Below are positions 1 to 64,000 of a stretch of 64,000 bases of DNA, piece after piece. Position numbers and translations under genes: made by a program. The notes beneath the pieces were generated by a model. It had not been told where the DNA came from. It worked only from the letters and a program-made list of their open reading frames with translations, and made no database searches. Origin of the DNA: Methanoregulaceae archaeon (lineage in GTDB: Bacteria > Armatimonadota > Fimbriimonadia > Fimbriimonadales > Fimbriimonadaceae); NCBI GenBank assembly GCA_020850325.1, contig JADZEW010000008.1, forward strand, positions 405,816 through 469,815, read 5' to 3'. How positions within the stretch are numbered: the stretch's first letter is position 1; every line of letters begins with the position of its first letter.

Positions 1-453
1 GCTTCATCGGATCGCATCTCGGTAGGGATGGGCCTTGCCGAGATCCGTCATCGCGAGTTGGTCGTTCAGGGATTCACGGGCGTGCTCGTCGATGTGGGTA
101 ATCCGCATTTTGTTGTCTTCGTCGATGACCCCTGGACGATCGAACTCGAGGTCGTAGGCCCTGAGCTCGAACATGATCCCGCATTTCCGGACCGGGCGAA
201 CATCCACTTTGCCGCGGTTACGGGCCACGACACTCTGACCCAGCGAACATGGGAGCGGCGAGCGGGAATCACGCTCGCTTGCGGCTCGGGGGCAACGGCT
301 GGTGCCGCCGCCGCCTACGCTTTGCGTTTGGTTGGCCCCCATGTGCAGGTGCGTCTCCCTGGGGGTGATCTATGGATCAATCTCGATACGACGGGTCATG
401 CAACCATGAGCGGACCCGCCGAGACCGCGTTCACCGGCGTTTGGTTTGCGTAA
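1..453 (+). CDS. dapF: Diaminopimelate epimerase, C-terminal part (5' end outside window)
   Basis: The reading frame is open to the left edge of the window, so only about the last 150 residues are present. DapF interconverts LL- and meso-diaminopimelate in the cytoplasm for lysine and peptidoglycan synthesis. Visible family marks are GNPHFVVFV, a late RRAGITLACGSGATA block that carries the second catalytic cysteine (ACGSG), and a terminal PGGDLWI strand. The first catalytic cysteine lies outside the window. The last 23 bp overlap the 3' end of the convergent HD-GYP gene. asd, another enzyme of the same pathway, is at 28.5 kb and not linked. The identification is firm; the true start cannot be seen. 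Confidence 0.93.
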   Translation, partial: ASSDRISVGMGLAEIRHRELVVQGFTGVLVDVGNPHFVVFVDDPWTIELEVVGPELEHDPAFPDRANIHFAAVTGHDTLTQRTWERRAGITLACGSGATAGAAAAYALRLVGPHVQVRLPGGDLWINLDTTGHATMSGPAETAFTGVWFA

Positions 454-1078
454 ACGCAACGAGCGGCTGACTCGGCGAAGCGGCTCCAACTGCGGTCGGC
501 TCTTCAAGCAGCATGAGAAATGCATCAACGACTTGGGCGTCGAAGTGATGCCCGCGGTTCTCGAGGAGATGCTCGCGTGCGACGTCGGCTTCCCACGCGG
601 GCCGGTATGGCTGATCGGTTGTGAGGGAGTCCCATACGTCGACGACGGCGAAGATGCGCGCGGCGAGGGGGATCTGCTCTCCAGCGAGCCCGTGGGGATA
701 GCCGCGTCCGTCCCAACGCTCGTGGTGGTGGACTGGGATGTCGAGCGCCGAGCGAAGCATCTCGACCGGCGCGAGCAGTAATCGGGCAAAGGTGGGATGT
801 TGTTCGACGAGGGCGCGCTCCGCCGCTTCGAGTTTGCCTCGCTTGTTGACGATCGATTCCGGAACCCCAAGCATTCCGACGTCGTGAAGCAGTGCGCCGT
901 GGACGAGATTTCCCAACTGGCTTTCTGGATAACCCAGCTTCCGGGCTAGGTGAAGCGTCGTCTCAGCGACGCGATAGGGATGTCCATCCGACTCGCGTCC
1001 GGCAAGCTCAAGGGATCGCGCCCACGCTTGGATGGTTTGCTCAAGTCCGACGAACAACTGTTCCGCACTCGGTATCAC
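431..1078 (-). CDS. HD-GYP domain phosphohydrolase
   Basis: A 215-residue protein that is essentially one HD-GYP domain, the family that hydrolyses cyclic-di-GMP. The metal-binding pattern is present: His in GHPYRV (about residue 33), HD at 65-66, His at about 94, HHE at 118-120 and the GRGYP signature at 124-128. There is no signal peptide, membrane segment or receiver domain, so it is probably a soluble stand-alone enzyme. Its 3' end overlaps dapF by 23 bp, tail to tail. The substrate is inferred from the family; some HD-GYP proteins act on other cyclic dinucleotides or are inactive. Confidence 0.85.
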   Translation of the reverse strand: MIPSAEQLFVGLEQTIQAWARSLELAGRESDGHPYRVAETTLHLARKLGYPESQLGNLVHGALLHDVGMLGVPESIVNKRGKLEAAERALVEQHPTFARLLLAPVEMLRSALDIPVHHHERWDGRGYPHGLAGEQIPLAARIFAVVDVWDSLTTDQPYRPAWEADVAREHLLENRGHHFDAQVVDAFLMLLEEPTAVGAASPSQPLVAFTQTKRR

Positions 1079-1139
1079 TTAGCGGCAAAGACGGCTGGAG
1101 AATCTCAAACGATGTAGGCAAGCTAGAATCAGGTTGAGA

Positions 1140-1799
1140 ATGATCGTTGTCTGCCGCGATGGGGCTCTCGACGGGCCGACGAATATGGATCGTGACCGGG
1201 ATCTTTTGGCCGCGGCAGAGCGAGGTTTGGGCGGCGCCAGGGTTTATCGATGGGACCGCGCCTGGATCAGCTTGGGGGTGTTTCAACAGGCTGAACGTGA
1301 TGTGTTGCCGGGATGCGAAGTGCCGACGGTGCTACGCCCCACCGGCGGCAAGGCGGTTCTCCATGGCCACGACGAGACGATCGGCCTTGCGCTTCCCCTG
1401 GCTTGGATCGGAGGAGATGTCCGGTCAATCAAGGTGGCGTATCGCGCCGTCATTGGTCCGATTGTGTCGGCCATGCGCGCTTGTGGAGTTCCGGCGGCGC
1501 TTGCCGAGGAGACCCGGTTTGTGAAGTCCGAGGGTCGGACGGCGGATTGCTTCGCTCACGTATCTCCGAATGACGTGGTGGATGAACGGTCGGGGCTCAA
1601 GGTGTGCGGTTGCGCGCTGAAGTTGACTCAGCACGCAGTGTTGGTCCAGGCGAGCCTCCCCAACGGCATGCCGCTCGTGGACCCTCAGCGCGTGTTTGCG
1701 AAGCCCAGTGTGGCCTTCGCCCCGGAGTGGGACGCCAGCGGATTGGCGGATGCGTTGGAGGCTGCGTTGTCCGAACTGTCTCCTTCTCCTTGTGGGTGA
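1140..1799 (+). CDS. Lipoate-protein ligase A family protein
   Basis: About 219 residues with the BPL/LplA/LipB fold pattern: an early WISLGVFQ strand, the RPTGGKAVLHG glycine-rich loop (normally RRxSGGGAVxH) that binds the lipoyl or acyl moiety, and KVCGCALKLTQHAVLVQASL, the region with the catalytic lysine strand. Such enzymes attach lipoate or octanoate to E2 and H proteins in the cytoplasm. The glycine loop is slightly atypical (TGGKA), so it could instead be an octanoyltransferase (LipM type) or a relative. ATG 1140 is preferred over TTG 1134; a TAGAAT box sits at 1124-1129, ten bases before the ATG, with no Shine-Dalgarno. Confidence 0.8.
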   Translation: MIVVCRDGALDGPTNMDRDRDLLAAAERGLGGARVYRWDRAWISLGVFQQAERDVLPGCEVPTVLRPTGGKAVLHGHDETIGLALPLAWIGGDVRSIKVAYRAVIGPIVSAMRACGVPAALAEETRFVKSEGRTADCFAHVSPNDVVDERSGLKVCGCALKLTQHAVLVQASLPNGMPLVDPQRVFAKPSVAFAPEWDASGLADALEAALSELSPSPCG

Positions 1800-1819
1800 G
1801 GGTTGCGTCGTGCCCTCAC
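1796..1819. terminator. Hairpin overlapping the stop of the lipoate ligase-like gene
   Basis: GTGAGGG (1796-1802) pairs with CCCTCAC (1813-1819). The left arm contains the TGA stop codon of the upstream gene. A second stem, GTCGCGG/CCGCGAC at 1833-1839/1850-1856, follows before the 3' end of the convergent parB. No good T-tract follows either stem. The sequence closely resembles the hairpin at 22260-22285 with compensatory changes. Confidence 0.45.
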
Positions 1820-1907
1820 TAGTTAGGTGTTTGTCGCGGGACGAACCCACCGCGACGCTCCGTAATGTTCCTTTCCGGGAAGGTGAGGATGAAAGACAAA
1901 GGACGAA

Positions 1908-2747
1908 CTACAGCTCAACGCCCAGCACTTCCATGATCCGGATCAGGTCTTCTTCCGAGAAGAAGCGGATCGAGATCGTGCCGCCCTTTTCAGAGCCGTC
2001 CAGCCGCACGGGCGAGCCGAGCCGCTCCGAGGCAGCTTGCTGCAGCGCCTTCCAGTTGGGGTCGGAGGCATCGACCACTCCGGGTTTGCGCGGACGCTTC
2101 GGCCCGGCGGGACGCACGACGCGCTCGACTTCCTTCGAGCTCAGCCCTTCTTGGGTGATCTTGTCGAAGAGCGCCAACTGGGCCGCCGGTGAATCGAGCG
2201 AGAGCAGCGGTCGGGCATGACCCTCGGTGATCGCTCCGGTCTCTAGCGCCGCCAGAATGCGCTCCGGCAACCGCAACAGCCGAACCGTGTTCGCCACTGC
2301 CGCACGCGATTTGCCCACTCGGTCTGCGACTTGCTCTTGAGTCATGTCGAACTCATCCATCAGTTGACGATAGGCGCGAGCCGACTCCAACGCGCCGATA
2401 TCCGCACGCTGCAGATTCTCGATGAGGGCGATCTCGAGCGAACCACGCGGATCCGTGGCTCGAACGACGACGGGCACTTGTCGCAGGCCGGCCCGCTGGG
2501 CAGCCCGCCACCGCCGCTCTCCCGCGATCAGCTCATATTTGCCCTTGCCCATCGGCCGGACTACGATGGGCTGCAGGATGCCGTGTTGCCGAATCGAGTC
2601 CGCGAGTTCGGAGAGAGACTCCTCGTCGAAGTGGGTCCGGGGTTGGCGCGGGTTTGGCGTGATCGCCTCCACCCGCACTTCCGTGACCGGTCCATCCGTA
2701 GGTTCAGCGATCAGCTGCGAAAGTCCTTTTCCCAGAGCGCGACGCAT
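1908..2747 (-). CDS. parB: Chromosome partitioning protein ParB
   Basis: A 279-residue ParB/Spo0J. The N-terminal ParB/Srx CTPase domain has ITPNPRQPR (about 29-37), the arginine patch GERRWRA (76-82) and ENLQR (110-114); a helix-turn-helix DNA-binding domain follows at about 136-156; the C-terminal dimerisation segment ends at EVLGVEL. ParB binds parS, clamps DNA with CTP and loads SMC near the replication origin. The usual upstream parA is absent: the next gene is purB, divergent, with starts only about 40 bp apart. The gene therefore appears monocistronic. No convincing parS site was found in the window. Confidence 0.95.
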   Translation of the reverse strand: MRRALGKGLSQLIAEPTDGPVTEVRVEAITPNPRQPRTHFDEESLSELADSIRQHGILQPIVVRPMGKGKYELIAGERRWRAAQRAGLRQVPVVVRATDPRGSLEIALIENLQRADIGALESARAYRQLMDEFDMTQEQVADRVGKSRAAVANTVRLLRLPERILAALETGAITEGHARPLLSLDSPAAQLALFDKITQEGLSSKEVERVVRPAGPKRPRKPGVVDASDPNWKALQQAASERLGSPVRLDGSEKGGTISIRFFSEEDLIRIMEVLGVEL

Positions 2748-2786
2748 GTCGCCATTATGGCCCGTCGCGGTACCCTCTTAGGGCTC

Positions 2787-4079
2787 ATGATTGATCGTTA
2801 CACCACCCCCGCGATGCGTGCCATCTGGTCTCGCCATGCCAAGTACGAAACCTGGAAGGCGGTCGAGATCGCCATCTGCGAGGCGCACGCCGAGGCCGGC
2901 AACATCCCGGCCGAGGCGGTCACGGTGATCAAGGAGCGGTCGAACTTCACGCTGGAGCGGTGCGATGAGATCGAGCAGGAAACCCGCCACGACCTTATGG
3001 CGTTCGTCCGCAACCTGGCGGAAACCACCGGGCCCGAGGGGCGATTTATCCACTTTGGGGTGACGAGCTACGACGTGATCGACACCGCATTGGGCATCAT
3101 GCTCCGGAACTCAGCGGATGTTCTGTTGAACAGTGGGGAAGCGCTGAAGGCAGAGATCGCGCGCCTCGCCCGAGAACACGCGAACACGCCATGTATTGGC
3201 CGCACGCACGGCATTCACGCCGAGCCGATCACCTTTGGATTCAAGTGCGCCAACTGGTACGCGGAGCTCGACCGCAACCTGGACCGCCTGAAAGACGCCC
3301 GCGACGGCGTAGCGGTGGGTAAGGTGAGCGGCGCGGTCGGCATCCACGCCCTCACCCCACCCGAACTCGAGGCCCGTGTTTGCGAACTCCTCGGCCTTGG
3401 GGCTGATCCGGCAAGCACCCAGATTATCAACCGGGACCGACATGCCCACTTCCTAAATGTGCTCGCCCTGCTGGGGGCGGGTTTGGAGCGGATCGCCACT
3501 GAGCTTCGTAACTTGCAGCGGACGGAGATTCTCGAGGTTCAGGAGGCGTTCGCGGCGGGGCAGACGGGTTCCAGCGCAATGCCCCACAAGCGGAACCCTT
3601 GGAATAGCGAGACGGTGTGCGGATTGGCCCGGCTCCTACGCGCCAACGCTCACGCGATGGTGGAGTCGGTGGCGACCTGGCATGAGCGCGACCTCACCAA
3701 CTCCTCGCTCGAGCGGATCGTGTTCCCGGATTCGTGCTACCTCGCCGACTTCATGCTGAACCGACTCACGGCGATCTTGAAGGGCCTGCAGGTTTTTACG
3801 GATCGGATGATGGCGAATCTGCGCCACATGGGCGACCTTGTGTTCTCCGAGCATGTGATGATCGCGTTGATCGGAAAGGGCATGAGTCGCGAAGACGCGT
3901 ACAAAGTCGCGCAACGAAACGCAGCGAAGGCATGGGAGGGCCATGACTTCAAATCGAGCGTTGCCGCGGATCCTGAGGTCGTGGCTCGTCTGTCGAACGA
4001 AGAGGTCGAAGAGCTGTTCTCGCTTGACCACCACCTGCGAAATGCCGGGGCGACCCTCGAATCGGTTGGAATTCCGTAG
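2787..4079 (+). CDS. purB: Adenylosuccinate lyase
   Basis: A 430-residue enzyme, the usual length for the short PurB type. It cleaves SAICAR to AICAR and adenylosuccinate to AMP in purine synthesis. Signature blocks are HFGVTSYDVIDTA, GRTHGIHAEPITFG with the catalytic His, and the flexible loop GSSAMPHKRNP. The frame is open far upstream, but that part is antisense to parB; ATG 2787 (MIDRYTTPAM) matches the family N terminus. A TACCCT box at 2771-2776 lies ten bases upstream without a ribosome binding site, which suggests a leaderless mRNA. guaA, another purine gene, is 10 kb away and unlinked. Confidence 0.96.
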   Translation: MIDRYTTPAMRAIWSRHAKYETWKAVEIAICEAHAEAGNIPAEAVTVIKERSNFTLERCDEIEQETRHDLMAFVRNLAETTGPEGRFIHFGVTSYDVIDTALGIMLRNSADVLLNSGEALKAEIARLAREHANTPCIGRTHGIHAEPITFGFKCANWYAELDRNLDRLKDARDGVAVGKVSGAVGIHALTPPELEARVCELLGLGADPASTQIINRDRHAHFLNVLALLGAGLERIATELRNLQRTEILEVQEAFAAGQTGSSAMPHKRNPWNSETVCGLARLLRANAHAMVESVATWHERDLTNSSLERIVFPDSCYLADFMLNRLTAILKGLQVFTDRMMANLRHMGDLVFSEHVMIALIGKGMSREDAYKVAQRNAAKAWEGHDFKSSVAADPEVVARLSNEEVEELFSLDHHLRNAGATLESVGIP

Positions 4080-4121
4080 AAAACGCGTCGCAAATCGGCA
4101 GAGTTTCTACTAGACTGGGGA

Positions 4122-5138
4122 ATGCTCTCCGGCAAGGCACTCGACGACAAGCTGCGTCGCTGGCACTTTCGGCTTGCCGCTGGCTATGCAGCCATCGGCG
4201 TGGCGTACATCTTTACGTCAGGCCGTCTGGTCGAAATGCTCGTGCCCGAGCCCGAGCAGATCGCGAACTTCGAGATCATCAAGGGCACCGGCTACGTTCT
4301 GGTCACCGCGTCGCTCCTCTATTGGGTGTTGTCGGTGATTCGGAAACAAGTCGTCGATATCTACGAGGCGCGCAACCGAGTCTGGAAGGAGCGCCAGCAG
4401 CTGATGCGCGACCTCGAACGGCGCGTGCAGGAGCGGACCGGGGACTTGGAGTTCGTGATTCAGGAACTGGAATCGTTCAGCTACTCCGTATCGCACGACT
4501 TGCGGAAGCCGCTGCGTGCAATGGATGCGCGGCGATCGGAACTGAGCCAACGGCCGCTGGATGAAAATTCTCGTCGACTCACCGAGGAACTGGGTGATCA
4601 AATCCGGCAGATGAGCGAGATGATCGAAGACCTGCTGGCCCTGTCTCGAGTGGGCAAGGAGCACCTGAAGCGGGACGAGGTGGACGTTACGGCGCTCTGC
4701 CGGAGGACCCTCGCCGAACTGCAGCGGCGTGAACCCGAACGAATGGTCAGTTGCGATGTAGAACCCGGGCTCAGATTGTATGGAGACGAGTCGATGGTGA
4801 ACTTGGCGCTCATGAACATCCTCCATAACGCGTGGAAGTACACCATGGGGGCAGAGTCCGCCGAGATTCGCGTGCGTGCTGAGGGCGATGCGATCCTGAT
4901 CGAGGATAACGGCATCGGCTTCGATGCCGACCAGGCAAATGAGATATTCAAGCCCTTTGCCCGGTTGGCTTCAGCCGAGCACTTTCCGGGCACAGGAATT
5001 GGATTGGCGATCGTCGAGCGCATCTTGAGACGACACGGGGCAACCGTACATGCCGAACCCCGAAGCGAGGGTGGTGCGCGATTTGTTCTTCGATTCCCAC
5101 CGCAACCGGGCACCGAAGTCGCTACAGGATCGGTATAA
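4122..5138 (+). CDS. Membrane sensor histidine kinase
   Basis: A 338-residue kinase. Two membrane segments at the N terminus (about residues 18-37 and 52-70) flank a very short periplasmic loop. A coiled segment with ERRVQERTGDLEFVIQELESF leads into the dimerisation domain, whose SYSVSHDLRKPLRA carries the phospho-acceptor His, as in bacteriophytochrome-type kinases. ATP-binding boxes follow: NILHNAWKYT (N box), IEDNGIGFD (G1) and GTGIGLAIV (G2). No response regulator is adjacent, so it is an orphan. A TAGACT box at 4111-4116, five bases before the ATG, suggests a leaderless start. The signal sensed is unknown. Confidence 0.88.
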   Translation: MLSGKALDDKLRRWHFRLAAGYAAIGVAYIFTSGRLVEMLVPEPEQIANFEIIKGTGYVLVTASLLYWVLSVIRKQVVDIYEARNRVWKERQQLMRDLERRVQERTGDLEFVIQELESFSYSVSHDLRKPLRAMDARRSELSQRPLDENSRRLTEELGDQIRQMSEMIEDLLALSRVGKEHLKRDEVDVTALCRRTLAELQRREPERMVSCDVEPGLRLYGDESMVNLALMNILHNAWKYTMGAESAEIRVRAEGDAILIEDNGIGFDADQANEIFKPFARLASAEHFPGTGIGLAIVERILRRHGATVHAEPRSEGGARFVLRFPPQPGTEVATGSV

Positions 5139-5147
5139 CGGTTCGAT

Positions 5148-6608
5148 ATGCGACGCGGATTGCCCCTTCTAGCGGCCTTGGCCGTACTTGTCCCCTTGTC
5201 GACTGCCCAATACACAGGCGCAACCGCGGTTCCCGCTGAGTTCGCTGCCGGATTTCGAGCGATTACGATCGATGACGCCAAGGCGTGGCTCGGTTATCTC
5301 GCTGGACCGGAGTGCGAAGGTCGAGGCTCCGGCCAAGATGGCTACCTCAAGGCCGCGGCATTTATGGCCGACAAGTACAAGGAGCTTGGCCTGAAGCCAG
5401 CGGGGGACAATGGCACGTACTTCCAGAATGTCCCCTACATCCGTGCCACGATCAACTCGGCTACGCTTACCGCCGATGGGTTTTCGGTCGCGCAAGGTGA
5501 GCAACTGGTCGCTGCCGGGTTCTACGAGAACAAGTCGCTTGAGGGTCAAGTCGCCATCCTTGCAGCCCAGGGACGTGAACTCCAGTTCGATCCGGCTCCT
5601 CTGAAGGGCAAGATCGTCATCACCCAAATGAATGGAGTGACCACGGAGTTCCGCCGCCAGATCGAGCAGTCGGGAGCCCTCCTGGTGTTGACGGTGAGCG
5701 AACTGATTGCCGCCCCGCGCCCAGTGACCGCCTTCGGACGCCTCCCCGCGCTCTCCGGCCGCATCCATCCCGATGCCGTGGCCAAGCTTGCGGAGGCGGT
5801 GAAGATCAAGGCCCCGGTTCTCGCAGACGGCACGGTCAACCTCGCCACCTCGGAGGCGATGGTGAAGTTTGATGTCCAAGTGACCGCCGAGCGCAAGGAC
5901 ATGCCCAACGTCGTTGGCGTTTACGAGGGTAGTGACCCGGTGTTGAAGTCCGAGTATGTCGGCATCGGAGCGCACCTCGACCACCTCGGCAAGCGCGGCG
6001 AGGTCATTTATTGGGGTGCCGACGATGACGCTTCGGGATGCACCGCGTTGCTGGGGGTTGCGAAGGCGCTTCAAGCCAACGCAGTCAAGCCGAAGCGCAG
6101 CATCCTCTTCATGGCGTTTGCAGGCGAAGAGTCGGGCCTTGTCGGGTCGCGCTACTTAGTCGACCATCCGATGTTCCCGATCGAGAAGATGATCTGCGAA
6201 CTTCAAATGGACATGGTCGGGCGGAACTCGGACGGCATTCAGAACGGAGACCGAAACCGCGTCGATAAGGCCGAAGAGAATGTGGACACGATGCGGCTGG
6301 TGGGCAGCAAGCGGATTTCGACGGAACTGCATGAGCTGATACTCGACCTGAACCAGTACGTCAACTTCCGATTCAAGTACGACTCAGAGGACGTGTACAC
6401 CCGCAGCGACCACTACGCGTTCGCGGCGAAGGGCATCCCGGCGGCGTTCTTGTTCTGTGGCTTCCACCCGGATTACCACCAACCAACCGACACCCCCGAC
6501 AAGATCAACTATGAGAAGGTGACGAACGCGGCCAAGCTGTTCTACTTGACGGCGCTGCAATCGGCGAATCGCGAGCGTCCTTTCACTAAAGACGTATCGG
6601 GCGGATAG
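5148..6608 (+). CDS. Secreted M28 family zinc aminopeptidase with PA domain
   Basis: A 486-residue protein with a signal peptide (MRRGLPLLAALAVLVPLSTA, cleavage after about residue 20). A protease-associated insert lies at about 80-240, then the M28 catalytic domain. Zinc ligands and catalytic residues are readable: GAHLDHLG (His about 276), GADDDASG (Asp about 291), AGEESGLVGS (Glu about 327-328), MDMVGRN and the late HPDYHQPTDT. It probably removes N-terminal residues from peptides outside the cytoplasm. It starts ten bases after the histidine kinase stop. A TATAAC box at 5134-5139 could give the gene its own leaderless promoter. Confidence 0.9.
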   Translation: MRRGLPLLAALAVLVPLSTAQYTGATAVPAEFAAGFRAITIDDAKAWLGYLAGPECEGRGSGQDGYLKAAAFMADKYKELGLKPAGDNGTYFQNVPYIRATINSATLTADGFSVAQGEQLVAAGFYENKSLEGQVAILAAQGRELQFDPAPLKGKIVITQMNGVTTEFRRQIEQSGALLVLTVSELIAAPRPVTAFGRLPALSGRIHPDAVAKLAEAVKIKAPVLADGTVNLATSEAMVKFDVQVTAERKDMPNVVGVYEGSDPVLKSEYVGIGAHLDHLGKRGEVIYWGADDDASGCTALLGVAKALQANAVKPKRSILFMAFAGEESGLVGSRYLVDHPMFPIEKMICELQMDMVGRNSDGIQNGDRNRVDKAEENVDTMRLVGSKRISTELHELILDLNQYVNFRFKYDSEDVYTRSDHYAFAAKGIPAAFLFCGFHPDYHQPTDTPDKINYEKVTNAAKLFYLTALQSANRERPFTKDVSGG

Positions 6609-6615
6609 CCTCTCA

Positions 6616-7437
6616 ATGAGCGAGTTACTCGCGCACTACAACGAACAGGGTTACGTGATCGCGCGGGGGATGTTCTCTCCCGCGGAGGTCGCCGCGTTGC
6701 GCGACCACTACATGACCCTTCGAGCGAGCGGAACTTACCCCGGCGACTTCGAAGGCGTCGATCCGAGCAGCCACGATCCGCTCAAGCGGTTCCCGCGGAT
6801 GATTCATATGCACCGCTGGGACGATATCAGCCTGCAGTGGATGATCGACGAGCGGATCAATCGGGTACTCACCGAGATTGGCGGCAACCTCGAGCCGTAT
6901 GCGGTGCAGACCATGCTGTACTTCAAGCCCGCGGGAGCCAGAGGGCAGGCCCTGCACCAGGACCAGTTTTATCTGCGAGCGATGCCGGGCGTGTGCTTAG
7001 CCGCTTGGCTTGCGCTCGACGATTGCGACGAAGAGAACGGCTGCATGCAAGTGGTGCCTGGTTCGCATCGCTGGCCGCTTCTTTGCACGACCAAGGCGGA
7101 CACGACGCAGAGCTTTACCGACGTTACCGTGCCGGTGCCGGACGATCAGCCGATCGTTCCGTGCGTGATGAAGGCCGGTGACGTGCTGTTCTTCCACGGA
7201 TTGCTCGTTCACGGGAGCTTTCCGAACCGCTCGACCGATCGGTTCCGACGAGCGCTGATCGGCCACTACTTGACCGGAGACAGCCAAGAAGTCGGTCGCT
7301 GGTACCACCCGGTGTATGACATGAAGGGGAAGGTGGTGCCGCTTCGCGACGCTCCGGACTCGATGCCCTGCGGAGTTTGGGCCGAAGATGGCAGCATCGA
7401 AATGGTCGAAGCCAAGCTCGCAGAACTCCACGAGTAG
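6616..7437 (+). CDS. Phytanoyl-CoA dioxygenase (PhyH) family protein
   Basis: A 273-residue Fe(II)/2-oxoglutarate oxygenase of the PhyH family. The iron-binding HxD is in LHQDQFYL (His 114, Asp 116), the distal His is in LLVHGSF (His 199), and RFRRALIG supplies the likely 2-oxoglutarate-binding arginine. It has no signal peptide. It begins eight bases after the M28 peptidase and may be co-transcribed with it. Family members hydroxylate very diverse small molecules, so no substrate is assigned. Two further PhyH genes lie at 43.4-45.0 kb. Confidence 0.85.
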   Translation: MSELLAHYNEQGYVIARGMFSPAEVAALRDHYMTLRASGTYPGDFEGVDPSSHDPLKRFPRMIHMHRWDDISLQWMIDERINRVLTEIGGNLEPYAVQTMLYFKPAGARGQALHQDQFYLRAMPGVCLAAWLALDDCDEENGCMQVVPGSHRWPLLCTTKADTTQSFTDVTVPVPDDQPIVPCVMKAGDVLFFHGLLVHGSFPNRSTDRFRRALIGHYLTGDSQEVGRWYHPVYDMKGKVVPLRDAPDSMPCGVWAEDGSIEMVEAKLAELHE

Positions 7438-7458
7438 CCGCCGGTACACTCTTGTTCG

Positions 7459-7914
7459 ATGTCAAATCTTCACGAGTATCCCGTCACCGTCGAGTGGGCG
7501 GGCGGCCGCGACGGATCCGGCCAAGTAACCCCTGATCGCTCAGGCGTTCGAATGCCCTTAAGTGTTCCGCCTGAGTTCGGTGGCGCGGGCGAAGGGACCA
7601 ACCCCGAAGAGCTCTTGGCTTCTGCGATTGCGGGTTGCTATAGCATCACGTTCGGCATCATTGCCGCGAACCGCAAGCTTCCGTTCGTTGGGCTGAAGAC
7701 GTCGGTGACCGGCTACGTCGAGCAGAACGGAGCCAGCTTTGTGTACACGAAGGTGGTCGTCCGACCGACGATCACGCTTGCCGCGGACGCGACGGATGAT
7801 CAAGTGGCGATGGCCGAAGATATGTCGCACAAGGCCGACCTCTACTGCATCATCACCAACGCAGTGCGTGATAAGGTCGCGATCGAGATCGAACCGACGA
7901 TTGTCCGCGGCTAG
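7459..7914 (+). CDS. OsmC family peroxiredoxin-like protein
   Basis: A 151-residue OsmC/Ohr-type protein. The two redox cysteines are in AIAGCYSITF (Cys 60) and LYCIITNAV (Cys 130), and the conserved NPEELL comes just before the first. OsmC proteins reduce organic hydroperoxides with a Cys pair. A TACACT box at 7445-7450 sits eight bases before the ATG, consistent with a leaderless promoter of its own. The ending IEIEPTIVRG fits the OsmC subgroup better than Ohr. Confidence 0.88.
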   Translation: MSNLHEYPVTVEWAGGRDGSGQVTPDRSGVRMPLSVPPEFGGAGEGTNPEELLASAIAGCYSITFGIIAANRKLPFVGLKTSVTGYVEQNGASFVYTKVVVRPTITLAADATDDQVAMAEDMSHKADLYCIITNAVRDKVAIEIEPTIVRG

Positions 7915-7980
7915 GGAGCTGCTTCCGGTAGTCGCCGGCTGATTCGTGCTGGCCGTTCATTGCTCCTACAGGCTCGGCAA

Positions 7981-8003
7981 GGGGTCGCGGAACTCGCGAC
8001 TCC
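7981..8003. terminator. Hairpin between convergent genes
   Basis: A nine-pair stem (GGGGTCGCG/CGCGACTCC, one G-U pair, loop GAACT) sits between the 3' ends of the OsmC gene and the esterase gene. There is no T-tract on either strand. By position it may work as a bidirectional terminator. Confidence 0.45.
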
Positions 8004-8006
8004 AAC

Positions 8007-8741
8007 CTAGTGCCGCTTGAAGAATTCGGCGATAAGAGGATAGGCAGCGACGGGCAAGCTGTGCCCGCCGGGGTGAGCGAAGAACACGATCTCGGGAGTC
8101 CCATTCTTCCGATACGTCTTGGTCAGTCCGTCTACCTTTGGCTCGATTTCCATCAGCCCAAAGCGGTCGCGAAGGGCATTCACCATTCGTTCCTGAGACG
8201 CGAAGGGAACGATGATGTCCTTCTGGCCGCCGAGGTGGAGCACGGGGATCTTGGGGAACTCCTTGGCCCGCTGCGAGGGGCCAGCCGAACTGGGGGCCAC
8301 CGCCGCGAGTTTGTCCCCGCGTTGGGTGGCCAGCAAGTACGTGAAGCCGCCGCCGTTGGAGTGGCCGGTCACGTACACCCTCCGTTCATCGATACGGTGA
8401 GTCTTCTTCGCCCATTCGAGAAGAGCATCGAAGAAAGCGATGTCCCGGTTATCCACGGCACTGCGGGCGTTCCAGCCATCACGCTTGCCCTCGGGATCGC
8501 GTTGGGTGGGAGTCGGCAGGCCCTGAGGGTAGATGGCCAGGGCCTCCGGCCAGTGGTGCTCCAGCTTGAAGCTCCGCTGCGCCGCAAGCGCGGTTCCCCC
8601 ATGGCCATGGAACACGAACACTACCGGCACCTTCTCGGCGGTCGCGGTCGGCACCGCGACTCGCGCCGTGCGCTCGAGATCGCCGACGGTAATCGTGATG
8701 GTGTCTGGAGCGAGCATCGACATGATCAACGGAACGAGCAT
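8007..8741 (-). CDS. Alpha/beta-hydrolase, PHB depolymerase / LpqC-like esterase
   Basis: A 244-residue alpha/beta hydrolase of the poly(3-hydroxybutyrate) depolymerase-like group. Visible features are VVFVFHGHGG (oxyanion strand), the nucleophile elbow VTGHSNGGGFTY, HLGGQKDIIVPF (acid region) and FAHPGGHSLPV with the catalytic His. A short hydrophobic N terminus may be a signal peptide. Related enzymes include feruloyl esterases, so the substrate is open. It lies downstream of the TlpA-like gene on the same strand but is separated by a strong terminator at 8780-8814, so it should have its own promoter. Confidence 0.82.
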   Translation of the reverse strand: MLVPLIMSMLAPDTITITVGDLERTARVAVPTATAEKVPVVFVFHGHGGTALAAQRSFKLEHHWPEALAIYPQGLPTPTQRDPEGKRDGWNARSAVDNRDIAFFDALLEWAKKTHRIDERRVYVTGHSNGGGFTYLLATQRGDKLAAVAPSSAGPSQRAKEFPKIPVLHLGGQKDIIVPFASQERMVNALRDRFGLMEIEPKVDGLTKTYRKNGTPEIVFFAHPGGHSLPVAAYPLIAEFFKRH

Positions 8742-8779
8742 GCTTGCTGGGGCGGTGCGGCCGAACTCATGTTCAATAG

Positions 8780-8814
8780 AAAACGGGTCCCGACCCAGTT
8801 GAGCCGGGACCCGT
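8780..8814 (-). terminator. Rho-independent terminator of the TlpA-like gene
   Basis: A perfect ten-pair stem (8783-8792 with 8805-8814, ACGGGTCCCG/CGGGACCCGT) is followed on the minus strand by TTTTCT. It lies 16 bases beyond the stop of the TlpA-like gene. Confidence 0.85.
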
Positions 8815-8829
8815 CAGGCACGTCCGAGA

Positions 8830-10143
8830 TTACTCGTTGATGAGCTTCTCGATGTACTGGCGGAACTCCTTGAAGCTGGCGGCACTGTAGCCCACCTTGA
8901 TTTTCTTCACGGAGCCATCGCGTCCGACGACCGCGACGTGAGGAATACCCGTCACGCCGTAAGCATCGAAGTTGGTGCGCTCACCGTAGACGACCGGCCA
9001 AGGCAGGTCATAGTCCTTGATGAAGTCGGCCATCTTGGCGAACTCGGCATCCTTCGAGATTCCGCGCTCCTGCTTATAGTAGCCGTAGTAGGTGGTGAAG
9101 CCAACGATCTCCAGCCCCTTGTCCTTGAAGTCGCTGTACAGCTGCTTCATGTCCGGGAAGGAAGCGATGCAGGGTCCGCACCAGTGAGCGAAGAAGTCGA
9201 GGATGACAACCTTGCCCTTCAGGGCCTCAAGCCCCTTGAACTCGCCGTAGCCGCGCTCGAATGTGATGGCAGGAGCGGTCGCGCCGGGCAAGCTCATTTG
9301 CACTCGAGCACCATTGGCCTGTCGTCGTGCCGGGGCCGTTGCGTCGAGGGTCGCCATGAAGTCGTCGAGCGTCTTGATGGCTTCCGACTTGCGCCCGGCA
9401 TCCATGAGGAGTTCGGCACGCTTTTCGACGAACAGGAACTTCGTGCTGTCGCCCGCGTTCTTGCCCTGAACCTCAAGTTCTTTGAGCCGCTCTTCGTCCG
9501 GCTTCGGCTTGAAGTTCGGGTTGTTCGCGTTACGCTGCTTCTCCATGGCCAGCATGCGCTTTGCGTAGTCGGCCGGAGCCTCCAGAATCAGGTTCTTCTC
9601 GACATCGCCCAGAGTCACGATCGCCTCGCCGACGCCCTTCTTCTGGACGACGGTGTCGATGAACAGGTAGACCGTATTGCTCGCGAGCATCGAGGTCTGC
9701 AACGCGCTCGGGACACGGATGTCGCGCAACGTCGTTTGAAGCATGTCGGCTTCTCCGAGGGTGTTGCACGAGTTGAGCATCAGCATCTGCGCGCTGAACT
9801 TCTCTTGTGCGTTCGGCTGCGTGGTCAGGAACTTCTTGACGAGGTCGCAGGTTTCTTGGTGCTTACCGGCGCGGCTGAACACCTGGGCCCAGGCGAACGA
9901 GTCGCTGGCTTCCACCTTGGCGATGTCGATGTTGGCGGTGAGCTCAATTGCCCGCTGTTGGACGGCGGCGTTGATCTCGACGACATTGGCACGCTGTCCG
10001 CCTTGCTGGGCGTCGGCGTACATCTTCTGCTGAAGCTCGTTCAGCGACTTCAGGGCAGCCTGTCCGCTGCCGGCTTCTTGGGCGAACGCCAAGCTAACCG
10101 ACATGGCCACCGCAAGGAGCGATGCGCGAAGGATAGTTTTCAT
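8830..10143 (-). CDS. Exported TlpA-like thioredoxin-domain protein
   Basis: A 437-residue protein with a signal peptide ending about ...SLAFAQ (residue 22). The middle 270 residues are helical with no recognised motif. The C-terminal 140 residues are a TlpA/ResA-type thioredoxin domain: LKGKVVILDFFAHWCGPCIASFP holds the WCGPC redox pair, and GVTGIPHVAVV supplies the cis-proline loop. It probably acts as a thiol-disulfide oxidoreductase outside the cytoplasm. The helical N-terminal half may be a TPR-like binding module, as in other large TlpA-family proteins. Terminator at 8780-8814. Confidence 0.85.
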   Translation of the reverse strand: MKTILRASLLAVAMSVSLAFAQEAGSGQAALKSLNELQQKMYADAQQGGQRANVVEINAAVQQRAIELTANIDIAKVEASDSFAWAQVFSRAGKHQETCDLVKKFLTTQPNAQEKFSAQMLMLNSCNTLGEADMLQTTLRDIRVPSALQTSMLASNTVYLFIDTVVQKKGVGEAIVTLGDVEKNLILEAPADYAKRMLAMEKQRNANNPNFKPKPDEERLKELEVQGKNAGDSTKFLFVEKRAELLMDAGRKSEAIKTLDDFMATLDATAPARRQANGARVQMSLPGATAPAITFERGYGEFKGLEALKGKVVILDFFAHWCGPCIASFPDMKQLYSDFKDKGLEIVGFTTYYGYYKQERGISKDAEFAKMADFIKDYDLPWPVVYGERTNFDAYGVTGIPHVAVVGRDGSVKKIKVGYSAASFKEFRQYIEKLINE

Positions 10144-10168
10144 AGGGTGAGGTCCTCGAGGTTAGTAC

Positions 10169-10196
10169 GCCGGGCACCGGTAAAACGGTGCCCGGC
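10169..10196 (-). terminator. Strong hairpin after the subtilase gene
   Basis: A perfect eleven-pair stem (GCCGGGCACCG/CGGTGCCCGGC) with loop GTAAAA lies just past the subtilase stop and before the TlpA-like start. No T-tract follows on the minus strand, so the terminator call rests on position and stem strength. Confidence 0.6.
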
Positions 10197-10205
10197 AGTA
10201 CGGGT

Positions 10206-12866
10206 CTAGGGCGCAAAAATGTAGGGCTCGCCTACAACGCGCAGATCATCGACATACACGCCGTCGCCAATGACCGAACTGTCAGATGTGAAGTTGAACC
10301 TCACGCTGAGGGCGCCCGATCCACCGGCGGCAACGGAGTACTGGTTCCAAGTCGCCAGATTGCCTGACCAGCGGCCCCGTTCAGCGTACGAACCCCCGTT
10401 GAGCGAGGTGAACACCTTGAGGTAGTCGTAGCCAGACTCAGTGCTGATAAACGCACGGAAGGTCACTTGGACATTGGCATAGGCTGAGGTGTCGAACGTG
10501 CCTACGCCCGTCAGGTTCGTATTGGTGTTGTTTGTGTAGGTTCCTCCGGGACTGTCTGTCCACGAAGTAGGTCCACTGAAGAAGTTCGACGTGGTAAGTC
10601 CCCACGGCGACTGTGCGGTCCAGTTGCCCGGATTTGTCATTGGATCTTGGGAGATCGTCCTTACGGGCTGAACCATGATATCGTCGATGTACACGCCATC
10701 ACGGACAACCGACCCATTCGTGGTCATTCGGAACCGGAAATACCCACTCTGAGCAGTCGCGGGCAAGGCCGCGGATACCGTGCGCCATCCGCCGCTGACT
10801 CCGGTGATGCTGCCGAGATTCGTCCACGTGGTGCCATCGGGCGAGTAGTCGTAATACAAGAAGTCCGAGTTCGCCTGCAGATCGTGGTGAACGCGGAAGG
10901 CTAGCGCATAGGAACTGCGACTCGAGTTGCTGATCACCAAGTGCTGGAAGCTCACGAGCCCCGTCTGCATCGAAATGTTCAAGTTGTTGGCGTATGAGCC
11001 GCCCGGAGAATCGGACCAAGCGCGAAGACCGCTGGAGGCTTTCTCGGTCGTTCGAGCCCAGGGGCCACTGACGGGAGTGAACCAACTCTGGCTCTCCACG
11101 TCATCAAGCGCAACGGGCACGGTGACATACGGACCGGCCGAGATGATGCTCGACGGATTGCCGAGGTTGTCCAGCGCGCGGACGGCAAAGTAGGTGTCCC
11201 GTCGCGGCGGCACCGAGACTTCGACCTCGATCGGGACGCCGGCGTTGACCGGTGTGATCGAGACGATCGCTCGTGTCGCTTGCTCAAAGTTGCCCACATT
11301 GATGGGCTCGGTCGAGTAGCGAAGGTCGTACTGAGTAGCTTGTCCAACGGTGCCGTCATCTCCACTGCCCTTGAAACCGAGCTTCATCGATCCGCTTGCC
11401 TTAGCGATAAGACGGAGATCCGTAGGATCACTCGGCGGCGTGGTGTCATCGTCTAGCGCATTGTTCAGGTTCAAGCGCCCACCCGCGATGACCCCCTGCA
11501 GTTGCGGGACCATATCCGCCGTACCGATTAACCGGTCCAGCGATTGGCGGTCCGTCAGGTTCGGGAACTTGGATCGGATGACCGCAACGGCACCGGCCAT
11601 GTGCGGGCACGCCATCGACGTGCCGCTGTTCAGCGCATAGCCGCTGTTGATCACTGTGCTGAGGACGTCGACGCCCGGCGCAGCGATATCGACCGTCTGG
11701 CCAAAGTTCGAGAACGACGCTTTGTTGTCGTTGTGGTCGGTGGCGGCGACAAAGACGACGTTCTGGTGAACATTGCGCAGCGCACCGCGCAATCCGTCGG
11801 CATTCTGGTTGTTATTACCCGCCGAGTTGACGTAGACCATATCGGCGGTATCTGCACGACCAATCGCGTCGGAAAGTGCCTGCGTGTAGCCATCGATGTT
11901 GTAGCTCACCGATACGACCTTTGCCCCCATAATGCGGGAGTAGTCGATGCTCTGCACGAGCGCGGTCATCCAAGTCGATTGGCCACTGTACATCCGGACG
12001 GGCAGAAGGTGAACATCTTGGGCTACCCCGGCGACGCCGATGTTGTTGTTGGTGACAGCGGCAATGGTGCCCGCAGTATGCGTTCCGTGGGTGTTGCTGC
12101 CCGTCGGGTTAGGGTTGTTGTCTCCGCTCGCGAAGTCCCAGCCGTTGACGTCGTCGATGAAGCCGTTTCCGTCATCGTCGATGCCGTTGGCAGGGATCTC
12201 ACCCGGGTTGACATAGATGTTGCCGGCAAGGTCAGGGTGGCCAATCTGCACGCCATCATCGATGAGGCCGACGATGACCTTGGGGTTGGTACCGGCGGTC
12301 GTCCAAGCTTCCGGCGCATCGATATCGGAGTCATTTGTTCCGCCGGTTTGACCCGTGTTATGGAGGCCCCACATTTCACTGAACCGAGGGTCATTCGGCA
12401 GGGCTTGGTCGGGATAAACCCTCATGTCGGGTTCGGCAAAGCGGATCGCCGGATCGCGCTCCAGCACGTGGATCGCATCCTCGACCGACATGCCCTGGGT
12501 CTGCGGAGTCCGTCCAATGAAAAACCGGTTGAAATACGGGGATTGGACGGCCATATCTTCCACCAATCCGTAGTTCTGAGCCTTTGACTGTCTCACTAAG
12601 AACGGCACGTTGTCGTGAAAAGCCACGACGACGACCCCCGGTGCATACTCGCTCCTATTCTGGCCGCTGGACGAAAACTGCTCAAGCGTCGACTTTCCGT
12701 CGGACGCCTTAGATTGCTCGATTTGACCTCCAAACATCGGTACGCCCGGGCTTGGCGGTCCCCCGCGGAACCATCCCAGGGCAACAACGCTCGCGGCAAG
12801 AACAATAATCGAAGCCCGCAAAACTGGCGCGGATTTGCTCCTTGACAAGGCAAAAGAATCTCTCAC
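10206..12866 (-). CDS. Secreted subtilisin-like (S8) serine protease with twin C-terminal modules
   Basis: An 886-residue exported protease. An N-terminal membrane/signal segment (about 16-33) is followed by a propeptide-like region, then the S8 domain with the full triad: VGLIDDGVQ (Asp), THGTHTAGT (His) and NSGTSMACPH (Ser). A calcium-loop-like GIDDDGNGFIDDVNGWDF follows the Asp. A fibronectin-like segment comes next (about 480-590), then two related beta-sandwich modules, each with an SDSPGGSY / TDSPGGTY box and a DGVYIDD / DGVYVDD box, probably for substrate or surface binding. The GTG start is supported by AGGAGG five bases upstream. Hairpin at 10169-10196. Confidence 0.93.
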   Translation of the reverse strand: MRDSFALSRSKSAPVLRASIIVLAASVVALGWFRGGPPSPGVPMFGGQIEQSKASDGKSTLEQFSSSGQNRSEYAPGVVVVAFHDNVPFLVRQSKAQNYGLVEDMAVQSPYFNRFFIGRTPQTQGMSVEDAIHVLERDPAIRFAEPDMRVYPDQALPNDPRFSEMWGLHNTGQTGGTNDSDIDAPEAWTTAGTNPKVIVGLIDDGVQIGHPDLAGNIYVNPGEIPANGIDDDGNGFIDDVNGWDFASGDNNPNPTGSNTHGTHTAGTIAAVTNNNIGVAGVAQDVHLLPVRMYSGQSTWMTALVQSIDYSRIMGAKVVSVSYNIDGYTQALSDAIGRADTADMVYVNSAGNNNQNADGLRGALRNVHQNVVFVAATDHNDNKASFSNFGQTVDIAAPGVDVLSTVINSGYALNSGTSMACPHMAGAVAVIRSKFPNLTDRQSLDRLIGTADMVPQLQGVIAGGRLNLNNALDDDTTPPSDPTDLRLIAKASGSMKLGFKGSGDDGTVGQATQYDLRYSTEPINVGNFEQATRAIVSITPVNAGVPIEVEVSVPPRRDTYFAVRALDNLGNPSSIISAGPYVTVPVALDDVESQSWFTPVSGPWARTTEKASSGLRAWSDSPGGSYANNLNISMQTGLVSFQHLVISNSSRSSYALAFRVHHDLQANSDFLYYDYSPDGTTWTNLGSITGVSGGWRTVSAALPATAQSGYFRFRMTTNGSVVRDGVYIDDIMVQPVRTISQDPMTNPGNWTAQSPWGLTTSNFFSGPTSWTDSPGGTYTNNTNTNLTGVGTFDTSAYANVQVTFRAFISTESGYDYLKVFTSLNGGSYAERGRWSGNLATWNQYSVAAGGSGALSVRFNFTSDSSVIGDGVYVDDLRVVGEPYIFAP

Positions 12867-12924
12867 ACAACCCTCCTAGAGGTTTCAGGTTAGCACAACC
12901 TTTGGAAAATTCCAAACGGCTGCC

Positions 12925-14445
12925 CTACTCCCATTCGATGGTTGCGGGAGGCTTGCTGGTGAGGTCGTAGAGGACGCGGTTGACCCCCGGAACCTCGTTC
13001 ACGATCCGTCGTGCGACCAGCTCCAAAACCTCGAAGGGGATCTTCACTGCCCGCGCCGTCATGGCGTCCTCGCTCTCCACCGCGCGCAGCACGATGGGGT
13101 GCATGTAGGTGCGTTCGTCGCCCATCACGCCGACCGACCGTACGTCGAGCAGTGCGGCATAGCTTTGCCAGATCCCGACGTGGGCACCGTGGTTTCTAAG
13201 TTCGGTTCGAAAGATCCAGTCCGCGTCCTGCACCGTGGCGACACGCTCAGGAGTGACTTCGCCGAGGATTCGAACGGCCAGCCCCGGGCCAGGGAAGGGT
13301 TCGCGGTCGACCATCTCCTCGGGCAAGCCAAGCACCCGGCCGACTGCGCGGACTTCGTCTTTGAACAGCCAGCGAAGGGGCTCGATCAGCTTGAGCTGCA
13401 TCCAGTCGGGCAGGCCACCAACGTTATGGTGCGTCTTGATCTTGGCGGCGGTTGAGGAACCCGATTCGATGACGTCCGGGTAGAGCGTGCCCTGAGCTAA
13501 GAAATCGCAACCGGCCAGCTCTTGGGCGTGATCCTCGAAGACGCGAACGAAGTGCTCGCCGATGATCTTCCGCTTGGTTTCAGGGTCGGTGACTCCAGCA
13601 AGGGCGCCGAAGAACCGCTCGCGCTCGTCGAACGCGTGGAGGTTGCCGTGGAAGTGACGCCCGAACGTCTCAACGACCTGCTCAGCCTCGCCCTTGCGAA
13701 GCAACCCATGGTTGACGAACACGCAAACCGCGCGAGGGCCAATGGCCCGGATCAGCAACGCGGCCATGACGCTCGAATCCACCCCGCCGGAGACTGCGCA
13801 TAGGACCTTCCCGTACTCGCCCACGGTCTGCCGAATCTGCGCAACCTGTTCTTCGATGAAGTTCTCAGCGGTCCAGTCGCCGGTGAGTCCGGCGGCCTCA
13901 ACAAAAGCCTTGAGAAGGTCCTTGCCTCCGGGCGTGTGCGTGACTTCGGGGTGGTACTGAACGCCGAATCGTCGCTGTGCGGCATCTTCCATGCCTGCGA
14001 TGGGACAGCTCTCCGTCGACGCGGTCACCAGGTAGCCAGGCGGGACTTCCCGAACCTGGTCGCCGTGCGACATCCAAACTTGATCCGACGAAAGGCGAGC
14101 ACTGAGGCCCGATCGCTCGCTGAGGTTTCGCAGTCCGTACTCGCGATCGTGTGCTTTCTCGACACGCCCGCCGAGGCGGTGAGCCATCAACTGCATGCCA
14201 TAACAGATGCCGAGCATCGGGAGTCCGTCGACCAGGCTGAGATCGAGGTCGGGGGCGCCATCCTCAAGCACGGAGCGCGGTCCTCCACTGAGGATGACCG
14301 CATCCGGCCGGTCCTTCTGTAAGCGCTCGGCCGCGGACATCCAGGGCACCATTTCGCTGTACACGCCAAGCTCGCGCATGCGGCGAACGATTAGCTGGGT
14401 GTATTGCCCGCCAAAGTCGATGACGAAAACGCGTTGATGCTGCAC
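12925..14445 (-). CDS. guaA: GMP synthase (glutamine-hydrolysing)
   Basis: A 506-residue two-domain enzyme that converts XMP to GMP. The N-terminal class I amidotransferase has GGPRS, the nucleophile in LGICYGMQ (Cys 81) and the QYHPEV His-Glu pair. The ATP pyrophosphatase domain has the PP-loop SGGVDSS, and the C terminus ends in the family's PPATIEWE. The start is GTG at 14445, one base after the stop of the upstream oxidoreductase gene, so the two are probably co-transcribed and translationally coupled, although their functions look unrelated. Confidence 0.97.
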
Positions 14446-14446
14446 G

Positions 14447-15616
14447 TTAGAGACTCACCCAGCCGCGAGTCTCGGAACTTCGCTCGACCGCGTCGAGGAT
14501 GCGCTGATTCTCGTAGCCATCGAAGAAGTTCGGAGTCGGCAGCTCACCGCGGTGGATCGCGGTCACCGCATCCGCCACGAGGTTGATAAACGTGTGCTCG
14601 TAGCCGATGATGTGCCCGACTGGCCAGTATCGTCCTGCATAGGGGTGGTGACTCTCGGTCGTCTGGATCAGCCGGAATCCGTGGGTTCCGGGGGCGTCGG
14701 CTGCGTTGTAGTACTCCAGCTCGTTCATCCGCTCCAGATTGAACACGATGGTGCCCTTCGAGCCGTTGATCTCGAAGCGGCCGTGGTTCTTTCGACCGAC
14801 CGCAAACCGAGATGCCTCAAACGTGCCGATCGCCCCGTTCTGGAACCGGGCGAGAAATGCAGAGGCGTCGTCCACCGTCACATCGCCCATGGGGAGATCG
14901 TGGCCGGACTGGCTCTGGGCGGCCCCGCCAAGGTCTCCCTCGACCGCACCGGCCAAGGGGCGTTGCTTGACAAACGTATGAAGCAGACCGGTGACCTCGG
15001 CGAACTCGCCGACGAGGTGTCGGCCCAAGTCGATGATGTGCGCGCCGATGTCGCCATGCGCGCCCGAACCGGCCCGCTCCTTCTGAAGTCGCCACACGAG
15101 GGGAAAGTTGGGATCAGCGATCCAATCTTGCAGGTAGGTCGCTCGCATGTGGTAGAGCGTTCCGAGATCGCCATTTTCGATCATTTGCTTGGCGAGCGCC
15201 ACGGCCGGAATCTTCCGGTAGTTGTGGAAAATCGCGTGGGGGACATCGGCTTGCTGAACCGCGTCCAGCATTTGCCTTGCTTCGGCAAGCGTGTTGCCGA
15301 TGGGCTTTTCGCAGAAGACAATCTTCCCGGCAGCGGCGGCGGCAAGGGCGATCTCGCAATGACTGTCCCCCGGAGTTGAGATGTCGATGACTTGGATATC
15401 GGGATCGGCGACGACCTCGCGCCAGTCCGTCGAGTAGCGCTCCCATCCTAGATGGTCCGCCGCAGCCTTGACGCTTGACTCTGTGCGCCCGCACAGCGTG
15501 TGCATTCCGACTTGGTAGGGAAGATCAAAGAAACGATTGACTTGGCGGTAGGCGTTGCTGTGGGCCTTGCCCATGAACTGGTAGCCAATGAGACCGACGT
15601 TGAGGCGGGATGACAT
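14447..15616 (-). CDS. Gfo/Idh/MocA family oxidoreductase
   Basis: About 389 residues. The N-terminal Rossmann fold begins [18 protein letters not shown] and includes [11 protein letters not shown] and the EKP motif ([10 protein letters not shown]) used in catalysis and nicotinamide placement. The C-terminal beta-sheet dimerisation domain includes [18 protein letters not shown], with the conserved active-site Asp and His. Family members are NAD(P)-dependent sugar or inositol dehydrogenases; the substrate is not predictable here. ATG 15616 (MSSRLNVG) is preferred to an in-frame start six codons upstream. It is directly upstream of guaA. Confidence 0.9.
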
Positions 15617-15631
15617 GAGCTTCGGTTTTAC

Positions 15632-15669
15632 CAAAGAAAAGGCCCCGAGCGTTGTCGCTCAGGGCCTTT
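15632..15669 (-). terminator. Rho-independent terminator of the RNA-binding protein gene
   Basis: A thirteen-pair stem (15638-15650 with 15657-15669, one G-U) and loop GTTGTC is followed on the minus strand by TTTTCTTT. It separates the RRM gene from the oxidoreductase gene downstream. Confidence 0.88.
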
Positions 15670-15691
15670 CGTTTCTGTAGCTAGACTGGGA

Positions 15692-16096
15692 TTACCAGCG
15701 ATCGCCGCCGCGGCCACCGCCGCCACCGCGACCGCCACCACCGCTTCGGCCGCCGCCACCGCCGCCGCCGTAGCCGCCGCCACCGCTTCGGCCGCCACCG
15801 CCGCCGCCGCCGTAGCCGCCGCCACCACCGCCACCGCTGCGGAAGCCGCCACCACCACCGCCGCCGCCCTCCTTAGGACGAGCTTCGCTGACGGTCAGTC
15901 GGCGACCTTGCATGTCGGACTGGTTCATCTTTTCGATCGCGTCGTCGCATTGGTCGGCGGCGACATCAACGAACGCGAATCCGCGACCCTGCACGATGCG
16001 GGCTTGGGTCGGGCTGAAAGCTGAGAAGTGGTCGAACAGGTCCTGCTCGGAAGCAGAGTAGGGGATATTGCCCACGTAAAGGGTCTTAGATGCCAT
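15692..16096 (-). CDS. Glycine-rich RRM RNA-binding protein
   Basis: A 134-residue protein: one RNA recognition motif (about 1-78) with RNP2-like LYVGNIPY and RNP1-like GRGFAFVDV, then a tail made almost only of Gly with Arg, Ser and Tyr. This is the cyanobacterial Rbp / eukaryotic glycine-rich RNA-binding protein layout, usually cold-induced and acting as an RNA chaperone. ATG 16096 (MASKTLYVG) has an AGAGGA ribosome binding site. The upstream 230 bp suggest a leader of about 100 nt. The tail DNA is a run of CCGCC-type triplets that can expand and contract. Confidence 0.93.
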   Translation of the reverse strand: MASKTLYVGNIPYSASEQDLFDHFSAFSPTQARIVQGRGFAFVDVAADQCDDAIEKMNQSDMQGRRLTVSEARPKEGGGGGGGGFRSGGGGGGGYGGGGGGGRSGGGGYGGGGGGGRSGGGGRGGGGGRGGDRW

Positions 16097-16207
16097 GTTG
16101 TATGTTCCTCTTGGTTGGAGGCGACGGGTCTTCAAGCTTCAAGGCGGAGGAACGCTCCGAGACTCACTCACTCAATTTTCCAATTCGCGTATCCGTAACC
16201 AATTTAT

Positions 16208-16236
16208 AGGATACCTGAGATTCCCCTTCAGGTCAC
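16208..16236 (-). promoter_or_regulatory. Possible promoter of the RRM gene, long leader
   Basis: On the minus strand GTGACC (16236-16231) and TATCCT (16213-16208) are 17 bp apart. The predicted transcript start, near 16201, is about 105 nt before the ATG, long for this window and reminiscent of cold-shock leaders. The 16097-16326 gap otherwise holds only the MerC promoter region. Confidence 0.35.
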
Positions 16237-16326
16237 ACGTTTATTCCCGGGGGCCGGATGCCGCAGCGCGTAGGGTCGAGTTTTTCACGTTCTGCGGAAG
16301 CGAGTAGGTATACTCTGTACCAGTAT

Positions 16327-16749
16327 ATGGAGCGAAGGGCGAAGCTGTTGGACCGGGTTGGAGCGTGCGCAAGTGCGGTATGCGCGGTGCACTGCATTCT
16401 CACGGGCGTGGCCCTTGGGCTGCTCAGCTCGCTGGGCCTTGGTTTCTTCGGCAGCCTTTGGGTGGACATCGTGTTCGTTCTCACCGCGGTGATCGTTGGG
16501 GCCGTGGCCCTTCGTCACGGTATCAAGCGGCACGGGTCCTTCGTTCCCGCACTGTTCTATGTGTTGGGGCTGATCGCCATTCTCGTCGCTCACTTCGAGG
16601 ATTTCTCGCATGGCTGGCCGGTCCATCAGGATCACCACCACGGCTCGGTGCCCACGGTTCTGTCGATCATTGGCGGTTCCTGCTTCGTGCTGTTCCATGT
16701 GCTGAACCTGCGATTGCAGCACCGATGCAACTGTCGCGTCCACGATTAG
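16327..16749 (+). CDS. MerC-domain integral membrane protein
   Basis: A 140-residue protein with four likely membrane segments. The first carries the CASAVCAVHCILTGVALGL pattern (Cys pair and His) typical of MerC-domain proteins; a His-rich stretch HQDHHHGS follows the third and the C terminus ends with HRCNCRVHD. MerC proteins move mercuric ions into the cell, but many such genes lie outside mer operons and have unknown metal roles; no merA or merR is nearby. ATG 16327 is chosen; a TATACT box is at 16309-16314. It is upstream of leuS on the same strand. Confidence 0.75.
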   Translation: MERRAKLLDRVGACASAVCAVHCILTGVALGLLSSLGLGFFGSLWVDIVFVLTAVIVGAVALRHGIKRHGSFVPALFYVLGLIAILVAHFEDFSHGWPVHQDHHHGSVPTVLSIIGGSCFVLFHVLNLRLQHRCNCRVHD

Positions 16750-16790
16750 CGCAGACAACATCCGTCGCGGAGGCAATCGGGTGAACCTAG

Positions 16791-16796
16791 TAAACT
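16791..16796 (+). promoter_or_regulatory. TAAACT -10 box for leuS, leaderless position
   Basis: TAAACT ends nine bases before the leuS ATG at 16806. With normal spacing the transcript would start at or next to the ATG. There is no Shine-Dalgarno sequence and no clear -35. Confidence 0.4.
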
Positions 16797-16805
16797 CTGG
16801 TTCTC

Positions 16806-19637
16806 ATGCCCGACCGTTACGAACCTGCCTCGTTTGAAGCCAAATGGCGCACCCGATGGGCGAAAGCTGAACTGTTCCTGACCCGCGAAGAACCGGGTCG
16901 GCCCAAGTTCTATTGCCTCGACTTCTTTCCTTATCCGAGTGGCGCGGGCTTGAGCGTTGGGCACTGCCGGAACTACATTCCGAACGATGTGGTCGCTCGG
17001 ATGAAGTACATGCAGGGCTACAACGTTCTTCACCCCATGGGCTTCGATGCTTTTGGCTTACCCGCCGAGAACGAGGCGATCAAGAACAAGACCCATCCCG
17101 CCCCGATGATCGACCGTTACGCGGCCACCTACCGGCGTCAGATGGACCTCGTTGGCATCAGCTATGACTGGTCCCGCTCTTTCAAGTCTTCGGATCCGAC
17201 CTACTACAAGTGGACGCAGTGGATCTTTAAGCTGCTGTACCAACGTGGACTCGCCTACCGAGCAAATGCCGAGGTCAATTGGTGTCCCAAAGACAAGACC
17301 GCACTCGCGAACGAAGAAGTCGTGGCGGGCCTCTGCGAGCGATGTGGCACTCCGGTCGAAAAGCGACAAATTCCCCAGTGGTTCTTCAAGATCACTGACT
17401 ACGCGCAGCGGCTGATCGACGACCTCGACGACATTGACTGGCCCGAGGGCATCAAGGCGATGCAGCGCAACTGGATCGGCCGTAGCGAGGGTGTCGAGTT
17501 CGAACTGAAGGTCGCATTCGATGAGTCGGGACAAACCAGCGTCACCGATCAACTTGCCGCGCTCAAGGCGGAAGTTGCGGAGGAAGCGGGTGGCCAGGTT
17601 CCGGGCGCGGTGGCCGAGAAAATCGCTACTCTTGAGGCCAAACTGGGCATCCACGCGCAGAAGGTCGGCGCTGATCCGATGCCGATCACCCGCTCCGACG
17701 ACTTCGCCATCAAGGAGAAGCCGCTCTCCTTCCGCGTATTCACCACCCGCATCGACACGATCTTCGGGGTGACCTTCTGCGTGCTCTCTCCCGAGCATCC
17801 GCTGGTCGAAGAAATCCTTAAGCGAGCCCCTGAGCAGGGTCCGGCCATTCGGGAGTATCAGGATCAAGCCCGTCGCAAGACCGACGCGGAGCGCACTGCT
17901 GACACCAAAGACAAGACTGGAGTGTTCACCGGGGGCTACGCGGTGAACCCCGCCAATGGCAAGAGGGTTCCGATCTACATCGCTGACTACGTGTTGATGA
18001 ACTACGGCACCGGCGCAATCATGGCCGTACCCGGGCACGATCAACGTGACTTTGACTTCGCGGTGAAGTACGACCTCGACGTGGTTCCGGTCATCAAGCC
18101 AAGCGAGGAGTATCTCGCGGGCACGTCGCTCGAGGACTACTGTGCGAATCCCAAGAGCCACGTTCCCGTGTTCACCTCCAAGGATTCGGTGATGATGAAC
18201 TCCGGCGAGTACGACGGGCTGACCTACGAGGAAGGCACGGCCGCGCTGGGGCAGTGGATGGAAGGTCACGGCATCGGCGAGCGCAAGATCCAGTACAAGC
18301 TCCGTGACTGGTTGATCTCGCGCCAACGATATTGGGGATGCCCCATTCCGGTCATCCATAGCAAGGACGGCGAGATGCACCTTGTGCCGGATGACTGCCT
18401 GCCGGTCTACCTGCCCGACGTAGAAAGCTATGAACCCGCCGACGATGGCTCGTCTCCGCTGGCAAAGATTGACGAGTTCGTCAACGTAACGGATCTCGAC
18501 GGCAAGCTGGGACGCCGCGAGACGGATACGATGGGCGGCTTTGCCTGCTCGTCGTGGTACTTCCTGCGCTTCTGCGATCCGTACAACGACGAGAAGCCGT
18601 GGGATCAGGAGCGCGTGAACTACTGGATGCCCGTGGACTGCTATGTCGGCGGCGCGGAGCACGCGGTTATGCACCTGCTCTATGCCCGGTTCTGGGCGAA
18701 GGTGCTTTTTGACGCGGGATTGGTGCCCGTAAAGGAGCCTTTCCAGAAGCTGAAGAACCAGGGCCAAGTGCTCGCGATGACGCCGTATCGGTTTCCGAAA
18801 GAGGGTGAGACGCTCGCGCCTGGCGAGGAAGGCGTCCTCATCTCGTTCAAAGAAGCCGAGACCATTCCTGACGACCAGAAGTTCTATCGTTGGGCGAGGA
18901 TGTCGAAGAGTAAGGGCAACGTCGTAACGCCCGAAGAGGCGGTCGAGTCTTATGGTGCAGATGCGCTCCGCGTGTACGAGCTGTTCGTCGCGCCGTTTGA
19001 TACGGACGTGCAGTGGTCGAACGAAGGCATGAACGGCGCCGTTCGCTTCCTCAGCAGAGTCTGCAAGTTCGTTTCGGATCACACGTCGCATTACGATGTC
19101 GGTTGGAAAGCAGAGATCGAGACGGTGCCGGCCGAGGGTCAAAGTCTCGCTCTGAGGCGAGCGACGCATCAGGCGATCCAGAAGGCGACCGAGGACATCG
19201 AGCGGTTCGCGTTCAACACCTACATCTCGGCGATGATGATCTACGTGAACACGATGAGCGATCTCACGAAGGGACTGCAACCCAATCGGGCCGAGAAGTT
19301 GGCGCTGTCCGAGGCGATCGAGAGTCTGGTGCTGCTCATGGCACCGTCCGCGCCCCACACGGCGGATGAACTCTGGGAGTCGCTGGGACGGCTCGGATTC
19401 ACGTACAGCGAATCTTGGCCGAAGTTCGACCCTGCGCTGACCGTCGAGGATACGGTGACTATCGCCGTTCAGGTGAACGGCAAGCTGCGGGATACGATCG
19501 AGATTGCCGCGACGGCGGATAAGGCAGCGATGGAAGCCGCCGCGCTCGAGTCGCCCAAGGTCAAGGTGTACACGGACGGGCAAACGATCCGCAAAGTGAT
19601 CGTGGTGCCGGGGAAGCTGGTCAATGTGGTGGTTTAG
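16806..19637 (+). CDS. leuS: Leucyl-tRNA synthetase
   Basis: A 943-residue class I synthetase, longer than the usual 800-880. The HIGH-type motif is PYPSGAGLSVGH (residues 42-53) and the KMSKS loop is MSKSK (699-703). The CP1 editing domain contains TTRIDTIFGVTF and the GAIMAVPGHDQRDFDFA aspartate motif. An extra segment at about residues 240-300, between the zinc-ribbon/first strand region and the TTR motif, is Ala/Glu-rich and coiled-coil-like (LAALKAEVAEE, KIATLEAKLG). The 3' end overlaps the next lipoprotein gene by 14 bp. The function is certain; the role of the insert is unknown. Confidence 0.97.
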   Translation: MPDRYEPASFEAKWRTRWAKAELFLTREEPGRPKFYCLDFFPYPSGAGLSVGHCRNYIPNDVVARMKYMQGYNVLHPMGFDAFGLPAENEAIKNKTHPAPMIDRYAATYRRQMDLVGISYDWSRSFKSSDPTYYKWTQWIFKLLYQRGLAYRANAEVNWCPKDKTALANEEVVAGLCERCGTPVEKRQIPQWFFKITDYAQRLIDDLDDIDWPEGIKAMQRNWIGRSEGVEFELKVAFDESGQTSVTDQLAALKAEVAEEAGGQVPGAVAEKIATLEAKLGIHAQKVGADPMPITRSDDFAIKEKPLSFRVFTTRIDTIFGVTFCVLSPEHPLVEEILKRAPEQGPAIREYQDQARRKTDAERTADTKDKTGVFTGGYAVNPANGKRVPIYIADYVLMNYGTGAIMAVPGHDQRDFDFAVKYDLDVVPVIKPSEEYLAGTSLEDYCANPKSHVPVFTSKDSVMMNSGEYDGLTYEEGTAALGQWMEGHGIGERKIQYKLRDWLISRQRYWGCPIPVIHSKDGEMHLVPDDCLPVYLPDVESYEPADDGSSPLAKIDEFVNVTDLDGKLGRRETDTMGGFACSSWYFLRFCDPYNDEKPWDQERVNYWMPVDCYVGGAEHAVMHLLYARFWAKVLFDAGLVPVKEPFQKLKNQGQVLAMTPYRFPKEGETLAPGEEGVLISFKEAETIPDDQKFYRWARMSKSKGNVVTPEEAVESYGADALRVYELFVAPFDTDVQWSNEGMNGAVRFLSRVCKFVSDHTSHYDVGWKAEIETVPAEGQSLALRRATHQAIQKATEDIERFAFNTYISAMMIYVNTMSDLTKGLQPNRAEKLALSEAIESLVLLMAPSAPHTADELWESLGRLGFTYSESWPKFDPALTVEDTVTIAVQVNGKLRDTIEIAATADKAAMEAAALESPKVKVYTDGQTIRKVIVVPGKLVNVVV

Positions 19638-20271
19638 GGTCTTTGTTCTAGCGGCCTGTGTCGCAGGCCTGGTCGGCTGCAATCGCGGGGACCAAGCCCG
19701 CGCGATCGAAGTGCCGACGATTCGCACTCCGGCGGAAGCCGACAACTACTTGATCCATGCGGAGAAGATCTCGAAGGAGGCCCTAGAGAAGTCGGGGCGG
19801 GATGAGTCACTCACTTCGGCCGAGCAAGACAATGTCAAGGAAGCCCTCGCCTACTTCGAGGGGCTCATCGCGTACGACCCGGCGCGGTATCAGCCGTACT
19901 TCGGAGCAGGGAAGTTGGCCTATGCGCTCGGCGAATGGCAGAAGTCGCTGGAGTACATGCAGCAGGCGATCCGTTTGGCACCTCCTCCCAGCAAAACGCC
20001 ACCGGTGGAGTTGGTCACGATGATCGCGGAGGCGCACTACGTTTCGTCTCGATCGCTCTACTTTCTGCAGAAGTTCGACGAAGCCGCCGCGGCGGCAGGG
20101 CTGGCTCGCACGTTGGTTAAGGCGAGTCCGGACTATCTCATCGCGGAAGCTTCGGCCTTGCTTGAGATGAAGCGTGAAGACGATGCGAGGATCTTGGTGT
20201 TGGAGGCGCTCAGCTTAGACGCCGAGCACCCTCGGGCCAAGCAGCTTGCCAAGCTGCTGAAACTGCGTTAG
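19624..20271 (+). CDS. TPR-like lipoprotein
   Basis: A 215-residue protein with a lipoprotein signal: MWWFRVFVLAACVAGLVGC, where LVGC is the lipobox and Cys 19 the lipidation site. The mature part is helical with TPR-like repeats (PYFGAGKLAYALGEWQKSLEYMQQAIRLAP and a second copy around LQKFDEAAAAAGLARTL are the clearest). It overlaps leuS by 14 bp, suggesting coupled translation. It is probably a membrane-anchored scaffold; no specific function can be given. Confidence 0.8.
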   Translation: MWWFRVFVLAACVAGLVGCNRGDQARAIEVPTIRTPAEADNYLIHAEKISKEALEKSGRDESLTSAEQDNVKEALAYFEGLIAYDPARYQPYFGAGKLAYALGEWQKSLEYMQQAIRLAPPPSKTPPVELVTMIAEAHYVSSRSLYFLQKFDEAAAAAGLARTLVKASPDYLIAEASALLEMKREDDARILVLEALSLDAEHPRAKQLAKLLKLR

Positions 20272-20310
20272 TCGCGATTTTCGCGTCCGATGTGGCAATA
20301 TTCAGCCATC

Positions 20311-21195
20311 ATGCGTTTCTTGGCACTCACTTTGGCCCTGACCCCGTTCGCGGCGGTCGCCCTCTGGCAAAACTCCTTCGACGACCACGTCAAGAAGCTT
20401 CAAGAGGCGCAAAGCCTCTCGCTGACCTTGACGACGTCGGTTATCGGCGGTACGACCGAGGATGTCCGGGTCACGCTTTCTAAGCCCAACCTGGTGAGGA
20501 TCGACAGCTCTGGGCAGCTGATCACCACGAATGGCAAGCAGATTTGGGTTTATGACAAGGCGGGCAAGACGTATGAGGAGTCGCCCATCGACGCCGGATC
20601 CCCCGCCTCCGTCTGGTTGCTAGACAATGCGTGGGTTTACACGGCGTTCTTCAACGACAAGATCGGTGACCAGATCGCCTCGGCGACCAAGGGCAGTTCG
20701 AGAAAGCTAAGAAACGTTGCGGTCACCGACTGGAACATCACCCGAAAGGACAAGGCGGTTCTGCAGGTTCAGATGGATGATCAGCTCGGAATCGTACGCG
20801 GCTTCCGCACCACGAAGGATAAGGCTGAGGTCTTCGTGTTTGCCAAGGAAATCAAGATCGGAGACGCGCCGATCGCCGAAGGCGAGTTCGCTTTCGTCGC
20901 CCCGGCTGGCGTGAACAAGAAGTCGAGCCCGGCGGCGGGTGCGGCATTGACCTTCGCCGACATCAAGCCGATCCTTGATGCGAACTGCATCGGTTGCCAC
21001 AGCGGAGGTGGCGCGAAGAAGGGCGTGGTTCTCTCGTCGTACCAGGAAGTTGCGAAGCATGTAACCCCCGGCGACCCGGACAACAGTCGAATGATCCGGC
21101 CGGTGAAGCGTGGCCAGATGCCCCCCGGACGCCCCCTGCCCGCCGATACGGTGGCGAAGCTGGAGGCGTGGGTGAAGGGCGGCGCCAAGCCCTAA
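20311..21195 (+). CDS. Secreted LolA/DUF2092-like domain fused to a c-type cytochrome domain
   Basis: A 294-residue exported protein. After a signal peptide (MRFLALTLALTPFAAVALW) come about 190 residues that resemble the LolA/DUF2092 beta-fold: LVRIDSSGQLITTNGKQIW and IWVYDKAGKTYEE. The last 85 residues are a planctomycete-type cytochrome c domain with one haem site NCIGCHSGG (Cys 226, Cys 229, His 230) and the MPPGRPLP methionine loop. ATG 20311 is chosen over 20290 because it starts the signal peptide. It overlaps terC by 4 bp tail to tail. Combining a lipid-carrier-like fold with haem c is unusual; the role is unknown. Confidence 0.78.
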   Translation: MRFLALTLALTPFAAVALWQNSFDDHVKKLQEAQSLSLTLTTSVIGGTTEDVRVTLSKPNLVRIDSSGQLITTNGKQIWVYDKAGKTYEESPIDAGSPASVWLLDNAWVYTAFFNDKIGDQIASATKGSSRKLRNVAVTDWNITRKDKAVLQVQMDDQLGIVRGFRTTKDKAEVFVFAKEIKIGDAPIAEGEFAFVAPAGVNKKSSPAAGAALTFADIKPILDANCIGCHSGGGAKKGVVLSSYQEVAKHVTPGDPDNSRMIRPVKRGQMPPGRPLPADTVAKLEAWVKGGAKP

Positions 21196-22190
21196 GGGAT
21201 CGCATGAGCTGGCTGCTTCGGCGGCCAGCGGAGCGATGCGTAGACCGAGGCACCGAGGATCGCGGCGATGATGATGAGCGACCAAGCGATCGGGAACTTG
21301 CTCCACTCGGGCACGACCACCTTTTCGAGGTAGGCGTAGATCATCTTGCCGCCGACGAACACGAGAATGGCCGCAAGTCCATAGCTCAGGTAGTGGAACA
21401 GGTTCATCAGGCCGGCGAGGGCAAAGAATAGCGCGCGCAGGCCGAGGATCGCGAACACGTTCGACGTGAACACGATGAATGGATCGGTGGTGATCGCGAA
21501 GATCGCGGGGATAGAGTCCACCGCGAAGATCACGTCGGTCAGCTCGATGAACAGCAGCGTGATGAAGAGCGGCGTCGCCCATAGTTTGCCGTCGATCCGC
21601 GTGAAGAACTTCTGGCCCTCGTAGCCCGGCGTGACTGGCATCAGCTTTCGGAAGGCGCGGATGACCGGATTGTTGTCCGGGTTCATTTGCTTGTCCTTCA
21701 TCTTCACCATCTTGATGCCGGTGATGATGAGGAAGGCCCCGAAGAGGATCATCGTCCACATAAAGCGCTCGAGGATGGTCGCCCCGACTGCGATGAAGAT
21801 GGACCGGAACACCAGCGCGCCCACGATGCCGTAGAACAGCACTCGGTGCTGGTACTTCTGAGGCACCTTGAAGTAGGCAAAGACCATCAAGAACACGAAG
21901 ATGTTGTCTACGGACAGGGCTTTCTCGATGAGGTAGCCGGCCAAGAAGGCGAGGCCCGCTTCCTTGGGCGTATAGGCACTGTCGGGGTAGATCTGATCCC
22001 AGAACGCGAAGATGCCTGCATTGAAAACCAGGGCCAACGCAATCCACACGGCACTCCAGGTGAGCGCCTCGCGGATGTTGATCACATGGGCTTCGCGGTG
22101 AAACACGCCCAAGTCGAGGGCGAGCATCACGAACACGAAGCCGAGGAACGATCCCCATATCCAAAGGGGTATGCCAGCAAGTTCAATCAT
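21192..22190 (-). CDS. terC: TerC family integral membrane protein, probable Mn2+ exporter
   Basis: A 332-residue protein with about nine membrane helices. TerC signatures are FLAGYLIEKALSVDNIFVF (Glu, Asp and Asn in the membrane) and the second-half FIELTDVIFAVDSIPAI, whose acidic residues bind metal. TerC/Alx proteins export Mn2+ or deliver it to secreted enzymes. It is the last gene of the apparent operon riboswitch-htpX-zinc ribbon-terC, and Mn2+ riboswitches commonly control terC genes. ATG 22190 (MIELAGIPLW) is preferred over starts further upstream, which would run through an intergenic hairpin. Confidence 0.92.
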   Translation of the reverse strand: MIELAGIPLWIWGSFLGFVFVMLALDLGVFHREAHVINIREALTWSAVWIALALVFNAGIFAFWDQIYPDSAYTPKEAGLAFLAGYLIEKALSVDNIFVFLMVFAYFKVPQKYQHRVLFYGIVGALVFRSIFIAVGATILERFMWTMILFGAFLIITGIKMVKMKDKQMNPDNNPVIRAFRKLMPVTPGYEGQKFFTRIDGKLWATPLFITLLFIELTDVIFAVDSIPAIFAITTDPFIVFTSNVFAILGLRALFFALAGLMNLFHYLSYGLAAILVFVGGKMIYAYLEKVVVPEWSKFPIAWSLIIIAAILGASVYASLRWPPKQPAHAIP

Positions 22191-22259
22191 TGTTTGTTGA
22201 GTTCGGACTAAGTTCGGGTTGGGTTGTACAGGCGGCGGCATTGCCGCCTCGAAATGTTG

Positions 22260-22285
22260 AGCGAGGGCACAACCCATCCCTCGCC
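22260..22285 (-). repeat. Short hairpin repeat between the zinc-ribbon gene and terC
   Basis: GCGAGGG and CCCTCGC pair around CACAACCCAT. A second stem, GGCGGC/GCCGCC, lies at about 22231-22248. The element matches the hairpins at 1795-1820 and 22683-22711 in loop and stem, with paired changes. No T-tract follows, so read-through into terC is plausible. Confidence 0.5.
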
Positions 22286-22304
22286 CACAAAAAGAGTGAT
22301 CGTG

Positions 22305-22622
22305 TTAGTCGAAGATCTCTTCGAACCAGCTCTTCTTCCGTTTCCACTGGCGACCATCCCAGTAGAAGTTCGGTCCGGGAGCGGGGCCAGGAGCCGTGGT
22401 CGGAGAATGATGAGCGCGATGGTCGACAGCTACGGGTTGCACCATCACCGGTTGGGGGGGAGGAGCTACGGCCGCGGATGGCGTTTGGTTCGAACGCTCG
22501 ATCAACTTGTCGAGTTCGCCTCGGTCGAGCCAGATACCGCGGCATTGCGGGCAGTAGTCGATTTCAATTCCTTGGCGCTCGGACATCACCAGGTCAGTAA
22601 CAGCACATGCAGGGCATTTCAT
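22305..22622 (-). CDS. TFIIB-type zinc-ribbon protein
   Basis: A 105-residue protein. The N terminus is a zf-TFIIB ribbon: MKCPAC, then after about 16 residues YCPQCRGIWLDRGEL, the family signature, giving four zinc cysteines. The remainder is Pro/Ala/His-rich and ends in a Trp/Lys-rich segment (FYWDGRQWKRKKSWFEEIFD). The function of this family is unknown. It sits between htpX and terC in the same direction, so it probably shares their Mn2+-dependent regulation; a metal-handling or adaptor role is an inference. ATG 22622 is chosen because it begins at the ribbon. Confidence 0.82.
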   Translation of the reverse strand: MKCPACAVTDLVMSERQGIEIDYCPQCRGIWLDRGELDKLIERSNQTPSAAVAPPPQPVMVQPVAVDHRAHHSPTTAPGPAPGPNFYWDGRQWKRKKSWFEEIFD

Positions 22623-22682
22623 AGTTTTCTTGTTTGGATTTGCTGGGGTTGGCTCGGTTTGGCACACATGCGTGCCAAGCCG

Positions 22683-22711
22683 AAAGCGGGGCACAAGGCA
22701 TCCCCGCCTTT
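22683..22711 (-). repeat. Hairpin repeat after htpX
   Basis: AAAGCGGGG (22683-22691) pairs with CCCCGCCTTT (22702-22711, one bulged C). Its centre GGGCACAA..CATCCC is shared with the 22260 hairpin. A TTGGCAC/GTGCCAA stem is next to it. It could weaken transcription between htpX and the next gene; there is no T-tract. Confidence 0.5.
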
Positions 22712-22733
22712 CGTGGATTCAACGTGGCGCAGA

Positions 22734-23585
22734 TCAGCCGATGTTCAGCGCGCGAAGCTTGGCCACACGCTCTTCAATGGGCGGATGGGTCATGAACAGC
22801 TTGGTGAAGCCGCCCACGCCGCGGAACGGATTGACGATCGCCATATGGGCGGTCGAAGGGGTCATCGTGTGGGTCGGAATGGCATCCGCTCCTCGCTGAA
22901 GCTTCAGCAGCGCGTTAGCTAAGCCATCGCTGCGCCCTGCGATCTCCGCCCCCGACTTATCGGCCTCGAACTCACGAGCCCGAGAGATACCCATCTGGAT
23001 CATCATCGCCGCCAGCGGAGCGATCATCGCAATCACGAGCAGCACCAGCGGGTTGCTGCCGCCCTCTTCATCCGAGTTGCCGCCACCAAAGATCGCCGCA
23101 ATCTGCGCGAACTGGGCGAGGAACATGATGGCGCCGGCGATCGACGCGGTGATCGCCATCGTCAGTGTGTCGCGATGCTTGATGTGGGCGAGCTCGTGAG
23201 CGACGACGCCCTCGACCTCGGACTTGTTGAGGATGTCGAGCAGACCGGTGTTCACGGCGACGACGCCGTGCTTGGGGCTTCGCCCGGTGGCGAACGCATT
23301 GGGCGAAGGATCGTCAACCACATAGAGCGCAGGCACGGGAATCCCGGCCCGGGCCGCAAAGCGCTCGACCATCTCGTGGAGTTCCGGAGCCTCGCTCCGG
23401 GAGACCGGACGAGCCTTCGTCATCTTGATCACCAGCTTGTCGCTAAACCAAAAGGTGCCGATGTTCATCGCCAGCGCCAGACCGAGTGCGATCGTCGCCC
23501 CCGCGGCACCGCCGACCATCTGGCCGATCCACACCATAAAGGCGGTCAGCGCAACCAACAACACTCCAACTCTCAATGTGTTCAT
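22734..23585 (-). CDS. htpX: Membrane zinc metalloprotease HtpX (M48)
   Basis: A 283-residue HtpX. Two N-terminal membrane helices (about 5-50) precede the protease domain, which has the HExxH motif in VVAHELAHIKH and the third ligand in AREFEADKSGAEI; two more hydrophobic segments lie between them. HtpX degrades misfolded membrane proteins. ATG 23585 (MNTLRVGVLL) fits the family N terminus. Upstream is a manganese riboswitch and its terminator, within the untranslated leader. Zinc-ribbon and terC genes follow in the same direction. Confidence 0.95.
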   Translation of the reverse strand: MNTLRVGVLLVALTAFMVWIGQMVGGAAGATIALGLALAMNIGTFWFSDKLVIKMTKARPVSRSEAPELHEMVERFAARAGIPVPALYVVDDPSPNAFATGRSPKHGVVAVNTGLLDILNKSEVEGVVAHELAHIKHRDTLTMAITASIAGAIMFLAQFAQIAAIFGGGNSDEEGGSNPLVLLVIAMIAPLAAMMIQMGISRAREFEADKSGAEIAGRSDGLANALLKLQRGADAIPTHTMTPSTAHMAIVNPFRGVGGFTKLFMTHPPIEERVAKLRALNIG

Positions 23586-23608
23586 AGCTTCTTTTTCGAG
23601 CCCGAAAC

Positions 23609-23648
23609 GGAAAAAGACCTCCGCTACGACAATCGCAGCGAAGGTCTT
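23609..23648 (-). terminator. Riboswitch-controlled terminator before htpX
   Basis: On the minus strand AAGACCTtCGCT pairs with AGCGgAGGTCTT around an 11-base loop, followed by TTTTT (complement of 23611-23615). The left arm of the stem includes the CCTTCG strand that closes the riboswitch P1 helix, so the two structures exclude each other. It ends about 25 bases before the htpX ATG. Confidence 0.88.
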
Positions 23649-23728
23649 GCGTTGGTGGCGAGGCCGGCCTTTCGGCGTATTGACGACCATCACCTCCCGC
23701 TGATTCGGCGGGCGCTACTCCCCTTCGG
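23639..23728 (-). promoter_or_regulatory. yybP-ykoY manganese riboswitch aptamer
   Basis: Read on the minus strand, the conserved pieces appear in order: CGAAGGGGAGTAGC (L1 metal-site loop, minus of 23714-23727), a CCCGC/GCGGG P2 stem, GTCGTCAATACG (minus of 23676-23687, the L3 side), a G/C-rich P3 with CCACC closing GGTG, and GCAAGACCTTCG (3' P1 strand). CGAAGG and CCTTCG close P1. This matches the known Mn2+-sensing class closely. Metal binding should hold P1 and free the downstream gene from the terminator, so it is probably an ON switch for htpX, the zinc ribbon and terC. Confidence 0.93.
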
Positions 23729-23800
23729 GTTCTCTACATACAACGATGACTCGTGCGCAAAAGTTTCCGAGATTGTTCGGATTTGTTCGGACTGGTTCGG

Positions 23801-24346
23801 TCATTCAGACGAGTTCAGCTTGTCCACGGTCGGCTTCAGTTCGCTGAGCGATATCGGCGTGGCGAGCTTTTTCAGGCGTCCGAGCGTGAGCGACTTCTGG
23901 TCTCCTAAAGTCGACTCCAGATGAGTTGTTGAAACCACATAGAACAGCCAGTCTTCAGGGCAGAATCTGGCAGCTCGGTCGCGATCCTGCTGGTTGTGAA
24001 GGCAGAAGACGTAGACTTGAGCATGTCGCCCTGGCCCAATGTTCGCATTCGCCTCAGCGTCCCATCCATTCTTACTCAGCTTGATATCGAAAGAAATCTT
24101 GGATGGCTTGATCTGGCTCCAACTCTGGACGTAACCGGCCGACTTAACCTCAATTCTGATACCCCGGTAGACCAAATCCCAGGCTGCCCATTCCTTACGC
24201 CCAGCCGAGTCCAGACAACCGAGGGCATGGCCGACGAGGTACTCGGCGATCAGGGGACGAATCGTGTTGCAGCGTAGATCCGAATAGGCCCACTTCCAGA
24301 AACCGTCCAGAGACGCATCGTCGTTCAGCAAGCTCTGATCCTCCAT
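23801..24346 (-). CDS. PD-(D/E)XK nuclease-like protein
   Basis: A 181-residue soluble protein with no close family that I recognise. WAAWDLVYRGIRIEVKSAGYVQSW fits the PD-(D/E)XK core: Asp at the end of one strand and ExK (EVK) on the next, followed by QSW; an early Glu (LIAEYLVGHAL) could complete the active site. This is the fold of restriction and repair nucleases. No methyltransferase or helicase partner is nearby. A TAGGGT box nine bases before the ATG suggests a leaderless promoter. It may be a solitary acquired nuclease; the activity is inferred from the motif alone. Confidence 0.6.
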   Translation of the reverse strand: MEDQSLLNDDASLDGFWKWAYSDLRCNTIRPLIAEYLVGHALGCLDSAGRKEWAAWDLVYRGIRIEVKSAGYVQSWSQIKPSKISFDIKLSKNGWDAEANANIGPGRHAQVYVFCLHNQQDRDRAARFCPEDWLFYVVSTTHLESTLGDQKSLTLGRLKKLATPISLSELKPTVDKLNSSE

Positions 24347-24415
24347 GATAAAAGCACCCTACCCGAGCGACATGATTCTTGAATCCGCAGACCGCCACAA
24401 AACGTACCCACCATC

Positions 24416-25096
24416 GTGCAGTTCATTGTTCAAGGACTTGCTCTGGTGTTTGGCGAGCGGCGCTTCCGGCCGTTCATTTGGCGGCCGATGCTGATCTCGG
24501 GGGTGGTCTTCCTGGCCATCGTCCTCCTTGGCTACTGGCTGATCGTCCCCTTGGGCGACCGCTTCCTCGTGTCGCGCGGGCTGGACTCCTGGATCGGCGG
24601 GACGCTGATTCGCGTGGGTTACGCGGTCATCTGGTGGTTCCTAGCCGGCGTCGTGTTCGCCTCGATTGCGGGCCTGCTGAGTTCGTTCCTTTGGGACAAC
24701 TTGAGCCTGGAGGTCGAGCGGTCGGTTCGTCCCGATCCGCCCCATCAGAAGCTCAGCGCCGGCGACTTGGTGGTCGACACCGCATCGCGCGGCGTGTTTG
24801 CGCTCTTCATTTTCGGCTTCACCTGCGCCTGCTTTTGGTTGCCCCCGGCGGGCATCCTGCTGGCGGCGTGGCTGTGTCTCTACGACTACACCGCTTCCGC
24901 CTACCTGCGGCGGGGAACGCTGTTTCCCGCCCAGTTCCGGCGGGCATTCGCGGTGCGTGGCTCAGCGACGTTTGCCCTCGTGAGTGGGCTGCTGACCATC
25001 GTGCCGATCGTCAACGTTCTCATGCTGCCCGGTTTGGTTGCCGGAGGAACGCTCATGCTCGCGGAACACGAGCGGCGAAGCGGAGCGTCACAATAG
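24416..25096 (+). CDS. EI24/CysZ-like membrane protein
   Basis: A 226-residue protein with about five membrane helices, beginning GLALVFGERRFRPFIWRPMLIS, the typical EI24 (CysZ-like) opening. CysZ imports sulfate in enterobacteria, but most EI24 proteins elsewhere are uncharacterised. It starts with GTG at 24416 and ends six bases before trpB, so the two genes are probably one transcript, although a functional link is not evident. Confidence 0.78.
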   Translation: MQFIVQGLALVFGERRFRPFIWRPMLISGVVFLAIVLLGYWLIVPLGDRFLVSRGLDSWIGGTLIRVGYAVIWWFLAGVVFASIAGLLSSFLWDNLSLEVERSVRPDPPHQKLSAGDLVVDTASRGVFALFIFGFTCACFWLPPAGILLAAWLCLYDYTASAYLRRGTLFPAQFRRAFAVRGSATFALVSGLLTIVPIVNVLMLPGLVAGGTLMLAEHERRSGASQ

Positions 25097-25102
25097 ACAC
25101 TA

Positions 25103-26287
25103 ATGTCGATTGCTCCTGATGTCCGCGGCCGATTCGGCGACTTTGGCGGACGCTACGTGCCGGAAACCCTCGTCCCCGCCCTCGACGAACTCGAAGCCGA
25201 GTTCACGAAAGCATGGAGCGACCCTGAGTTTCGGGCGGAGTTCCAGCAGCGCCTGCACGACTACGTCGGCCGTCCCACGCCTATCACCCGGGCTGATCGC
25301 CTATCTGAGGCTACCGGGCTGGACATCGTGATCAAGAGGGAAGACCTCAACCACACCGGTGCCCACAAGATCAACAACGCGCTCGGGCAGGCACTGCTTG
25401 CTCGCCGCATGGGCAAGAAGCGGATCATCGCCGAGACGGGTGCGGGTCAGCACGGTGTCGCCACCGCAACCGTCTGCGCGCTGTTTGGCCTCGAATGCGA
25501 GGTCTACATGGGCGAGGAAGACTGCGCCCGCCAACAGCTGAACGTGTTCCGCATGCGATTGCTCGGGGCGAAGGTCAACCCGGTCAGCAGCGGTACCAAG
25601 ACCCTGAAGGACGCTCTGAACGAGGCGATGCGCGACTGGGTCACGAACGTGCGGGACACCCACTACATCATCGGAACCGCCGCCGGACCCCACCCTTACC
25701 CGTACATGGTTCGCGAGTTCCAGCGGGTGATCGGCGACGAAGCGCGGGCTCAGTACTTGGAGCGCTATGGAGTGCTTCCCGAGGTCGGCATCGCGTGCGT
25801 GGGCGGAGGATCGAACGCGATCGGCTTCTTCGCTGGATTCGTCGATGATCCGTCGGTGAGGCTCATCGGGGTTGAAGCCGGTGGGTTGGGACTCGACTCA
25901 GGATCCCACGCCGCACCGCTCACCGCGGGCTCGCCGGGAGTGCTCCACGGCAGCTACAGCTACCTGATGCAAGACGCGGACGGCCAGATCATCGGCACGC
26001 ACTCGATCAGCGCGGGACTCGATTATCCCGGCGTGGGGGCCGAGCACAGTTATCTCAAGGATTCAGGCCGCGCGGAATACATGGCGGTGACCGACGCCGA
26101 GGCGATGTCCGCATTCCGTTGGCTCGCCGAGAAGGAGGGTCTCATTCCTGCGTTCGAATCGGCGCACGCGTTTGCGCCGCTCATGAAGCCGGGGTTCTTG
26201 CCTTCCGGAACGCGGGTGCTGGTCAACTTGAGCGGACGGGGTGACAAGGACATGGAGACCGCGGCGCGGATGTTCGAACTCGGCTAG
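25103..26287 (+). CDS. trpB: Tryptophan synthase beta subunit
   Basis: A 394-residue TrpB1-type enzyme that joins indole and serine on pyridoxal phosphate. Key blocks: [10 protein letters not shown], the PLP-lysine region [33 protein letters not shown], the phosphate-binding GGGSNAIG, and [14 protein letters not shown]. The trpA gene normally next to it is absent: a convergent unknown gene follows 11 bp after the stop. trpA and other trp genes must be elsewhere. A TAGACA box lies just before the ATG. Confidence 0.97.
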
Positions 26288-26298
26288 CTCTGATTGGC

Positions 26299-28395
26299 TC
26301 AGTTTGCGCGGTCCGAGCCTCCATAAGGGGGCGGCGGCTTCTGGCCCGGTCGAAAACCCCCACCAACGGTCAGCTTGTACTTCATTCCGGCGGCCTTCTG
26401 CCGGTTCATCTCTTCGACCTGCTTCTTGAGCGCCTCGCGAATATGAGGAGGCAGCTGATCCGCTTTGACGGGGCCGCTGATGTTCTTGAGATCGTCGAAC
26501 GTGCCCGTCCAAGCGAAGTTCTTGTCGAGCACGATGTTGAACGTCAGCGAGGTCTTGTCGTAAGCAACGAATGTATCGGGGCGCAACCACTGGCGGATGT
26601 CACCCTCGATCAACTCGGGGTTCTGTTCGTAGAAGAGCTGGCTTGCAAGATCGTAGGCTCCGGAGAAATGAACATTGTATTTCGGTTGAGGGCGAAGTTC
26701 GAAATCGGTTGACATCTCAAGCCCGAGACTTGCCCCGCTAGGGATGCCGTTCGGCCACTCGTGGGTCGGTTCAATCGCCATTCCATCGATTCGATCGTAA
26801 CGAACGTTCTTGTCGGCGGGCGCGAAACTGGGTGAGATGGAAGAGGGGCGAGTTCCGTAAACAACTTGCTCCCAGACCAATCGCTGAGCGGGTGAGAGCG
26901 CCGCACTAGGGATGCGGCCCCCCGATCGAATCGCTCGCCGCTGCTCGAGCGATAGACTTCCGTAGAGCCGCAAAATCTGCTCATTCGCCTCTTGGTTGAG
27001 GGTTGGGTGGCTCTGATCGAGCATGAGAGCCAGCCGTAGACCCAAGCCTTCGGGCAGTGTCAATGGGCGCTGGTAAACATAGTCGGCCTTGGCGTCGAAC
27101 GTGATTCTCTTGTCGGCGATTACGCTTTGGATGAGGCGTTCCATCGTGGCTCGATCATCGCGGCTTCGACGGGCTTCGGCAGGGGATGCCGGGGTCATCA
27201 CCAGCCAACCCTCGCTTTCATCGAAGTTCATGTTGGGCCGGGAGAACTGATCGAACATCTTGACGGTCTCCGCCTTAAACGTCACTCCACGGCCAAACGC
27301 GTTGTCGTTGATCCAGGCAACGAGATTCACCTTCCTCGCGACCGCATATTGAAGGTAGAGCTCAGATCCGAAGGCGAGGGGCTCGTGCTTCGTGGGCCGG
27401 CTGATCAACTCGATGAGTCTGGGATCGATCTCGACTTTGGGACGCGGAAATGTCCACAGGCTACGCAATGCGGTTGAGAGGGCTTCGGAGAGGGGGTCGA
27501 GGGTGAGCTTGGTTTCCGGAAGGTTCTCAGGGTTGCTGGTCGTTGTCGCCTGCGGAGGAATCGTCAAGTCCATCGTGTTGCCAAAGGCAACGGTTTCTGC
27601 TGCATTGACGACCGTGATCTTGGCTCCACGGGCTTCCCGCAACGGATCGGCCACCGCCAGCCAGATTCGATCGACGTTGCTGAGCTGAGTGGGCATCACG
27701 CCGGCGTTCCTAATGTACGCCCACGTTGATCCACGCTGGTCGGCACCGAAGAGTTCCTGATGGAGGTTCCATTCCGAATAGAAACGGGATAGAAGGTCGT
27801 TCTGCTTGGGCCACTTCAATTGGCGGGGCGTGGGGTTGGCCGAGAAAACCAGCCGTTGCCCAGGCTTGATTTCGGCAAGGCGACGGGCACCGATTTCGAT
27901 CAGGCTTCGCATCGCAAGGCGGTCGAGCGGCCGGAATGCCCGTTCTTGCCCAACGCGCGCCGCGTACTGTTGCTGATCATAGCCGGAACGGCGCTCGTCG
28001 AGGCCTGACTTCAAGGCATGCAGGGTTGGCCCATCGTAGGCGTTCTCCAGGTCTTTCTTGAACTGGTCCAGCATGCGTTGAATGACCTTCTCCCGCCTCG
28101 ACAGCAGCTCGTCTTCCTGTTGCTTGCGTCTAACCGAGTCGGGTGAGAGAACGAGCCGGTCTCCACTGCGAGTCCATTTCCCAACCGCCGCCTGGGCGAT
28201 TTTGTCGAGCAACGTCTTCGAGTCCACCCCGTCTACCCGGATCACGAGCACGTCATTCTTGAAGCTGCCCTCACACTCAAGCTTCGTACCGATCCGAGGC
28301 TCCAACTCGGTCAAGATCACGGGCAGGCGAGCCGCCTTGGTTTCGTAGGTAATGAGTTGGGGAAGGGAGGCCAAGAGGAGTACGGTACTGATCAT
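26299..28395 (-). CDS. Large secreted protein of unknown function with STN-like N terminus
   Basis: A 698-residue protein not recognised as a known family. A signal peptide (about 1-15) is followed by a segment that resembles the secretin/TonB short N-terminal domain: YETKAARLPVILTELEPRIGTKLECEG, with SKTLLDKIAQAAVGKWTR. The rest is mixed alpha/beta with no catalytic motif visible. The C terminus, Pro/Gly-rich, ends in RPGQKPPPPYGGSDRAN. It stands alone between trpB (convergent) and asd (divergent). It may belong to a lineage-specific secreted family; any role in secretion systems is speculative. Confidence 0.7.
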   Translation of the reverse strand: MISTVLLLASLPQLITYETKAARLPVILTELEPRIGTKLECEGSFKNDVLVIRVDGVDSKTLLDKIAQAAVGKWTRSGDRLVLSPDSVRRKQQEDELLSRREKVIQRMLDQFKKDLENAYDGPTLHALKSGLDERRSGYDQQQYAARVGQERAFRPLDRLAMRSLIEIGARRLAEIKPGQRLVFSANPTPRQLKWPKQNDLLSRFYSEWNLHQELFGADQRGSTWAYIRNAGVMPTQLSNVDRIWLAVADPLREARGAKITVVNAAETVAFGNTMDLTIPPQATTTSNPENLPETKLTLDPLSEALSTALRSLWTFPRPKVEIDPRLIELISRPTKHEPLAFGSELYLQYAVARKVNLVAWINDNAFGRGVTFKAETVKMFDQFSRPNMNFDESEGWLVMTPASPAEARRSRDDRATMERLIQSVIADKRITFDAKADYVYQRPLTLPEGLGLRLALMLDQSHPTLNQEANEQILRLYGSLSLEQRRAIRSGGRIPSAALSPAQRLVWEQVVYGTRPSSISPSFAPADKNVRYDRIDGMAIEPTHEWPNGIPSGASLGLEMSTDFELRPQPKYNVHFSGAYDLASQLFYEQNPELIEGDIRQWLRPDTFVAYDKTSLTFNIVLDKNFAWTGTFDDLKNISGPVKADQLPPHIREALKKQVEEMNRQKAAGMKYKLTVGGGFRPGQKPPPPYGGSDRAN

Positions 28396-28472
28396 CGGGG
28401 CACCTGCATCTACTATAACGCAGAAGCGTAGTGATGGGCGACAAGCCGAGAGGGTCGGGTATTCCTAGGGGG

Positions 28473-29480
28473 ATGTCCCCCGTAACCGTTGCCGTGGTTG
28501 GCGCGACTGGCGCTGTCGGTCAAGAGTTCCTCAAGCTGTTCGAGAAGCGCGACTTGCCCGTCGGCAAGTTGAAACTTCTCGCGAGCGAGCGCTCGGTAGG
28601 GAAGCGGTACACCTTTCGCGGAGAGACCGTCACGGTCGAACTGCTGAACGCGGCCGCGTTCGCGGATGTCGATGTCGCTTTCTTTAGCGCGGGAGCTTCG
28701 CGATCGCGGGAGTTTGCCCCGGCCGCCCTCGCCGCGGGTGCGTTGGTGGTCGACAACTCCAGTGCCTTTCGCATGGATCCGAGCGTTCCGCTGGTCGTGC
28801 CCGAGATCAACGGCGAGCAGATTCGCAAGGACCAACGGCTGTACCCGGTCGCCAACTGCAGCGCGATCATCCTGCTGATGGCGGTCGCGCCGCTGACGCA
28901 CCTGGGCCGAATCGTGCGGCTGATTGTGAGCACCTACCAGAGCGCGAGCGGGGCCGGGGCTGCGGCGATGCAGGAGCTCGAGGATCAGACTCGGGCGGTT
29001 CTGAACGGTGAGGCCGCGGTGCCGAAGGTGCTGCCTCATCCCTACGCTTTCAACCTGTTCAGCCACAACACCGCGATCAACGAGCACGGCTACAACGAGG
29101 AGGAGTGGAAGGTGATCGAGGAGAGCCGTAAGATCCTCGGCATGCCCAGTCTCAAAATCAACGTGACCTGCGTCCGCGTTCCGGTGCTGCGCGCCCACAG
29201 CGAGAGCATCACGGTGGAGTTCGCGGAGGAGGCTCCGGCGGAGGAAGCGGTGCGCGGAGTAATCGCGGCCTTCCCCGGAGTGCGGCTGGTCGATGATCGA
29301 GCCGGGAACCACTTTCCGATGCCCGCCGAAGCAAGCGGCATCGATGAAGTGCTGGTCGGACGCATTCGCCGAGACGTCTCGAACCCGAATGCGATCTGTC
29401 TGTTCTGCTCAGGGGATCAACTCCTGAAAGGCGCGGCACTGAACGCGGTTCAAATCGCGGAACGATTTTTGGAACTGTAG
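28473..29480 (+). CDS. asd: Aspartate-semialdehyde dehydrogenase
   Basis: About 335 residues. The NADP-binding N terminus VAVVGATGAVGQEFLKL, the catalytic Cys in VANCSAIILL and GAGAAAMQELEDQ identify the enzyme, which reduces aspartyl phosphate for lysine, methionine, threonine and peptidoglycan precursors. The catalytic stretch reads ANCS rather than the common PNCS. ATG 28473 gives the usual N terminus; GTG 28431 or ATG 28434 would add an unneeded tail. Four large secreted genes follow 28 bp downstream, separated by their own likely promoter. Confidence 0.95.
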   Translation: MSPVTVAVVGATGAVGQEFLKLFEKRDLPVGKLKLLASERSVGKRYTFRGETVTVELLNAAAFADVDVAFFSAGASRSREFAPAALAAGALVVDNSSAFRMDPSVPLVVPEINGEQIRKDQRLYPVANCSAIILLMAVAPLTHLGRIVRLIVSTYQSASGAGAAAMQELEDQTRAVLNGEAAVPKVLPHPYAFNLFSHNTAINEHGYNEEEWKVIEESRKILGMPSLKINVTCVRVPVLRAHSESITVEFAEEAPAEEAVRGVIAAFPGVRLVDDRAGNHFPMPAEASGIDEVLVGRIRRDVSNPNAICLFCSGDQLLKGAALNAVQIAERFLEL

Positions 29481-29496
29481 AGACTCAGCTTCAGCC

Positions 29497-29502
29497 TATA
29501 AT
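29497..29502 (+). promoter_or_regulatory. TATAAT -10 box for the large secreted-protein operon
   Basis: A consensus TATAAT ends six bases before the ATG at 29509, so transcription would start at or beside the start codon. No clear -35 is visible upstream. Confidence 0.45.
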
Positions 29503-29508
29503 GGCAAG

Positions 29509-32148
29509 ATGCGTCTAGTCTCCCGGCTGTTGGCCGCCCTTTCCGCCTGTCTCGTCATTGCCGCGGCTCCTGCCTACGATGTCGTTTTCTCCCATGATGC
29601 GGCCGATGCGGTGAGGCCCGTCGTTGCGGTCGACGACACTACGGGCGACGTGTTTGTCGGCTACACGGTTGAGACGGCCAACGGACGGCGCTTTCGCGCA
29701 TTCCGCTTTGACCCGAGCGGCACTGAGATCTGGTCGACCACGATCCAGGATGGCTTCGCCGACGGGTTCCGGGCAACCGACATGGCGACCAACGGCCAGT
29801 TCTTGGTTGTGACGGGTGAACAGGATGGCGGACCCTCGGCGAAGGGCGAGATGGCGACGATCAACCTTCGCGCGAACAACGGTTCGTTTGTTTGGCTTCA
29901 CACGGAGAACACGAACTTCCTGCCTGACGTCGGCCAACACGTGCGGATCGTCGGGGACTCGGCCTACGCGGCAGGATCGGTGGGAAGCGGGTTCGTCGGT
30001 GCGAGAATGCGGCTTGCCGATGGTCTGAAGCTGTGGCAGCGCACGTTCCCAGGAATGGACGGCGTGGTCGGCCAGCGGGTTGGCATCGAGATCAACCCCA
30101 CCGGCGATGTGTACCTGGCGGGTACCCGCCAGCCGAATGGCAACGCTGCGTCGAACATCGTTTTGGTTCGGATGACGCAGGACGGCCAAGTCCTAAGCGA
30201 GCGGCTGCTGAACGCCAACGCCGAGTTCTCGGCGATGTGCCGCACGTTCGACGGACAAATCGTCACCGCCGGAAGCATCAACTCGCTCGGGGTTCTCCGC
30301 CCTTTCATCGCGAGGTGGAATGCGATTGGGATTCCGCAACAGGCGTTTACCTTCGGTACCGATACCGGAAGAATCGCAACGGTGGCCGCGGCTTCCGGTC
30401 CTGGCTTTGTGCATATTGGAATCGAATCTGGGCTCCCGCCAAGCACTTCGGTTAGCCTGGGCACATTGAACGGCACCTTCGGCGTGGTGAGCGGATTCCC
30501 GCCCGGGCAGGGCGTGTTTGGGCAGATTCAGGAGGGCGTCGGCGGAGTACTGGTGAGCATCCTGTCGGTCCGCCAGCCGAACAGCCTCATTCACTTTGGG
30601 CGAATTTTCTCGATCCCTCCGGTCGATGGGTTCAACTTGGTCCAGGGCGGGATCGATATCAAAGCGATCGATCTCGCCCTCGACAGTCGGCTAGGGCGAC
30701 ATGTGGTGGCGTTCCAACTCGATGGTAGTCCGGACTCAATTGCGATCCGCAGCCTGAATCCTCGGCCCCAAGCCAACCCGGACACGTTCGAGACGTTCCG
30801 TGGCGAGACCCTCTCGGTACCGGCTCCGGGCGTGCTGGGCAACGACATCGGCGGAGCCGGGGCGACGGCGGTCGCGGTCAATCCCCCGCAGGGTCTGACC
30901 CTAAACCTTGACGGCTCTTTTGACTTCACACCTGCTCCCGGGTTTGATGGGGTTGTCACTTTCGACTACACCGCGCAACGCGGTACCGGCAGCAGCACGT
31001 CGACGGTGACGCTCCATGTGCAGCCAGCGCTTGCATCGGTCGAGATGGATGCTCCGGTTGTAGTCGGCGGACAGCCGGCAACCGGCAAAGTGAACTTGAC
31101 GGGACCACGCCTGTTGACGCCAGCGGCCATCGCGATCTCTGAGGATTCGGCCTTTGCCGTGCCCAGCTCGCCGAATGCGGCGGTGGCGGTCGGTGCGACG
31201 CAAGGGACCTTTTCTCTGATCACGGCGGCGACGCGCGAGAGCCGGTTGGTCACGGTGTCGGCCACGCTGCGCGGGGTTGTTGCGACGACGCAGTTCACGA
31301 TCCGGCCGCCCCAGGTGACGCGCCTGGTCGCGCTTAGGCCGACGATCATCGGCGGCGCACTGGGCCGCTTCCGCGTCGAACTCGATGGAGTCGCGCCCAC
31401 CAATGGGATCGCGGTTTCCTTGAGCGATGACAGTACGGCGATTCTGGCACCGGCCGCGGTCGCCGTCCCGGCGGGGCAAACGAGCGCGGAGTTCGATGCA
31501 CCGACCGCTCCGGTCACCACGTCGAGGACGGCGGTGGTGACGGCCACGTTGGGCACTAGCGCTTCTGCGACGGTCGGCATCGTAGGCTTGACGCTTACGG
31601 TGAATCCGACCAGCGTGGTTGGTGGAGTGAACGCCACCGGAACCATCACGTTGACCAGCAACGCGATCGGGCAGCCGATCGTGTTCGACCTTACCGATGA
31701 CTCGCCCGCAACGGGCTTCGCGGCCCCGACGGCGACGATCGCCGCGGGCACCCTCTCAGTGAACTTCAACATCATCACGGCGGCGGTGCCGACCGACCGA
31801 ACCGCAACGATCACGGCAACGGGCCAGGGCATCGCCCGGACTGCCCAGCTTAGGGTCCTCGCGCCGGCCCTCCAAGCGGTGGCGATGAACCCGACTCAGG
31901 TTCGGGGTGGACAGAACTCTACGGGAACGGTGACCCTCACCGGGCGTGCGCCCGCCGGCGGGATTGTGGTGACGTTGCAGGCCGGCGCGGCGATCGTGCA
32001 GGTTCCCGCGAGTGTGACCGTCGCCGCCGGTCAATCCACTGCGAACTTTACGGCCACGACGAATGCGGTCAATCAGACCCTCATGATCACCATCGCCGCT
32101 CGGCATAACGGAATCACCCGAACGACTACCCTCATTCTCACTCCATGA
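29509..32148 (+). CDS. Large secreted repeat protein, tandem paralogue 1 of 4
   Basis: An 879-residue exported protein with a signal peptide (about 1-22). Residues ~25-415 have recurrent propeller-type strands with W after acidic or polar residues (TEIWSTTI, LKLWQRTF), as in PQQ-like repeats. A cadherin/VCBS-type module (about 425-500) follows: ETLSVPAPGVLGNDI ... LDGSFDFTP. Then four to five Ig-like repeats of about 85-90 residues begin with V.GG..(A/S)TG.V.LTG, ending in ITRTTTLILTP. The stop overlaps the next paralogue's ATG (ATGA). It probably forms an extracellular or surface fibre; function unknown. Confidence 0.82.
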   Translation: MRLVSRLLAALSACLVIAAAPAYDVVFSHDAADAVRPVVAVDDTTGDVFVGYTVETANGRRFRAFRFDPSGTEIWSTTIQDGFADGFRATDMATNGQFLVVTGEQDGGPSAKGEMATINLRANNGSFVWLHTENTNFLPDVGQHVRIVGDSAYAAGSVGSGFVGARMRLADGLKLWQRTFPGMDGVVGQRVGIEINPTGDVYLAGTRQPNGNAASNIVLVRMTQDGQVLSERLLNANAEFSAMCRTFDGQIVTAGSINSLGVLRPFIARWNAIGIPQQAFTFGTDTGRIATVAAASGPGFVHIGIESGLPPSTSVSLGTLNGTFGVVSGFPPGQGVFGQIQEGVGGVLVSILSVRQPNSLIHFGRIFSIPPVDGFNLVQGGIDIKAIDLALDSRLGRHVVAFQLDGSPDSIAIRSLNPRPQANPDTFETFRGETLSVPAPGVLGNDIGGAGATAVAVNPPQGLTLNLDGSFDFTPAPGFDGVVTFDYTAQRGTGSSTSTVTLHVQPALASVEMDAPVVVGGQPATGKVNLTGPRLLTPAAIAISEDSAFAVPSSPNAAVAVGATQGTFSLITAATRESRLVTVSATLRGVVATTQFTIRPPQVTRLVALRPTIIGGALGRFRVELDGVAPTNGIAVSLSDDSTAILAPAAVAVPAGQTSAEFDAPTAPVTTSRTAVVTATLGTSASATVGIVGLTLTVNPTSVVGGVNATGTITLTSNAIGQPIVFDLTDDSPATGFAAPTATIAAGTLSVNFNIITAAVPTDRTATITATGQGIARTAQLRVLAPALQAVAMNPTQVRGGQNSTGTVTLTGRAPAGGIVVTLQAGAAIVQVPASVTVAAGQSTANFTATTNAVNQTLMITIAARHNGITRTTTLILTP

Positions 32149-34751
32149 AGAAGCTTAGGAACCTTCTCGCAACTGCCATCTTCACCCTCGCGTGTGCGTT
32201 GGGCGCCGCCCAGGACGACATGCTCGTCAATCTGCAGCTGCAGATCAACCAAGCCACGTCACCGGTGGTAGTGACGGATCTGGCGACTGGCATCATCATC
32301 ACGGGCCGCCATAACCAAACCGGATTCCAGATGGCGAAGTTCACCTCGGGAATCTCCGCGCCGGTGCTGATCAACACGTCGGCCATCATGAAGCCGAGGT
32401 TTGCATTGCGAGAATCGAACCAGCGGATCCTTCTTGCCGGTACAATGATCACAGGCGGGCAAGCGCGGGTGTTCGCCGCGCGCATCGATCACTCGCAGCA
32501 GACGCTGGACTGGCTCACGGAAATTCCTGGCGCAGTTGCACCTGTCAGTGCGGCTCAGTCTGGTCAGTTCCTCTACGTTGGAGTGTCGACGAGCAATGGC
32601 ACGTCCATAAGGCCTGTCGATGTGGCAACGGGAGCTCTCGGTCCGATTCGATCCACGAACTCATCGCTTCGCGAATTGGCGCTGTTGTCCGAGTTTGGAG
32701 AGCTCTACTTTGCCATGCCGGCGACCAACTTCCTCGGGGGCACGACCGATGTTGCGAGGCTTGCACCCGATGGTTCTAGCGTCTGGTTCCAGTCGCTGCC
32801 GCACGCGATCTCACCCGTGGCGATTGGATTGTCCGGTGGCAATGTCCATATCGCTGGAATGGAGCGCCCCGACAGCCAGACCACGGTTTTTCGCGCGTTC
32901 TTCCTTTCGCAGCAGTTTGGTGGGTCTACCACCGACTCGGCAACCCTGACGATTCCATTTGCGACGACCCGCCCGGTCGCGTTTGTCAGGGGGGACAAGA
33001 TTCTCCTCCACTTCTCCGAACAGTTGGGGCAGGGAGGCGGCCCGCGTCACCAAGCGGTCTTTGACATGGCTACTAATGCGTGGTCCACTGAGCCACTAGC
33101 AGGGTTTGGCGCGGATGTCGCCGTCGCGGAGCGAGATAAGGTTCCCGTTTTCCTGACCCGAGAAACATCGGGCGAGTTGCTCGCGCAGATCCGAGCGACC
33201 CAGCATTGGGCGCCGGTCACCCACCAAGTCGGCCATGAGCCGCGCTCCCTGGCGTTCGATCGCGAGGGTCGCCTAACCGTAGCCTCTGAGAACATTGGCA
33301 ACAACTCGGTGCGCACCGCCCGCTTTGTGCGTAAACCCATCGCCGTCACCGACAAGTTCGACATGTTCAACGAATCTCCGATTCTGCGAATCAACTCAAC
33401 GGGCATTCTGGCCAACGATCTCGCATCAGAGGGTGCCGAAATCACGATCGAGGCTCCGCCTGGCCGTGGAACCGTCCAACTGCTGGGTGACGGTGCGTTC
33501 GAGTATGTGCCGAACTCGGTGACCATGGCCGACGACTTCTTCTTCTATCGGCTCTCCAAGGGCACGCTCACCACGGTCGCTCGCGTCGACATTCGTAAAC
33601 AGCCGACTCCCATCGCGTTGGATCTTGTGCCCGGAACAAGTGTCAAGGGTGGCACACCCGTCGACGCCAAGTTGGTCTTCACGGGTCCTCGACTAAGAAA
33701 CGACCTGTTCATCGACCTCGATGAGGATTCCACGGCGACCGCTCTGTCCGTCGATCGCGTCGCTCAGCGGGTTGGTCAATCGGCGTCAGATACCTTCCGA
33801 ATCGTCACGGCTCGAGTTGCCGTGCCTACCGTGGTTACAATCAGAGCATTCGATGCTGGATTTGGCGACCAGCCCTTCATTCGCACTGTGCAACTCACGA
33901 TTGACCCACCCGTAATCACCAACCTCGAGGCATTAAGCCCAACGATCATAGGCGGAGCACCGGGCCAGTTCAGGATCACGCTCGATTCTCCCGCGCCCGC
34001 CGCTGGACTGTTGGTTTCCTTGACGGATAACAGCACTGCGATTGCCGTGCCCACGGCTGTGCGGGTTCCGGCAGGGCAGACTTCGGCGCTCTTCAGTGCT
34101 CCTACCGCAACCGTGAGTTCTTCGCGGACGGCGACAGTGACGGCTCTGAGTAACAACATCTCCCGCTCGGTTACCGTCGCGATCGTCGGCGTAGCGTTTG
34201 CCATCGAACCTCTCTCGGTGACCGGCGGCGATCCCGCAACCGGAACCGTGACCTTGACCAGCAACGTTATCGGGACGCCCGTGCTCTTCGGCATTGCGGA
34301 CGATTCCCCGGCGACGGCTCCACAAGCCCCAACGGTCACGATCTTAGTTGGGCAGAGGATTCGAAGCTTTGGCATCATCACGGCGCCCGTGACGAGTACG
34401 CGTAGCTCGACGTTTGTGGTGACTCATCAGAACGTGACCCGCAGCGTCACCATGACCGTTCGGGCACCGGCTCTTCAGGCGGTTGCCATGAACCCGCCCC
34501 AGGTGCGGGGCGGCCAAAGCTCGACGGGCACCGTCACGCTGACCGGGCGCGCCCCAGCGGGTGGCATCGTGGTGACGCTTCAGGCGGGGGCGGGCATCGT
34601 CCAGGTTCCCGCGAGTGTGACCGTAGCGCAAGGTCAAAGCACGGTCAACTTCACTGCGACGACGAGCCCCGTGAGTCAGACCTTCATGGTCACCATCGCC
34701 GCTCGACATAACTCCATCACACGAACTACAACCCTGATCCTAACACCATGA
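32145..34751 (+). CDS. Large secreted repeat protein, tandem paralogue 2 of 4
   Basis: An 868-residue paralogue with the same order of parts: signal peptide (to about AALGAAQ), a propeller-like N half, a cadherin-like module with TGILANDLASEG and LGDGAFEYVP, then Ig-like repeats starting KGGTPVDAKLVFTG. Its last repeat is nearly identical in protein to that of paralogue 1 (RGGQSSTGTVTLTGRAPAGG) although many codons differ, so the residues are under selection or were exchanged long ago. Both ends overlap neighbours by ATGA, with no ribosome binding site in between, so translation is probably coupled. Confidence 0.82.
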   Translation: MKKLRNLLATAIFTLACALGAAQDDMLVNLQLQINQATSPVVVTDLATGIIITGRHNQTGFQMAKFTSGISAPVLINTSAIMKPRFALRESNQRILLAGTMITGGQARVFAARIDHSQQTLDWLTEIPGAVAPVSAAQSGQFLYVGVSTSNGTSIRPVDVATGALGPIRSTNSSLRELALLSEFGELYFAMPATNFLGGTTDVARLAPDGSSVWFQSLPHAISPVAIGLSGGNVHIAGMERPDSQTTVFRAFFLSQQFGGSTTDSATLTIPFATTRPVAFVRGDKILLHFSEQLGQGGGPRHQAVFDMATNAWSTEPLAGFGADVAVAERDKVPVFLTRETSGELLAQIRATQHWAPVTHQVGHEPRSLAFDREGRLTVASENIGNNSVRTARFVRKPIAVTDKFDMFNESPILRINSTGILANDLASEGAEITIEAPPGRGTVQLLGDGAFEYVPNSVTMADDFFFYRLSKGTLTTVARVDIRKQPTPIALDLVPGTSVKGGTPVDAKLVFTGPRLRNDLFIDLDEDSTATALSVDRVAQRVGQSASDTFRIVTARVAVPTVVTIRAFDAGFGDQPFIRTVQLTIDPPVITNLEALSPTIIGGAPGQFRITLDSPAPAAGLLVSLTDNSTAIAVPTAVRVPAGQTSALFSAPTATVSSSRTATVTALSNNISRSVTVAIVGVAFAIEPLSVTGGDPATGTVTLTSNVIGTPVLFGIADDSPATAPQAPTVTILVGQRIRSFGIITAPVTSTRSSTFVVTHQNVTRSVTMTVRAPALQAVAMNPPQVRGGQSSTGTVTLTGRAPAGGIVVTLQAGAGIVQVPASVTVAQGQSTVNFTATTSPVSQTFMVTIAARHNSITRTTTLILTP

Positions 34752-37237
34752 AAGTCACAACTTTGCTAGGCTGTCTCGGTCTCGTTGCGGCGGGCAACGC
34801 GCAGCTGCTGGTTCCCGATGTATCGCGAACCTACGCCAACTTTTCAAATGGCGTGGCCGTTTCAAATGGCCAACGGAGTTACTATCTGTCGCCAGCCGCA
34901 AGCGGACTCCGAGTGCATGTCCTTGGCGATGTGCCTGGAGGGGCGCAGACCTTCGACTTTCCCGGGCTACCAGGTGTAGCAACCGTGGTGGATGCCCGAA
35001 TGGGGCCGGATGGCTTCTTGTATGCACTGGGCGCCCAGCGGTTGGTTAAGATCAGTCCCGATGGGAGTGCTCTGGTTTGGTCGGCTCCAGTTTCGGGGGT
35101 GTCGTCCGAGCTTGAGGTTCTTGGCAGTCGTGTCTACGTTATGCGATCCGTCAATTTGACCGCGTTCGTCACCGGATTTGACGCTGGGTCGGGGGCTGCA
35201 AACTGGCAGTCCGGTGGCTTTGGATACACGGGATCCTCTAACCCGCACTTTGATATCGACGCACATGGTGGGGTGATCATCCTTCGGCAGACAGCTGCTA
35301 GTGAACATCGCATCGTTGCCGTTCCCCCAGCTGGAGGCTCAACGCTCGTTTGGAGCCGGACATTCACCGGGCTACGTGGGTTTGATGGGAGCGGGCCCGT
35401 ACTCGTTGCCACGGCGGCGACCCTCGGCACTACCTTAACCCTAATCGACAGTGCCACGGGAGCCACCCTCAAGACAGCTACCCACGCCAACGTCCCGCCA
35501 GGTGAGTTGATTCGCGCCGGGCAACGAGCGTTTTTAGCACGGATTGCCGGCTCCGATCAAACAGTTGCACATGTTGACGTGAATTCCCTTGAAGTGATCG
35601 ATCAAAGCTTTGCGCTGGACCCAGGGGTGGCGGAAGCCTTACGCAGTAGAGTCATCGTCGCAGGCATGCCCTTGTGGCACAGTCTCGACTCCGAGAATGG
35701 TTTCGATTTCTTCGACCGCTTGCGGGCTAGCGACTCAGGGCTCGAAGAAGTCCTTCGCCGGGGTCGGTTGCTTAGCGTTGCGGCCGATGCCACTGGGAAA
35801 GTCGTGGTTGCAGTTGCTCCGAATCGCCTAGAGCGATTTGACGCCCGCCCGCTCAACAGTGGGCATCCAACCTTTCGTATCCCCTTCGACCAGTTGACAC
35901 TCTCGGTACCCGCACCAGGGTTACGGGCGAGCTTTCTCTACGAAGAAGGGGCAGCCCTCACCCTCACACAACAGGCGCAGCACGGTACGGTCACGCTCGA
36001 GAACGACGGTTCCTTCATCTATCGGGCAAACGACCCCAAGCACATCGTTGATGAGTTCAGAGTAGAGATGCGCCGTGGTTCCTTGACTTCGTTGGGCGTT
36101 GTCCGCATCGTCCGCCATCCCAAGGTTAGCGAAGTCACGCTCAGTTCGGTCCGCGTCAAGGGCGGAGTGAGTGTGATCGGTCGACTCAGGATGACCGGGC
36201 CTGCGGTTGGCGGAGACCAGGTTGAGCCCTTGTCTGAGAACACAACGGCGACCGCACTTTCAACTCAAACCGCCTTGATCAGGCAGGGAAGTGACCTGTC
36301 CGAGCCCTTCACCGTCTTTACCGCTCGGGTGCCCCAGCAGGTTGTCGCGAGCATTACGGGAGGAGGGCAAAAGGCATTCCTGACCGTAGAGCCGCCCTTC
36401 GTGAGCAGCCTGGTGGCTGGCACGCCTACAACCTTAGGTGGTGCCAAATCACCCTTCACAGTCTTCCTTGATTCTCCGGCGCCGACAAACGGGATAACCA
36501 TCCAACTGTCGGGAAGCACCGCGTTCGGCACCGTTCCGTCAACGATCTTCATTCCGAATGGAGCCACGACCGGCTCGTTCCTCGTTTCGACGGGAACCCC
36601 CGAGACGTTTGCCAACTTGGCGGCATCCGCCACTGCTAACGGGACCACGCGTTCGGCTTCCATTCGCATCGTCAGTCGGTCGGTTACATTGGTTCCGACG
36701 TCGGTCATTGGCGGCACCAGCGCGGTGGGGTCTATCAAGCTGGGCGGTGCGGTCGTTGGCAGCGCAATCTCGTTTTCATTGAGCGACAACTCGTTCGCCA
36801 CGGCACCCAGCCCCCAAAATGTTGCGCTATCGGTCGGTAGTCAATCAGGGGGTTTCACCGTGTTGACGGTTGCCGTACCGGTGACCCTGGTCTCGACCAT
36901 CACCGCATCATCGCAGGGTCTGTCCCTGACCGCCAGTGTTACGGTGCGGGCACCGCTTGTGACTTCGATTTCGATGAATCCGACCTCCGTTCGTGGCGGA
37001 TTCAACTCTACCGGAACAGTGACGATAACAGGTCCTGCTCCGACTGCGGGACTTGTCGTCTCGCTCACGAGTGCCTCTTCGCTCGTAACTGTGCCGAGTT
37101 CAATCACGATTCAGCCCGGCGTAACGACGGGTTCATTCACGGCGAGGAGCTTGCCAACCGGCAAGACGCTGATGATCGTCATGACCGCTCGAACTGGCAG
37201 CGTGACTCGCTCTACGACGCTGATCATTACCCCATGA
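34748..37237 (+). CDS. Large secreted repeat protein, tandem paralogue 3 of 4
   Basis: The shortest and most divergent member, 829 residues. It keeps the signal peptide (MKVTTLLGCLGLVAAGNAQ), PQQ-like N half (LVWSAPVS, LVWSRTF), an eroded cadherin-like module (HGTVTLENDGSFIY) and Ig-like repeats (KGGVSVIGRLRMTG, RGGFNSTGTVTITG). It ends in VTRSTTLIITP. Its base composition looks a little lower in GC than its neighbours. It is joined to paralogues 2 and 4 by ATGA overlaps. Confidence 0.8.
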   Translation: MKVTTLLGCLGLVAAGNAQLLVPDVSRTYANFSNGVAVSNGQRSYYLSPAASGLRVHVLGDVPGGAQTFDFPGLPGVATVVDARMGPDGFLYALGAQRLVKISPDGSALVWSAPVSGVSSELEVLGSRVYVMRSVNLTAFVTGFDAGSGAANWQSGGFGYTGSSNPHFDIDAHGGVIILRQTAASEHRIVAVPPAGGSTLVWSRTFTGLRGFDGSGPVLVATAATLGTTLTLIDSATGATLKTATHANVPPGELIRAGQRAFLARIAGSDQTVAHVDVNSLEVIDQSFALDPGVAEALRSRVIVAGMPLWHSLDSENGFDFFDRLRASDSGLEEVLRRGRLLSVAADATGKVVVAVAPNRLERFDARPLNSGHPTFRIPFDQLTLSVPAPGLRASFLYEEGAALTLTQQAQHGTVTLENDGSFIYRANDPKHIVDEFRVEMRRGSLTSLGVVRIVRHPKVSEVTLSSVRVKGGVSVIGRLRMTGPAVGGDQVEPLSENTTATALSTQTALIRQGSDLSEPFTVFTARVPQQVVASITGGGQKAFLTVEPPFVSSLVAGTPTTLGGAKSPFTVFLDSPAPTNGITIQLSGSTAFGTVPSTIFIPNGATTGSFLVSTGTPETFANLAASATANGTTRSASIRIVSRSVTLVPTSVIGGTSAVGSIKLGGAVVGSAISFSLSDNSFATAPSPQNVALSVGSQSGGFTVLTVAVPVTLVSTITASSQGLSLTASVTVRAPLVTSISMNPTSVRGGFNSTGTVTITGPAPTAGLVVSLTSASSLVTVPSSITIQPGVTTGSFTARSLPTGKTLMIVMTARTGSVTRSTTLIITP

Positions 37238-39804
37238 GAAACCTCCGACATCTCCTCGGCATGCTCTTGCTACTTGGCACTGCTGGTGTGCAAGCCCAAG
37301 ACTTCACACTCAGTCAGATTCGTGAGTTCCCCGGCTCAGGGAGTCGCGGACTACCCGTCATCGTCGGAGGGACGCCGTTCGCCGTCATGGGTGGGTCTAC
37401 GACGCTCAGTCTTGGAAGCTCCGATCGCTTGCTTCAGTTTCAGGCCGCATCAGCACCTGATTCATTCACTCCCGAGTTTGCGCTGGCCACCTCTTCAACC
37501 TCCGTCGTGGTGGCGGGTCGGTTGAGGGCCTTCAGCGTAGGACTCGATCGTGTTGCGGTTTTCCGGATAAATCTGACGACCGAGGCCATCGACTGGAGTT
37601 TCATCGAGCCGCTACGTAGCGTGTCGACGCGTCCGCTTGAGATCATCGACACTGGCGTCAGTCTGGTGCTTGCAGCCGCCGTCGAGGGTGGTGTCGCCGC
37701 GATTGCGCTCAACCCGTCCACCGGAGTGGAGCAGTTTCGAACGGCGGTCGCGACAACCAATCGGGAGGCTTCGGTCGCTCGCGATGGAGCCGAGAACGTC
37801 TACTTGCTCGCCAACCGAATCACCGCAAACGGTCCCCGGTTGTTCGTTCGGAGCGTGGACGCCGCTGGATTCTTCCGCTGGGAGCGTGAGTATCCGCTTG
37901 CCGGCACGGGCCACGAGGGATTCTCGTTCACGATTCCGCTCCTTATCGTCGCCCACGATTTCCCGAGCCGCCAGTCGCACGTTGTGGAACTGGATCTTTC
38001 GAATGGCGACCTCATCAGATCGTTCACCGTGTCCTCCGCCAACTCTGTGTTCCTGACCCCACCTGTTTCCCTGCGGTCGGGTGGACAGTTGATCATGCAC
38101 TTCTTCCAAGATGGAGGCCGCCGCCGACTGACTCTGAATTTGAACTCGTTCACGGGAACCGTTCAAAACCTTGGGGCAAACGTGATTGATCGGTCCGTCG
38201 CCTTGTTCGCTGGGGTTCCCGTGTTTCACGTTCAGAATCGCGAAACCCAGAATCTCGAGCTTCACCCTGAATCGACTTGGGTCCCTACCGCGTTGTCAAC
38301 GAGCAACAACCTACACAGCCATATCCTGAACGACGGCGCTCGCAATCGGCTGATTACGGTGATCACGGGCTCGGCGGCTGGCATCCCGCGGCTGATGGAG
38401 ATCGTTCCTAAGCCGATCGCACGCGACGACGCGATCGAGGCGTTCTTCAATGAACTACAGGTCACGTTCGATCCGACCGACAACGACCTTGCGGCCTCGA
38501 ATTCGGACCTCGAGATTCTCGACCAGCCAGCGGGCGGTACGGTCAGTCAGAACAATGACGGGACCCTTACGTTCACCGCCACCGCGGCAAAACACCAGAC
38601 GGAGACCTTCAGTTATCGCTTGACGCGCGGTAGCTTATCGTCTATCGCGACGGTCAAGATCTTTCGACAGCCCGTTGGGGTCGGCATTGACCTCAGTTCA
38701 ACTCGGGTTAAGGGCGGAACTGTCGTTACCGGCAGGGTCCGGATGAGCGGTCCTCGGCAAGGCGCTCCCCAAGCCCTTGACGTGTTCGAGAACTCAGCGG
38801 CAACGGCACTTGCCTCTCCCACGGTACAACTGCTGCCCGGAGAAACGGAATCGGAGGAGTTCACGCTCTTCACTGCACGGGTGCGTGAGCCTGTACGGGC
38901 AGTGATCAGTGCCGACGAGGGCAACTTCAGCGTCGAAGAACTCGCATTCCTCGATATCGATCCCCCGTTCCTGACCGCGCTCGAAGCGATCAACACCACG
39001 ATTGTGGGTGGAGCCGTTGCCCAGTTCCGCATGGTTCTCGATGCGCCCGCACCGACGAACGGCATGCCGATTTCCGTCGTGGACAACAGTCCGGCGATCC
39101 TCGTACCGGCGGTGGCGGTCGTCCCGGCTGGCCAGACCGCGGGCACGTTCTCCGCGCCAACGGCATCGGTGACTTCGTCGCGAACCGCGGTGGTTACGGC
39201 CTCCAGCAATGGGATTACCCGGAGTGCGACCGTGGCCATCGTAGGGGTGTCGATGGCGATCGATCCGCTGTCGGTCGTGGGCGGTCAGTCAACGACGGGC
39301 ACAATCACCCTCACCAGCAATGCAATCGTCAACTCGGTGGTGTTCAGCGTAACCGACAACTCGCCGGCGACAGCTCCGCAGACGCCCGCTATCGTTCCGG
39401 CTGGATTCCGGGTGGGCACGTTCAACATCTTGACCGCCCCGGTCACGAGTACACGGAGTTCGACCATCAGTGCCGCCAACGGTGGAGTCGTCCGCAGCGT
39501 CACCATGATCGTACGGATCGCCGCGCTGCAGTCGATTATCGTCTCGCCGAGCCAACTTCAGGGAGGCAACCCTTATGCTGGTCTCGTCACGCTCGATGGC
39601 AAGGCGGCGGGATCAGGTCTGACGGTAGGTCTGACGTCGGCGAATGCGATCGTCCAGCTACCCGCGAGCCTCACCATCGCGGCGGGCAACACGCAAGGGC
39701 TGTTCGTGGGCAATACCACTCGGCCCGCGCAGACGCTGATGATTGTGATCACGGCCTCGCTGAACGGCATCACCCGCGCCACAACCATCATCGTGACTCC
39801 ATAA
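37234..39804 (+). CDS. Large secreted repeat protein, tandem paralogue 4 of 4
   Basis: An 856-residue last member with a signal peptide ending near AGVQAQ. The N half resembles the other propeller-like halves; the cadherin-like module is weak (VTFDPTDNDLAAS, NNDGTLTFTAT). Ig-like repeats start KGGTVVTGRVRMSG and carry VVGGQSTTGTITLTS. It ends in ITRATTIIVTP. A lipoprotein gene follows seven bases after the stop. The differences are greatest in the N half, so each member may bind a different partner while the repeat half supplies a common stalk or anchor (inference). Confidence 0.8.
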   Translation: MRNLRHLLGMLLLLGTAGVQAQDFTLSQIREFPGSGSRGLPVIVGGTPFAVMGGSTTLSLGSSDRLLQFQAASAPDSFTPEFALATSSTSVVVAGRLRAFSVGLDRVAVFRINLTTEAIDWSFIEPLRSVSTRPLEIIDTGVSLVLAAAVEGGVAAIALNPSTGVEQFRTAVATTNREASVARDGAENVYLLANRITANGPRLFVRSVDAAGFFRWEREYPLAGTGHEGFSFTIPLLIVAHDFPSRQSHVVELDLSNGDLIRSFTVSSANSVFLTPPVSLRSGGQLIMHFFQDGGRRRLTLNLNSFTGTVQNLGANVIDRSVALFAGVPVFHVQNRETQNLELHPESTWVPTALSTSNNLHSHILNDGARNRLITVITGSAAGIPRLMEIVPKPIARDDAIEAFFNELQVTFDPTDNDLAASNSDLEILDQPAGGTVSQNNDGTLTFTATAAKHQTETFSYRLTRGSLSSIATVKIFRQPVGVGIDLSSTRVKGGTVVTGRVRMSGPRQGAPQALDVFENSAATALASPTVQLLPGETESEEFTLFTARVREPVRAVISADEGNFSVEELAFLDIDPPFLTALEAINTTIVGGAVAQFRMVLDAPAPTNGMPISVVDNSPAILVPAVAVVPAGQTAGTFSAPTASVTSSRTAVVTASSNGITRSATVAIVGVSMAIDPLSVVGGQSTTGTITLTSNAIVNSVVFSVTDNSPATAPQTPAIVPAGFRVGTFNILTAPVTSTRSSTISAANGGVVRSVTMIVRIAALQSIIVSPSQLQGGNPYAGLVTLDGKAAGSGLTVGLTSANAIVQLPASLTIAAGNTQGLFVGNTTRPAQTLMIVITASLNGITRATTIIVTP

Positions 39805-39811
39805 TAGGGCC

Positions 39812-40414
39812 ATGAAGCGATACGGATTTGTTTGGCTGATCGCCGCGCTGCTCGTTGTGGGTTGCGGGAACAAAGGGGTCACGGTGACCGGAGACCAGGG
39901 CGAAAAGGTCAGCGTCAACCCGACCACGGGCGACATGACCATCACCGACAAGGATGGCAAGAAGATCGAAGTCGACAATAAGGGCGACTCGTGGACGGCT
40001 AAGAGCTCCGATGGCAGCGAAGTCAAGTTCGAGGACGGAAAGGTGTCGGGCAAGAACGAGAAGGGCGAGACCTTCGAGAGTGGCATCACCACCATCACCG
40101 AGGCTGACCTCGGGCTCCCGTTCTATCCCGGATCGAAGGAGGTCGAGTACGGCAGCTCCAAGATGGAGACGAACGACCAAGCCACGTACTCGATGAACCG
40201 ATCGACGACCGACACGCCGGAAAAGGTCGTCGAGTTCTACAAGGACAAGTTCAGCGATCCGCAGACGTTCAACTCGTCGGCATCCGGAACGGCTCAGGCT
40301 CAGGTAAGCGGCAAGCTGAAGGATGGTTCCGAAGGCGCGGTCATCGCCATTCGCGACAAGGGCGAGTCCGAGACCAAGGTGATGATCACGATCCAGCGAA
40401 AGAAGGCGAAGTAG
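39812..40414 (+). CDS. Lipoprotein of unknown function
   Basis: A 200-residue lipoprotein: MKRYGFVWLIAALLVVGC has the lipobox VVGC with lipidated Cys 18. The mature part starts with hydrophilic beta-repeats rich in Gly, Asp and Lys (TVTGDQGEKVSVNPTTGDM, VDNKGDSWTAKSSDGSEV) and ends with a compact domain (LPFYPGSKEVEY ... VVEFYKDKF) resembling lineage lipoproteins with a transient-binding fold. It lies seven bases after the fourth large secreted protein and is probably the last gene of that operon. Function unknown. Confidence 0.78.
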   Translation: MKRYGFVWLIAALLVVGCGNKGVTVTGDQGEKVSVNPTTGDMTITDKDGKKIEVDNKGDSWTAKSSDGSEVKFEDGKVSGKNEKGETFESGITTITEADLGLPFYPGSKEVEYGSSKMETNDQATYSMNRSTTDTPEKVVEFYKDKFSDPQTFNSSASGTAQAQVSGKLKDGSEGAVIAIRDKGESETKVMITIQRKKAK

Positions 40415-40415
40415 C

Positions 40416-41771
40416 CTACATCCGCAAGTTTTCGAAGTTGGCGTAGGTCGGCTGGAAGCCGAGCTTCACGGTGCCGATCGGGCCGTTTCGGTGCTTGGCG
40501 ATGATGATATCGGCAACTTCGGTGCGCTCAGGATCGCGGTTGGCTTCTTCCGGCTTCTCGCGGTCCTTGTAGTAGTCGTCGCGGTAAATGAACATGACGA
40601 GGTCGGCTTCTGCCTCAATCGATCCCGATTCGCGGATGTCCGAGAGCTGCGGTCGCTTGTTCTCGCGATTCTCGACGGATCGGTTTAGCTGGCTGAGCGC
40701 GATGACCGGGACGTCGAGCTCCTTCGCCATTCCCTTGAGCGAGCGCGCAATGTCGGAGATTTCCTGCACGCGGTTCTCGGTCTTGCGGTTGCCGCGCATC
40801 AGCTGAAGGTAGTCCACGACCACCATCGAGAGGCCGCCCTCGCGCTTGAGCCGCCGGCACTTACCGCGCATCTCCAGGCCGTTGATGTCGGACGACTCAT
40901 CGATGTAGATTGGCAGGTCATACATGATCTCGCACGCGTCGGCGAGGCGGCGATAGTTGTCGGGGTTCAGGTCGGTCTTCTTGAGGACGCTGGTGCTGAC
41001 TCCCGAGATCATGGCGGCGAGTCGGCGAGCGAGCTGCTTCCCGCTCATTTCCAGGCTGAACAGAGCGACATTGCCTGGAACTCGGCGCGCGACGTTCACC
41101 GCCATCTTGAGGACCAGCGAGGTCTTGCCCATCGATGGGCGAGCGGCCACGATGACCATATCGCCTCCGTAGAAGCCGGTCGTCATCGAGTCGAGATCGT
41201 AGAAGCCACTGGGGATGCCAAGGGTGGGCTCGCCGGTCTCGACCAGCGTGTCCATGTCGATCATCACGTCCTTGGCGAGATGGCGAAGATTGAGGAAGTC
41301 GGCGCCAAGCCGCTGGTTACCGACCTGGAAGATCAGGTTCTCGGACTGATCGAGCTTGTCGTCGGTGTCGATTTCCGGGTCGCGAACGACGCGGATAATC
41401 TGATGGCCCGCTTCATCCAAGCGGCGCAGCGTGGCCTTTTCCAGGACGATCTTGGCGTAGTGGGCGGCATTGGCCGCGCTGGGGACCGACTCGGCGACCT
41501 GGATCAAGTAATCCTCGCCACCAATCTCGGCTAGCTTGCCGCGTTCTTGGAGCTCGTTCTTGACGGTCAGCAACTCGACGGCACGCCCGGACACCGCCAG
41601 TTGGCGGATCGCCCGAAAGATCTCGCGATGGGCGGGAAAGTGGAAGTCGTCGTCGGAGACGAGTCCGAAAACGGTCTCAGCCGCCTGCTCTTTGAGGATC
41701 ATCGACCCCAACGTGCTCATCTCGGCTTCGAGATTGTGGAGGGGGACGAGGTCTTCGGGGGCGAGCCGCAT
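40416..41771 (-). CDS. dnaB: Replicative DNA helicase DnaB
   Basis: A 451-residue DnaB. The N-terminal primase-interaction domain (about 8-110) starts PLHNLEAEMSTLGSM; the RecA-like motor has Walker A ARPSMGKTS (210-218), Walker B VVVDYLQLM and the ALSQLNRSVE / RESGSIEAEADLV motif. It unwinds DNA at the replication fork. There is no intein. A TATACT box (41786-41781) ends nine bases before the ATG, so the transcript is probably leaderless. Its stop is 2 bp from the convergent lipoprotein gene. Confidence 0.97.
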   Translation of the reverse strand: MRLAPEDLVPLHNLEAEMSTLGSMILKEQAAETVFGLVSDDDFHFPAHREIFRAIRQLAVSGRAVELLTVKNELQERGKLAEIGGEDYLIQVAESVPSAANAAHYAKIVLEKATLRRLDEAGHQIIRVVRDPEIDTDDKLDQSENLIFQVGNQRLGADFLNLRHLAKDVMIDMDTLVETGEPTLGIPSGFYDLDSMTTGFYGGDMVIVAARPSMGKTSLVLKMAVNVARRVPGNVALFSLEMSGKQLARRLAAMISGVSTSVLKKTDLNPDNYRRLADACEIMYDLPIYIDESSDINGLEMRGKCRRLKREGGLSMVVVDYLQLMRGNRKTENRVQEISDIARSLKGMAKELDVPVIALSQLNRSVENRENKRPQLSDIRESGSIEAEADLVMFIYRDDYYKDREKPEEANRDPERTEVADIIIAKHRNGPIGTVKLGFQPTYANFENLRM

Positions 41772-41780
41772 GGGCCACCC

Positions 41781-41786
41781 AGTATA
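41781..41786 (-). promoter_or_regulatory. TATACT -10 box for dnaB, leaderless position
   Basis: TATACT on the minus strand ends nine bases from the dnaB ATG. No Shine-Dalgarno lies between. Confidence 0.4.
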
Positions 41787-41790
41787 TCGC

Positions 41791-42102
41791 CTAGGCCGTC
41801 AGGTCGACGCGGCCGCCAAGCCACCCTCTGACCAGAGCGAACAAGCCTTTACGACGGGGCTTGCGGTCGGCTTCGATTCGGACCGCTTGATCGTGGTAGA
41901 TCATGCGAATCAGGGATTCCTCTATACGAAAGGGGTCGTGATCGAAAGCGCCATGCCAGTCGCATACGAAGCAACTTCGGTTGACGCGAGCGTTCAGCGC
42001 GTTGCAGAGCGGGCAACGCTTGAGATTCGACTGGGCGATTCGGCGGCGCGTTTCGCTTCGATAGATCACGGGTTCGTGTCCTGATTCCATGGGGTCCACC
42101 AT
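41791..42102 (-). CDS. Small double-CxxC zinc-ribbon protein
   Basis: A 103-residue protein with KRCPLCNALNARVNRSCFVC, two CxxC knuckles 10 residues apart that should bind one zinc. The C-terminal half is basic with a short hydrophobic patch (LFALVRGWLGG). No known family is recognised. It lies between a methyltransferase gene (14 bp upstream) and dnaB (19 bp downstream) on the same strand. A start at the second Met (42090) is equally possible. Confidence 0.65.
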   Translation of the reverse strand: MVDPMESGHEPVIYRSETRRRIAQSNLKRCPLCNALNARVNRSCFVCDWHGAFDHDPFRIEESLIRMIYHDQAVRIEADRKPRRKGLFALVRGWLGGRVDLTA

Positions 42103-42115
42103 GAATATCGGAATC

Positions 42116-42808
42116 TCAAACGGGCTTCTCTAGCAAATCGCTGGGGCTGACAGGTCCTGCTGCCCGGAACTCGGCTCGCGACCAATCTTTGCCCGTTTCC
42201 AGCCTAACGGGGGACCGCTTGGCCAGGTCTGGGAAGAGGTCGGTACGACCGACGAAGAGGAGTCGTCCGTTGGGCGCAAGATGAGCCAATGCCTGCTCGA
42301 GCAACTCCGGACGGCCGCATCGAATGAGAAGAACGAGCTCGAACTTCGCATCGGGTAGGGTGACGCGCCAGTCAATCGGTGGCCCATCGCCGTAGCGGGC
42401 CTCCAAGTCTCTTCCACGATCAAGGGCATCTGGAAGCGGGTCGACGGCCGCAACCTGCCAACCACGAGCGGCGAGGGCGACCGCGTCGCGGCCTGAGCCG
42501 CAGCCCACGTCGAGAGCGTTGCCGGAGGAGGTGACTTCCTCGACCCAGGGATCGGGCTGCCATAGCCGCCATCGGGGCCGCGAATCGGGTTCAGCGGGAG
42601 CGTCGGGCTCGAAGTCTCTGAGTTCGACTCGGCGTCCGCGCCGTCTCAAGTGGTCGGCGACCGCCTCCGCTCCGTCGCCCGTGACGTAGAGCAGCACATT
42701 GGGGGGCGGCAACTCGTGCATCCGACTTGCGAGCTCAGGGATGAACACTCCTCCCTCGACCCGCATCGGCTGGGTCAAAAGGGTATGCCCGAGCGGCGGA
42801 AGTGGCAT
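42116..42808 (-). CDS. SAM-dependent methyltransferase with rhodanese-like N terminus
   Basis: A 230-residue protein. The first 80 residues look like a shortened rhodanese-like segment (VFIPELASRMHELPPPNVLLYVTGDGAEAVADHLRRRG). The rest is a class I methyltransferase: motif I ALDVGCGSGRDAVALAARG, acidic end of beta-2 VAAVDPLP, and a later strand LVLLIRCGR. Such proteins resemble TehB/thiopurine-type small-molecule methyltransferases, but the substrate is unknown. The rhodanese-like segment has no visible active-site Cys, so it is probably structural. Confidence 0.75.
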   Translation of the reverse strand: MPLPPLGHTLLTQPMRVEGGVFIPELASRMHELPPPNVLLYVTGDGAEAVADHLRRRGRRVELRDFEPDAPAEPDSRPRWRLWQPDPWVEEVTSSGNALDVGCGSGRDAVALAARGWQVAAVDPLPDALDRGRDLEARYGDGPPIDWRVTLPDAKFELVLLIRCGRPELLEQALAHLAPNGRLLFVGRTDLFPDLAKRSPVRLETGKDWSRAEFRAAGPVSPSDLLEKPV

Positions 42809-42838
42809 CTACCGCTCATTGTGGCGGATAATTCCCGC

Positions 42839-43375
42839 ATGACCTGCGACGAGCGTGTGAATGCGACGCTGGCGAAGCTCGACGATGCTGAGGTGCGCGT
42901 GAAAGCCGTGTTTGAGAGCATGAGCGATGAGGTTTTCAACCGGCCTGGCCCGCCATCCAACTGGAGCCCAGCGATGATCCTCGACCATCTGCTGATCGTC
43001 GACGATCCGTACTTGGGCAAGCTAGCCGCCTTGACGGACTTGTCCGCGGGTAGGGGTGAGGAAGAAGTTCGCTACACGTGGCTCGGCAAGTTCTTGATGA
43101 AAGCGGGCGGACCGGGAGGCAATGCTCCTGCTCCGAAGTCGATGACCCCGAAGTCCGGTCCACGGGATCGCGAGATTGTTAACCGGTACCTTGCGCACTT
43201 GGCCGAGGCGCGGCGGCAGGCCGAGCGGTTACGTGGTGTCGATCTCAACCGGGTGAGGATCAACAACCCCTTCATGCCGATCTTCCGAATGACCGCGGGG
43301 GATGTGCTGGGGCTCATGGACACGCACAAGGAACGGCACATCCAGCAGATTGAAGCGATGGCGTCAGGCAGTTAG
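42839..43375 (+). CDS. DinB family protein
   Basis: A 178-residue four-helix-bundle protein of the DinB/YfiT type. Pro-Ser-Asn-Trp-Ser (PPSNWSPAMILDHLLIVDD) carries the first metal-binding His, and DTHKERHIQQIEAM near the end supplies the other two, the usual three-His site. Family members include thiol-dependent transferases and DNA-damage-induced proteins of unknown activity. A GATAAT box ends six bases before the ATG, and the frame's upstream part is antisense to the methyltransferase gene. Confidence 0.8.
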   Translation: MTCDERVNATLAKLDDAEVRVKAVFESMSDEVFNRPGPPSNWSPAMILDHLLIVDDPYLGKLAALTDLSAGRGEEEVRYTWLGKFLMKAGGPGGNAPAPKSMTPKSGPRDREIVNRYLAHLAEARRQAERLRGVDLNRVRINNPFMPIFRMTAGDVLGLMDTHKERHIQQIEAMASGS

Positions 43376-43400
43376 CCGGCGACCCTCCGGCGGTCATGAA

Positions 43401-43441
43401 CGTGGGTAGCCCACGAGACGCGCGGGTGGCTCGTACCGCGC
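43401..43441. terminator. Two stem-loops between convergent genes
   Basis: CGTGGG/CCCACG (43401-43406/43410-43415, loop TAG) and GCGCGG/CCGCGC (43420-43425/43436-43441) lie between the DinB stop and the PhyH stop. No T-tract. Likely a shared termination region. Confidence 0.4.
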
Positions 43442-43447
43442 CTCAGA

Positions 43448-44215
43448 TCAAGCAAATGCATCACTGCCCACAAACGGGAAGTGGTCTCCCGGTCGGAACT
43501 TCGGCCGCGTCAAGTAGGTGTTTGCGCCCTCGACGACCTCGCCGCGCAAGTGGAAGAGACAGCCCGCATCAGGCACCAGCACCTTCGTCGAGGTCGGAAT
43601 GTAGCGGATCGTCAAACCGCAGCGCCGGTTCGGCGAGGTGTTCGCGCTCGAGCCGTGCACGATCGTCGGGTTGTGCACGCTGACATCACCCGGCCCCAGC
43701 ACCAAGTCCACCGCGAGCGATTCATCGACAAACTCCACCGGAATCTCCGAGCCGAGAACGCTGTCCACCTCCGGATTGGCTTTCATCTCTTGGAGGTCTA
43801 GCCGATGGGTCGCGGGAATCACCCGCATGCCGCCGTTTTCCGGCGTCGAAGCATCCACCGCCAGCCAGAGGGTGACAACCTCCATCGGCTCCAGCGGCCA
43901 GTAGCTGCCGTCTTGGTGCCACAGCACCGGCCGGCCCGAGAGCGGCGGCTTGTTGATGTAGTGCGAGGCGAACAGGGCGATGTTCGGCCCGATGAACTGC
44001 TCTACGATGTCGAGCAGGCGGTCATCGGAAACGAGCCGAATCCAGAACGGGTCGTCCGGCACCAAGAAGTGGCCCAGCTCCTCTGGCCGCAGCTCCGGAT
44101 GCTTCGCGGCGAGCCACTCCACATGGTCGCTCGCTTCCTTGATGAGGTCGGCGTCCAGCACGTTGCGAAAGATCGTGTAGCCGAGGTCGTCGTACTGCTT
44201 GCGGTGAGGAGTCAC
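43448..44215 (-). CDS. Phytanoyl-CoA dioxygenase family protein
   Basis: About 255 residues. The iron ligands are HQD in VLWHQDGSYW (His 100, Asp 102) and the distal His 187 in TIVHGSSANTS; RRCGLTIRYI supplies the 2-oxoglutarate arginine. A GTG start at 44215 (VTPHRKQYDDLGY) is chosen because upstream sequence is antisense to the divergent gene and has no PhyH features. The two divergent PhyH starts are only 16 bp apart, so promoters must overlap coding sequence. The substrate is unknown. Confidence 0.83.
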   Translation of the reverse strand: MTPHRKQYDDLGYTIFRNVLDADLIKEASDHVEWLAAKHPELRPEELGHFLVPDDPFWIRLVSDDRLLDIVEQFIGPNIALFASHYINKPPLSGRPVLWHQDGSYWPLEPMEVVTLWLAVDASTPENGGMRVIPATHRLDLQEMKANPEVDSVLGSEIPVEFVDESLAVDLVLGPGDVSVHNPTIVHGSSANTSPNRRCGLTIRYIPTSTKVLVPDAGCLFHLRGEVVEGANTYLTRPKFRPGDHFPFVGSDAFA

Positions 44216-44231
44216 GAGCCCATAATGGCAT

Positions 44232-45008
44232 ATGCGACTCACCGTCGAGCAGATCCGATTCTTCCATCTGAACGGCTTTCTCGATATCACGGAACCCATC
44301 GCCGCACCCGACGAACTCGCATGGATGCGCGACGCCTACGATGGTATGTTCGAACGCAAAGCTGGCTTCGAGAGTGGCGACCAATTCGACCTCGCGGGAG
44401 TGGACGAGGAAGGGAAGTCGGCCGCGCTTCCGCAGGTCCTCAATCCGCTTGCTTACGCTCCTGAACTGTCGAACGGAAAGTATCTGCAGGTGGCGAACGA
44501 GATCGTGCAAGACCTCCTCGGGTCCGAGGCGAGCGTCGGAGTCGCCCATGCCATCTTCAAGCCCGCCGGTCACGGCGCGCCAACGCCCTGGCACCAAGAC
44601 GAGGCCTATTGGGAGCCGAACCAGCAATACACGACGGTGAGCGTGTGGATGCCTCTCCAAGATGCGACGCTGGAAAACGGTTGTTTGTGGTTCATGCCAG
44701 GTAGCCATTATTGGGAGCTGCTGCCGCACCAGCCGATCGGCGGCGACGCGAGGGTGCACGGTCTGGAACTCGTGGACTTGACGCCGATCGTCGACCCCGT
44801 CGCATGTCCGCTCCCCGCCGGCGGCATCACGATCCACCACAACCGGACGCTGCACTACGCTGGGGCGAATACGAGTGACACGCCCCGACGCGCGTTGATC
44901 CTCATGGGCGGCCTACCCGCCAAGCCAGCACCGCAAGCTCGCCGATTCCCGTGGCAGGAGGAGCGTCAAACCGCTCGTGAGGAAAGGGCATCCCGGCAGG
45001 AGGCTTAG
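44232..45008 (+). CDS. Phytanoyl-CoA dioxygenase family protein
   Basis: A 258-residue paralogue of the divergent gene. Visible iron ligands: TPWHQDEAYW (His 121, Asp 123) and His 208 in TLHYAGANTSD, with PRRALILMG giving the 2-oxoglutarate-binding Arg. The order NGCLWFMPGSHYWELLPH is typical of the family. It starts 16 bp from the neighbour's start and overlaps the next, convergent gene by 4 bp. As a pair with the neighbour it may act in one catabolic or biosynthetic step; nothing shows which. Confidence 0.84.
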   Translation: MRLTVEQIRFFHLNGFLDITEPIAAPDELAWMRDAYDGMFERKAGFESGDQFDLAGVDEEGKSAALPQVLNPLAYAPELSNGKYLQVANEIVQDLLGSEASVGVAHAIFKPAGHGAPTPWHQDEAYWEPNQQYTTVSVWMPLQDATLENGCLWFMPGSHYWELLPHQPIGGDARVHGLELVDLTPIVDPVACPLPAGGITIHHNRTLHYAGANTSDTPRRALILMGGLPAKPAPQARRFPWQEERQTAREERASRQEA

Positions 45009-45556
45009 TTTAGTTCCTCACTCTCGAGGGTTTCCGTAAGTAGGGGAAGATATCGCTGGAGGTGATCCTCTAAGTCGGCACCGGAAATTTCCGACGGGAC
45101 GTAGAGCAGCCACTCGTTGTTCCCGCGCCAGTTGCGCCTCAGCTCCAACTGGACTTGCCCATCCGTCACCGCTCGCGGGCGGAACTCGCCCTCGGCCTGC
45201 GCCGATCGCTTGCCCGCGAGAGCCTTTATGTTCTCATCCCGATACTTGAGCCGCATCTGCCCTCCCGAGTCCAAGTGGACGGTAACGCGGTAGCGGCTGT
45301 TTCGCATCAGGTACTTCGGGATGAGATAGTAGGCGACGCATCCGATGGGGAGGAGAATCCCGTAGACGATCCCCAGAGCCATCGCCACATCGATGCGATC
45401 TTGTATCGAGCGCACGATCACGTAGCCGATGAACATCTCTGCGGCAAACAGGTTCTGAGCCAGTCGAACACGATCGCTCTTGAAATCGACGGTCCCAACA
45501 CGACGAAAGCCATCTGGGTCGGTTTGGACCGGGATAGGGGCGCCTGACGGAAGCAC
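45005..45556 (-). CDS. YcxB-like membrane protein
   Basis: A 183-residue protein with two adjacent membrane helices (about 38-58 and 62-85), followed by a soluble beta-rich tail (RYRVTVHLDSGGQMRLKYRDENIKAL ... EWLLYVPSE). This layout resembles the YcxB-like family, of unknown function. The start is GTG at 45556; a TACAAT box lies six bases upstream. The stop overlaps the PhyH gene by 4 bp. Confidence 0.65.
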   Translation of the reverse strand: MLPSGAPIPVQTDPDGFRRVGTVDFKSDRVRLAQNLFAAEMFIGYVIVRSIQDRIDVAMALGIVYGILLPIGCVAYYLIPKYLMRNSRYRVTVHLDSGGQMRLKYRDENIKALAGKRSAQAEGEFRPRAVTDGQVQLELRRNWRGNNEWLLYVPSEISGADLEDHLQRYLPLLTETLESEELN

Positions 45557-45598
45557 GCACGGATTGTACTAACTCCGTGGGATACTGACCGTGCTTTG

Positions 45599-45751
45599 AT
45601 GCTCAAACTGATTCTTCTCGTTATGGCCGTTTTTGCCGTGGCCCTCGTTGCGCGCCTCTTGCTGATGGCCCGGATCGAGGGTGATCGGCGGCGAGCAGAG
45701 GAGGAGGACAGTGAGTTTGAGAAGCGGGAGCGCAAAGAGGGAAGACGGTAG
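45599..45751 (+). CDS. Small single-pass membrane protein (50 aa)
   Basis: ATG at 45599 opens a 50-residue frame: one hydrophobic helix (LKLILLVMAVFAVALVARLL) followed by a highly charged tail (MARIEGDRRRAEEEDSEFEKRERKEGRR in part). The composition is typical of real small bacterial membrane proteins rather than chance, and the gene fits neatly between the divergent YcxB-like gene and the fasciclin terminator. No function known. Confidence 0.55.
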   Translation: MLKLILLVMAVFAVALVARLLLMARIEGDRRRAEEEDSEFEKRERKEGRR

Positions 45752-45757
45752 GCAACG

Positions 45758-45784
45758 AAAAATGGGACGGGCAAGCCCGTCCCA
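45758..45784 (-). terminator. Rho-independent terminator of the fasciclin gene
   Basis: TGGGACGGG (45763-45771) pairs with CCCGTCCCA (45776-45784), loop CAAG; on the minus strand ATTTTTCG follows. It lies 25 bp beyond the fasciclin stop. Confidence 0.88.
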
Positions 45785-45809
45785 CAATGCAATACACCTG
45801 AACCGAAGC

Positions 45810-46313
45810 TTAGTACTTCGACTTGCCGGCGAGCGCCTTCTCGATGCTCGGAGGGAGGAGCACCGTGTCGATCACGTGGATGACGCCATTGGTCGCCTTC
45901 ACGTCGGCCGCGACAAGGCCGCTCTTGTTGAACTTAACGGTCTTGCCCTTGATGGTGACCATCAGGTTCTCGCCCTGCACGGTCTTGGCCTTGAGCCCGT
46001 TCTTCAGGTCGGTCGACATCACGTTGCCTGCGATGACGTGGTAGGTCAGAACGCTGGTGAGCAGCTTCTTGTCCTTCATCAGCGTGTCGACGAGCGACTT
46101 CGGCAGCTTGGCGAACGCCTTGTCGGTGGGGGCGAAAACGGTGAAGGGGCCCTTGCCCTTGAGCGTCTCGACGAGGCCGGCCTCGCCGACCAGCGCGGTC
46201 AGGGTCTTGAACTGGCCAGCACCGACGGCGGTGTCGACGATGTCCTTCTGAGCAAAGGCGACCACGGCAAAAGCGGCGGTGGCGACGGTAGCGATCATCT
46301 TGGTGATTTTCAT
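45810..46313 (-). CDS. Secreted fasciclin-domain protein
   Basis: A 167-residue protein: signal peptide ([22 protein letters not shown]) and a single fasciclin (FAS1) domain with H1 [15 protein letters not shown], the central [13 protein letters not shown] and the terminal [17 protein letters not shown]1 proteins mediate adhesion or bind small ligands outside the cell. ATG 46313 begins the signal peptide and has GGAAGAAG upstream. It ends in a strong terminator and is probably monocistronic. Confidence 0.93.
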
Positions 46314-46397
46314 GAGAGTCTTCTTCCTTTCGATTGCTGGCGCGTCGGCGCCACAATGTATCACTACGCGATGATATATGAGCCAGTTAGCAGGCCC

Positions 46398-46426
46398 TTG
46401 ACCGAATTTGAAGAATCAGCCATAAT
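46398..46426 (+). promoter_or_regulatory. Promoter of tRNA-Gln
   Basis: TTGACC (46398-46403) and CATAAT (46421-46426) are 17 bp apart, ending 11 bp before the tRNA. The decamer GGCCCTTGAC around the -35 is identical to that of the tRNA-Lys promoter at 50.1 kb. Confidence 0.6.
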
Positions 46427-46437
46427 CTTCCTCGAGC

Positions 46438-46511
46438 TGCCCGCTCGTCTAATGGCAGGACGACAGGTTCTGGCCCTGTTAATCGAGGTTCGAATCCTTG
46501 GCGGGCAGCCA
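46438..46511 (+). tRNA. tRNA-Gln (anticodon CTG)
   Basis: Acceptor stem TGCCCGC/GCGGGCA, D arm GTC..GAC, anticodon stem ACAGG/CCTGT around loop TTCTGGC (anticodon CTG), T arm CGAGG-TTCGAAT-CCTTG, discriminator G and an encoded CCA (46509-46511). The cloverleaf is complete. The SnoaL-like gene starts 12 bp downstream and may share the transcript. Confidence 0.95.
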
Positions 46512-46522
46512 ACTTCTTTCCC

Positions 46523-46918
46523 ATGAGCACCATCGAATCGCTCATTCACGCCTACTTCGATGCGTTCAACCGTGGCGACGTCGAGGGGCAGCTCGCCACA
46601 TTGCACCCCGAGGTTGTCCATGAGATCAACGAGGGCGACGCCGAAATCGGCATCGAGGCCTTCCGCAAGTTCAAGGCGCACATGGACACCACGTACCGCG
46701 AGCAGATCCGCGACTTGGTGGTGATGGGCAATGGTTCTCGCGGCGCCGCTGAGTTCTTCGTCGACGGGGAATATCTGGTCACGGATGGCGGCCTCCCCGA
46801 GGCTACCGGACAGCGCTACTCGATCCGAGCCGCGATTTTCGCCGAAGAACGAGACGGACTGATCGGACGCATGACCAGCTGCTACAACCTCAAGGGTTGG
46901 ATCGCCGCGATTTCGTGA
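46523..46918 (+). CDS. SnoaL/NTF2-like protein
   Basis: A 131-residue single-domain protein: IESLIHAYFDAFNRGDVEGQLATLHPEVVHE is the standard NTF2/SnoaL-like opening, and GQRYSIRAAIFAEERDGLIGRMTSCYNL the closing strands. Members are isomerases, dehydratases or simple ligand binders; no catalytic set can be picked out. It lies 12 bp after tRNA-Gln and its stop overlaps the GTG of the next gene (GTGA). Confidence 0.8.
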   Translation: MSTIESLIHAYFDAFNRGDVEGQLATLHPEVVHEINEGDAEIGIEAFRKFKAHMDTTYREQIRDLVVMGNGSRGAAEFFVDGEYLVTDGGLPEATGQRYSIRAAIFAEERDGLIGRMTSCYNLKGWIAAIS

Positions 46919-47421
46919 ACGACGTGGTGATCCGTCCGCTCGAGCCGACGGACGACTTGGGCGAACTTACCGACCTCATCCACCGTGCCTACGCCGCGCT
47001 GGGGCGGATGGGTTTGAACTACACCGGTGTTGATCAAAGCATCGAAGTGACGGCAGAGCGTTGCGCCGACGGCGAGGCGTGGGTGGTGCTCGACGCGGAG
47101 GGAGCCCTCATCGGCACCGCGACCCTGACGTTCCCCACCGTTGACGACTACTGCCGTTTTTTCCGCGACCCGGCTCAAATGGTCCTCAACCAGTTCGCCA
47201 TCCACCCGGATGTCCAGGGGCAGGGAATCGGGCGACGCTTGGTCGAGCACTTGGAGGCTCGAGCGCGGGAACTCGGTTATCGGTGCATCGCGCTGGATAC
47301 TGCCGAACCCGCCGTGCACCTGGTCGACTGGTATCGACGGCTGGGTTATGAGCCCCTCGGGTACCACCAGTGGCACGAGAAGCGGTACCGCAGCATCGTG
47401 CTGCGCAAGGTGCTCGGCTAA
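46915..47421 (+). CDS. GNAT family N-acetyltransferase
   Basis: A 168-residue GNAT enzyme. The acetyl-CoA loop is VQGQGIGRRLVEHLEARARE, preceded by the beta-4 strand QFAIHPD and followed by CIALDTAEPAVHLVDWYRRLGYEPLG. The GTG at 46915 overlaps the upstream stop by four bases and is preferred over a TTG six codons earlier. The substrate is unknown. Confidence 0.85.
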   Translation: MNDVVIRPLEPTDDLGELTDLIHRAYAALGRMGLNYTGVDQSIEVTAERCADGEAWVVLDAEGALIGTATLTFPTVDDYCRFFRDPAQMVLNQFAIHPDVQGQGIGRRLVEHLEARARELGYRCIALDTAEPAVHLVDWYRRLGYEPLGYHQWHEKRYRSIVLRKVLG

Positions 47422-47427
47422 GCCAGG

Positions 47428-49041
47428 TCAGTCGCTGATCTGGAACTCGAAGCTATGATCGGGGCGGAGAATGAACCGGTCGTAGACGGGCGAGTAGGCC
47501 TTCATCCGGACGGTGCGACCATCAGGCTGAAACTCCAAGATGCGCAGGTAACCCGATCCTCCAAGCGCTCGCATCTGGTAGTTCGCGAGGACTTGCGGCA
47601 CTCTCCGTCCCTGAGCGTCTACCGATTCAAGGTACCCAGTTCCGTCGTTTAGAACGTGTCCGTTCAAGGTCATCGCGAAGCGATGGCGACTGACCAGCTT
47701 CTGCCAGAGTTGTTCGCCGTCATTCTTGGTTCCGGGAGTTTGGTAGCCGTGGGGATTCCAGGACTGTTTCCCCTTCGACCAGTCGTAGCGAGTGCTGTCG
47801 CTAAACATGTAGGCATGGGTGATGAGGATGCCCATGTGGTCGGCGTAGCGCGACATGATGGTGTTCGCCCAGGCTACGGCTTCATCGCGCGGTGCCCATT
47901 CGAGAGCGATGACGATCCACTTTTTGCCGCCCGCCTCGAATCGGTGAAACGTGTTATCGATCTTGCCAGGCTCAAACGCGCCCATGTTCGGTTGTTGAGT
48001 CATATACGGTTCAAACTTGAAGAACTCGTTGAGATAGGTGTCTCGCGTGGCGGCATTTCCTCCCGGGCCGTAATCGTGGTTTCCCGCAGCGAGCGCGTAG
48101 CTTATGTTCCCGTGCAGGAGGCTCATGCTGCGATACGCGTTCAGCCACTGTTCAGGTGTGTTTCGGTTCGTGATGTCGCCAAGATGGAGCACGTACTTGA
48201 TGCCGAGCGATTTCGCGTTGTGCCTAATCCATGCGGTCTGGGAGTCGAAGATGCCCGGGTGAGCCTCCGCATAGACCTGAGTATCGGGCAGAACGACCAC
48301 GCTGAAACTTTCCGGAGTAACTTTGGAAAGGTCGATGCCGCTCGCGGTGGGCTTTGACGCTGGGCGAGACGGATCTTGGACCCAGCTTCTCAAGTTGCGA
48401 AAGAACGCCGATCGAAAGTCTGCAAGCGACTTGTCGGCAGCTGCAGATCGGCCCTCGGGCGGGGCGATGGTCTTATCGAGCGCGACGCTGCTGAGAACGA
48501 TCGCCCCCTTGCCGACGGTGGCGACCATCAGCGCGGGCCGTGAGCCCTCCCAATCCGCGGTCATCAGAATTTGGAAACCCCTCTGATTCCGGAAGGTCTC
48601 CCATGTTGTTCGCGTCGCATGAAAGGGGACCGGGCGCTCGGGAATGCCGCTCATCAAGGGATGATCTGGATCGGTAACCTCGATCGTTCCAAAGTCGGCG
48701 TCATCTCTCGTGGCGGTTAACCCCGGAGGCAAGAAGGGGGGATTGGCCTCCGTTTGGTCGGTCTGGGTGAGCTGCAGCAAGACGCCACCCTTTTGCACCC
48801 AATCGCGCAGATCCGGATGGTTGAACACGCGGTCGGCTCCAGGAGCCTCATTGCTAAAGCTCCCGAGAACGATTACGCCACTCGGCAGTGCTTCGATGTT
48901 CGTTTCCGGATCGAGTCGGCCAACTGTGAACCCGGCTTCGCTTAAGATGCGCGTTGCCTCGGCCGACTGCGTCCACTGGTCCGAGTGATCGAACACCCAC
49001 GCCTGCGGTGCAATGACGGCTGACATGATCAGGGCCAACAT
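47428..49041 (-). CDS. Secreted calcineurin-like metallophosphoesterase with ThuA-like N terminus
   Basis: A 537-residue exported protein (signal about 1-18). Residues ~20-215 resemble a ThuA/class I amidotransferase-like domain (IVLGSFSNEAPGADRV, DHPLMSGIP). The phosphoesterase domain has VVLPDTQVYAE, HLGDITNRNT, AAGNHDYGPG and ILITHAYMF, then LNGHV, i.e. all dimetal motifs. It may hydrolyse phosphate esters outside the cell. A TAACCT box six bases before the ATG suggests a leaderless transcript. The 6-bp gap to the convergent GNAT gene leaves no terminator. Confidence 0.87.
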   Translation of the reverse strand: MLALIMSAVIAPQAWVFDHSDQWTQSAEATRILSEAGFTVGRLDPETNIEALPSGVIVLGSFSNEAPGADRVFNHPDLRDWVQKGGVLLQLTQTDQTEANPPFLPPGLTATRDDADFGTIEVTDPDHPLMSGIPERPVPFHATRTTWETFRNQRGFQILMTADWEGSRPALMVATVGKGAIVLSSVALDKTIAPPEGRSAAADKSLADFRSAFFRNLRSWVQDPSRPASKPTASGIDLSKVTPESFSVVVLPDTQVYAEAHPGIFDSQTAWIRHNAKSLGIKYVLHLGDITNRNTPEQWLNAYRSMSLLHGNISYALAAGNHDYGPGGNAATRDTYLNEFFKFEPYMTQQPNMGAFEPGKIDNTFHRFEAGGKKWIVIALEWAPRDEAVAWANTIMSRYADHMGILITHAYMFSDSTRYDWSKGKQSWNPHGYQTPGTKNDGEQLWQKLVSRHRFAMTLNGHVLNDGTGYLESVDAQGRRVPQVLANYQMRALGGSGYLRILEFQPDGRTVRMKAYSPVYDRFILRPDHSFEFQISD

Positions 49042-49090
49042 GACGGTAGGTTACCGGGTTGATCCTTCGCTCGCTTGGGCTTGATCTTGC

Positions 49091-49546
49091 TCAAACGAGC
49101 GGAACGTACAACTCGGTGACGAACTCCTCAGGGTTCTGGACGACGCCCGGGTCGGTCACATAGCAGTCCCACGGTGCGAGTCCGCTCGGCTGGAGTCCTT
49201 GGGTCCGGATGGAATCCCAAAGCCTCAACCATGCTTCGTGGAGACTCTGGTACGGGCCAATGTGGACCCACTTTGCCGCGCGGCATGCGGGGTAGGTCTT
49301 GAGTTCGCTGGCTGGGTGATGCACGCTCGCCGGATCGACCGGCAAAGCTGCTTCGATTTCGCACTCCTCCGGCTCCCAACTGGTGTAGTAAAGGCACGGC
49401 GGCGACTCGAGTTCGGCGTCGGGGTTGCCCATCATGATCTCGCCGTAGAGCCTTCCGATCTCATGCGCAATGTGCTCGTTGCGACATCGGGCACCGCGAA
49501 CCAGCGCGGTGGACTCGGGAACGTCGACGATTTCGAAGCTGCTCAT
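49091..49546 (-). CDS. GyrI-like effector-binding domain protein
   Basis: A 151-residue stand-alone effector domain of the GyrI/AraC-tail (SOUL-like) type: KTYPACRAAKWVHIGPYQSLHEAWLRLWDSIRTQGLQPSG is the diagnostic centre, and ELYVPLV closes the fold. These domains bind hydrophobic or cationic small molecules; stand-alone forms can hydrolyse or sequester toxins. It is 15 bp downstream of a GNAT gene in the same direction. Confidence 0.82.
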   Translation of the reverse strand: MSSFEIVDVPESTALVRGARCRNEHIAHEIGRLYGEIMMGNPDAELESPPCLYYTSWEPEECEIEAALPVDPASVHHPASELKTYPACRAAKWVHIGPYQSLHEAWLRLWDSIRTQGLQPSGLAPWDCYVTDPGVVQNPEEFVTELYVPLV

Positions 49547-49561
49547 GAGTTGATTATGAAG

Positions 49562-50089
49562 TCAGGTGAGGTTGAGAATGAAGCCATACTCGACGGCTTG
49601 ATCTGGATCATTGCAGACTCGCTTCCCGATGTCCGTGGCGCCGAACGCTCGATAGAAGGGATGAGCTAGGGTCAAACTGACGTCGCTCCAAATCTCCATC
49701 TTTTGGCATCCTTGCGCCTTGGCCCAGGAAAGGATTTCGTTGAACAACAACTTGCCGATACCCCGACCGCGCTGATCGGATCGCAAGTACATTCTCACAA
49801 GCTCGCAGTCTGCGCCAGCGCACACAAGGAGCCCTTCGCCACGATCGACGAGTGTCCCCGGCTCGCCGGGGTGCGGAGGATAGGCTTCTACGCCGCCTCC
49901 ACCTAGAATCTGCCCGGCCTCCTCGGCAACCCAGTAGGCACCGTGTGGATCAGAGAAGTGCTCTTCGAAGTTGTAGAGGTCCATGTGGTATCCCTCAGGA
50001 TCCCACGAGAACCCGTACTCGTCGTAGACGGACTTGATCAAATCCTGAATGGCGGGGGCGTCTAGGGCATGGGCCCGTCGGATGGTCAT
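49562..50089 (-). CDS. GNAT family N-acetyltransferase
   Basis: A 175-residue GNAT enzyme: MTIRRAHALDAPAIQDLIKSVYDEYGF opens the fold, VRMYLRSDQRGRGIGKLLFNEILSWAK is the acetyl-CoA site and FYRAFGATDIGKR the last strand. It lies immediately upstream of the GyrI-like gene, so the two may be an operon; a joint role in toxin handling would be a guess. Confidence 0.85.
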   Translation of the reverse strand: MTIRRAHALDAPAIQDLIKSVYDEYGFSWDPEGYHMDLYNFEEHFSDPHGAYWVAEEAGQILGGGGVEAYPPHPGEPGTLVDRGEGLLVCAGADCELVRMYLRSDQRGRGIGKLLFNEILSWAKAQGCQKMEIWSDVSLTLAHPFYRAFGATDIGKRVCNDPDQAVEYGFILNLT

Positions 50090-50106
50090 TGGGAGATTAT
50101 GGGCCC

Positions 50107-50135
50107 TTGACGCTGGGACGGGATTTGGGTATCTT
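50107..50135 (+). promoter_or_regulatory. Promoter of tRNA-Lys
   Basis: TTGACG (50107-50112) and TATCTT (50130-50135) with a 17-bp spacer, 13 bp before the tRNA. The -35 is embedded in GGCCCTTGAC, as for tRNA-Gln. Confidence 0.7.
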
Positions 50136-50148
50136 ATTGGCGTCGCGT

Positions 50149-50224
<76 letters not shown>

Positions 50225-50242
50225 AGATTTAGGTTCACAATG

Positions 50243-50261
50243 GCCCCTTCGAGGGGCTTTT
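50243..50261 (+). terminator. Terminator after tRNA-Lys
   Basis: GCCCCT (50243-50248), loop TCG, AGGGGC (50252-50257), then TTTT. It also lies at the 3' side of the convergent RND permease. Confidence 0.85.
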
Positions 50262-50306
50262 GTGTTACCCGGATGTCGGTTTGGGAGAAACACTGGGAGC
50301 AGAGCC

Positions 50307-53300
50307 CTAAATCGTGGCCTCGGCCTCCAAGCGATGGTCGCCTTCGTCGAGTTCGTCGAACCCGCCCGTGTCGACATGGGTGCCGGGCACGTAGTCCTTC
50401 CACTCCCGGCGTCCGAACACCCAGAAGAGCGCCGGCGTCACGATCTGGTCGAGTAGCGTGCTCGACACGAGCCCGCCGAGGATGACCACCGCAATCGGCT
50501 GGAGAAGCTCGGTGCCCGGTTCACCCTTCGCTAGCGCCAACGGCAAGAGCCCAAGCGCCGCCGCGAGTGCGGTCATGAGCACCGGCGAGAGTCGCTCTTG
50601 GGTGCCCCGAAGGATCATGTCCTTGCCGAAGGGCATGCCTTCTTCGCGCATCAAGTGCACATAGTGGGAGAGCATCATGATGCCGTTCCGCGTGGCGATG
50701 CCGAAGAGCGTAATGAACCCGACGAGGGACGCGATCGAGAGCACGCCCCCCGATGCGTACGCGGCGATCACACCACCTACCAGCGCAAGGGGTAGGTTGA
50801 CCATCACCTGAAGCGCCATGCGCCAAGAGCGCAGGGCAACATTCAAGACGAGGAAGATCGCGACTACCGTGAACACTCCGAGCAGCAGAATGCGTGACAT
50901 GGCACTCTGCTGGGCTTGGAACTGGCCTCCGTACTCGACGTAGTAGCCGCGGGGCCACGTCGACTGAATCGGCCGCATCTTGTCCTGGAGTTCAGTAACG
51001 ACGCTGTTCAGGTCCCTGCCCTCGACGTTCGCCTGGACCACGATTCGCCGAGAGACGTTCTCGCGGTTGATCGTGTTCGGGCCGGTTTCTCGGCGCACGG
51101 TGGCGAGTTGCCCCAGCGGAATCGGTGGCCCCGCGGGGGTGTTGATCAAGGTGGACCGAATCGCGTCGAAGTCGCCTCGGGCCTCCGGGGAGAACCAGAC
51201 GACGAGGTCGAATGTCCGCTGTCCTTGCAGAACCTGCGAGACGTTATGCCCGGCGAGCGCGACTTCGAGGTTCTCGGCCAGATCGTACGGAGTCACGCCG
51301 TAGCGTGCCGCCGCCTGCCGATCGATCTCGATGCTTAACTGGGGCACTTCGACCTGGGGTTCCACCTGTAGATCGACGATCCCCGCCACGCTGCTCATCG
51401 TCGTCTCGACTTGCGCAGCGAGCTTACGAAGCTCGGCCAGATCCGTCCCGTAGACTTTGACCGCCAGAGCGGCGCGGACTCCTGAGGACAGATGGTCCAG
51501 TCGGTGCGAGATCGGCTGTCCGAAGGCGATGTACACGCCTGGAATCTGCGCGAGTTTCTGGCGAAGCTCATTAGTGGCCGCTTCTCGTCCTCGCCGAGAG
51601 TCTTTGAGGCCAATATCGATTTCGGAGTGATTCACCCCCTCGGCGTGTTCGTCCATTTCAGCTCGACCCGTACGCCGGCCAACGTTGGTCACCTCGGGAA
51701 CTGTCAATGCCGTCTTCTCGATGATGGTGCCGATGCGGTTGCTCTCATTCAGTCCCGTTCCTGGGGGCAGGATAGCGGTGAGCGCGAGGGACCCTTCGTT
51801 GAACTTGGGCAAGAACTCTCGACCCAAGAGGGGCAGGAGAGCCGCAGCAACCGCGACCATCACGGCCGCCGAAGCCATGACGGCCCAGGGCCGCCTTAGC
51901 GCCAGGAAGACCACCGGGGCGTTCGCGCGCTTCAGCATCGCTACGAACCGGGAGTCTCCGTGGTTGCCCCCGCTTCCAACCCGCCTCAGGAGGAGTCCGC
52001 AGAGCGCGGGCGTGAGCGTCAAGGACACGATCAGCGAAGCGGACATCGAGAAGATGAACGCAAGGCCAAGCGGCAAGAAAACGCGCCCCTCCATGCCTTC
52101 CAAAGAGAGCAAGGGGATGAAGACGAGCACGATGATGAGCGTGGCAAAGACGATGCTGTTGCGAATCTCTGCGCTCGCGCTGTAGATGATCCGCAGCGGC
52201 GATCGCCTCGGCGTTGCCAGGGCATTCAGCCGCAGCCGGCGAAAGACGTTCTCGACATCGACGATGCTGTCGTCTACAACCAGACCGATCGCGATCGCCA
52301 AACCTCCCAGCGTCATCGTGTTGATGTTGATGCCAAAGCGATTCAGCATCAGCAGGGTGAGGATGAAGGACACCGGGATCGACACCAGGGAGATGATGGT
52401 TGCCCGGACATTCATCAGAAAGGCCAGGATGACCACGAGCACGATCAGGCCGGCCTCGGCGAGTGCCTTAACGACGTTCGAGATCGCGCTCTTGATGAAG
52501 TGCTCTTGGCGGAAGAGCTGCTGGTTCAGCTGCACGTCCTCGGGCAGGCTGGGCGCAATCTCCGCGATGGCCCTATCAAGTTCCCGGATTAGCAGCAGCG
52601 TGTTCGCGTCGGGCTGCTTTTGCACCGACAAGATGACCGCAGCTTCGCCGTTGACGCTGGCGTCACCCCGGGGTAGCCCCTTGGCGAACTCGACGTCGGC
52701 GACTTGGCCAATCGTAACCGGAACACCTTCGACGGACTTGATGACCGTCGAAGCGATGTCCTCGAGGTTTCGAACCCTGCCTTGGATCCGAATGACGGCC
52801 TCGCGCTGAGGCTCCTGGAAGAAGCCTCCTCCGGCGTTGAGATTGCTCTTGCGCGCGGCTTCCACGAGTTCATCGAGGGTCACACCGAACTGCTTGAGCC
52901 GCGCGGGGGACGTCAGGACCTGATACTGCTTGGACCCACCGCCGATTGGAACGACCTGGGACACGCCCGGTATGGCGAGAAGTCTCGGCCGCACGACGAA
53001 GTCAGCAAGCGACCGAACTTCGATGGGCGGCGTCTTGCCCGATTTACTCGATAAAGACACGAGCATGATCTCGCCCATGATCGAGCTGATCGGAGCCAGT
53101 GAGGCGACCGAGCCTTCGGGGAGCCTTGACTGAGCCAGTTGGAGCTTCTCGTTCACGATCTGACGCGCGCGGAAGATATCGGTGCCCCAGTCGAACTCCA
53201 CGAACACGATGCTGAACCCCGCGCTGGAGGCAGATCGGACCCGCTGCACTCCCGTCGCTCCGTTCATCATCGTCTCGATCGGGAAACTGACGAGGACCTC

Positions 53301-53483
53301 GGTTTCTTCCGGGGCCATGCCGTGGGCCTCGGTCATGATCGTGACGACCGGTCGGTTGAGGTCGGGGAGGACGTCTACGTCCATGCGGGGAATCGTGAAG
53401 AGGCCGTAGACGATCGCCATGAGGGTGAGCGCTACGACCATGAGGCGATGCCGGATGCTCGCCTCGATTAAGCGGTTCAGCAT
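50307..53483 (-). CDS. Heavy-metal RND efflux permease (CzcA/CusA type)
   Basis: A 1058-residue inner-membrane pump with the usual twelve helices and two large periplasmic loops. MLNRLIEASIRHRLMVVALT is the standard N terminus. The proton-relay helix reads GLVVDDSIVDVENVFRRLR, with the acidic pair of the HME (heavy-metal efflux) group. It exports Cu/Ag, Co/Zn/Cd or similar ions with the adaptor and TolC encoded upstream; the metal cannot be fixed from the sequence. ATG 53483 has GGGGAG upstream and follows the NTF2-like stop. Confidence 0.94.
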   Translation of the reverse strand: MLNRLIEASIRHRLMVVALTLMAIVYGLFTIPRMDVDVLPDLNRPVVTIMTEAHGMAPEETEVLVSFPIETMMNGATGVQRVRSASSAGFSIVFVEFDWGTDIFRARQIVNEKLQLAQSRLPEGSVASLAPISSIMGEIMLVSLSSKSGKTPPIEVRSLADFVVRPRLLAIPGVSQVVPIGGGSKQYQVLTSPARLKQFGVTLDELVEAARKSNLNAGGGFFQEPQREAVIRIQGRVRNLEDIASTVIKSVEGVPVTIGQVADVEFAKGLPRGDASVNGEAAVILSVQKQPDANTLLLIRELDRAIAEIAPSLPEDVQLNQQLFRQEHFIKSAISNVVKALAEAGLIVLVVILAFLMNVRATIISLVSIPVSFILTLLMLNRFGININTMTLGGLAIAIGLVVDDSIVDVENVFRRLRLNALATPRRSPLRIIYSASAEIRNSIVFATLIIVLVFIPLLSLEGMEGRVFLPLGLAFIFSMSASLIVSLTLTPALCGLLLRRVGSGGNHGDSRFVAMLKRANAPVVFLALRRPWAVMASAAVMVAVAAALLPLLGREFLPKFNEGSLALTAILPPGTGLNESNRIGTIIEKTALTVPEVTNVGRRTGRAEMDEHAEGVNHSEIDIGLKDSRRGREAATNELRQKLAQIPGVYIAFGQPISHRLDHLSSGVRAALAVKVYGTDLAELRKLAAQVETTMSSVAGIVDLQVEPQVEVPQLSIEIDRQAAARYGVTPYDLAENLEVALAGHNVSQVLQGQRTFDLVVWFSPEARGDFDAIRSTLINTPAGPPIPLGQLATVRRETGPNTINRENVSRRIVVQANVEGRDLNSVVTELQDKMRPIQSTWPRGYYVEYGGQFQAQQSAMSRILLLGVFTVVAIFLVLNVALRSWRMALQVMVNLPLALVGGVIAAYASGGVLSIASLVGFITLFGIATRNGIMMLSHYVHLMREEGMPFGKDMILRGTQERLSPVLMTALAAALGLLPLALAKGEPGTELLQPIAVVILGGLVSSTLLDQIVTPALFWVFGRREWKDYVPGTHVDTGGFDELDEGDHRLEAEATI

Positions 53484-53484
53484 C

Positions 53485-53883
53485 TTAGCGCTCCCCTGTG
53501 GTTCGACTTTGCAGCATGCGCCAATGGCCATCCCGCAGAATCCAAGTATCGATGTAGAAGTGGGTTGATGGGGGCTTGCCCTTATCCCCCGACTTCTCCG
53601 AGGTGTGTACGGTGGCGCGGGAGCCGGTTACCTTGACCCTGAGAACGGTCGTCTCATAGACTCCCGGCCGGTCGGCTTTGGCAAGCCTGGCGAGGTAGGA
53701 CGACTTTGAAAGGATCGTGCCGCGCTCCGTAACCAACGTGAACTCCGAGTCGAGGAGTCGATCGAGGGCATCGAGGTTCATCTCTCGGTAGGCCGCGTCC
53801 CATGCGACGTACCGGGTGCGAATCTGCTGGTCGACGCTCACGGGTTGCATCAGCAACAGAGCGAGAAGGGGAGTCGCGATCAT
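53485..53883 (-). CDS. Exported NTF2-like (DUF4440) protein in the efflux operon
   Basis: A 132-residue protein with a short signal peptide (MIATPLLALLLMQPVSV). The rest is a nuclear transport factor 2-like/DUF4440 domain: RTRYVAWDAAYREMNLDALDRLLDSEFTLVTERG and GHWRMLQSRTTGER. It sits between adaptor and permease, overlapping the adaptor by 4 bp (ATGA type) and ending one base before the permease start, so it is tightly coupled to efflux genes. No role in RND pumps is established for this family. Confidence 0.75.
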   Translation of the reverse strand: MIATPLLALLLMQPVSVDQQIRTRYVAWDAAYREMNLDALDRLLDSEFTLVTERGTILSKSSYLARLAKADRPGVYETTVLRVKVTGSRATVHTSEKSGDKGKPPSTHFYIDTWILRDGHWRMLQSRTTGER

Positions 53884-56060
53884 TGTCCACCCCCCATCGC
53901 CGTCAGCTGATACGCGCCGTCGGTGACGACCTTCTTGCCGCTCTCCAGCCCGCCCTTGATGATGGTTCGGTTGCCCAGGGTGCCTCCGGCTTGAACGATC
54001 ACCCGGCGGTAGGTCCCGGGCATTTCCTCGACGAACACGAAGGTGAGGCCGTCCCGGGTCTGAACGGCCGCGGTCGGCACGGTGACTTGAGCCGCCGAAC
54101 CGGTTCCAAGCTGAACACGCACAAACATGTTCTGCTTGAGGCGCTCGCCGGGGTTGTCGACGACGACCCTTACCTTGGTCGTTCGGGTCTTCTCGTCCAC
54201 CTCGTTGTGAATGAACGCAACCTGCCCGCGATAGGTCTGATCAGGGTGAGCGTCAGCGACGACAACCACCGATTGGCCCACCTGTACCTTGGGAATGTCG
54301 AGTTCATATACGTCGGAGAGCACCCAGACGACCTCGGCATTGAGAAGGTCATAGAGCGGTTGCCCGGCAGGAACGGTTTGGCCGACGCTGACGAAGCGGT
54401 GTTCCACTTCACCGGAAATGGGTGCCGAAATGGTCACCTGGTTACCTCCGCCCGGCGAACCGCCGAGCATTCGGATTTGGTCGACCGCCACGCGGGTCAA
54501 GCTTGCGACGCGAGTCTGATCGGCGCGAGCCTGCAGGAGGCTGTTTCTTGCGGACTGAAGCGCATTACGGGCAAGATCGACCTCGGCCTGGGCTGCCTCG
54601 ACCTCGCGAGCGGTCCGAATCCCCTTGGCCGTGATGGACTCCTCGCGGACGAGAGCTTCACGGGCGATCGCCACCTGTTGCCGAGCATCCGCTTCGTCGT
54701 TCCGAGCTCGTGCCAACTCTGCCGCCGCCTCGTCGTACTCCCGTCGAGCGACGATGCCCGTAGCGAGTCCCTGCTCAAGTCGCGCGACCTTCACCTCGAG
54801 CGCCTTGACCGTCACGGTCATGTTGGTCAGCTTGGCTTGAGCCTCGGATGAAGCGGACCTAGCGGCCTCAAGTGAGGGTGAAGCAAAGGCCCCGGCAGTG
54901 GCGAGTTGGCGCTGTCGAACCAGCGTCCGGTCGGCGATTTCGAGTCTCGTCTCGGCGCCCTCAACGGCGGATTGGGCAATGCGCACCGAGGCGTTCGCTT
55001 GAGCGGCTTCGGCGGTTGCACGTCGGTATGCCGACTGAGCATCAGCGAGATCAGGGCTCGCAATGACGGCAAGCGTTTGTCCTCGCTGCACGGTGGTTCC
55101 AGGCAGAGCCCCCAAGCTGACGACTCGGCCCGACGCCCGCGCATCGACGACAACCAGTCCGTTCGGGTTGGCGCGAACTTGGCCGGTGGTTTGGAGTCCT
55201 CCACCCGTGGCCGATGCCTGCACCAGGACGGTCTGAAGACCGATGAGCTTGGCCTTCTCCGCGCCAAGGGCGACAAGGTCAGGATCGGGACTCATCTCTT
55301 CATTCTCGATCTTGAGGACGAACTTGATCCCGTCGGAAACCACCTGGGCGGATTGTCCGCGGTTGGGAGCAGGGAAGGCGCGAAGCGCCGGTCCTGCCGC
55401 CTTCTCAGCGTCGGGGGCCACGATGTGGCGCCCGTCGGGACCATGCATGTGGCCGGCTTCGTCATCCTGGGTCCATCCGATGGGCGCGATCGCGGATGCG
55501 GCGAAAACGCCGACCAAGAGCAGACTAGAACTGGCGCGACGGGCGCTCCGTTGCCCAAGGCGGTAGGTGCCTCCGATCAGCAGCAACCCTCCAACGATGG
55601 CTCCCCCGATGAGCAGGTAGTTCGGTCCATGCGCGTGCTCATCTTCCGCCGCACCTTCGGCAAGCGCGGGGACGTAAATGGGGAAGTTGACGGCGAAGGC
55701 GCGCCCGTCAGGCAAGTAGACCTTCTGAGCCAGCACATACTCGCCTGGTTCTTTGTAGGTCATGTGCGAGCCGTAGACTTCGTTCTCGGGCTCATAGACG
55801 TTGCGCTCGACGTGGATGACCGCGTTCACATCGCCCTTGCGGTGAATCGTCGAGTCAACGGTAGCGCCCAAGATGGTCTTGCCATCGGGCCCCTCGATTC
55901 GCATGTCGTGGTGGCTCAAAATGAAGCCACCCTCAGTCAATGGCACCTCTTGAGGCTCGACAATGTGACGGCCATCCGGACCATGAGCATGGCCCGCTTC
56001 TTCTTGTGAGAACGCCGGAACGCACCCGGCAAGCAGAACAAGTGCGAGAAGCTTCTTCAT
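53880..56060 (-). CDS. RND efflux adaptor fused to an N-terminal His-rich secreted domain
   Basis: A 726-residue protein, about 300 longer than normal CusB/CzcB adaptors. It starts with a lipoprotein-type signal (LLALVLLAGC), HAHGPDGRHIV and a beta-rich YtkA-like domain, then a membrane helix (YLLIGGAIVGGLLLIGGTYRL), a second signal-like helix (SSSLLLVGVFAASAIAP) and a repeat HMHGPDGRHIV. From about residue 250 it is a regular adaptor: lipoyl half-motif, long coiled-coil hairpin (about 335-500) and barrel (VTISAPISGEVEHRFVSVGQTV). ATG 56060 shares one base with the tolC stop. It links pump and outer-membrane channel. Confidence 0.85.
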   Translation of the reverse strand: MKKLLALVLLAGCVPAFSQEEAGHAHGPDGRHIVEPQEVPLTEGGFILSHHDMRIEGPDGKTILGATVDSTIHRKGDVNAVIHVERNVYEPENEVYGSHMTYKEPGEYVLAQKVYLPDGRAFAVNFPIYVPALAEGAAEDEHAHGPNYLLIGGAIVGGLLLIGGTYRLGQRSARRASSSLLLVGVFAASAIAPIGWTQDDEAGHMHGPDGRHIVAPDAEKAAGPALRAFPAPNRGQSAQVVSDGIKFVLKIENEEMSPDPDLVALGAEKAKLIGLQTVLVQASATGGGLQTTGQVRANPNGLVVVDARASGRVVSLGALPGTTVQRGQTLAVIASPDLADAQSAYRRATAEAAQANASVRIAQSAVEGAETRLEIADRTLVRQRQLATAGAFASPSLEAARSASSEAQAKLTNMTVTVKALEVKVARLEQGLATGIVARREYDEAAAELARARNDEADARQQVAIAREALVREESITAKGIRTAREVEAAQAEVDLARNALQSARNSLLQARADQTRVASLTRVAVDQIRMLGGSPGGGNQVTISAPISGEVEHRFVSVGQTVPAGQPLYDLLNAEVVWVLSDVYELDIPKVQVGQSVVVVADAHPDQTYRGQVAFIHNEVDEKTRTTKVRVVVDNPGERLKQNMFVRVQLGTGSAAQVTVPTAAVQTRDGLTFVFVEEMPGTYRRVIVQAGGTLGNRTIIKGGLESGKKVVTDGAYQLTAMGGGQ

Positions 56061-57286
56061 CAGTTCATCTCCAAACCCGGGAAGCGGGTGGTAGCGGCTC
56101 GAAGTCGCACTTCGGCCAGTCGGACGTTCTTCGCGGCGACCGTGGCTTCGCGCCGCAGCTGGATTAGAGCCCGTTGGGCCTCGAGGACTTCGATGAGGCT
56201 CGTCAGACCCGATTCGAGACCCGCCTGCATTGCCCTCACCATCTGCTCGGCTTTGGGCACAATGCCCGTCGTGTATCCCTCGGCAACAGACTTGGCCGTG
56301 GCAAGGCTCGTTTGGGCGATAAGGAGTTCGAGTTCTAGCTGGCGGACAACTTCCTTGTGCTCCGCTTCTCTCGCCCCGCGGACCGATTGGGCGGCCTTGA
56401 CGGTGTGGCGCTGCTCGCCCAGGTCGAAGGGAAAGGCGATCCGAAGCTGCAACCCAAAGTTGTCTCGCACGGTCGGCCGCCGATCCAGACTCCACGCGTC
56501 GGCAGTCAGTCCGGCAAAGACCGAGGGCAGATTGCGCCTTCGAGCTTCGAGTTCGGCGGCACGCCCAGCTTCGACCGTGGCTTGCGCCACCTTGGCTCGC
56601 GGCATTCGCGATAGGTAGTTCTGGGCTAGTTCCTCGACGGAGTCCACCGAGGGCCACGCGGCATTCAACGGGCTTTCTGAATCGGGTAGTTCGCCCAAGA
56701 GCGAGGCGAGGGTGGCGCGGGAGTTCTTCAACTCGGCGTCGCTGACGAGAATCTGTTGCCAAGCGCGCTGAACCTCCACCTCAGCTCGGATCACGTTGAC
56801 CGCCGGAGCTTCACCGATTTCGACTCTCTTCTTGATGGCGGAGAGCGTTGCCTCCGCTGACTCGAGACCGAGCCTCGCACTGGTCGCCTCTTCGAGGGCG
56901 GCAAGCACGTCGGAGTAGCTGGTGAGCACTCGTGCCGCTACGTCTGCCTGCGCACCGAGCATTTCGGCCTCCGCGATCGCGACCTCCGACCGTGCCCTTA
57001 GCGCGCGAGCGGCCCGTACTCCCGAGAAGTCAATCGACTGGCCCAAAGCAAAGTTTGAGTTGGTGAAACCGACGCCGGGAGCTAGCTCCAACTCGAGGCT
57101 CGATGGAGCCGCGAGGGCACGCGCGGTTTGCTTCGCGCTATCTAGCTGAAGCCGTTTGGCACTTACGGCCGGGCTGGCCGCGAGGGCCTTCTTAACAAGT
57201 TCATCTGGACCGGCTTGTACACCGGCCGCTGCGACAAGCGACGCCAAAGCTACGAAGCCGAATAGGGTTGATATCGTGCGTGTCAA
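56060..57286 (-). CDS. TolC family outer-membrane efflux protein
   Basis: A 408-residue protein with signal peptide (about 1-25) and the two-repeat helical TolC/CusC pattern, e.g. LAQNYLSRMPRAKVAQATVEAGRAAELEARRR and TSLIEVLEAQRALIQLRREA. It forms the outer-membrane and periplasmic tunnel of the RND system. The start is TTG at 57286 (minus strand), fixed by AGGAGG five bases upstream, a rare start codon in this window. Gene order is His-rich protein, tolC, adaptor, NTF2-like, permease. Confidence 0.93.
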   Translation of the reverse strand: MTRTISTLFGFVALASLVAAAGVQAGPDELVKKALAASPAVSAKRLQLDSAKQTARALAAPSSLELELAPGVGFTNSNFALGQSIDFSGVRAARALRARSEVAIAEAEMLGAQADVAARVLTSYSDVLAALEEATSARLGLESAEATLSAIKKRVEIGEAPAVNVIRAEVEVQRAWQQILVSDAELKNSRATLASLLGELPDSESPLNAAWPSVDSVEELAQNYLSRMPRAKVAQATVEAGRAAELEARRRNLPSVFAGLTADAWSLDRRPTVRDNFGLQLRIAFPFDLGEQRHTVKAAQSVRGAREAEHKEVVRQLELELLIAQTSLATAKSVAEGYTTGIVPKAEQMVRAMQAGLESGLTSLIEVLEAQRALIQLRREATVAAKNVRLAEVRLRAATTRFPGLEMN

Positions 57287-57369
57287 TCTGTCCTCCTGGG
57301 GCCCAACGACGAGGGGCAGGCAACCGGGGACAGGGCGTCATATCGATCAAGGATCCCGCGGGCCTGAAC

Positions 57370-57801
57370 TTAGGCGAAGTCGGCGGGAGGGGCACGTGGG
57401 GAAGTGTTCGGAGAAGGCGGTCCATGGATGGGAGCGCAATCAAGCCCCCCGACGGCGACAATCGCAATGACTCGCTCGGCCGTGATGGCCACGCTGACCA
57501 CACGCCCCGCAAGCATGGCGTGCGGCGAAGTCTGATGGAAGCGCCGAGAAGCGGTATCCGAGGGCAGGTCATCGTGGCCTGCGTACTCTGGATGAGCGCA
57601 ATCGAACGCTAAGTGCTCAAGAGTGACCTTGCCGCTGTGCCCGGGCATTGGGCCCACTTCGCTGTGATGGTGGTGGGGCACAAGGTTGTGAGCCTGCACG
57701 AAGAGCAGGCATGTGACCACCAACCAGCGAGCGACTCGAATCACCAGCGCGATGCTACCAGTTCTGGTCTGGCGTCGCTCGAGGACGGGAGAAAGGTTCA
57801 T
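57370..57801 (-). CDS. Small exported His-rich protein at the head of the efflux operon
   Basis: A 143-residue protein with a membrane/signal segment WLVVTCLLFVQAHNLVPHHHHSE: the metal-binding-looking run of four His follows directly. More His and Cys residues come after (HLAFDCAHPEYAGHDD, HQTSPHAM, LDCAPIHGP). It resembles the small His-cluster proteins often found with CusABC-type genes, though I do not recognise a named family. It is 83 bp upstream of tolC, same strand, and may sense or bind the exported metal (inference). Confidence 0.65.
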   Translation of the reverse strand: MNLSPVLERRQTRTGSIALVIRVARWLVVTCLLFVQAHNLVPHHHHSEVGPMPGHSGKVTLEHLAFDCAHPEYAGHDDLPSDTASRRFHQTSPHAMLAGRVVSVAITAERVIAIVAVGGLDCAPIHGPPSPNTSPRAPPADFA

Positions 57802-57808
57802 CCATGAG

Positions 57809-57826
57809 CCCGGCAGAATTGCCGGG
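57809..57826. other. Hairpin just upstream of the His-rich protein start
   Basis: CCCGGCA/TGCCGGG with loop GAAT, seven bases from the ATG at 57801. In the mRNA of the minus-strand gene it could mask the ribosome site; on the plus strand TTT follows, so it may instead stop transcription. No metal-binding regulator is encoded nearby. Confidence 0.4.
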
Positions 57827-57840
57827 TTTGGCCGGTCAAC

Positions 57841-57869
57841 TTGCGAATTCTTGACTTTTCGGTTAGGAT
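57841..57869 (+). promoter_or_regulatory. Promoter of the PEP-CTERM gene
   Basis: TTGCGA (57841-57846) and TAGGAT (57864-57869) are exactly 17 bp apart. The start would be near 57876, about 33 bases before the ATG, leaving room for the GGAGGAG ribosome binding site. Confidence 0.55.
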
Positions 57870-57908
57870 AGAGTGATGTCGCCCCGCGAGGCGGCTGGAG
57901 GAGATCAC

Positions 57909-58520
57909 ATGAAACGACTTATCATATTGGCGGCTCTGGCAGTTCCCGTAGCGAGCCACGCGCTGGTGCTTAACGCAAATCAAACGTCGAACAATGGCAC
58001 GGGGGGGATCTTCATGGATCTCACGCCGACGACGTCCGACTTGCTGGTGAGTGGATTCGACACCATGTTCGGATCGGCGGCCGGCAGCGCAGTTCAGATT
58101 CAGGTGTACACGCGACCCGGAACGTATGTTGGCTTCCAGGGGAGCAACGTCGGCTGGACTCTTCTCGAGACCGCAAACGCCGTCTCAAATGGTACTTTGA
58201 CCATGGCTGGCATTAGCCTTACGAACAGTATCTATCTAACGGCAGGGCAAACGACGGGCGTGTATCTGCACAGCATCACGACCGGCGGTGGTATTCGCTA
58301 CTTCGGCACCGGCACCACGTCCAATACCAACTTCGCAAACGCGGACTTGGCGCTGTTCTCGGCGCACTCGCGCACGGGTGCCGTCGCCTTTGCGGGCACG
58401 ATGTTCACCCCGCGAGCCCTTACCGGGAATGTCTACTACACGGCCGTACCCGAACCGGCTACCATGGCCGCTCTTGGAATCGGCGTTGCGGCAATGTTGC
58501 GACGACGACGAAGGGCGTAA
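57909..58520 (+). CDS. PEP-CTERM sorting-domain protein
   Basis: A 203-residue secreted protein: signal peptide (MKRLIILAALAVPVASHA), a beta-rich Gly/Thr/Ser-rich body, and a C-terminal PEP-CTERM tail VPEPATMAALGIGVAAMLRRRRRA (Val-Pro-Glu-Pro, short helix, arginine run). Such tails are processed by an exosortase, which is not encoded in this window. The body may be a structural or surface protein; no enzyme motif is seen. ATG 57909 has GGAGGAG eight bases upstream. Confidence 0.9.
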   Translation: MKRLIILAALAVPVASHALVLNANQTSNNGTGGIFMDLTPTTSDLLVSGFDTMFGSAAGSAVQIQVYTRPGTYVGFQGSNVGWTLLETANAVSNGTLTMAGISLTNSIYLTAGQTTGVYLHSITTGGGIRYFGTGTTSNTNFANADLALFSAHSRTGAVAFAGTMFTPRALTGNVYYTAVPEPATMAALGIGVAAMLRRRRRA

Positions 58521-58540
58521 GCTTCGAGACCTGTTCAAGG

Positions 58541-58568
58541 TGCCTCGCCGACAGTCGTCGGCGGGGCA
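58541..58568 (+). terminator. Terminator after the PEP-CTERM gene
   Basis: TGCCTCGCCGAC and GTCGGCGGGGCA form a twelve-pair stem (one G-U) with loop AGTC, 21 bp past the stop. Only TCGTCATT follows, so the T-tract is weak. Confidence 0.7.
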
Positions 58569-58612
58569 TCGTCATTAAGCGGGGCTGCCGGTAGACTCTC
58601 GCCGAGCCGCCT

Positions 58613-61222
58613 ATGCGAACTTATGCCGTCGTCGCCGTCCTTGCCATGTGCCTCCAAGCTGCCGCCGAGAGTCCCCAGCGTTACAACGTCATCTGGGATG
58701 GTCCGAGCAAAGACCACCTGGGATCGATGCCTTTGGGCAATGGTGACGTCAGCCTCAATGCCTGGGTCGAGCAGAACGGCGACCTTTGCTTTTACATCGG
58801 CAAGAGCGACAGTTGGGATGACAACGGTCGACTGCTGAAGCTGGGCAAGGTGCGGGTCAGACTCGATCCCGCTCCATCCACGAAGCCCTTCCTGCAGGAA
58901 CTCTCGCTCGTCGACGGCACGATGAAGGTGCGCTACGGCGATGGCACCGCGCTCGACGTTTGGGTGGATGCGAACCGCCCGATCATCCACGTCTCGGTCG
59001 CGGGACGACGAGCGACGACAGCGACGGCGTCGATCGAACTCTGGCGTAAGCAGCGTACAACGCTGCCGGTCATCGAAATCAGCGACACGATGTATGACCG
59101 GAGTAAGCCCGACAACCAACACGCACCGACCGTCGTCGAGCCGGATTCAGTGATCGGGGCGATGTCCGGGCGCATCGGCTGGTTCCACCACAACATCAAG
59201 TCGGTCGGCCCGGCTGAGCATGCGCGGGTCCAAGGCGTCGAGGGATTCAACCGCCCCGATCCGCTGCTCCACCGCACCTTCGGCGCGATCATCGATGCCC
59301 CCGACGCGTTGCGGGTAAATGACACCACGCTTGAGTCGCCGAGGAATGAGCGGCATCGATTCGACATCTATGTGCTGACCAAGCACCCGGCTGCCCCACA
59401 GGAGTGGAGGCGCGAGGTGGAAGCGATGATCGACCGCACGGATCGCATCCCTCTCGCGGCGCGGCGAAGAGCGCACGAGCAGTGGTGGCGGACCTTCTGG
59501 AATCGGAGCTGGATCGTCGCTTCCAGCCAAACGCCGCCCGCCCCGGCTCCGATCAATTCGTATCCGCTCAGAGTCGGAGTCACGCAGGTTGACAGCGAGA
59601 AGTTTGTTGGCGAGATTCGCAACCCCGAACTGGCTAGGGATTTCAGCCGGCCCTTCAAGCTAAAGGCTGAAGTCAATCCGGAGGCGGGCGGATTCGGGCG
59701 CATCTTCGACAAGGTGACGCCTGGGGGCAGCGACGGCTTCCTCCTCGACATTCGGCCGAACAACATCTTGCGCCTTATCGTTGGCCCCGATGAGTACACC
59801 GCCCCGAATGCCGTCCCGGTAGGGCAGTGGTCAACAGTTGAGGTCGACGCCTCAGCCAAGGGATGGAAGGTGAGTGTCAACGGTAACGTCGTCATCTCCA
59901 CCCCGGAGTCGAGCGGCGAAGACGAGGCGTCCCACGTCAGCCGCATGTACGCGCTGCAGCGGTTTGTCACCGCTTGCGCGGGTCGCGGCGGCTACCCCAT
60001 CAAGTTCAACGGCTCTATCTTCACCGTGCCCCAAGCAGGTGCCCCGGGCGATGCTGATTACCGCCGATGGGGGCCAGGATACTGGTGGCAGAACACCCGG
60101 ATCGCGTACTTGAGCCTCGCCGCCAGCGGCGACTTGGAGATGCTCGAACCGCTGCTGCGGATGTATGTGGATGAACTGCTCCCCTTGAACCGCTATCGGA
60201 CGAAGCAGTACTTCGGCTTCGACAACGCGGCCTACTTCGCGGAGTGCATCCACTTCTGGGGCGATGTGTTCAACGAGTCGTACGGCTGGACACCCTGGAA
60301 CCAGCGCAAGGACCCACTGCAAGAGAGCGGCTGGCACAAGTGGGAGTGGGTGGCCGGGCCGGAACTGGTCTGGATGATGATCGAAGCCTACGAGCATTCG
60401 GGCGACGAGGCGCTTCTCCAGAAGCGGGTTCTTCCGAGTGCGGAGGCGGTGGTCAACTTCTTCGACAAGTTCTATAAGAGGGGTGAGAACGGCAAGCTGA
60501 TCATGCACCCCTCGCAGTCGCTCGAGACCTGGTGGGACTGTGTCAACCCCATGCCCGAGGTCGCGGGGCTCCACGCCATTCTGGACAAGCTCCTGGCCCT
60601 GCCCAAAGGCAAGGTGCCGGAAGGCCTTCGAACTCATTGGAGCGCTTTCAAGTCCAGCTTGCCGGATCTTCCCGTTCGGATGATCGACGGTAAGCCCGCC
60701 TTCGCCCCCGCTGAGAAGTTCGCCCAAAAGAGCAACGTGGAGAACGGAGAACTTTACGCGGTGTTCCCGTTCCGCTTGTCTTCGTTCGAGAAGCCGAATC
60801 GAGACCTCGCGGTTCGTGCCCTCGAGCATCGGTGGGACCGCGGCAACTCGGGCTGGCGGCAAGACGACGTCTTCATGGCCTACCTCGGGCTCACCGATCA
60901 GGCCCGCCAGAGTGTGGTTGCGAGGTCGCGCAACTACGACCGCCGCATGCGGTTTCCCGCCTTCTGGGGCCCGAACTACGATTGGACTCCCGATCAAACG
61001 CATGGCGGCATCCTCATGAAGGTCACCCAGTCGATGCTGATGCAGACCGACGGCGACCGGATTTTCCTCTTGCCCGCGTGGCCGAAGGACTGGGAGGTGT
61101 CGTTCAAGCTCCACGCGCCGAAGCAGACCACGGTCGAGGGGACGGTGCGAGGCGGAAAGGTGATCGACCTGAAGGTCACGCCCGAAAGCCGGCGAAAGGA
61201 TGTCGAGGTGGTCGGGGGTTAA
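58613..61222 (+). CDS. Secreted DUF5703/GH95-like glycoside hydrolase with inserted LamG-like domain
   Basis: An 869-residue secreted protein (signal ending about CLQAAAES). The N domain (about 25-285) matches the DUF5703 opening NVIWDGPSKDHLGSMPLGNGDVSLNAWVE, as in GH95-type fucosidases and galactosidases. A concanavalin-like insert (about 305-450) contains VGQWSTVEVDASAKGWKVSVNGNVV. The C half is the (alpha/alpha)6-barrel, with GYWWQNTRIAYL, FWGDVFNESYG and WEWVAGPELVWMMIEAY. It probably hydrolyses a plant or algal polysaccharide side chain. Which glycan is not clear. The insert is uncommon in this family, to my knowledge. Confidence 0.8.
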   Translation: MRTYAVVAVLAMCLQAAAESPQRYNVIWDGPSKDHLGSMPLGNGDVSLNAWVEQNGDLCFYIGKSDSWDDNGRLLKLGKVRVRLDPAPSTKPFLQELSLVDGTMKVRYGDGTALDVWVDANRPIIHVSVAGRRATTATASIELWRKQRTTLPVIEISDTMYDRSKPDNQHAPTVVEPDSVIGAMSGRIGWFHHNIKSVGPAEHARVQGVEGFNRPDPLLHRTFGAIIDAPDALRVNDTTLESPRNERHRFDIYVLTKHPAAPQEWRREVEAMIDRTDRIPLAARRRAHEQWWRTFWNRSWIVASSQTPPAPAPINSYPLRVGVTQVDSEKFVGEIRNPELARDFSRPFKLKAEVNPEAGGFGRIFDKVTPGGSDGFLLDIRPNNILRLIVGPDEYTAPNAVPVGQWSTVEVDASAKGWKVSVNGNVVISTPESSGEDEASHVSRMYALQRFVTACAGRGGYPIKFNGSIFTVPQAGAPGDADYRRWGPGYWWQNTRIAYLSLAASGDLEMLEPLLRMYVDELLPLNRYRTKQYFGFDNAAYFAECIHFWGDVFNESYGWTPWNQRKDPLQESGWHKWEWVAGPELVWMMIEAYEHSGDEALLQKRVLPSAEAVVNFFDKFYKRGENGKLIMHPSQSLETWWDCVNPMPEVAGLHAILDKLLALPKGKVPEGLRTHWSAFKSSLPDLPVRMIDGKPAFAPAEKFAQKSNVENGELYAVFPFRLSSFEKPNRDLAVRALEHRWDRGNSGWRQDDVFMAYLGLTDQARQSVVARSRNYDRRMRFPAFWGPNYDWTPDQTHGGILMKVTQSMLMQTDGDRIFLLPAWPKDWEVSFKLHAPKQTTVEGTVRGGKVIDLKVTPESRRKDVEVVGG

Positions 61223-61975
61223 GTGAGCCAAGTCCTCGCGTCCCTCGAGGCGACGTTGTGCGAGGGTCTCGCTCAATCTCGCCAAACCCATCACCTCGAT
61301 GGGTTTGCGATCTACTGGACGCCGGACGACCCCACGCCTTGGATGAACTACGCGGTTCCCAAGCACGATGCCGACGCAGGACAAGTGCAGGAACTGATCG
61401 CCGCGTTCGCGGCCCTCAATCGACAGCCGCGATTAGAGTTCTTCGCCGAACGATATCCAAAGTTGGCGGCTGAGTTGACCCGAGCCGGATTCGGCATCGA
61501 GATGAAGGCACCCGTCATGACGATGACCGCCGAGCAGTGGACCTCGTCAGAGTGCGCGCACGTCACCGCCGCATCGCCCGCCGACGTGCCCCTGATCAAC
61601 TCGATCACCGATGTGGCATTCGGAGCCGTGTCGACGGAAGCGCAGCAGACCACGACCGCGAAGGCGATTGCGGAGGACCGATACTTGGCGGCCCTCGCTT
61701 GGGAAGACGGACTCGCCGTGAGCGCCGGATTCGCCATTGGCGGTCCCACGGTTAGGGAGATCGCCGGCGTAGCGACGCTGCCCGAGTATCGGCGACGTGG
61801 CCACGCTGGAGCGGTGATTCAGGCTCTGTTGAAGCGGTTTTTCGAAGCAGGTGGGGAAGTCGCGTGGCTTACACCCGGAGACGCGGGAGCCGAGCAGCTC
61901 TACTCCAAACTGGGCTTTGTTGCCGCAGGTACTCAGCTGAACATGGCCCTCTCCGACAAGAGTTCTTCGCCATAG
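61223..61975 (+). CDS. GNAT family N-acetyltransferase
   Basis: A 250-residue GNAT enzyme with an extended N-terminal half. The acetyl-CoA site is IAGVATLPEYRRRGHAGAVIQALLKRF and the final strand AGAEQLYSKLGFVAAGT. GTG at 61223 follows the hydrolase stop directly, so it is probably in the same operon. No link in function can be shown. Confidence 0.85.
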   Translation: MSQVLASLEATLCEGLAQSRQTHHLDGFAIYWTPDDPTPWMNYAVPKHDADAGQVQELIAAFAALNRQPRLEFFAERYPKLAAELTRAGFGIEMKAPVMTMTAEQWTSSECAHVTAASPADVPLINSITDVAFGAVSTEAQQTTTAKAIAEDRYLAALAWEDGLAVSAGFAIGGPTVREIAGVATLPEYRRRGHAGAVIQALLKRFFEAGGEVAWLTPGDAGAEQLYSKLGFVAAGTQLNMALSDKSSSP

Positions 61976-62022
61976 TTTGGAAAGTTCACCGCCAAGCAAG
62001 CAAGCGCGGAAGTAGGATCACG

Positions 62023-62028
62023 TATACT
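62023..62028 (+). promoter_or_regulatory. TATACT -10 box, leaderless position
   Basis: TATACT ends nine bases before the ATG at 62038. No ribosome binding site lies between the box and the start codon. Confidence 0.45.
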
Positions 62029-62037
62029 GCGGTCAAC

Positions 62038-63858
62038 ATGGAGCCGACCGACGTTGGCAATCCGAACTACTACCACCAGGTAGTGGACTGCCAGTGGGCG
62101 TGCCCCGCCCACACCAATGTTCCCGAGTACATCCGCCTGATCGCCCAAGGGCGGTTCGACGACGCCTATATGGTCAACCGGGATTCCAATGTGTTTCCTG
62201 GAATTCTTGGCCGTACGTGCGACCGTCCCTGCGAACCCGCCTGCCGCCGGGGCCGGGTGGAAGACAAGCCCGTCGCGATCTGCCGCCTGAAGCGTGTGGC
62301 CGCCGATAACAAGTCGGATATCCGCGACCGCCTCCCCAAGATCCCCGAGGTCAAGAACGGGAAGCGGATTGCCCTCATCGGCGCAGGCCCGGCGTCGCTG
62401 ACCGTCGCGAACGACCTGATGCCCCTCGGCTACTCGTGCACGATTTTCGAGGCCAAACCGTCCGCGGGTGGACTCATGCGCGTGAACATCCCCTCGTTCC
62501 GCCTGCCTGCCGAAGTCCTCGACGAAGAGATCGGTTACATCGTGGACATGGGGGTCGAGGTCCGTTACAACACCCCGATCGACAGCATGAAAGCCCTGCT
62601 CGACGAAGGGGGATTTGATGCCGTGTTCGTCGGCAGCGGCGCGCCGAAAGGGAAGGAACTCGAACTCGCCGGCCGGTACGACAGCGACCAGGTATTTATT
62701 GGTATCGAGTGGCTGGCGAACATCCACTTCGGGCACGTCAGCTCGATCGGCGAGCGCGTGCTCATCATCGGCGTCGGCAACACGGCCATGGACTGCTGCC
62801 GCTCCTCGAAGCGCTTGGGTGCCAAGGACGTCAAGGTCATCGCCCGCAAGACGCGCAAGTACTTCAAGGCCTCGCCGTGGGAGCTTGAGGATGCCGAAGA
62901 AGAGCAAGTCGAGATTCTCGAAAACCTCTCTCCGGTGCGTTACCTCGTCGAAGACGGCAAGCTCGTGGGCATGGAGTTCGACCGCTTCACCTCGGAAGAG
63001 GTCGACGGAAAGCTCGTGCAGACTCCCGCCGGGCAGGTCACCATCCCATGCGATTCGATCATCCTTGCCATTGGCCAAGAGAATGCGTTCCCGTGGATCG
63101 AGCGAGATTGTGGCATTGAGTTTGGCAAGTGGGACATGCCCGTCGTCGACAAGACGACCTTCATGTGCTCACGCCCCGGCGTGTTCTTCGGCGGCGATGC
63201 CGCTTTCGGTCCGCAGAACATCATTTGGGCGGTCGCCCAAGGCCACGAAGCCGCGATCTCCATCCATCAGTTCTGCAGCGGCCTGTCGGTCTCAGATCGT
63301 CCTCCCCATGGTCAAACGTTGACCAGCACCAAGATGGGTCTGCACGAATGGTCGTACAGCAACAACTTCGATCCGCGCAGCCGGCAGAAGATGAAGCACG
63401 TCGATCTGCCGATCCGGTTCTCGAACATGTCGATCGAAGTGGAGGAAGGCTTCACCGAGGAGCAGACCCGCGCTGAGGTCGAACGGTGCTTGAACTGCGA
63501 TATCCAGACACATTTCACCGCGTCGCTTTGCATCGAGTGCGACGCGTGCATCGATGTGTGTCCGACGGACTGTCTGACGATCGCGATCAACGGGGAAGAA
63601 GAGGAGATTGAGGCCCGGCTCTTGGCTCCGCGGCTCGACCCGCACCAACCGTTCTTCGTGTCGGACTCGCTCAAGCAGACCAGCCGGGTGATGGTGAAGG
63701 ATGAAAACCTGTGCCTCCACTGCGGCCTTTGTGCGGAGCGATGTCCGACCTACGCGTGGGACATGCGGCGATTCGTACTTCACCTGCCGAAAGCCGGCGA
63801 CGCTCTGCCGTCGGGGATCACGCCGATTGCGACCATCGGCGCGACCGGCGGCCAGTAA
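62038..63858 (+). CDS. GltD-like FAD oxidoreductase with N- and C-terminal Fe-S clusters
   Basis: A 606-residue protein. The N-terminal cluster domain resembles the glutamate-synthase beta subunit (CQWACPAHTNVPEYI, GRTCDRPCEPACRRG). Then come the FAD-binding GAGPASLTVAND and the NAD(P)-binding GVGNTAMDCCRS Rossmann motifs. The C terminus is a ferredoxin domain with two [4Fe-4S] sites (CIECDACIDVCP, CLHCGLCAERCP). It probably passes electrons between NAD(P)H and ferredoxin or a 2-oxoacid:ferredoxin oxidoreductase, whose genes often follow; the window ends 142 bp later. ATG 62038 is chosen over frames overlapping the GNAT gene. Confidence 0.88.
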   Translation: MEPTDVGNPNYYHQVVDCQWACPAHTNVPEYIRLIAQGRFDDAYMVNRDSNVFPGILGRTCDRPCEPACRRGRVEDKPVAICRLKRVAADNKSDIRDRLPKIPEVKNGKRIALIGAGPASLTVANDLMPLGYSCTIFEAKPSAGGLMRVNIPSFRLPAEVLDEEIGYIVDMGVEVRYNTPIDSMKALLDEGGFDAVFVGSGAPKGKELELAGRYDSDQVFIGIEWLANIHFGHVSSIGERVLIIGVGNTAMDCCRSSKRLGAKDVKVIARKTRKYFKASPWELEDAEEEQVEILENLSPVRYLVEDGKLVGMEFDRFTSEEVDGKLVQTPAGQVTIPCDSIILAIGQENAFPWIERDCGIEFGKWDMPVVDKTTFMCSRPGVFFGGDAAFGPQNIIWAVAQGHEAAISIHQFCSGLSVSDRPPHGQTLTSTKMGLHEWSYSNNFDPRSRQKMKHVDLPIRFSNMSIEVEEGFTEEQTRAEVERCLNCDIQTHFTASLCIECDACIDVCPTDCLTIAINGEEEEIEARLLAPRLDPHQPFFVSDSLKQTSRVMVKDENLCLHCGLCAERCPTYAWDMRRFVLHLPKAGDALPSGITPIATIGATGGQ

Positions 63859-64000
63859 TCTTGCCCCCTTAGATCCTCCCCTAGTAAAACACTGCGAGTC
63901 GGGAACGACGCGGGAAGGCACGATTCCCCTTGGGCTAATCGAGGCCCATAGCGAGAGTGTGCACGCGTCGTCCGCGGCGGGAGTCGAACGCTATCTTGGG
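63859..64000. other. Right end, no gene recognised
   Basis: The last 142 bp after the oxidoreductase stop hold no clear open frame or RNA gene. A small inverted repeat TGGGC..GCCCA is present. It may contain the promoter of the next gene. Confidence 0.5.

Follow-up and report, generated by a model that had tools for sequence, protein, structure and literature searches.

The window, the whole stretch of 64,000 nucleotides that was analysed, carries on its minus strand a riboswitch-like element followed by three genes in the same orientation (Table 1). The product of the first gene matches Peptidase_M48 with 141 bits (cut-off 20.3) and contains the HEXXH signature as HELAH; because its score against the NCBIfam HtpX equivalog NF002826, 339.7 bits, is below the curated cut-off of 369, we refer to it as HtpX-type. 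Its start codon is located 26 bases beyond the T tract of the terminator hairpin that ends the element. The third product matches TIGR03718 (R_switched_Alx) with 415.2 bits (cut-off 246.4), and the small zinc-ribbon protein encoded between the two may be a TerC partner. The genome to which the window belongs has three TerC genes. The search for a promoter in the window was negative; in the relatives described below, a TATAAT-like box is located at most 40 nt upstream of the element in 26 of 69 cases (4.3 expected).

Table 1. Features of the riboswitch-like element and of the genes behind it, with the evidence for each.
Feature	Positions	Strand	Basis
yybP-ykoY-type aptamer, compact (about 90 nt), three-way-junction form (P1, P2, P3; no P4)	23639..23727	-	sequence, fold, R1 match, covariation
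P1.1 5' strand CGAAGG (switch helix; pairs with CCTTCG)	23722..23727	-	covariation, sequence
L1 5' side GGAGTA (3' side AAGA)	23716..23721	-	sequence
P1.2 GCG/CGC	within 23639-23727	-	sequence, fold
P2 hairpin CCCGC/GCGGG	23696..23712	-	fold, covariation, sequence
P3 arm GGTGATGG/CCTCGCC, with loop L3 (TCGTCAATACG/CCGG) and GAAA-capped tip	23657..23694	-	fold, covariation, sequence
L3 adenosine, counterpart of Mn2+-contacting A41 in L. lactis	23681	-	motif comparison
AAGACCTTCG, L1 3' side plus P1.1 3' strand, common to the terminator	23639..23648	-	sequence
Terminator hairpin, 16 bp, loop of 3; T tract 23615-23611	23614..23648	-	sequence, fold
htpX-type M48 membrane protease gene, ATG 23585, HELAH motif	22734..23585	-	profile matches, sequence
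Zn_ribbon_TFIIB small protein gene; ATG 22622 likely, GTG 22694 possible	22305..22622	-	profile match, sequence
terC/alx gene, likely Mn2+ exporter	21192..22277	-	TIGR03718, PF03741

The sequence-only reading had assigned the element to the yybP-ykoY class from its conserved pieces on the minus strand. All of these were located, namely GGGGAGTAGC at 23723-23714, GTCGTCAATACG at 23687-23676 and AAGACCTTCG at 23648-23639, and CGAAGG at 23727-23722 closes P1 as claimed. The L1 motif (GGGGAGUAGC / AAGACC), closed by P1.1, is present in the window's element and kept in its relatives; L3, with the metal-contacting adenosine at 23681, is present on the P3 arm. The A at 23719 is probably, from its place in the motif, the counterpart of A10, which is extruded in the class and whose role is described in passages of PMC6754395. 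Only ACCAA separates P3 from P1.2, so that there is no P4 helix and the aptamer is a three-way junction, whereas the L. lactis and X. oryzae crystal structures are four-way junctions with P4. This linker is short in nearly all relatives and longer in L241 and L244, which are among the deeper ones. The 88-nt aptamer alone does not fold outstandingly well (z -1.3; 21 of 200 shuffles were as good), and the 121-nt piece folds better than its shuffles (z -4.4).

A DNA search found similar elements in 18 of 61 genomes. We then used R1, a covariance model made from nine such elements of relatives, with the window's own left out and with the structure set by hand. In the window's genome R1 finds one copy (G000:C8:429454-429542), with an E-value of 3.9e-17. 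Its 74 matches are spread over 62 of 151 genomes, the window's own included, and it matches in 44 of the 85 genomes of the family Fimbriimonadaceae. Its match to the E. coli mntP element is weak (12.2 bits, E 0.044), and it has none at E. coli alx. The alignment comprised 71 of the 76 loci (without L242, L243, L245, L247 and L248), and 93.4% of its 1449 pair cells are standard. There are 314 two-sided changes, where shuffling the columns gave 84.2 and sliding the structure gave 22-36, and they occur in 16 of the 22 pairs of the branched P1/P2/P3 structure. The alignment was fitted to the R1 structure, which favours that structure; however, a gap of this size, together with the changes in P2 and P3, is hard to obtain without a real structure. 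The adenosine of the 23681 motif is present in all 72 elements kept, with variation around it in L246 (CATCA for CGTCA) and in four elements with CGACA.

The Rfam model RF00080 (release 15, cut-off 45 bits), to which the sequence-only reading had looked for a decision on class membership, had no match in the window, in the 501 bases around the element (E ≤ 5) or in the whole genome. The score is thus below the family threshold, but this does not refute the assignment, since the E. coli mntP control, at 41.6 bits, also stays under its own gathering score. A Paenibacillus element located before a TerC gene likewise had no match at E ≤ 1. Because these controls fail too, the negative result says little on membership, and RF00080 was dropped as arbiter. 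Across the 151 genomes the Rfam model gave three weak matches, none above the cut-off, where R1 matched in 62; in genome-scale controls on 14 named genomes it gave matches in 5 and 3, above the cut-off in 2. Judged from the E. coli mntP alignment, the L3 that is modelled in release 15 is the proteobacterial one (GUCAACAUACU). The current Rfam model misses compact, non-proteobacterial members of the class in several phyla, so that the Mn2+ regulons annotated there lack members.

The likeness to an aptamer could also be due to chance, and the element would then be a terminator only, attenuating constitutively. The RF00080 negative and the unremarkable fold of the aptamer alone fit such an account, but the R1 match of the window's element, the manganese-related genes downstream, and the fact that P1, P2 and P3 covary strongly outside the terminator leave it with hardly any credibility. 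The relatives, through the R1 matches, the covariation and the arm pairing described next, support both the class and the anatomy.

The terminator hairpin has a folding energy of -25.7 kcal/mol, which was equalled in none of 200 shuffles. The five Us that had been ascribed to it are present at 23615-23611, but two of them sit inside the predicted stem. The claim that the last aptamer strand is common to aptamer and terminator held: AAGACCTTCG is the 5' arm of the terminator, and the sharing of the P1.1 3' strand was confirmed in the relatives. A downstream arm within 80 nt that pairs with the P1.1 3' strand at 7/8 positions or better was found in 65 of 69 elements (19.3 expected from shuffles). 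This count was made on 69 of the 76 loci, without L182 (off-contig), L243, L245, L247 and L248 (without the L1/L3 motifs), and L239 and L242 (AGACC end unreadable). It supersedes two earlier terminator counts, 52 of 69, in which the folding overran good hairpins, and 65 of 70 (16.25 expected), which used a loose criterion. In 14 elements P1.1 is altered from the usual GAAGG, and all 14 retain the arm at 7/8 or better; when the fit of the arm to the element's own strand is compared with its fit to the consensus strand, the own strand wins in 11, ties in two and loses in one. Among the elements with htpX as first gene, 23 of 24 reach 7/8 pairing, and L220 reaches 6. In another of the htpX-first loci, L237, the arm is far off. 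A scan of the relatives for terminators under a looser criterion found none in L237, L203, L235 and L236.

We determined the first recognised gene behind 71 of the 76 fetched loci (without L182, L243, L245, L247 and L248). It is htpX in 24, the zinc-ribbon gene in 23 and terC in 14, with other genes in the remaining ten. The Zn_ribbon_TFIIB gene is followed by terC behind 20 of the 71 elements. The htpX-first loci come from 24 genomes, the window's own included, which belong to five families of the phylum. The sequence-only reading had called a membrane protease in first position unusual for a class whose targets are mostly exporters; a usual target, TerC/Alx, is encoded by the third gene of the operon, and with 24 of 71 elements htpX in first position is not rare here. 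In 10 of the 24 htpX-first loci, the zinc ribbon and then terC follow; the other 14 are without terC in the scanned 2.7 kb, with some pieces stopping at a contig end. A P-type ATPase gene is next after htpX in L200, L202 and L205 (L200 and L205 judged by eye). The ten other first genes encode TerC (L223), a P-type-ATPase-like protein (L242), a Na/Ca exchanger (L240), a carbonic anhydrase (L203), a universal stress protein (L180) and an outer-membrane efflux protein (L229, with L232 and L236 similar by eye); L238 and L246 are the remaining loci of this group. In L238 (731-1111, plus strand), a ribosome hibernation-type gene (Ribosomal_S30AE) lies behind an R1 element with terminator.

The htpX gene also occurs without the element, which was found near none of 20 further htpX loci, a chosen subset of a longer list; a zinc-ribbon or terC gene is still beside htpX in three of these 20. 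A quick tree of 45 HtpX proteins, 25 with and 20 without the element, requires 9 label changes as compared to a shuffled mean of 15.0, and at least 5 changes are forced by well supported branches. The link between htpX and the element is thus clustered, yet was gained or lost several times. In genome G115, htpX (L257, about 700-807, plus strand) has a hairpin, CCTTCACCG...TGGTGGAGGTT, just upstream and no aptamer match. This looks like a terminator that remained after the aptamer was lost; the sister genome G142 has both.

Elements outside the phylum were sought among 83 of the 85 loci with R1 matches (E ≤ 0.01) among 117 pattern-derived loci; L159 and L168 (E about 0.008) were omitted. These loci had been picked, from the matches listed, with a pattern that demands short spacing, and frequencies among them carry little meaning, including the six of 83 loci in which htpX comes first. 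One of the six (L108) is labelled Geobacter sp. clean984. Here the aptamer comes after a promoter of the TTGACA/TATATT type; a terminator that shares AAGACCTTTA, a GGAGG, and then htpX and terC/alx follow it, and the HtpX protein passes the NF002826 cut-off of 369 with 411.2 bits. Four of the others are labelled Fimbriimonadaceae, Fimbriimonadales, Armatimonadetes or Chthonomonas, and the sixth is L142 (Bacterium HR16). Other first genes in the pattern-derived loci include those for P-type ATPases, TerC and GDT1 (L061).

Further membrane protein genes were seen behind elements of this collection. A flotillin gene (Band_7, Flot; L064:678-2240, minus strand) directly follows an R1 element in a Clostridiales MAG, and a gene for a membrane protease of the M50 (site-2) type that carries CBS domains (L161:1434-2543, plus strand) does so in a Chloroflexota MAG. 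In Anaerolineae and other Chloroflexi, the element is followed by DedA-like (VTT domain) genes (L087:7647-8000, plus strand; L086, L097, L118, L139 and L150); L087 was profile-scanned and falls below the Pfam cut-off, and the others were called by eye. We had considered the loss of P4 as a novelty of the window's lineage and rejected this: short forms also occur in Anaerolineae, Clostridia and Bacteriovoracaceae, the groups among the matches listed in a scan whose pattern required short spacing, and a three-way-junction member is published.

The distribution of first genes bears on whether htpX is a meaningful target at all. The switch could be the same with terC/alx as its sole meaningful target, htpX being a passenger inserted behind the riboswitch. 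This would agree with terC, alone or after the zinc ribbon, as direct target of 34 of the 71 elements, and with the terC gene that takes third place in 10 of the 24 loci led by htpX. We think it rather unlikely, as the other 14 show no terC within the scanned 2.7 kb (with the reservation on contig ends given above) and three have a P-type ATPase next. In addition, htpX is first in five families and in Geobacter, and the HtpX tree demands repeated gain or loss.

Comparison with known systems places the element within what is described for the class. Passages of PMC6754395 identify the invariable Mn2+-contacting adenosine of the L. lactis yybP-ykoY (yoaB) riboswitch as the first A in UCA41AU43UC, and the L3 in the window, with UCAAUAC, is of the same UCAAU type (PMC6754395, PMC11087558). 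In the class mechanism, as set out in passages of these two papers, Mn2+ stabilises P1.1 in its competition with a terminator that overlaps it; yoaB is switched ON with Mn2+ in this way, and a counterpart is predicted here. Unlike the window's element, yoaB is a four-way junction with P4 and has another target gene. The E. coli mntP element resembles that of the window in the GGGGAGUAGC and GGCGAGACC sides of the aptamer, but its L3 is the proteobacterial one (GUCAACAUACU), it has a P4-like hairpin, and no htpX follows it. According to a passage of the review PMC9495176, the aptamer of S. pneumoniae mgtA forms a three-way junction, as in the window, and binds Ca2+ in addition to Mn2+; its target, a cation ATPase, is a different one. 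Because this form is published, the three-way junction is not new, and another cation is possible.

An element that responds mainly to a cation other than Mn2+, or to a further one beside it (Ca2+, Cd2+), would also suit the P-type ATPase and Na/Ca-exchanger genes among the targets. We regard this as improbable, since the Mn2+-contacting adenosine is retained and the targets are dominated by, or include, TerC/Alx and GDT1-type genes.

We consider it highly probable that the element is a compact yybP-ykoY member, predicted to pass transcription into the HtpX-type protease/zinc-ribbon/TerC-Alx operon only at high Mn2+. This reading builds on the sequence, conservation, covariation, mutually exclusive pairing partners and gene order observed here, with the presumed ligand, ON direction and fold carried over from the class. 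At low Mn2+, AAGACCTTCG would pair with the downstream arm, the 16-bp terminator would form, and RNA polymerase would stop before htpX. At high Mn2+, the ion would bridge L1 and L3 and stabilise P1.1, which would withhold AAGACCTTCG from the terminator and allow the operon to be transcribed. Through such Mn2+-activated antitermination, high Mn2+ would induce the exporter together with a protease for membrane quality control. At the translocon, where TerC beside it may supply or remove Mn2+, HtpX would likely degrade faulty membrane or secreted proteins, those that are mis-metalated or stalled. Alternatively, the protease might remove an Mn2+ importer; an Nramp importer was not found in the window's genome.

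The riboswitch class, the three-way junction and TerC as a target are already known. For htpX as a riboswitch target, no link was found in the literature searched, which covered sources other than the target lists of the key papers on the class. Because the element directly precedes htpX in the window, in 23 related genomes and in one Geobacter, the HtpX-type protease likely takes part in the response to manganese. To our knowledge, what HtpX does physiologically is not settled for most bacteria.

Among the literature examined by passages, PMC10550928 (He et al. 2023) is alone in bringing HtpX and manganese together. In B. subtilis, as passages of that paper describe, the TerC proteins MeeF and MeeY act in the metalation of exported proteins, and FtsH is essential once MeeF/MeeY are absent; HtpX co-immunoprecipitates with MeeF (Table 1 of that paper), and FloT and FloA are also among the membrane proteins that co-purify in the MeeF list. 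TerC and HtpX thus occur together in both systems, through physical association at the secretosome there and through joint placement behind a riboswitch here, and the gene order is independent support for a TerC-HtpX partnership.

We tentatively suggest a broader role, which we see as possible but far less secure than the switch itself: Mn2+ riboswitches may command, beyond exporters, a membrane quality-control arm in which HtpX partners TerC at the translocon and clears mis-metalated or jammed proteins at Mn2+ excess. The pairing would have been rebuilt repeatedly, with htpX here and in Geobacter and with a flotillin or M50 gene in other phyla. The recurrent placement of htpX behind the Mn2+ switch, together with the co-purification of HtpX and TerC reported in passages of PMC10550928, would give HtpX a concrete job, quality control during the Mn2+ loading of exported proteins.
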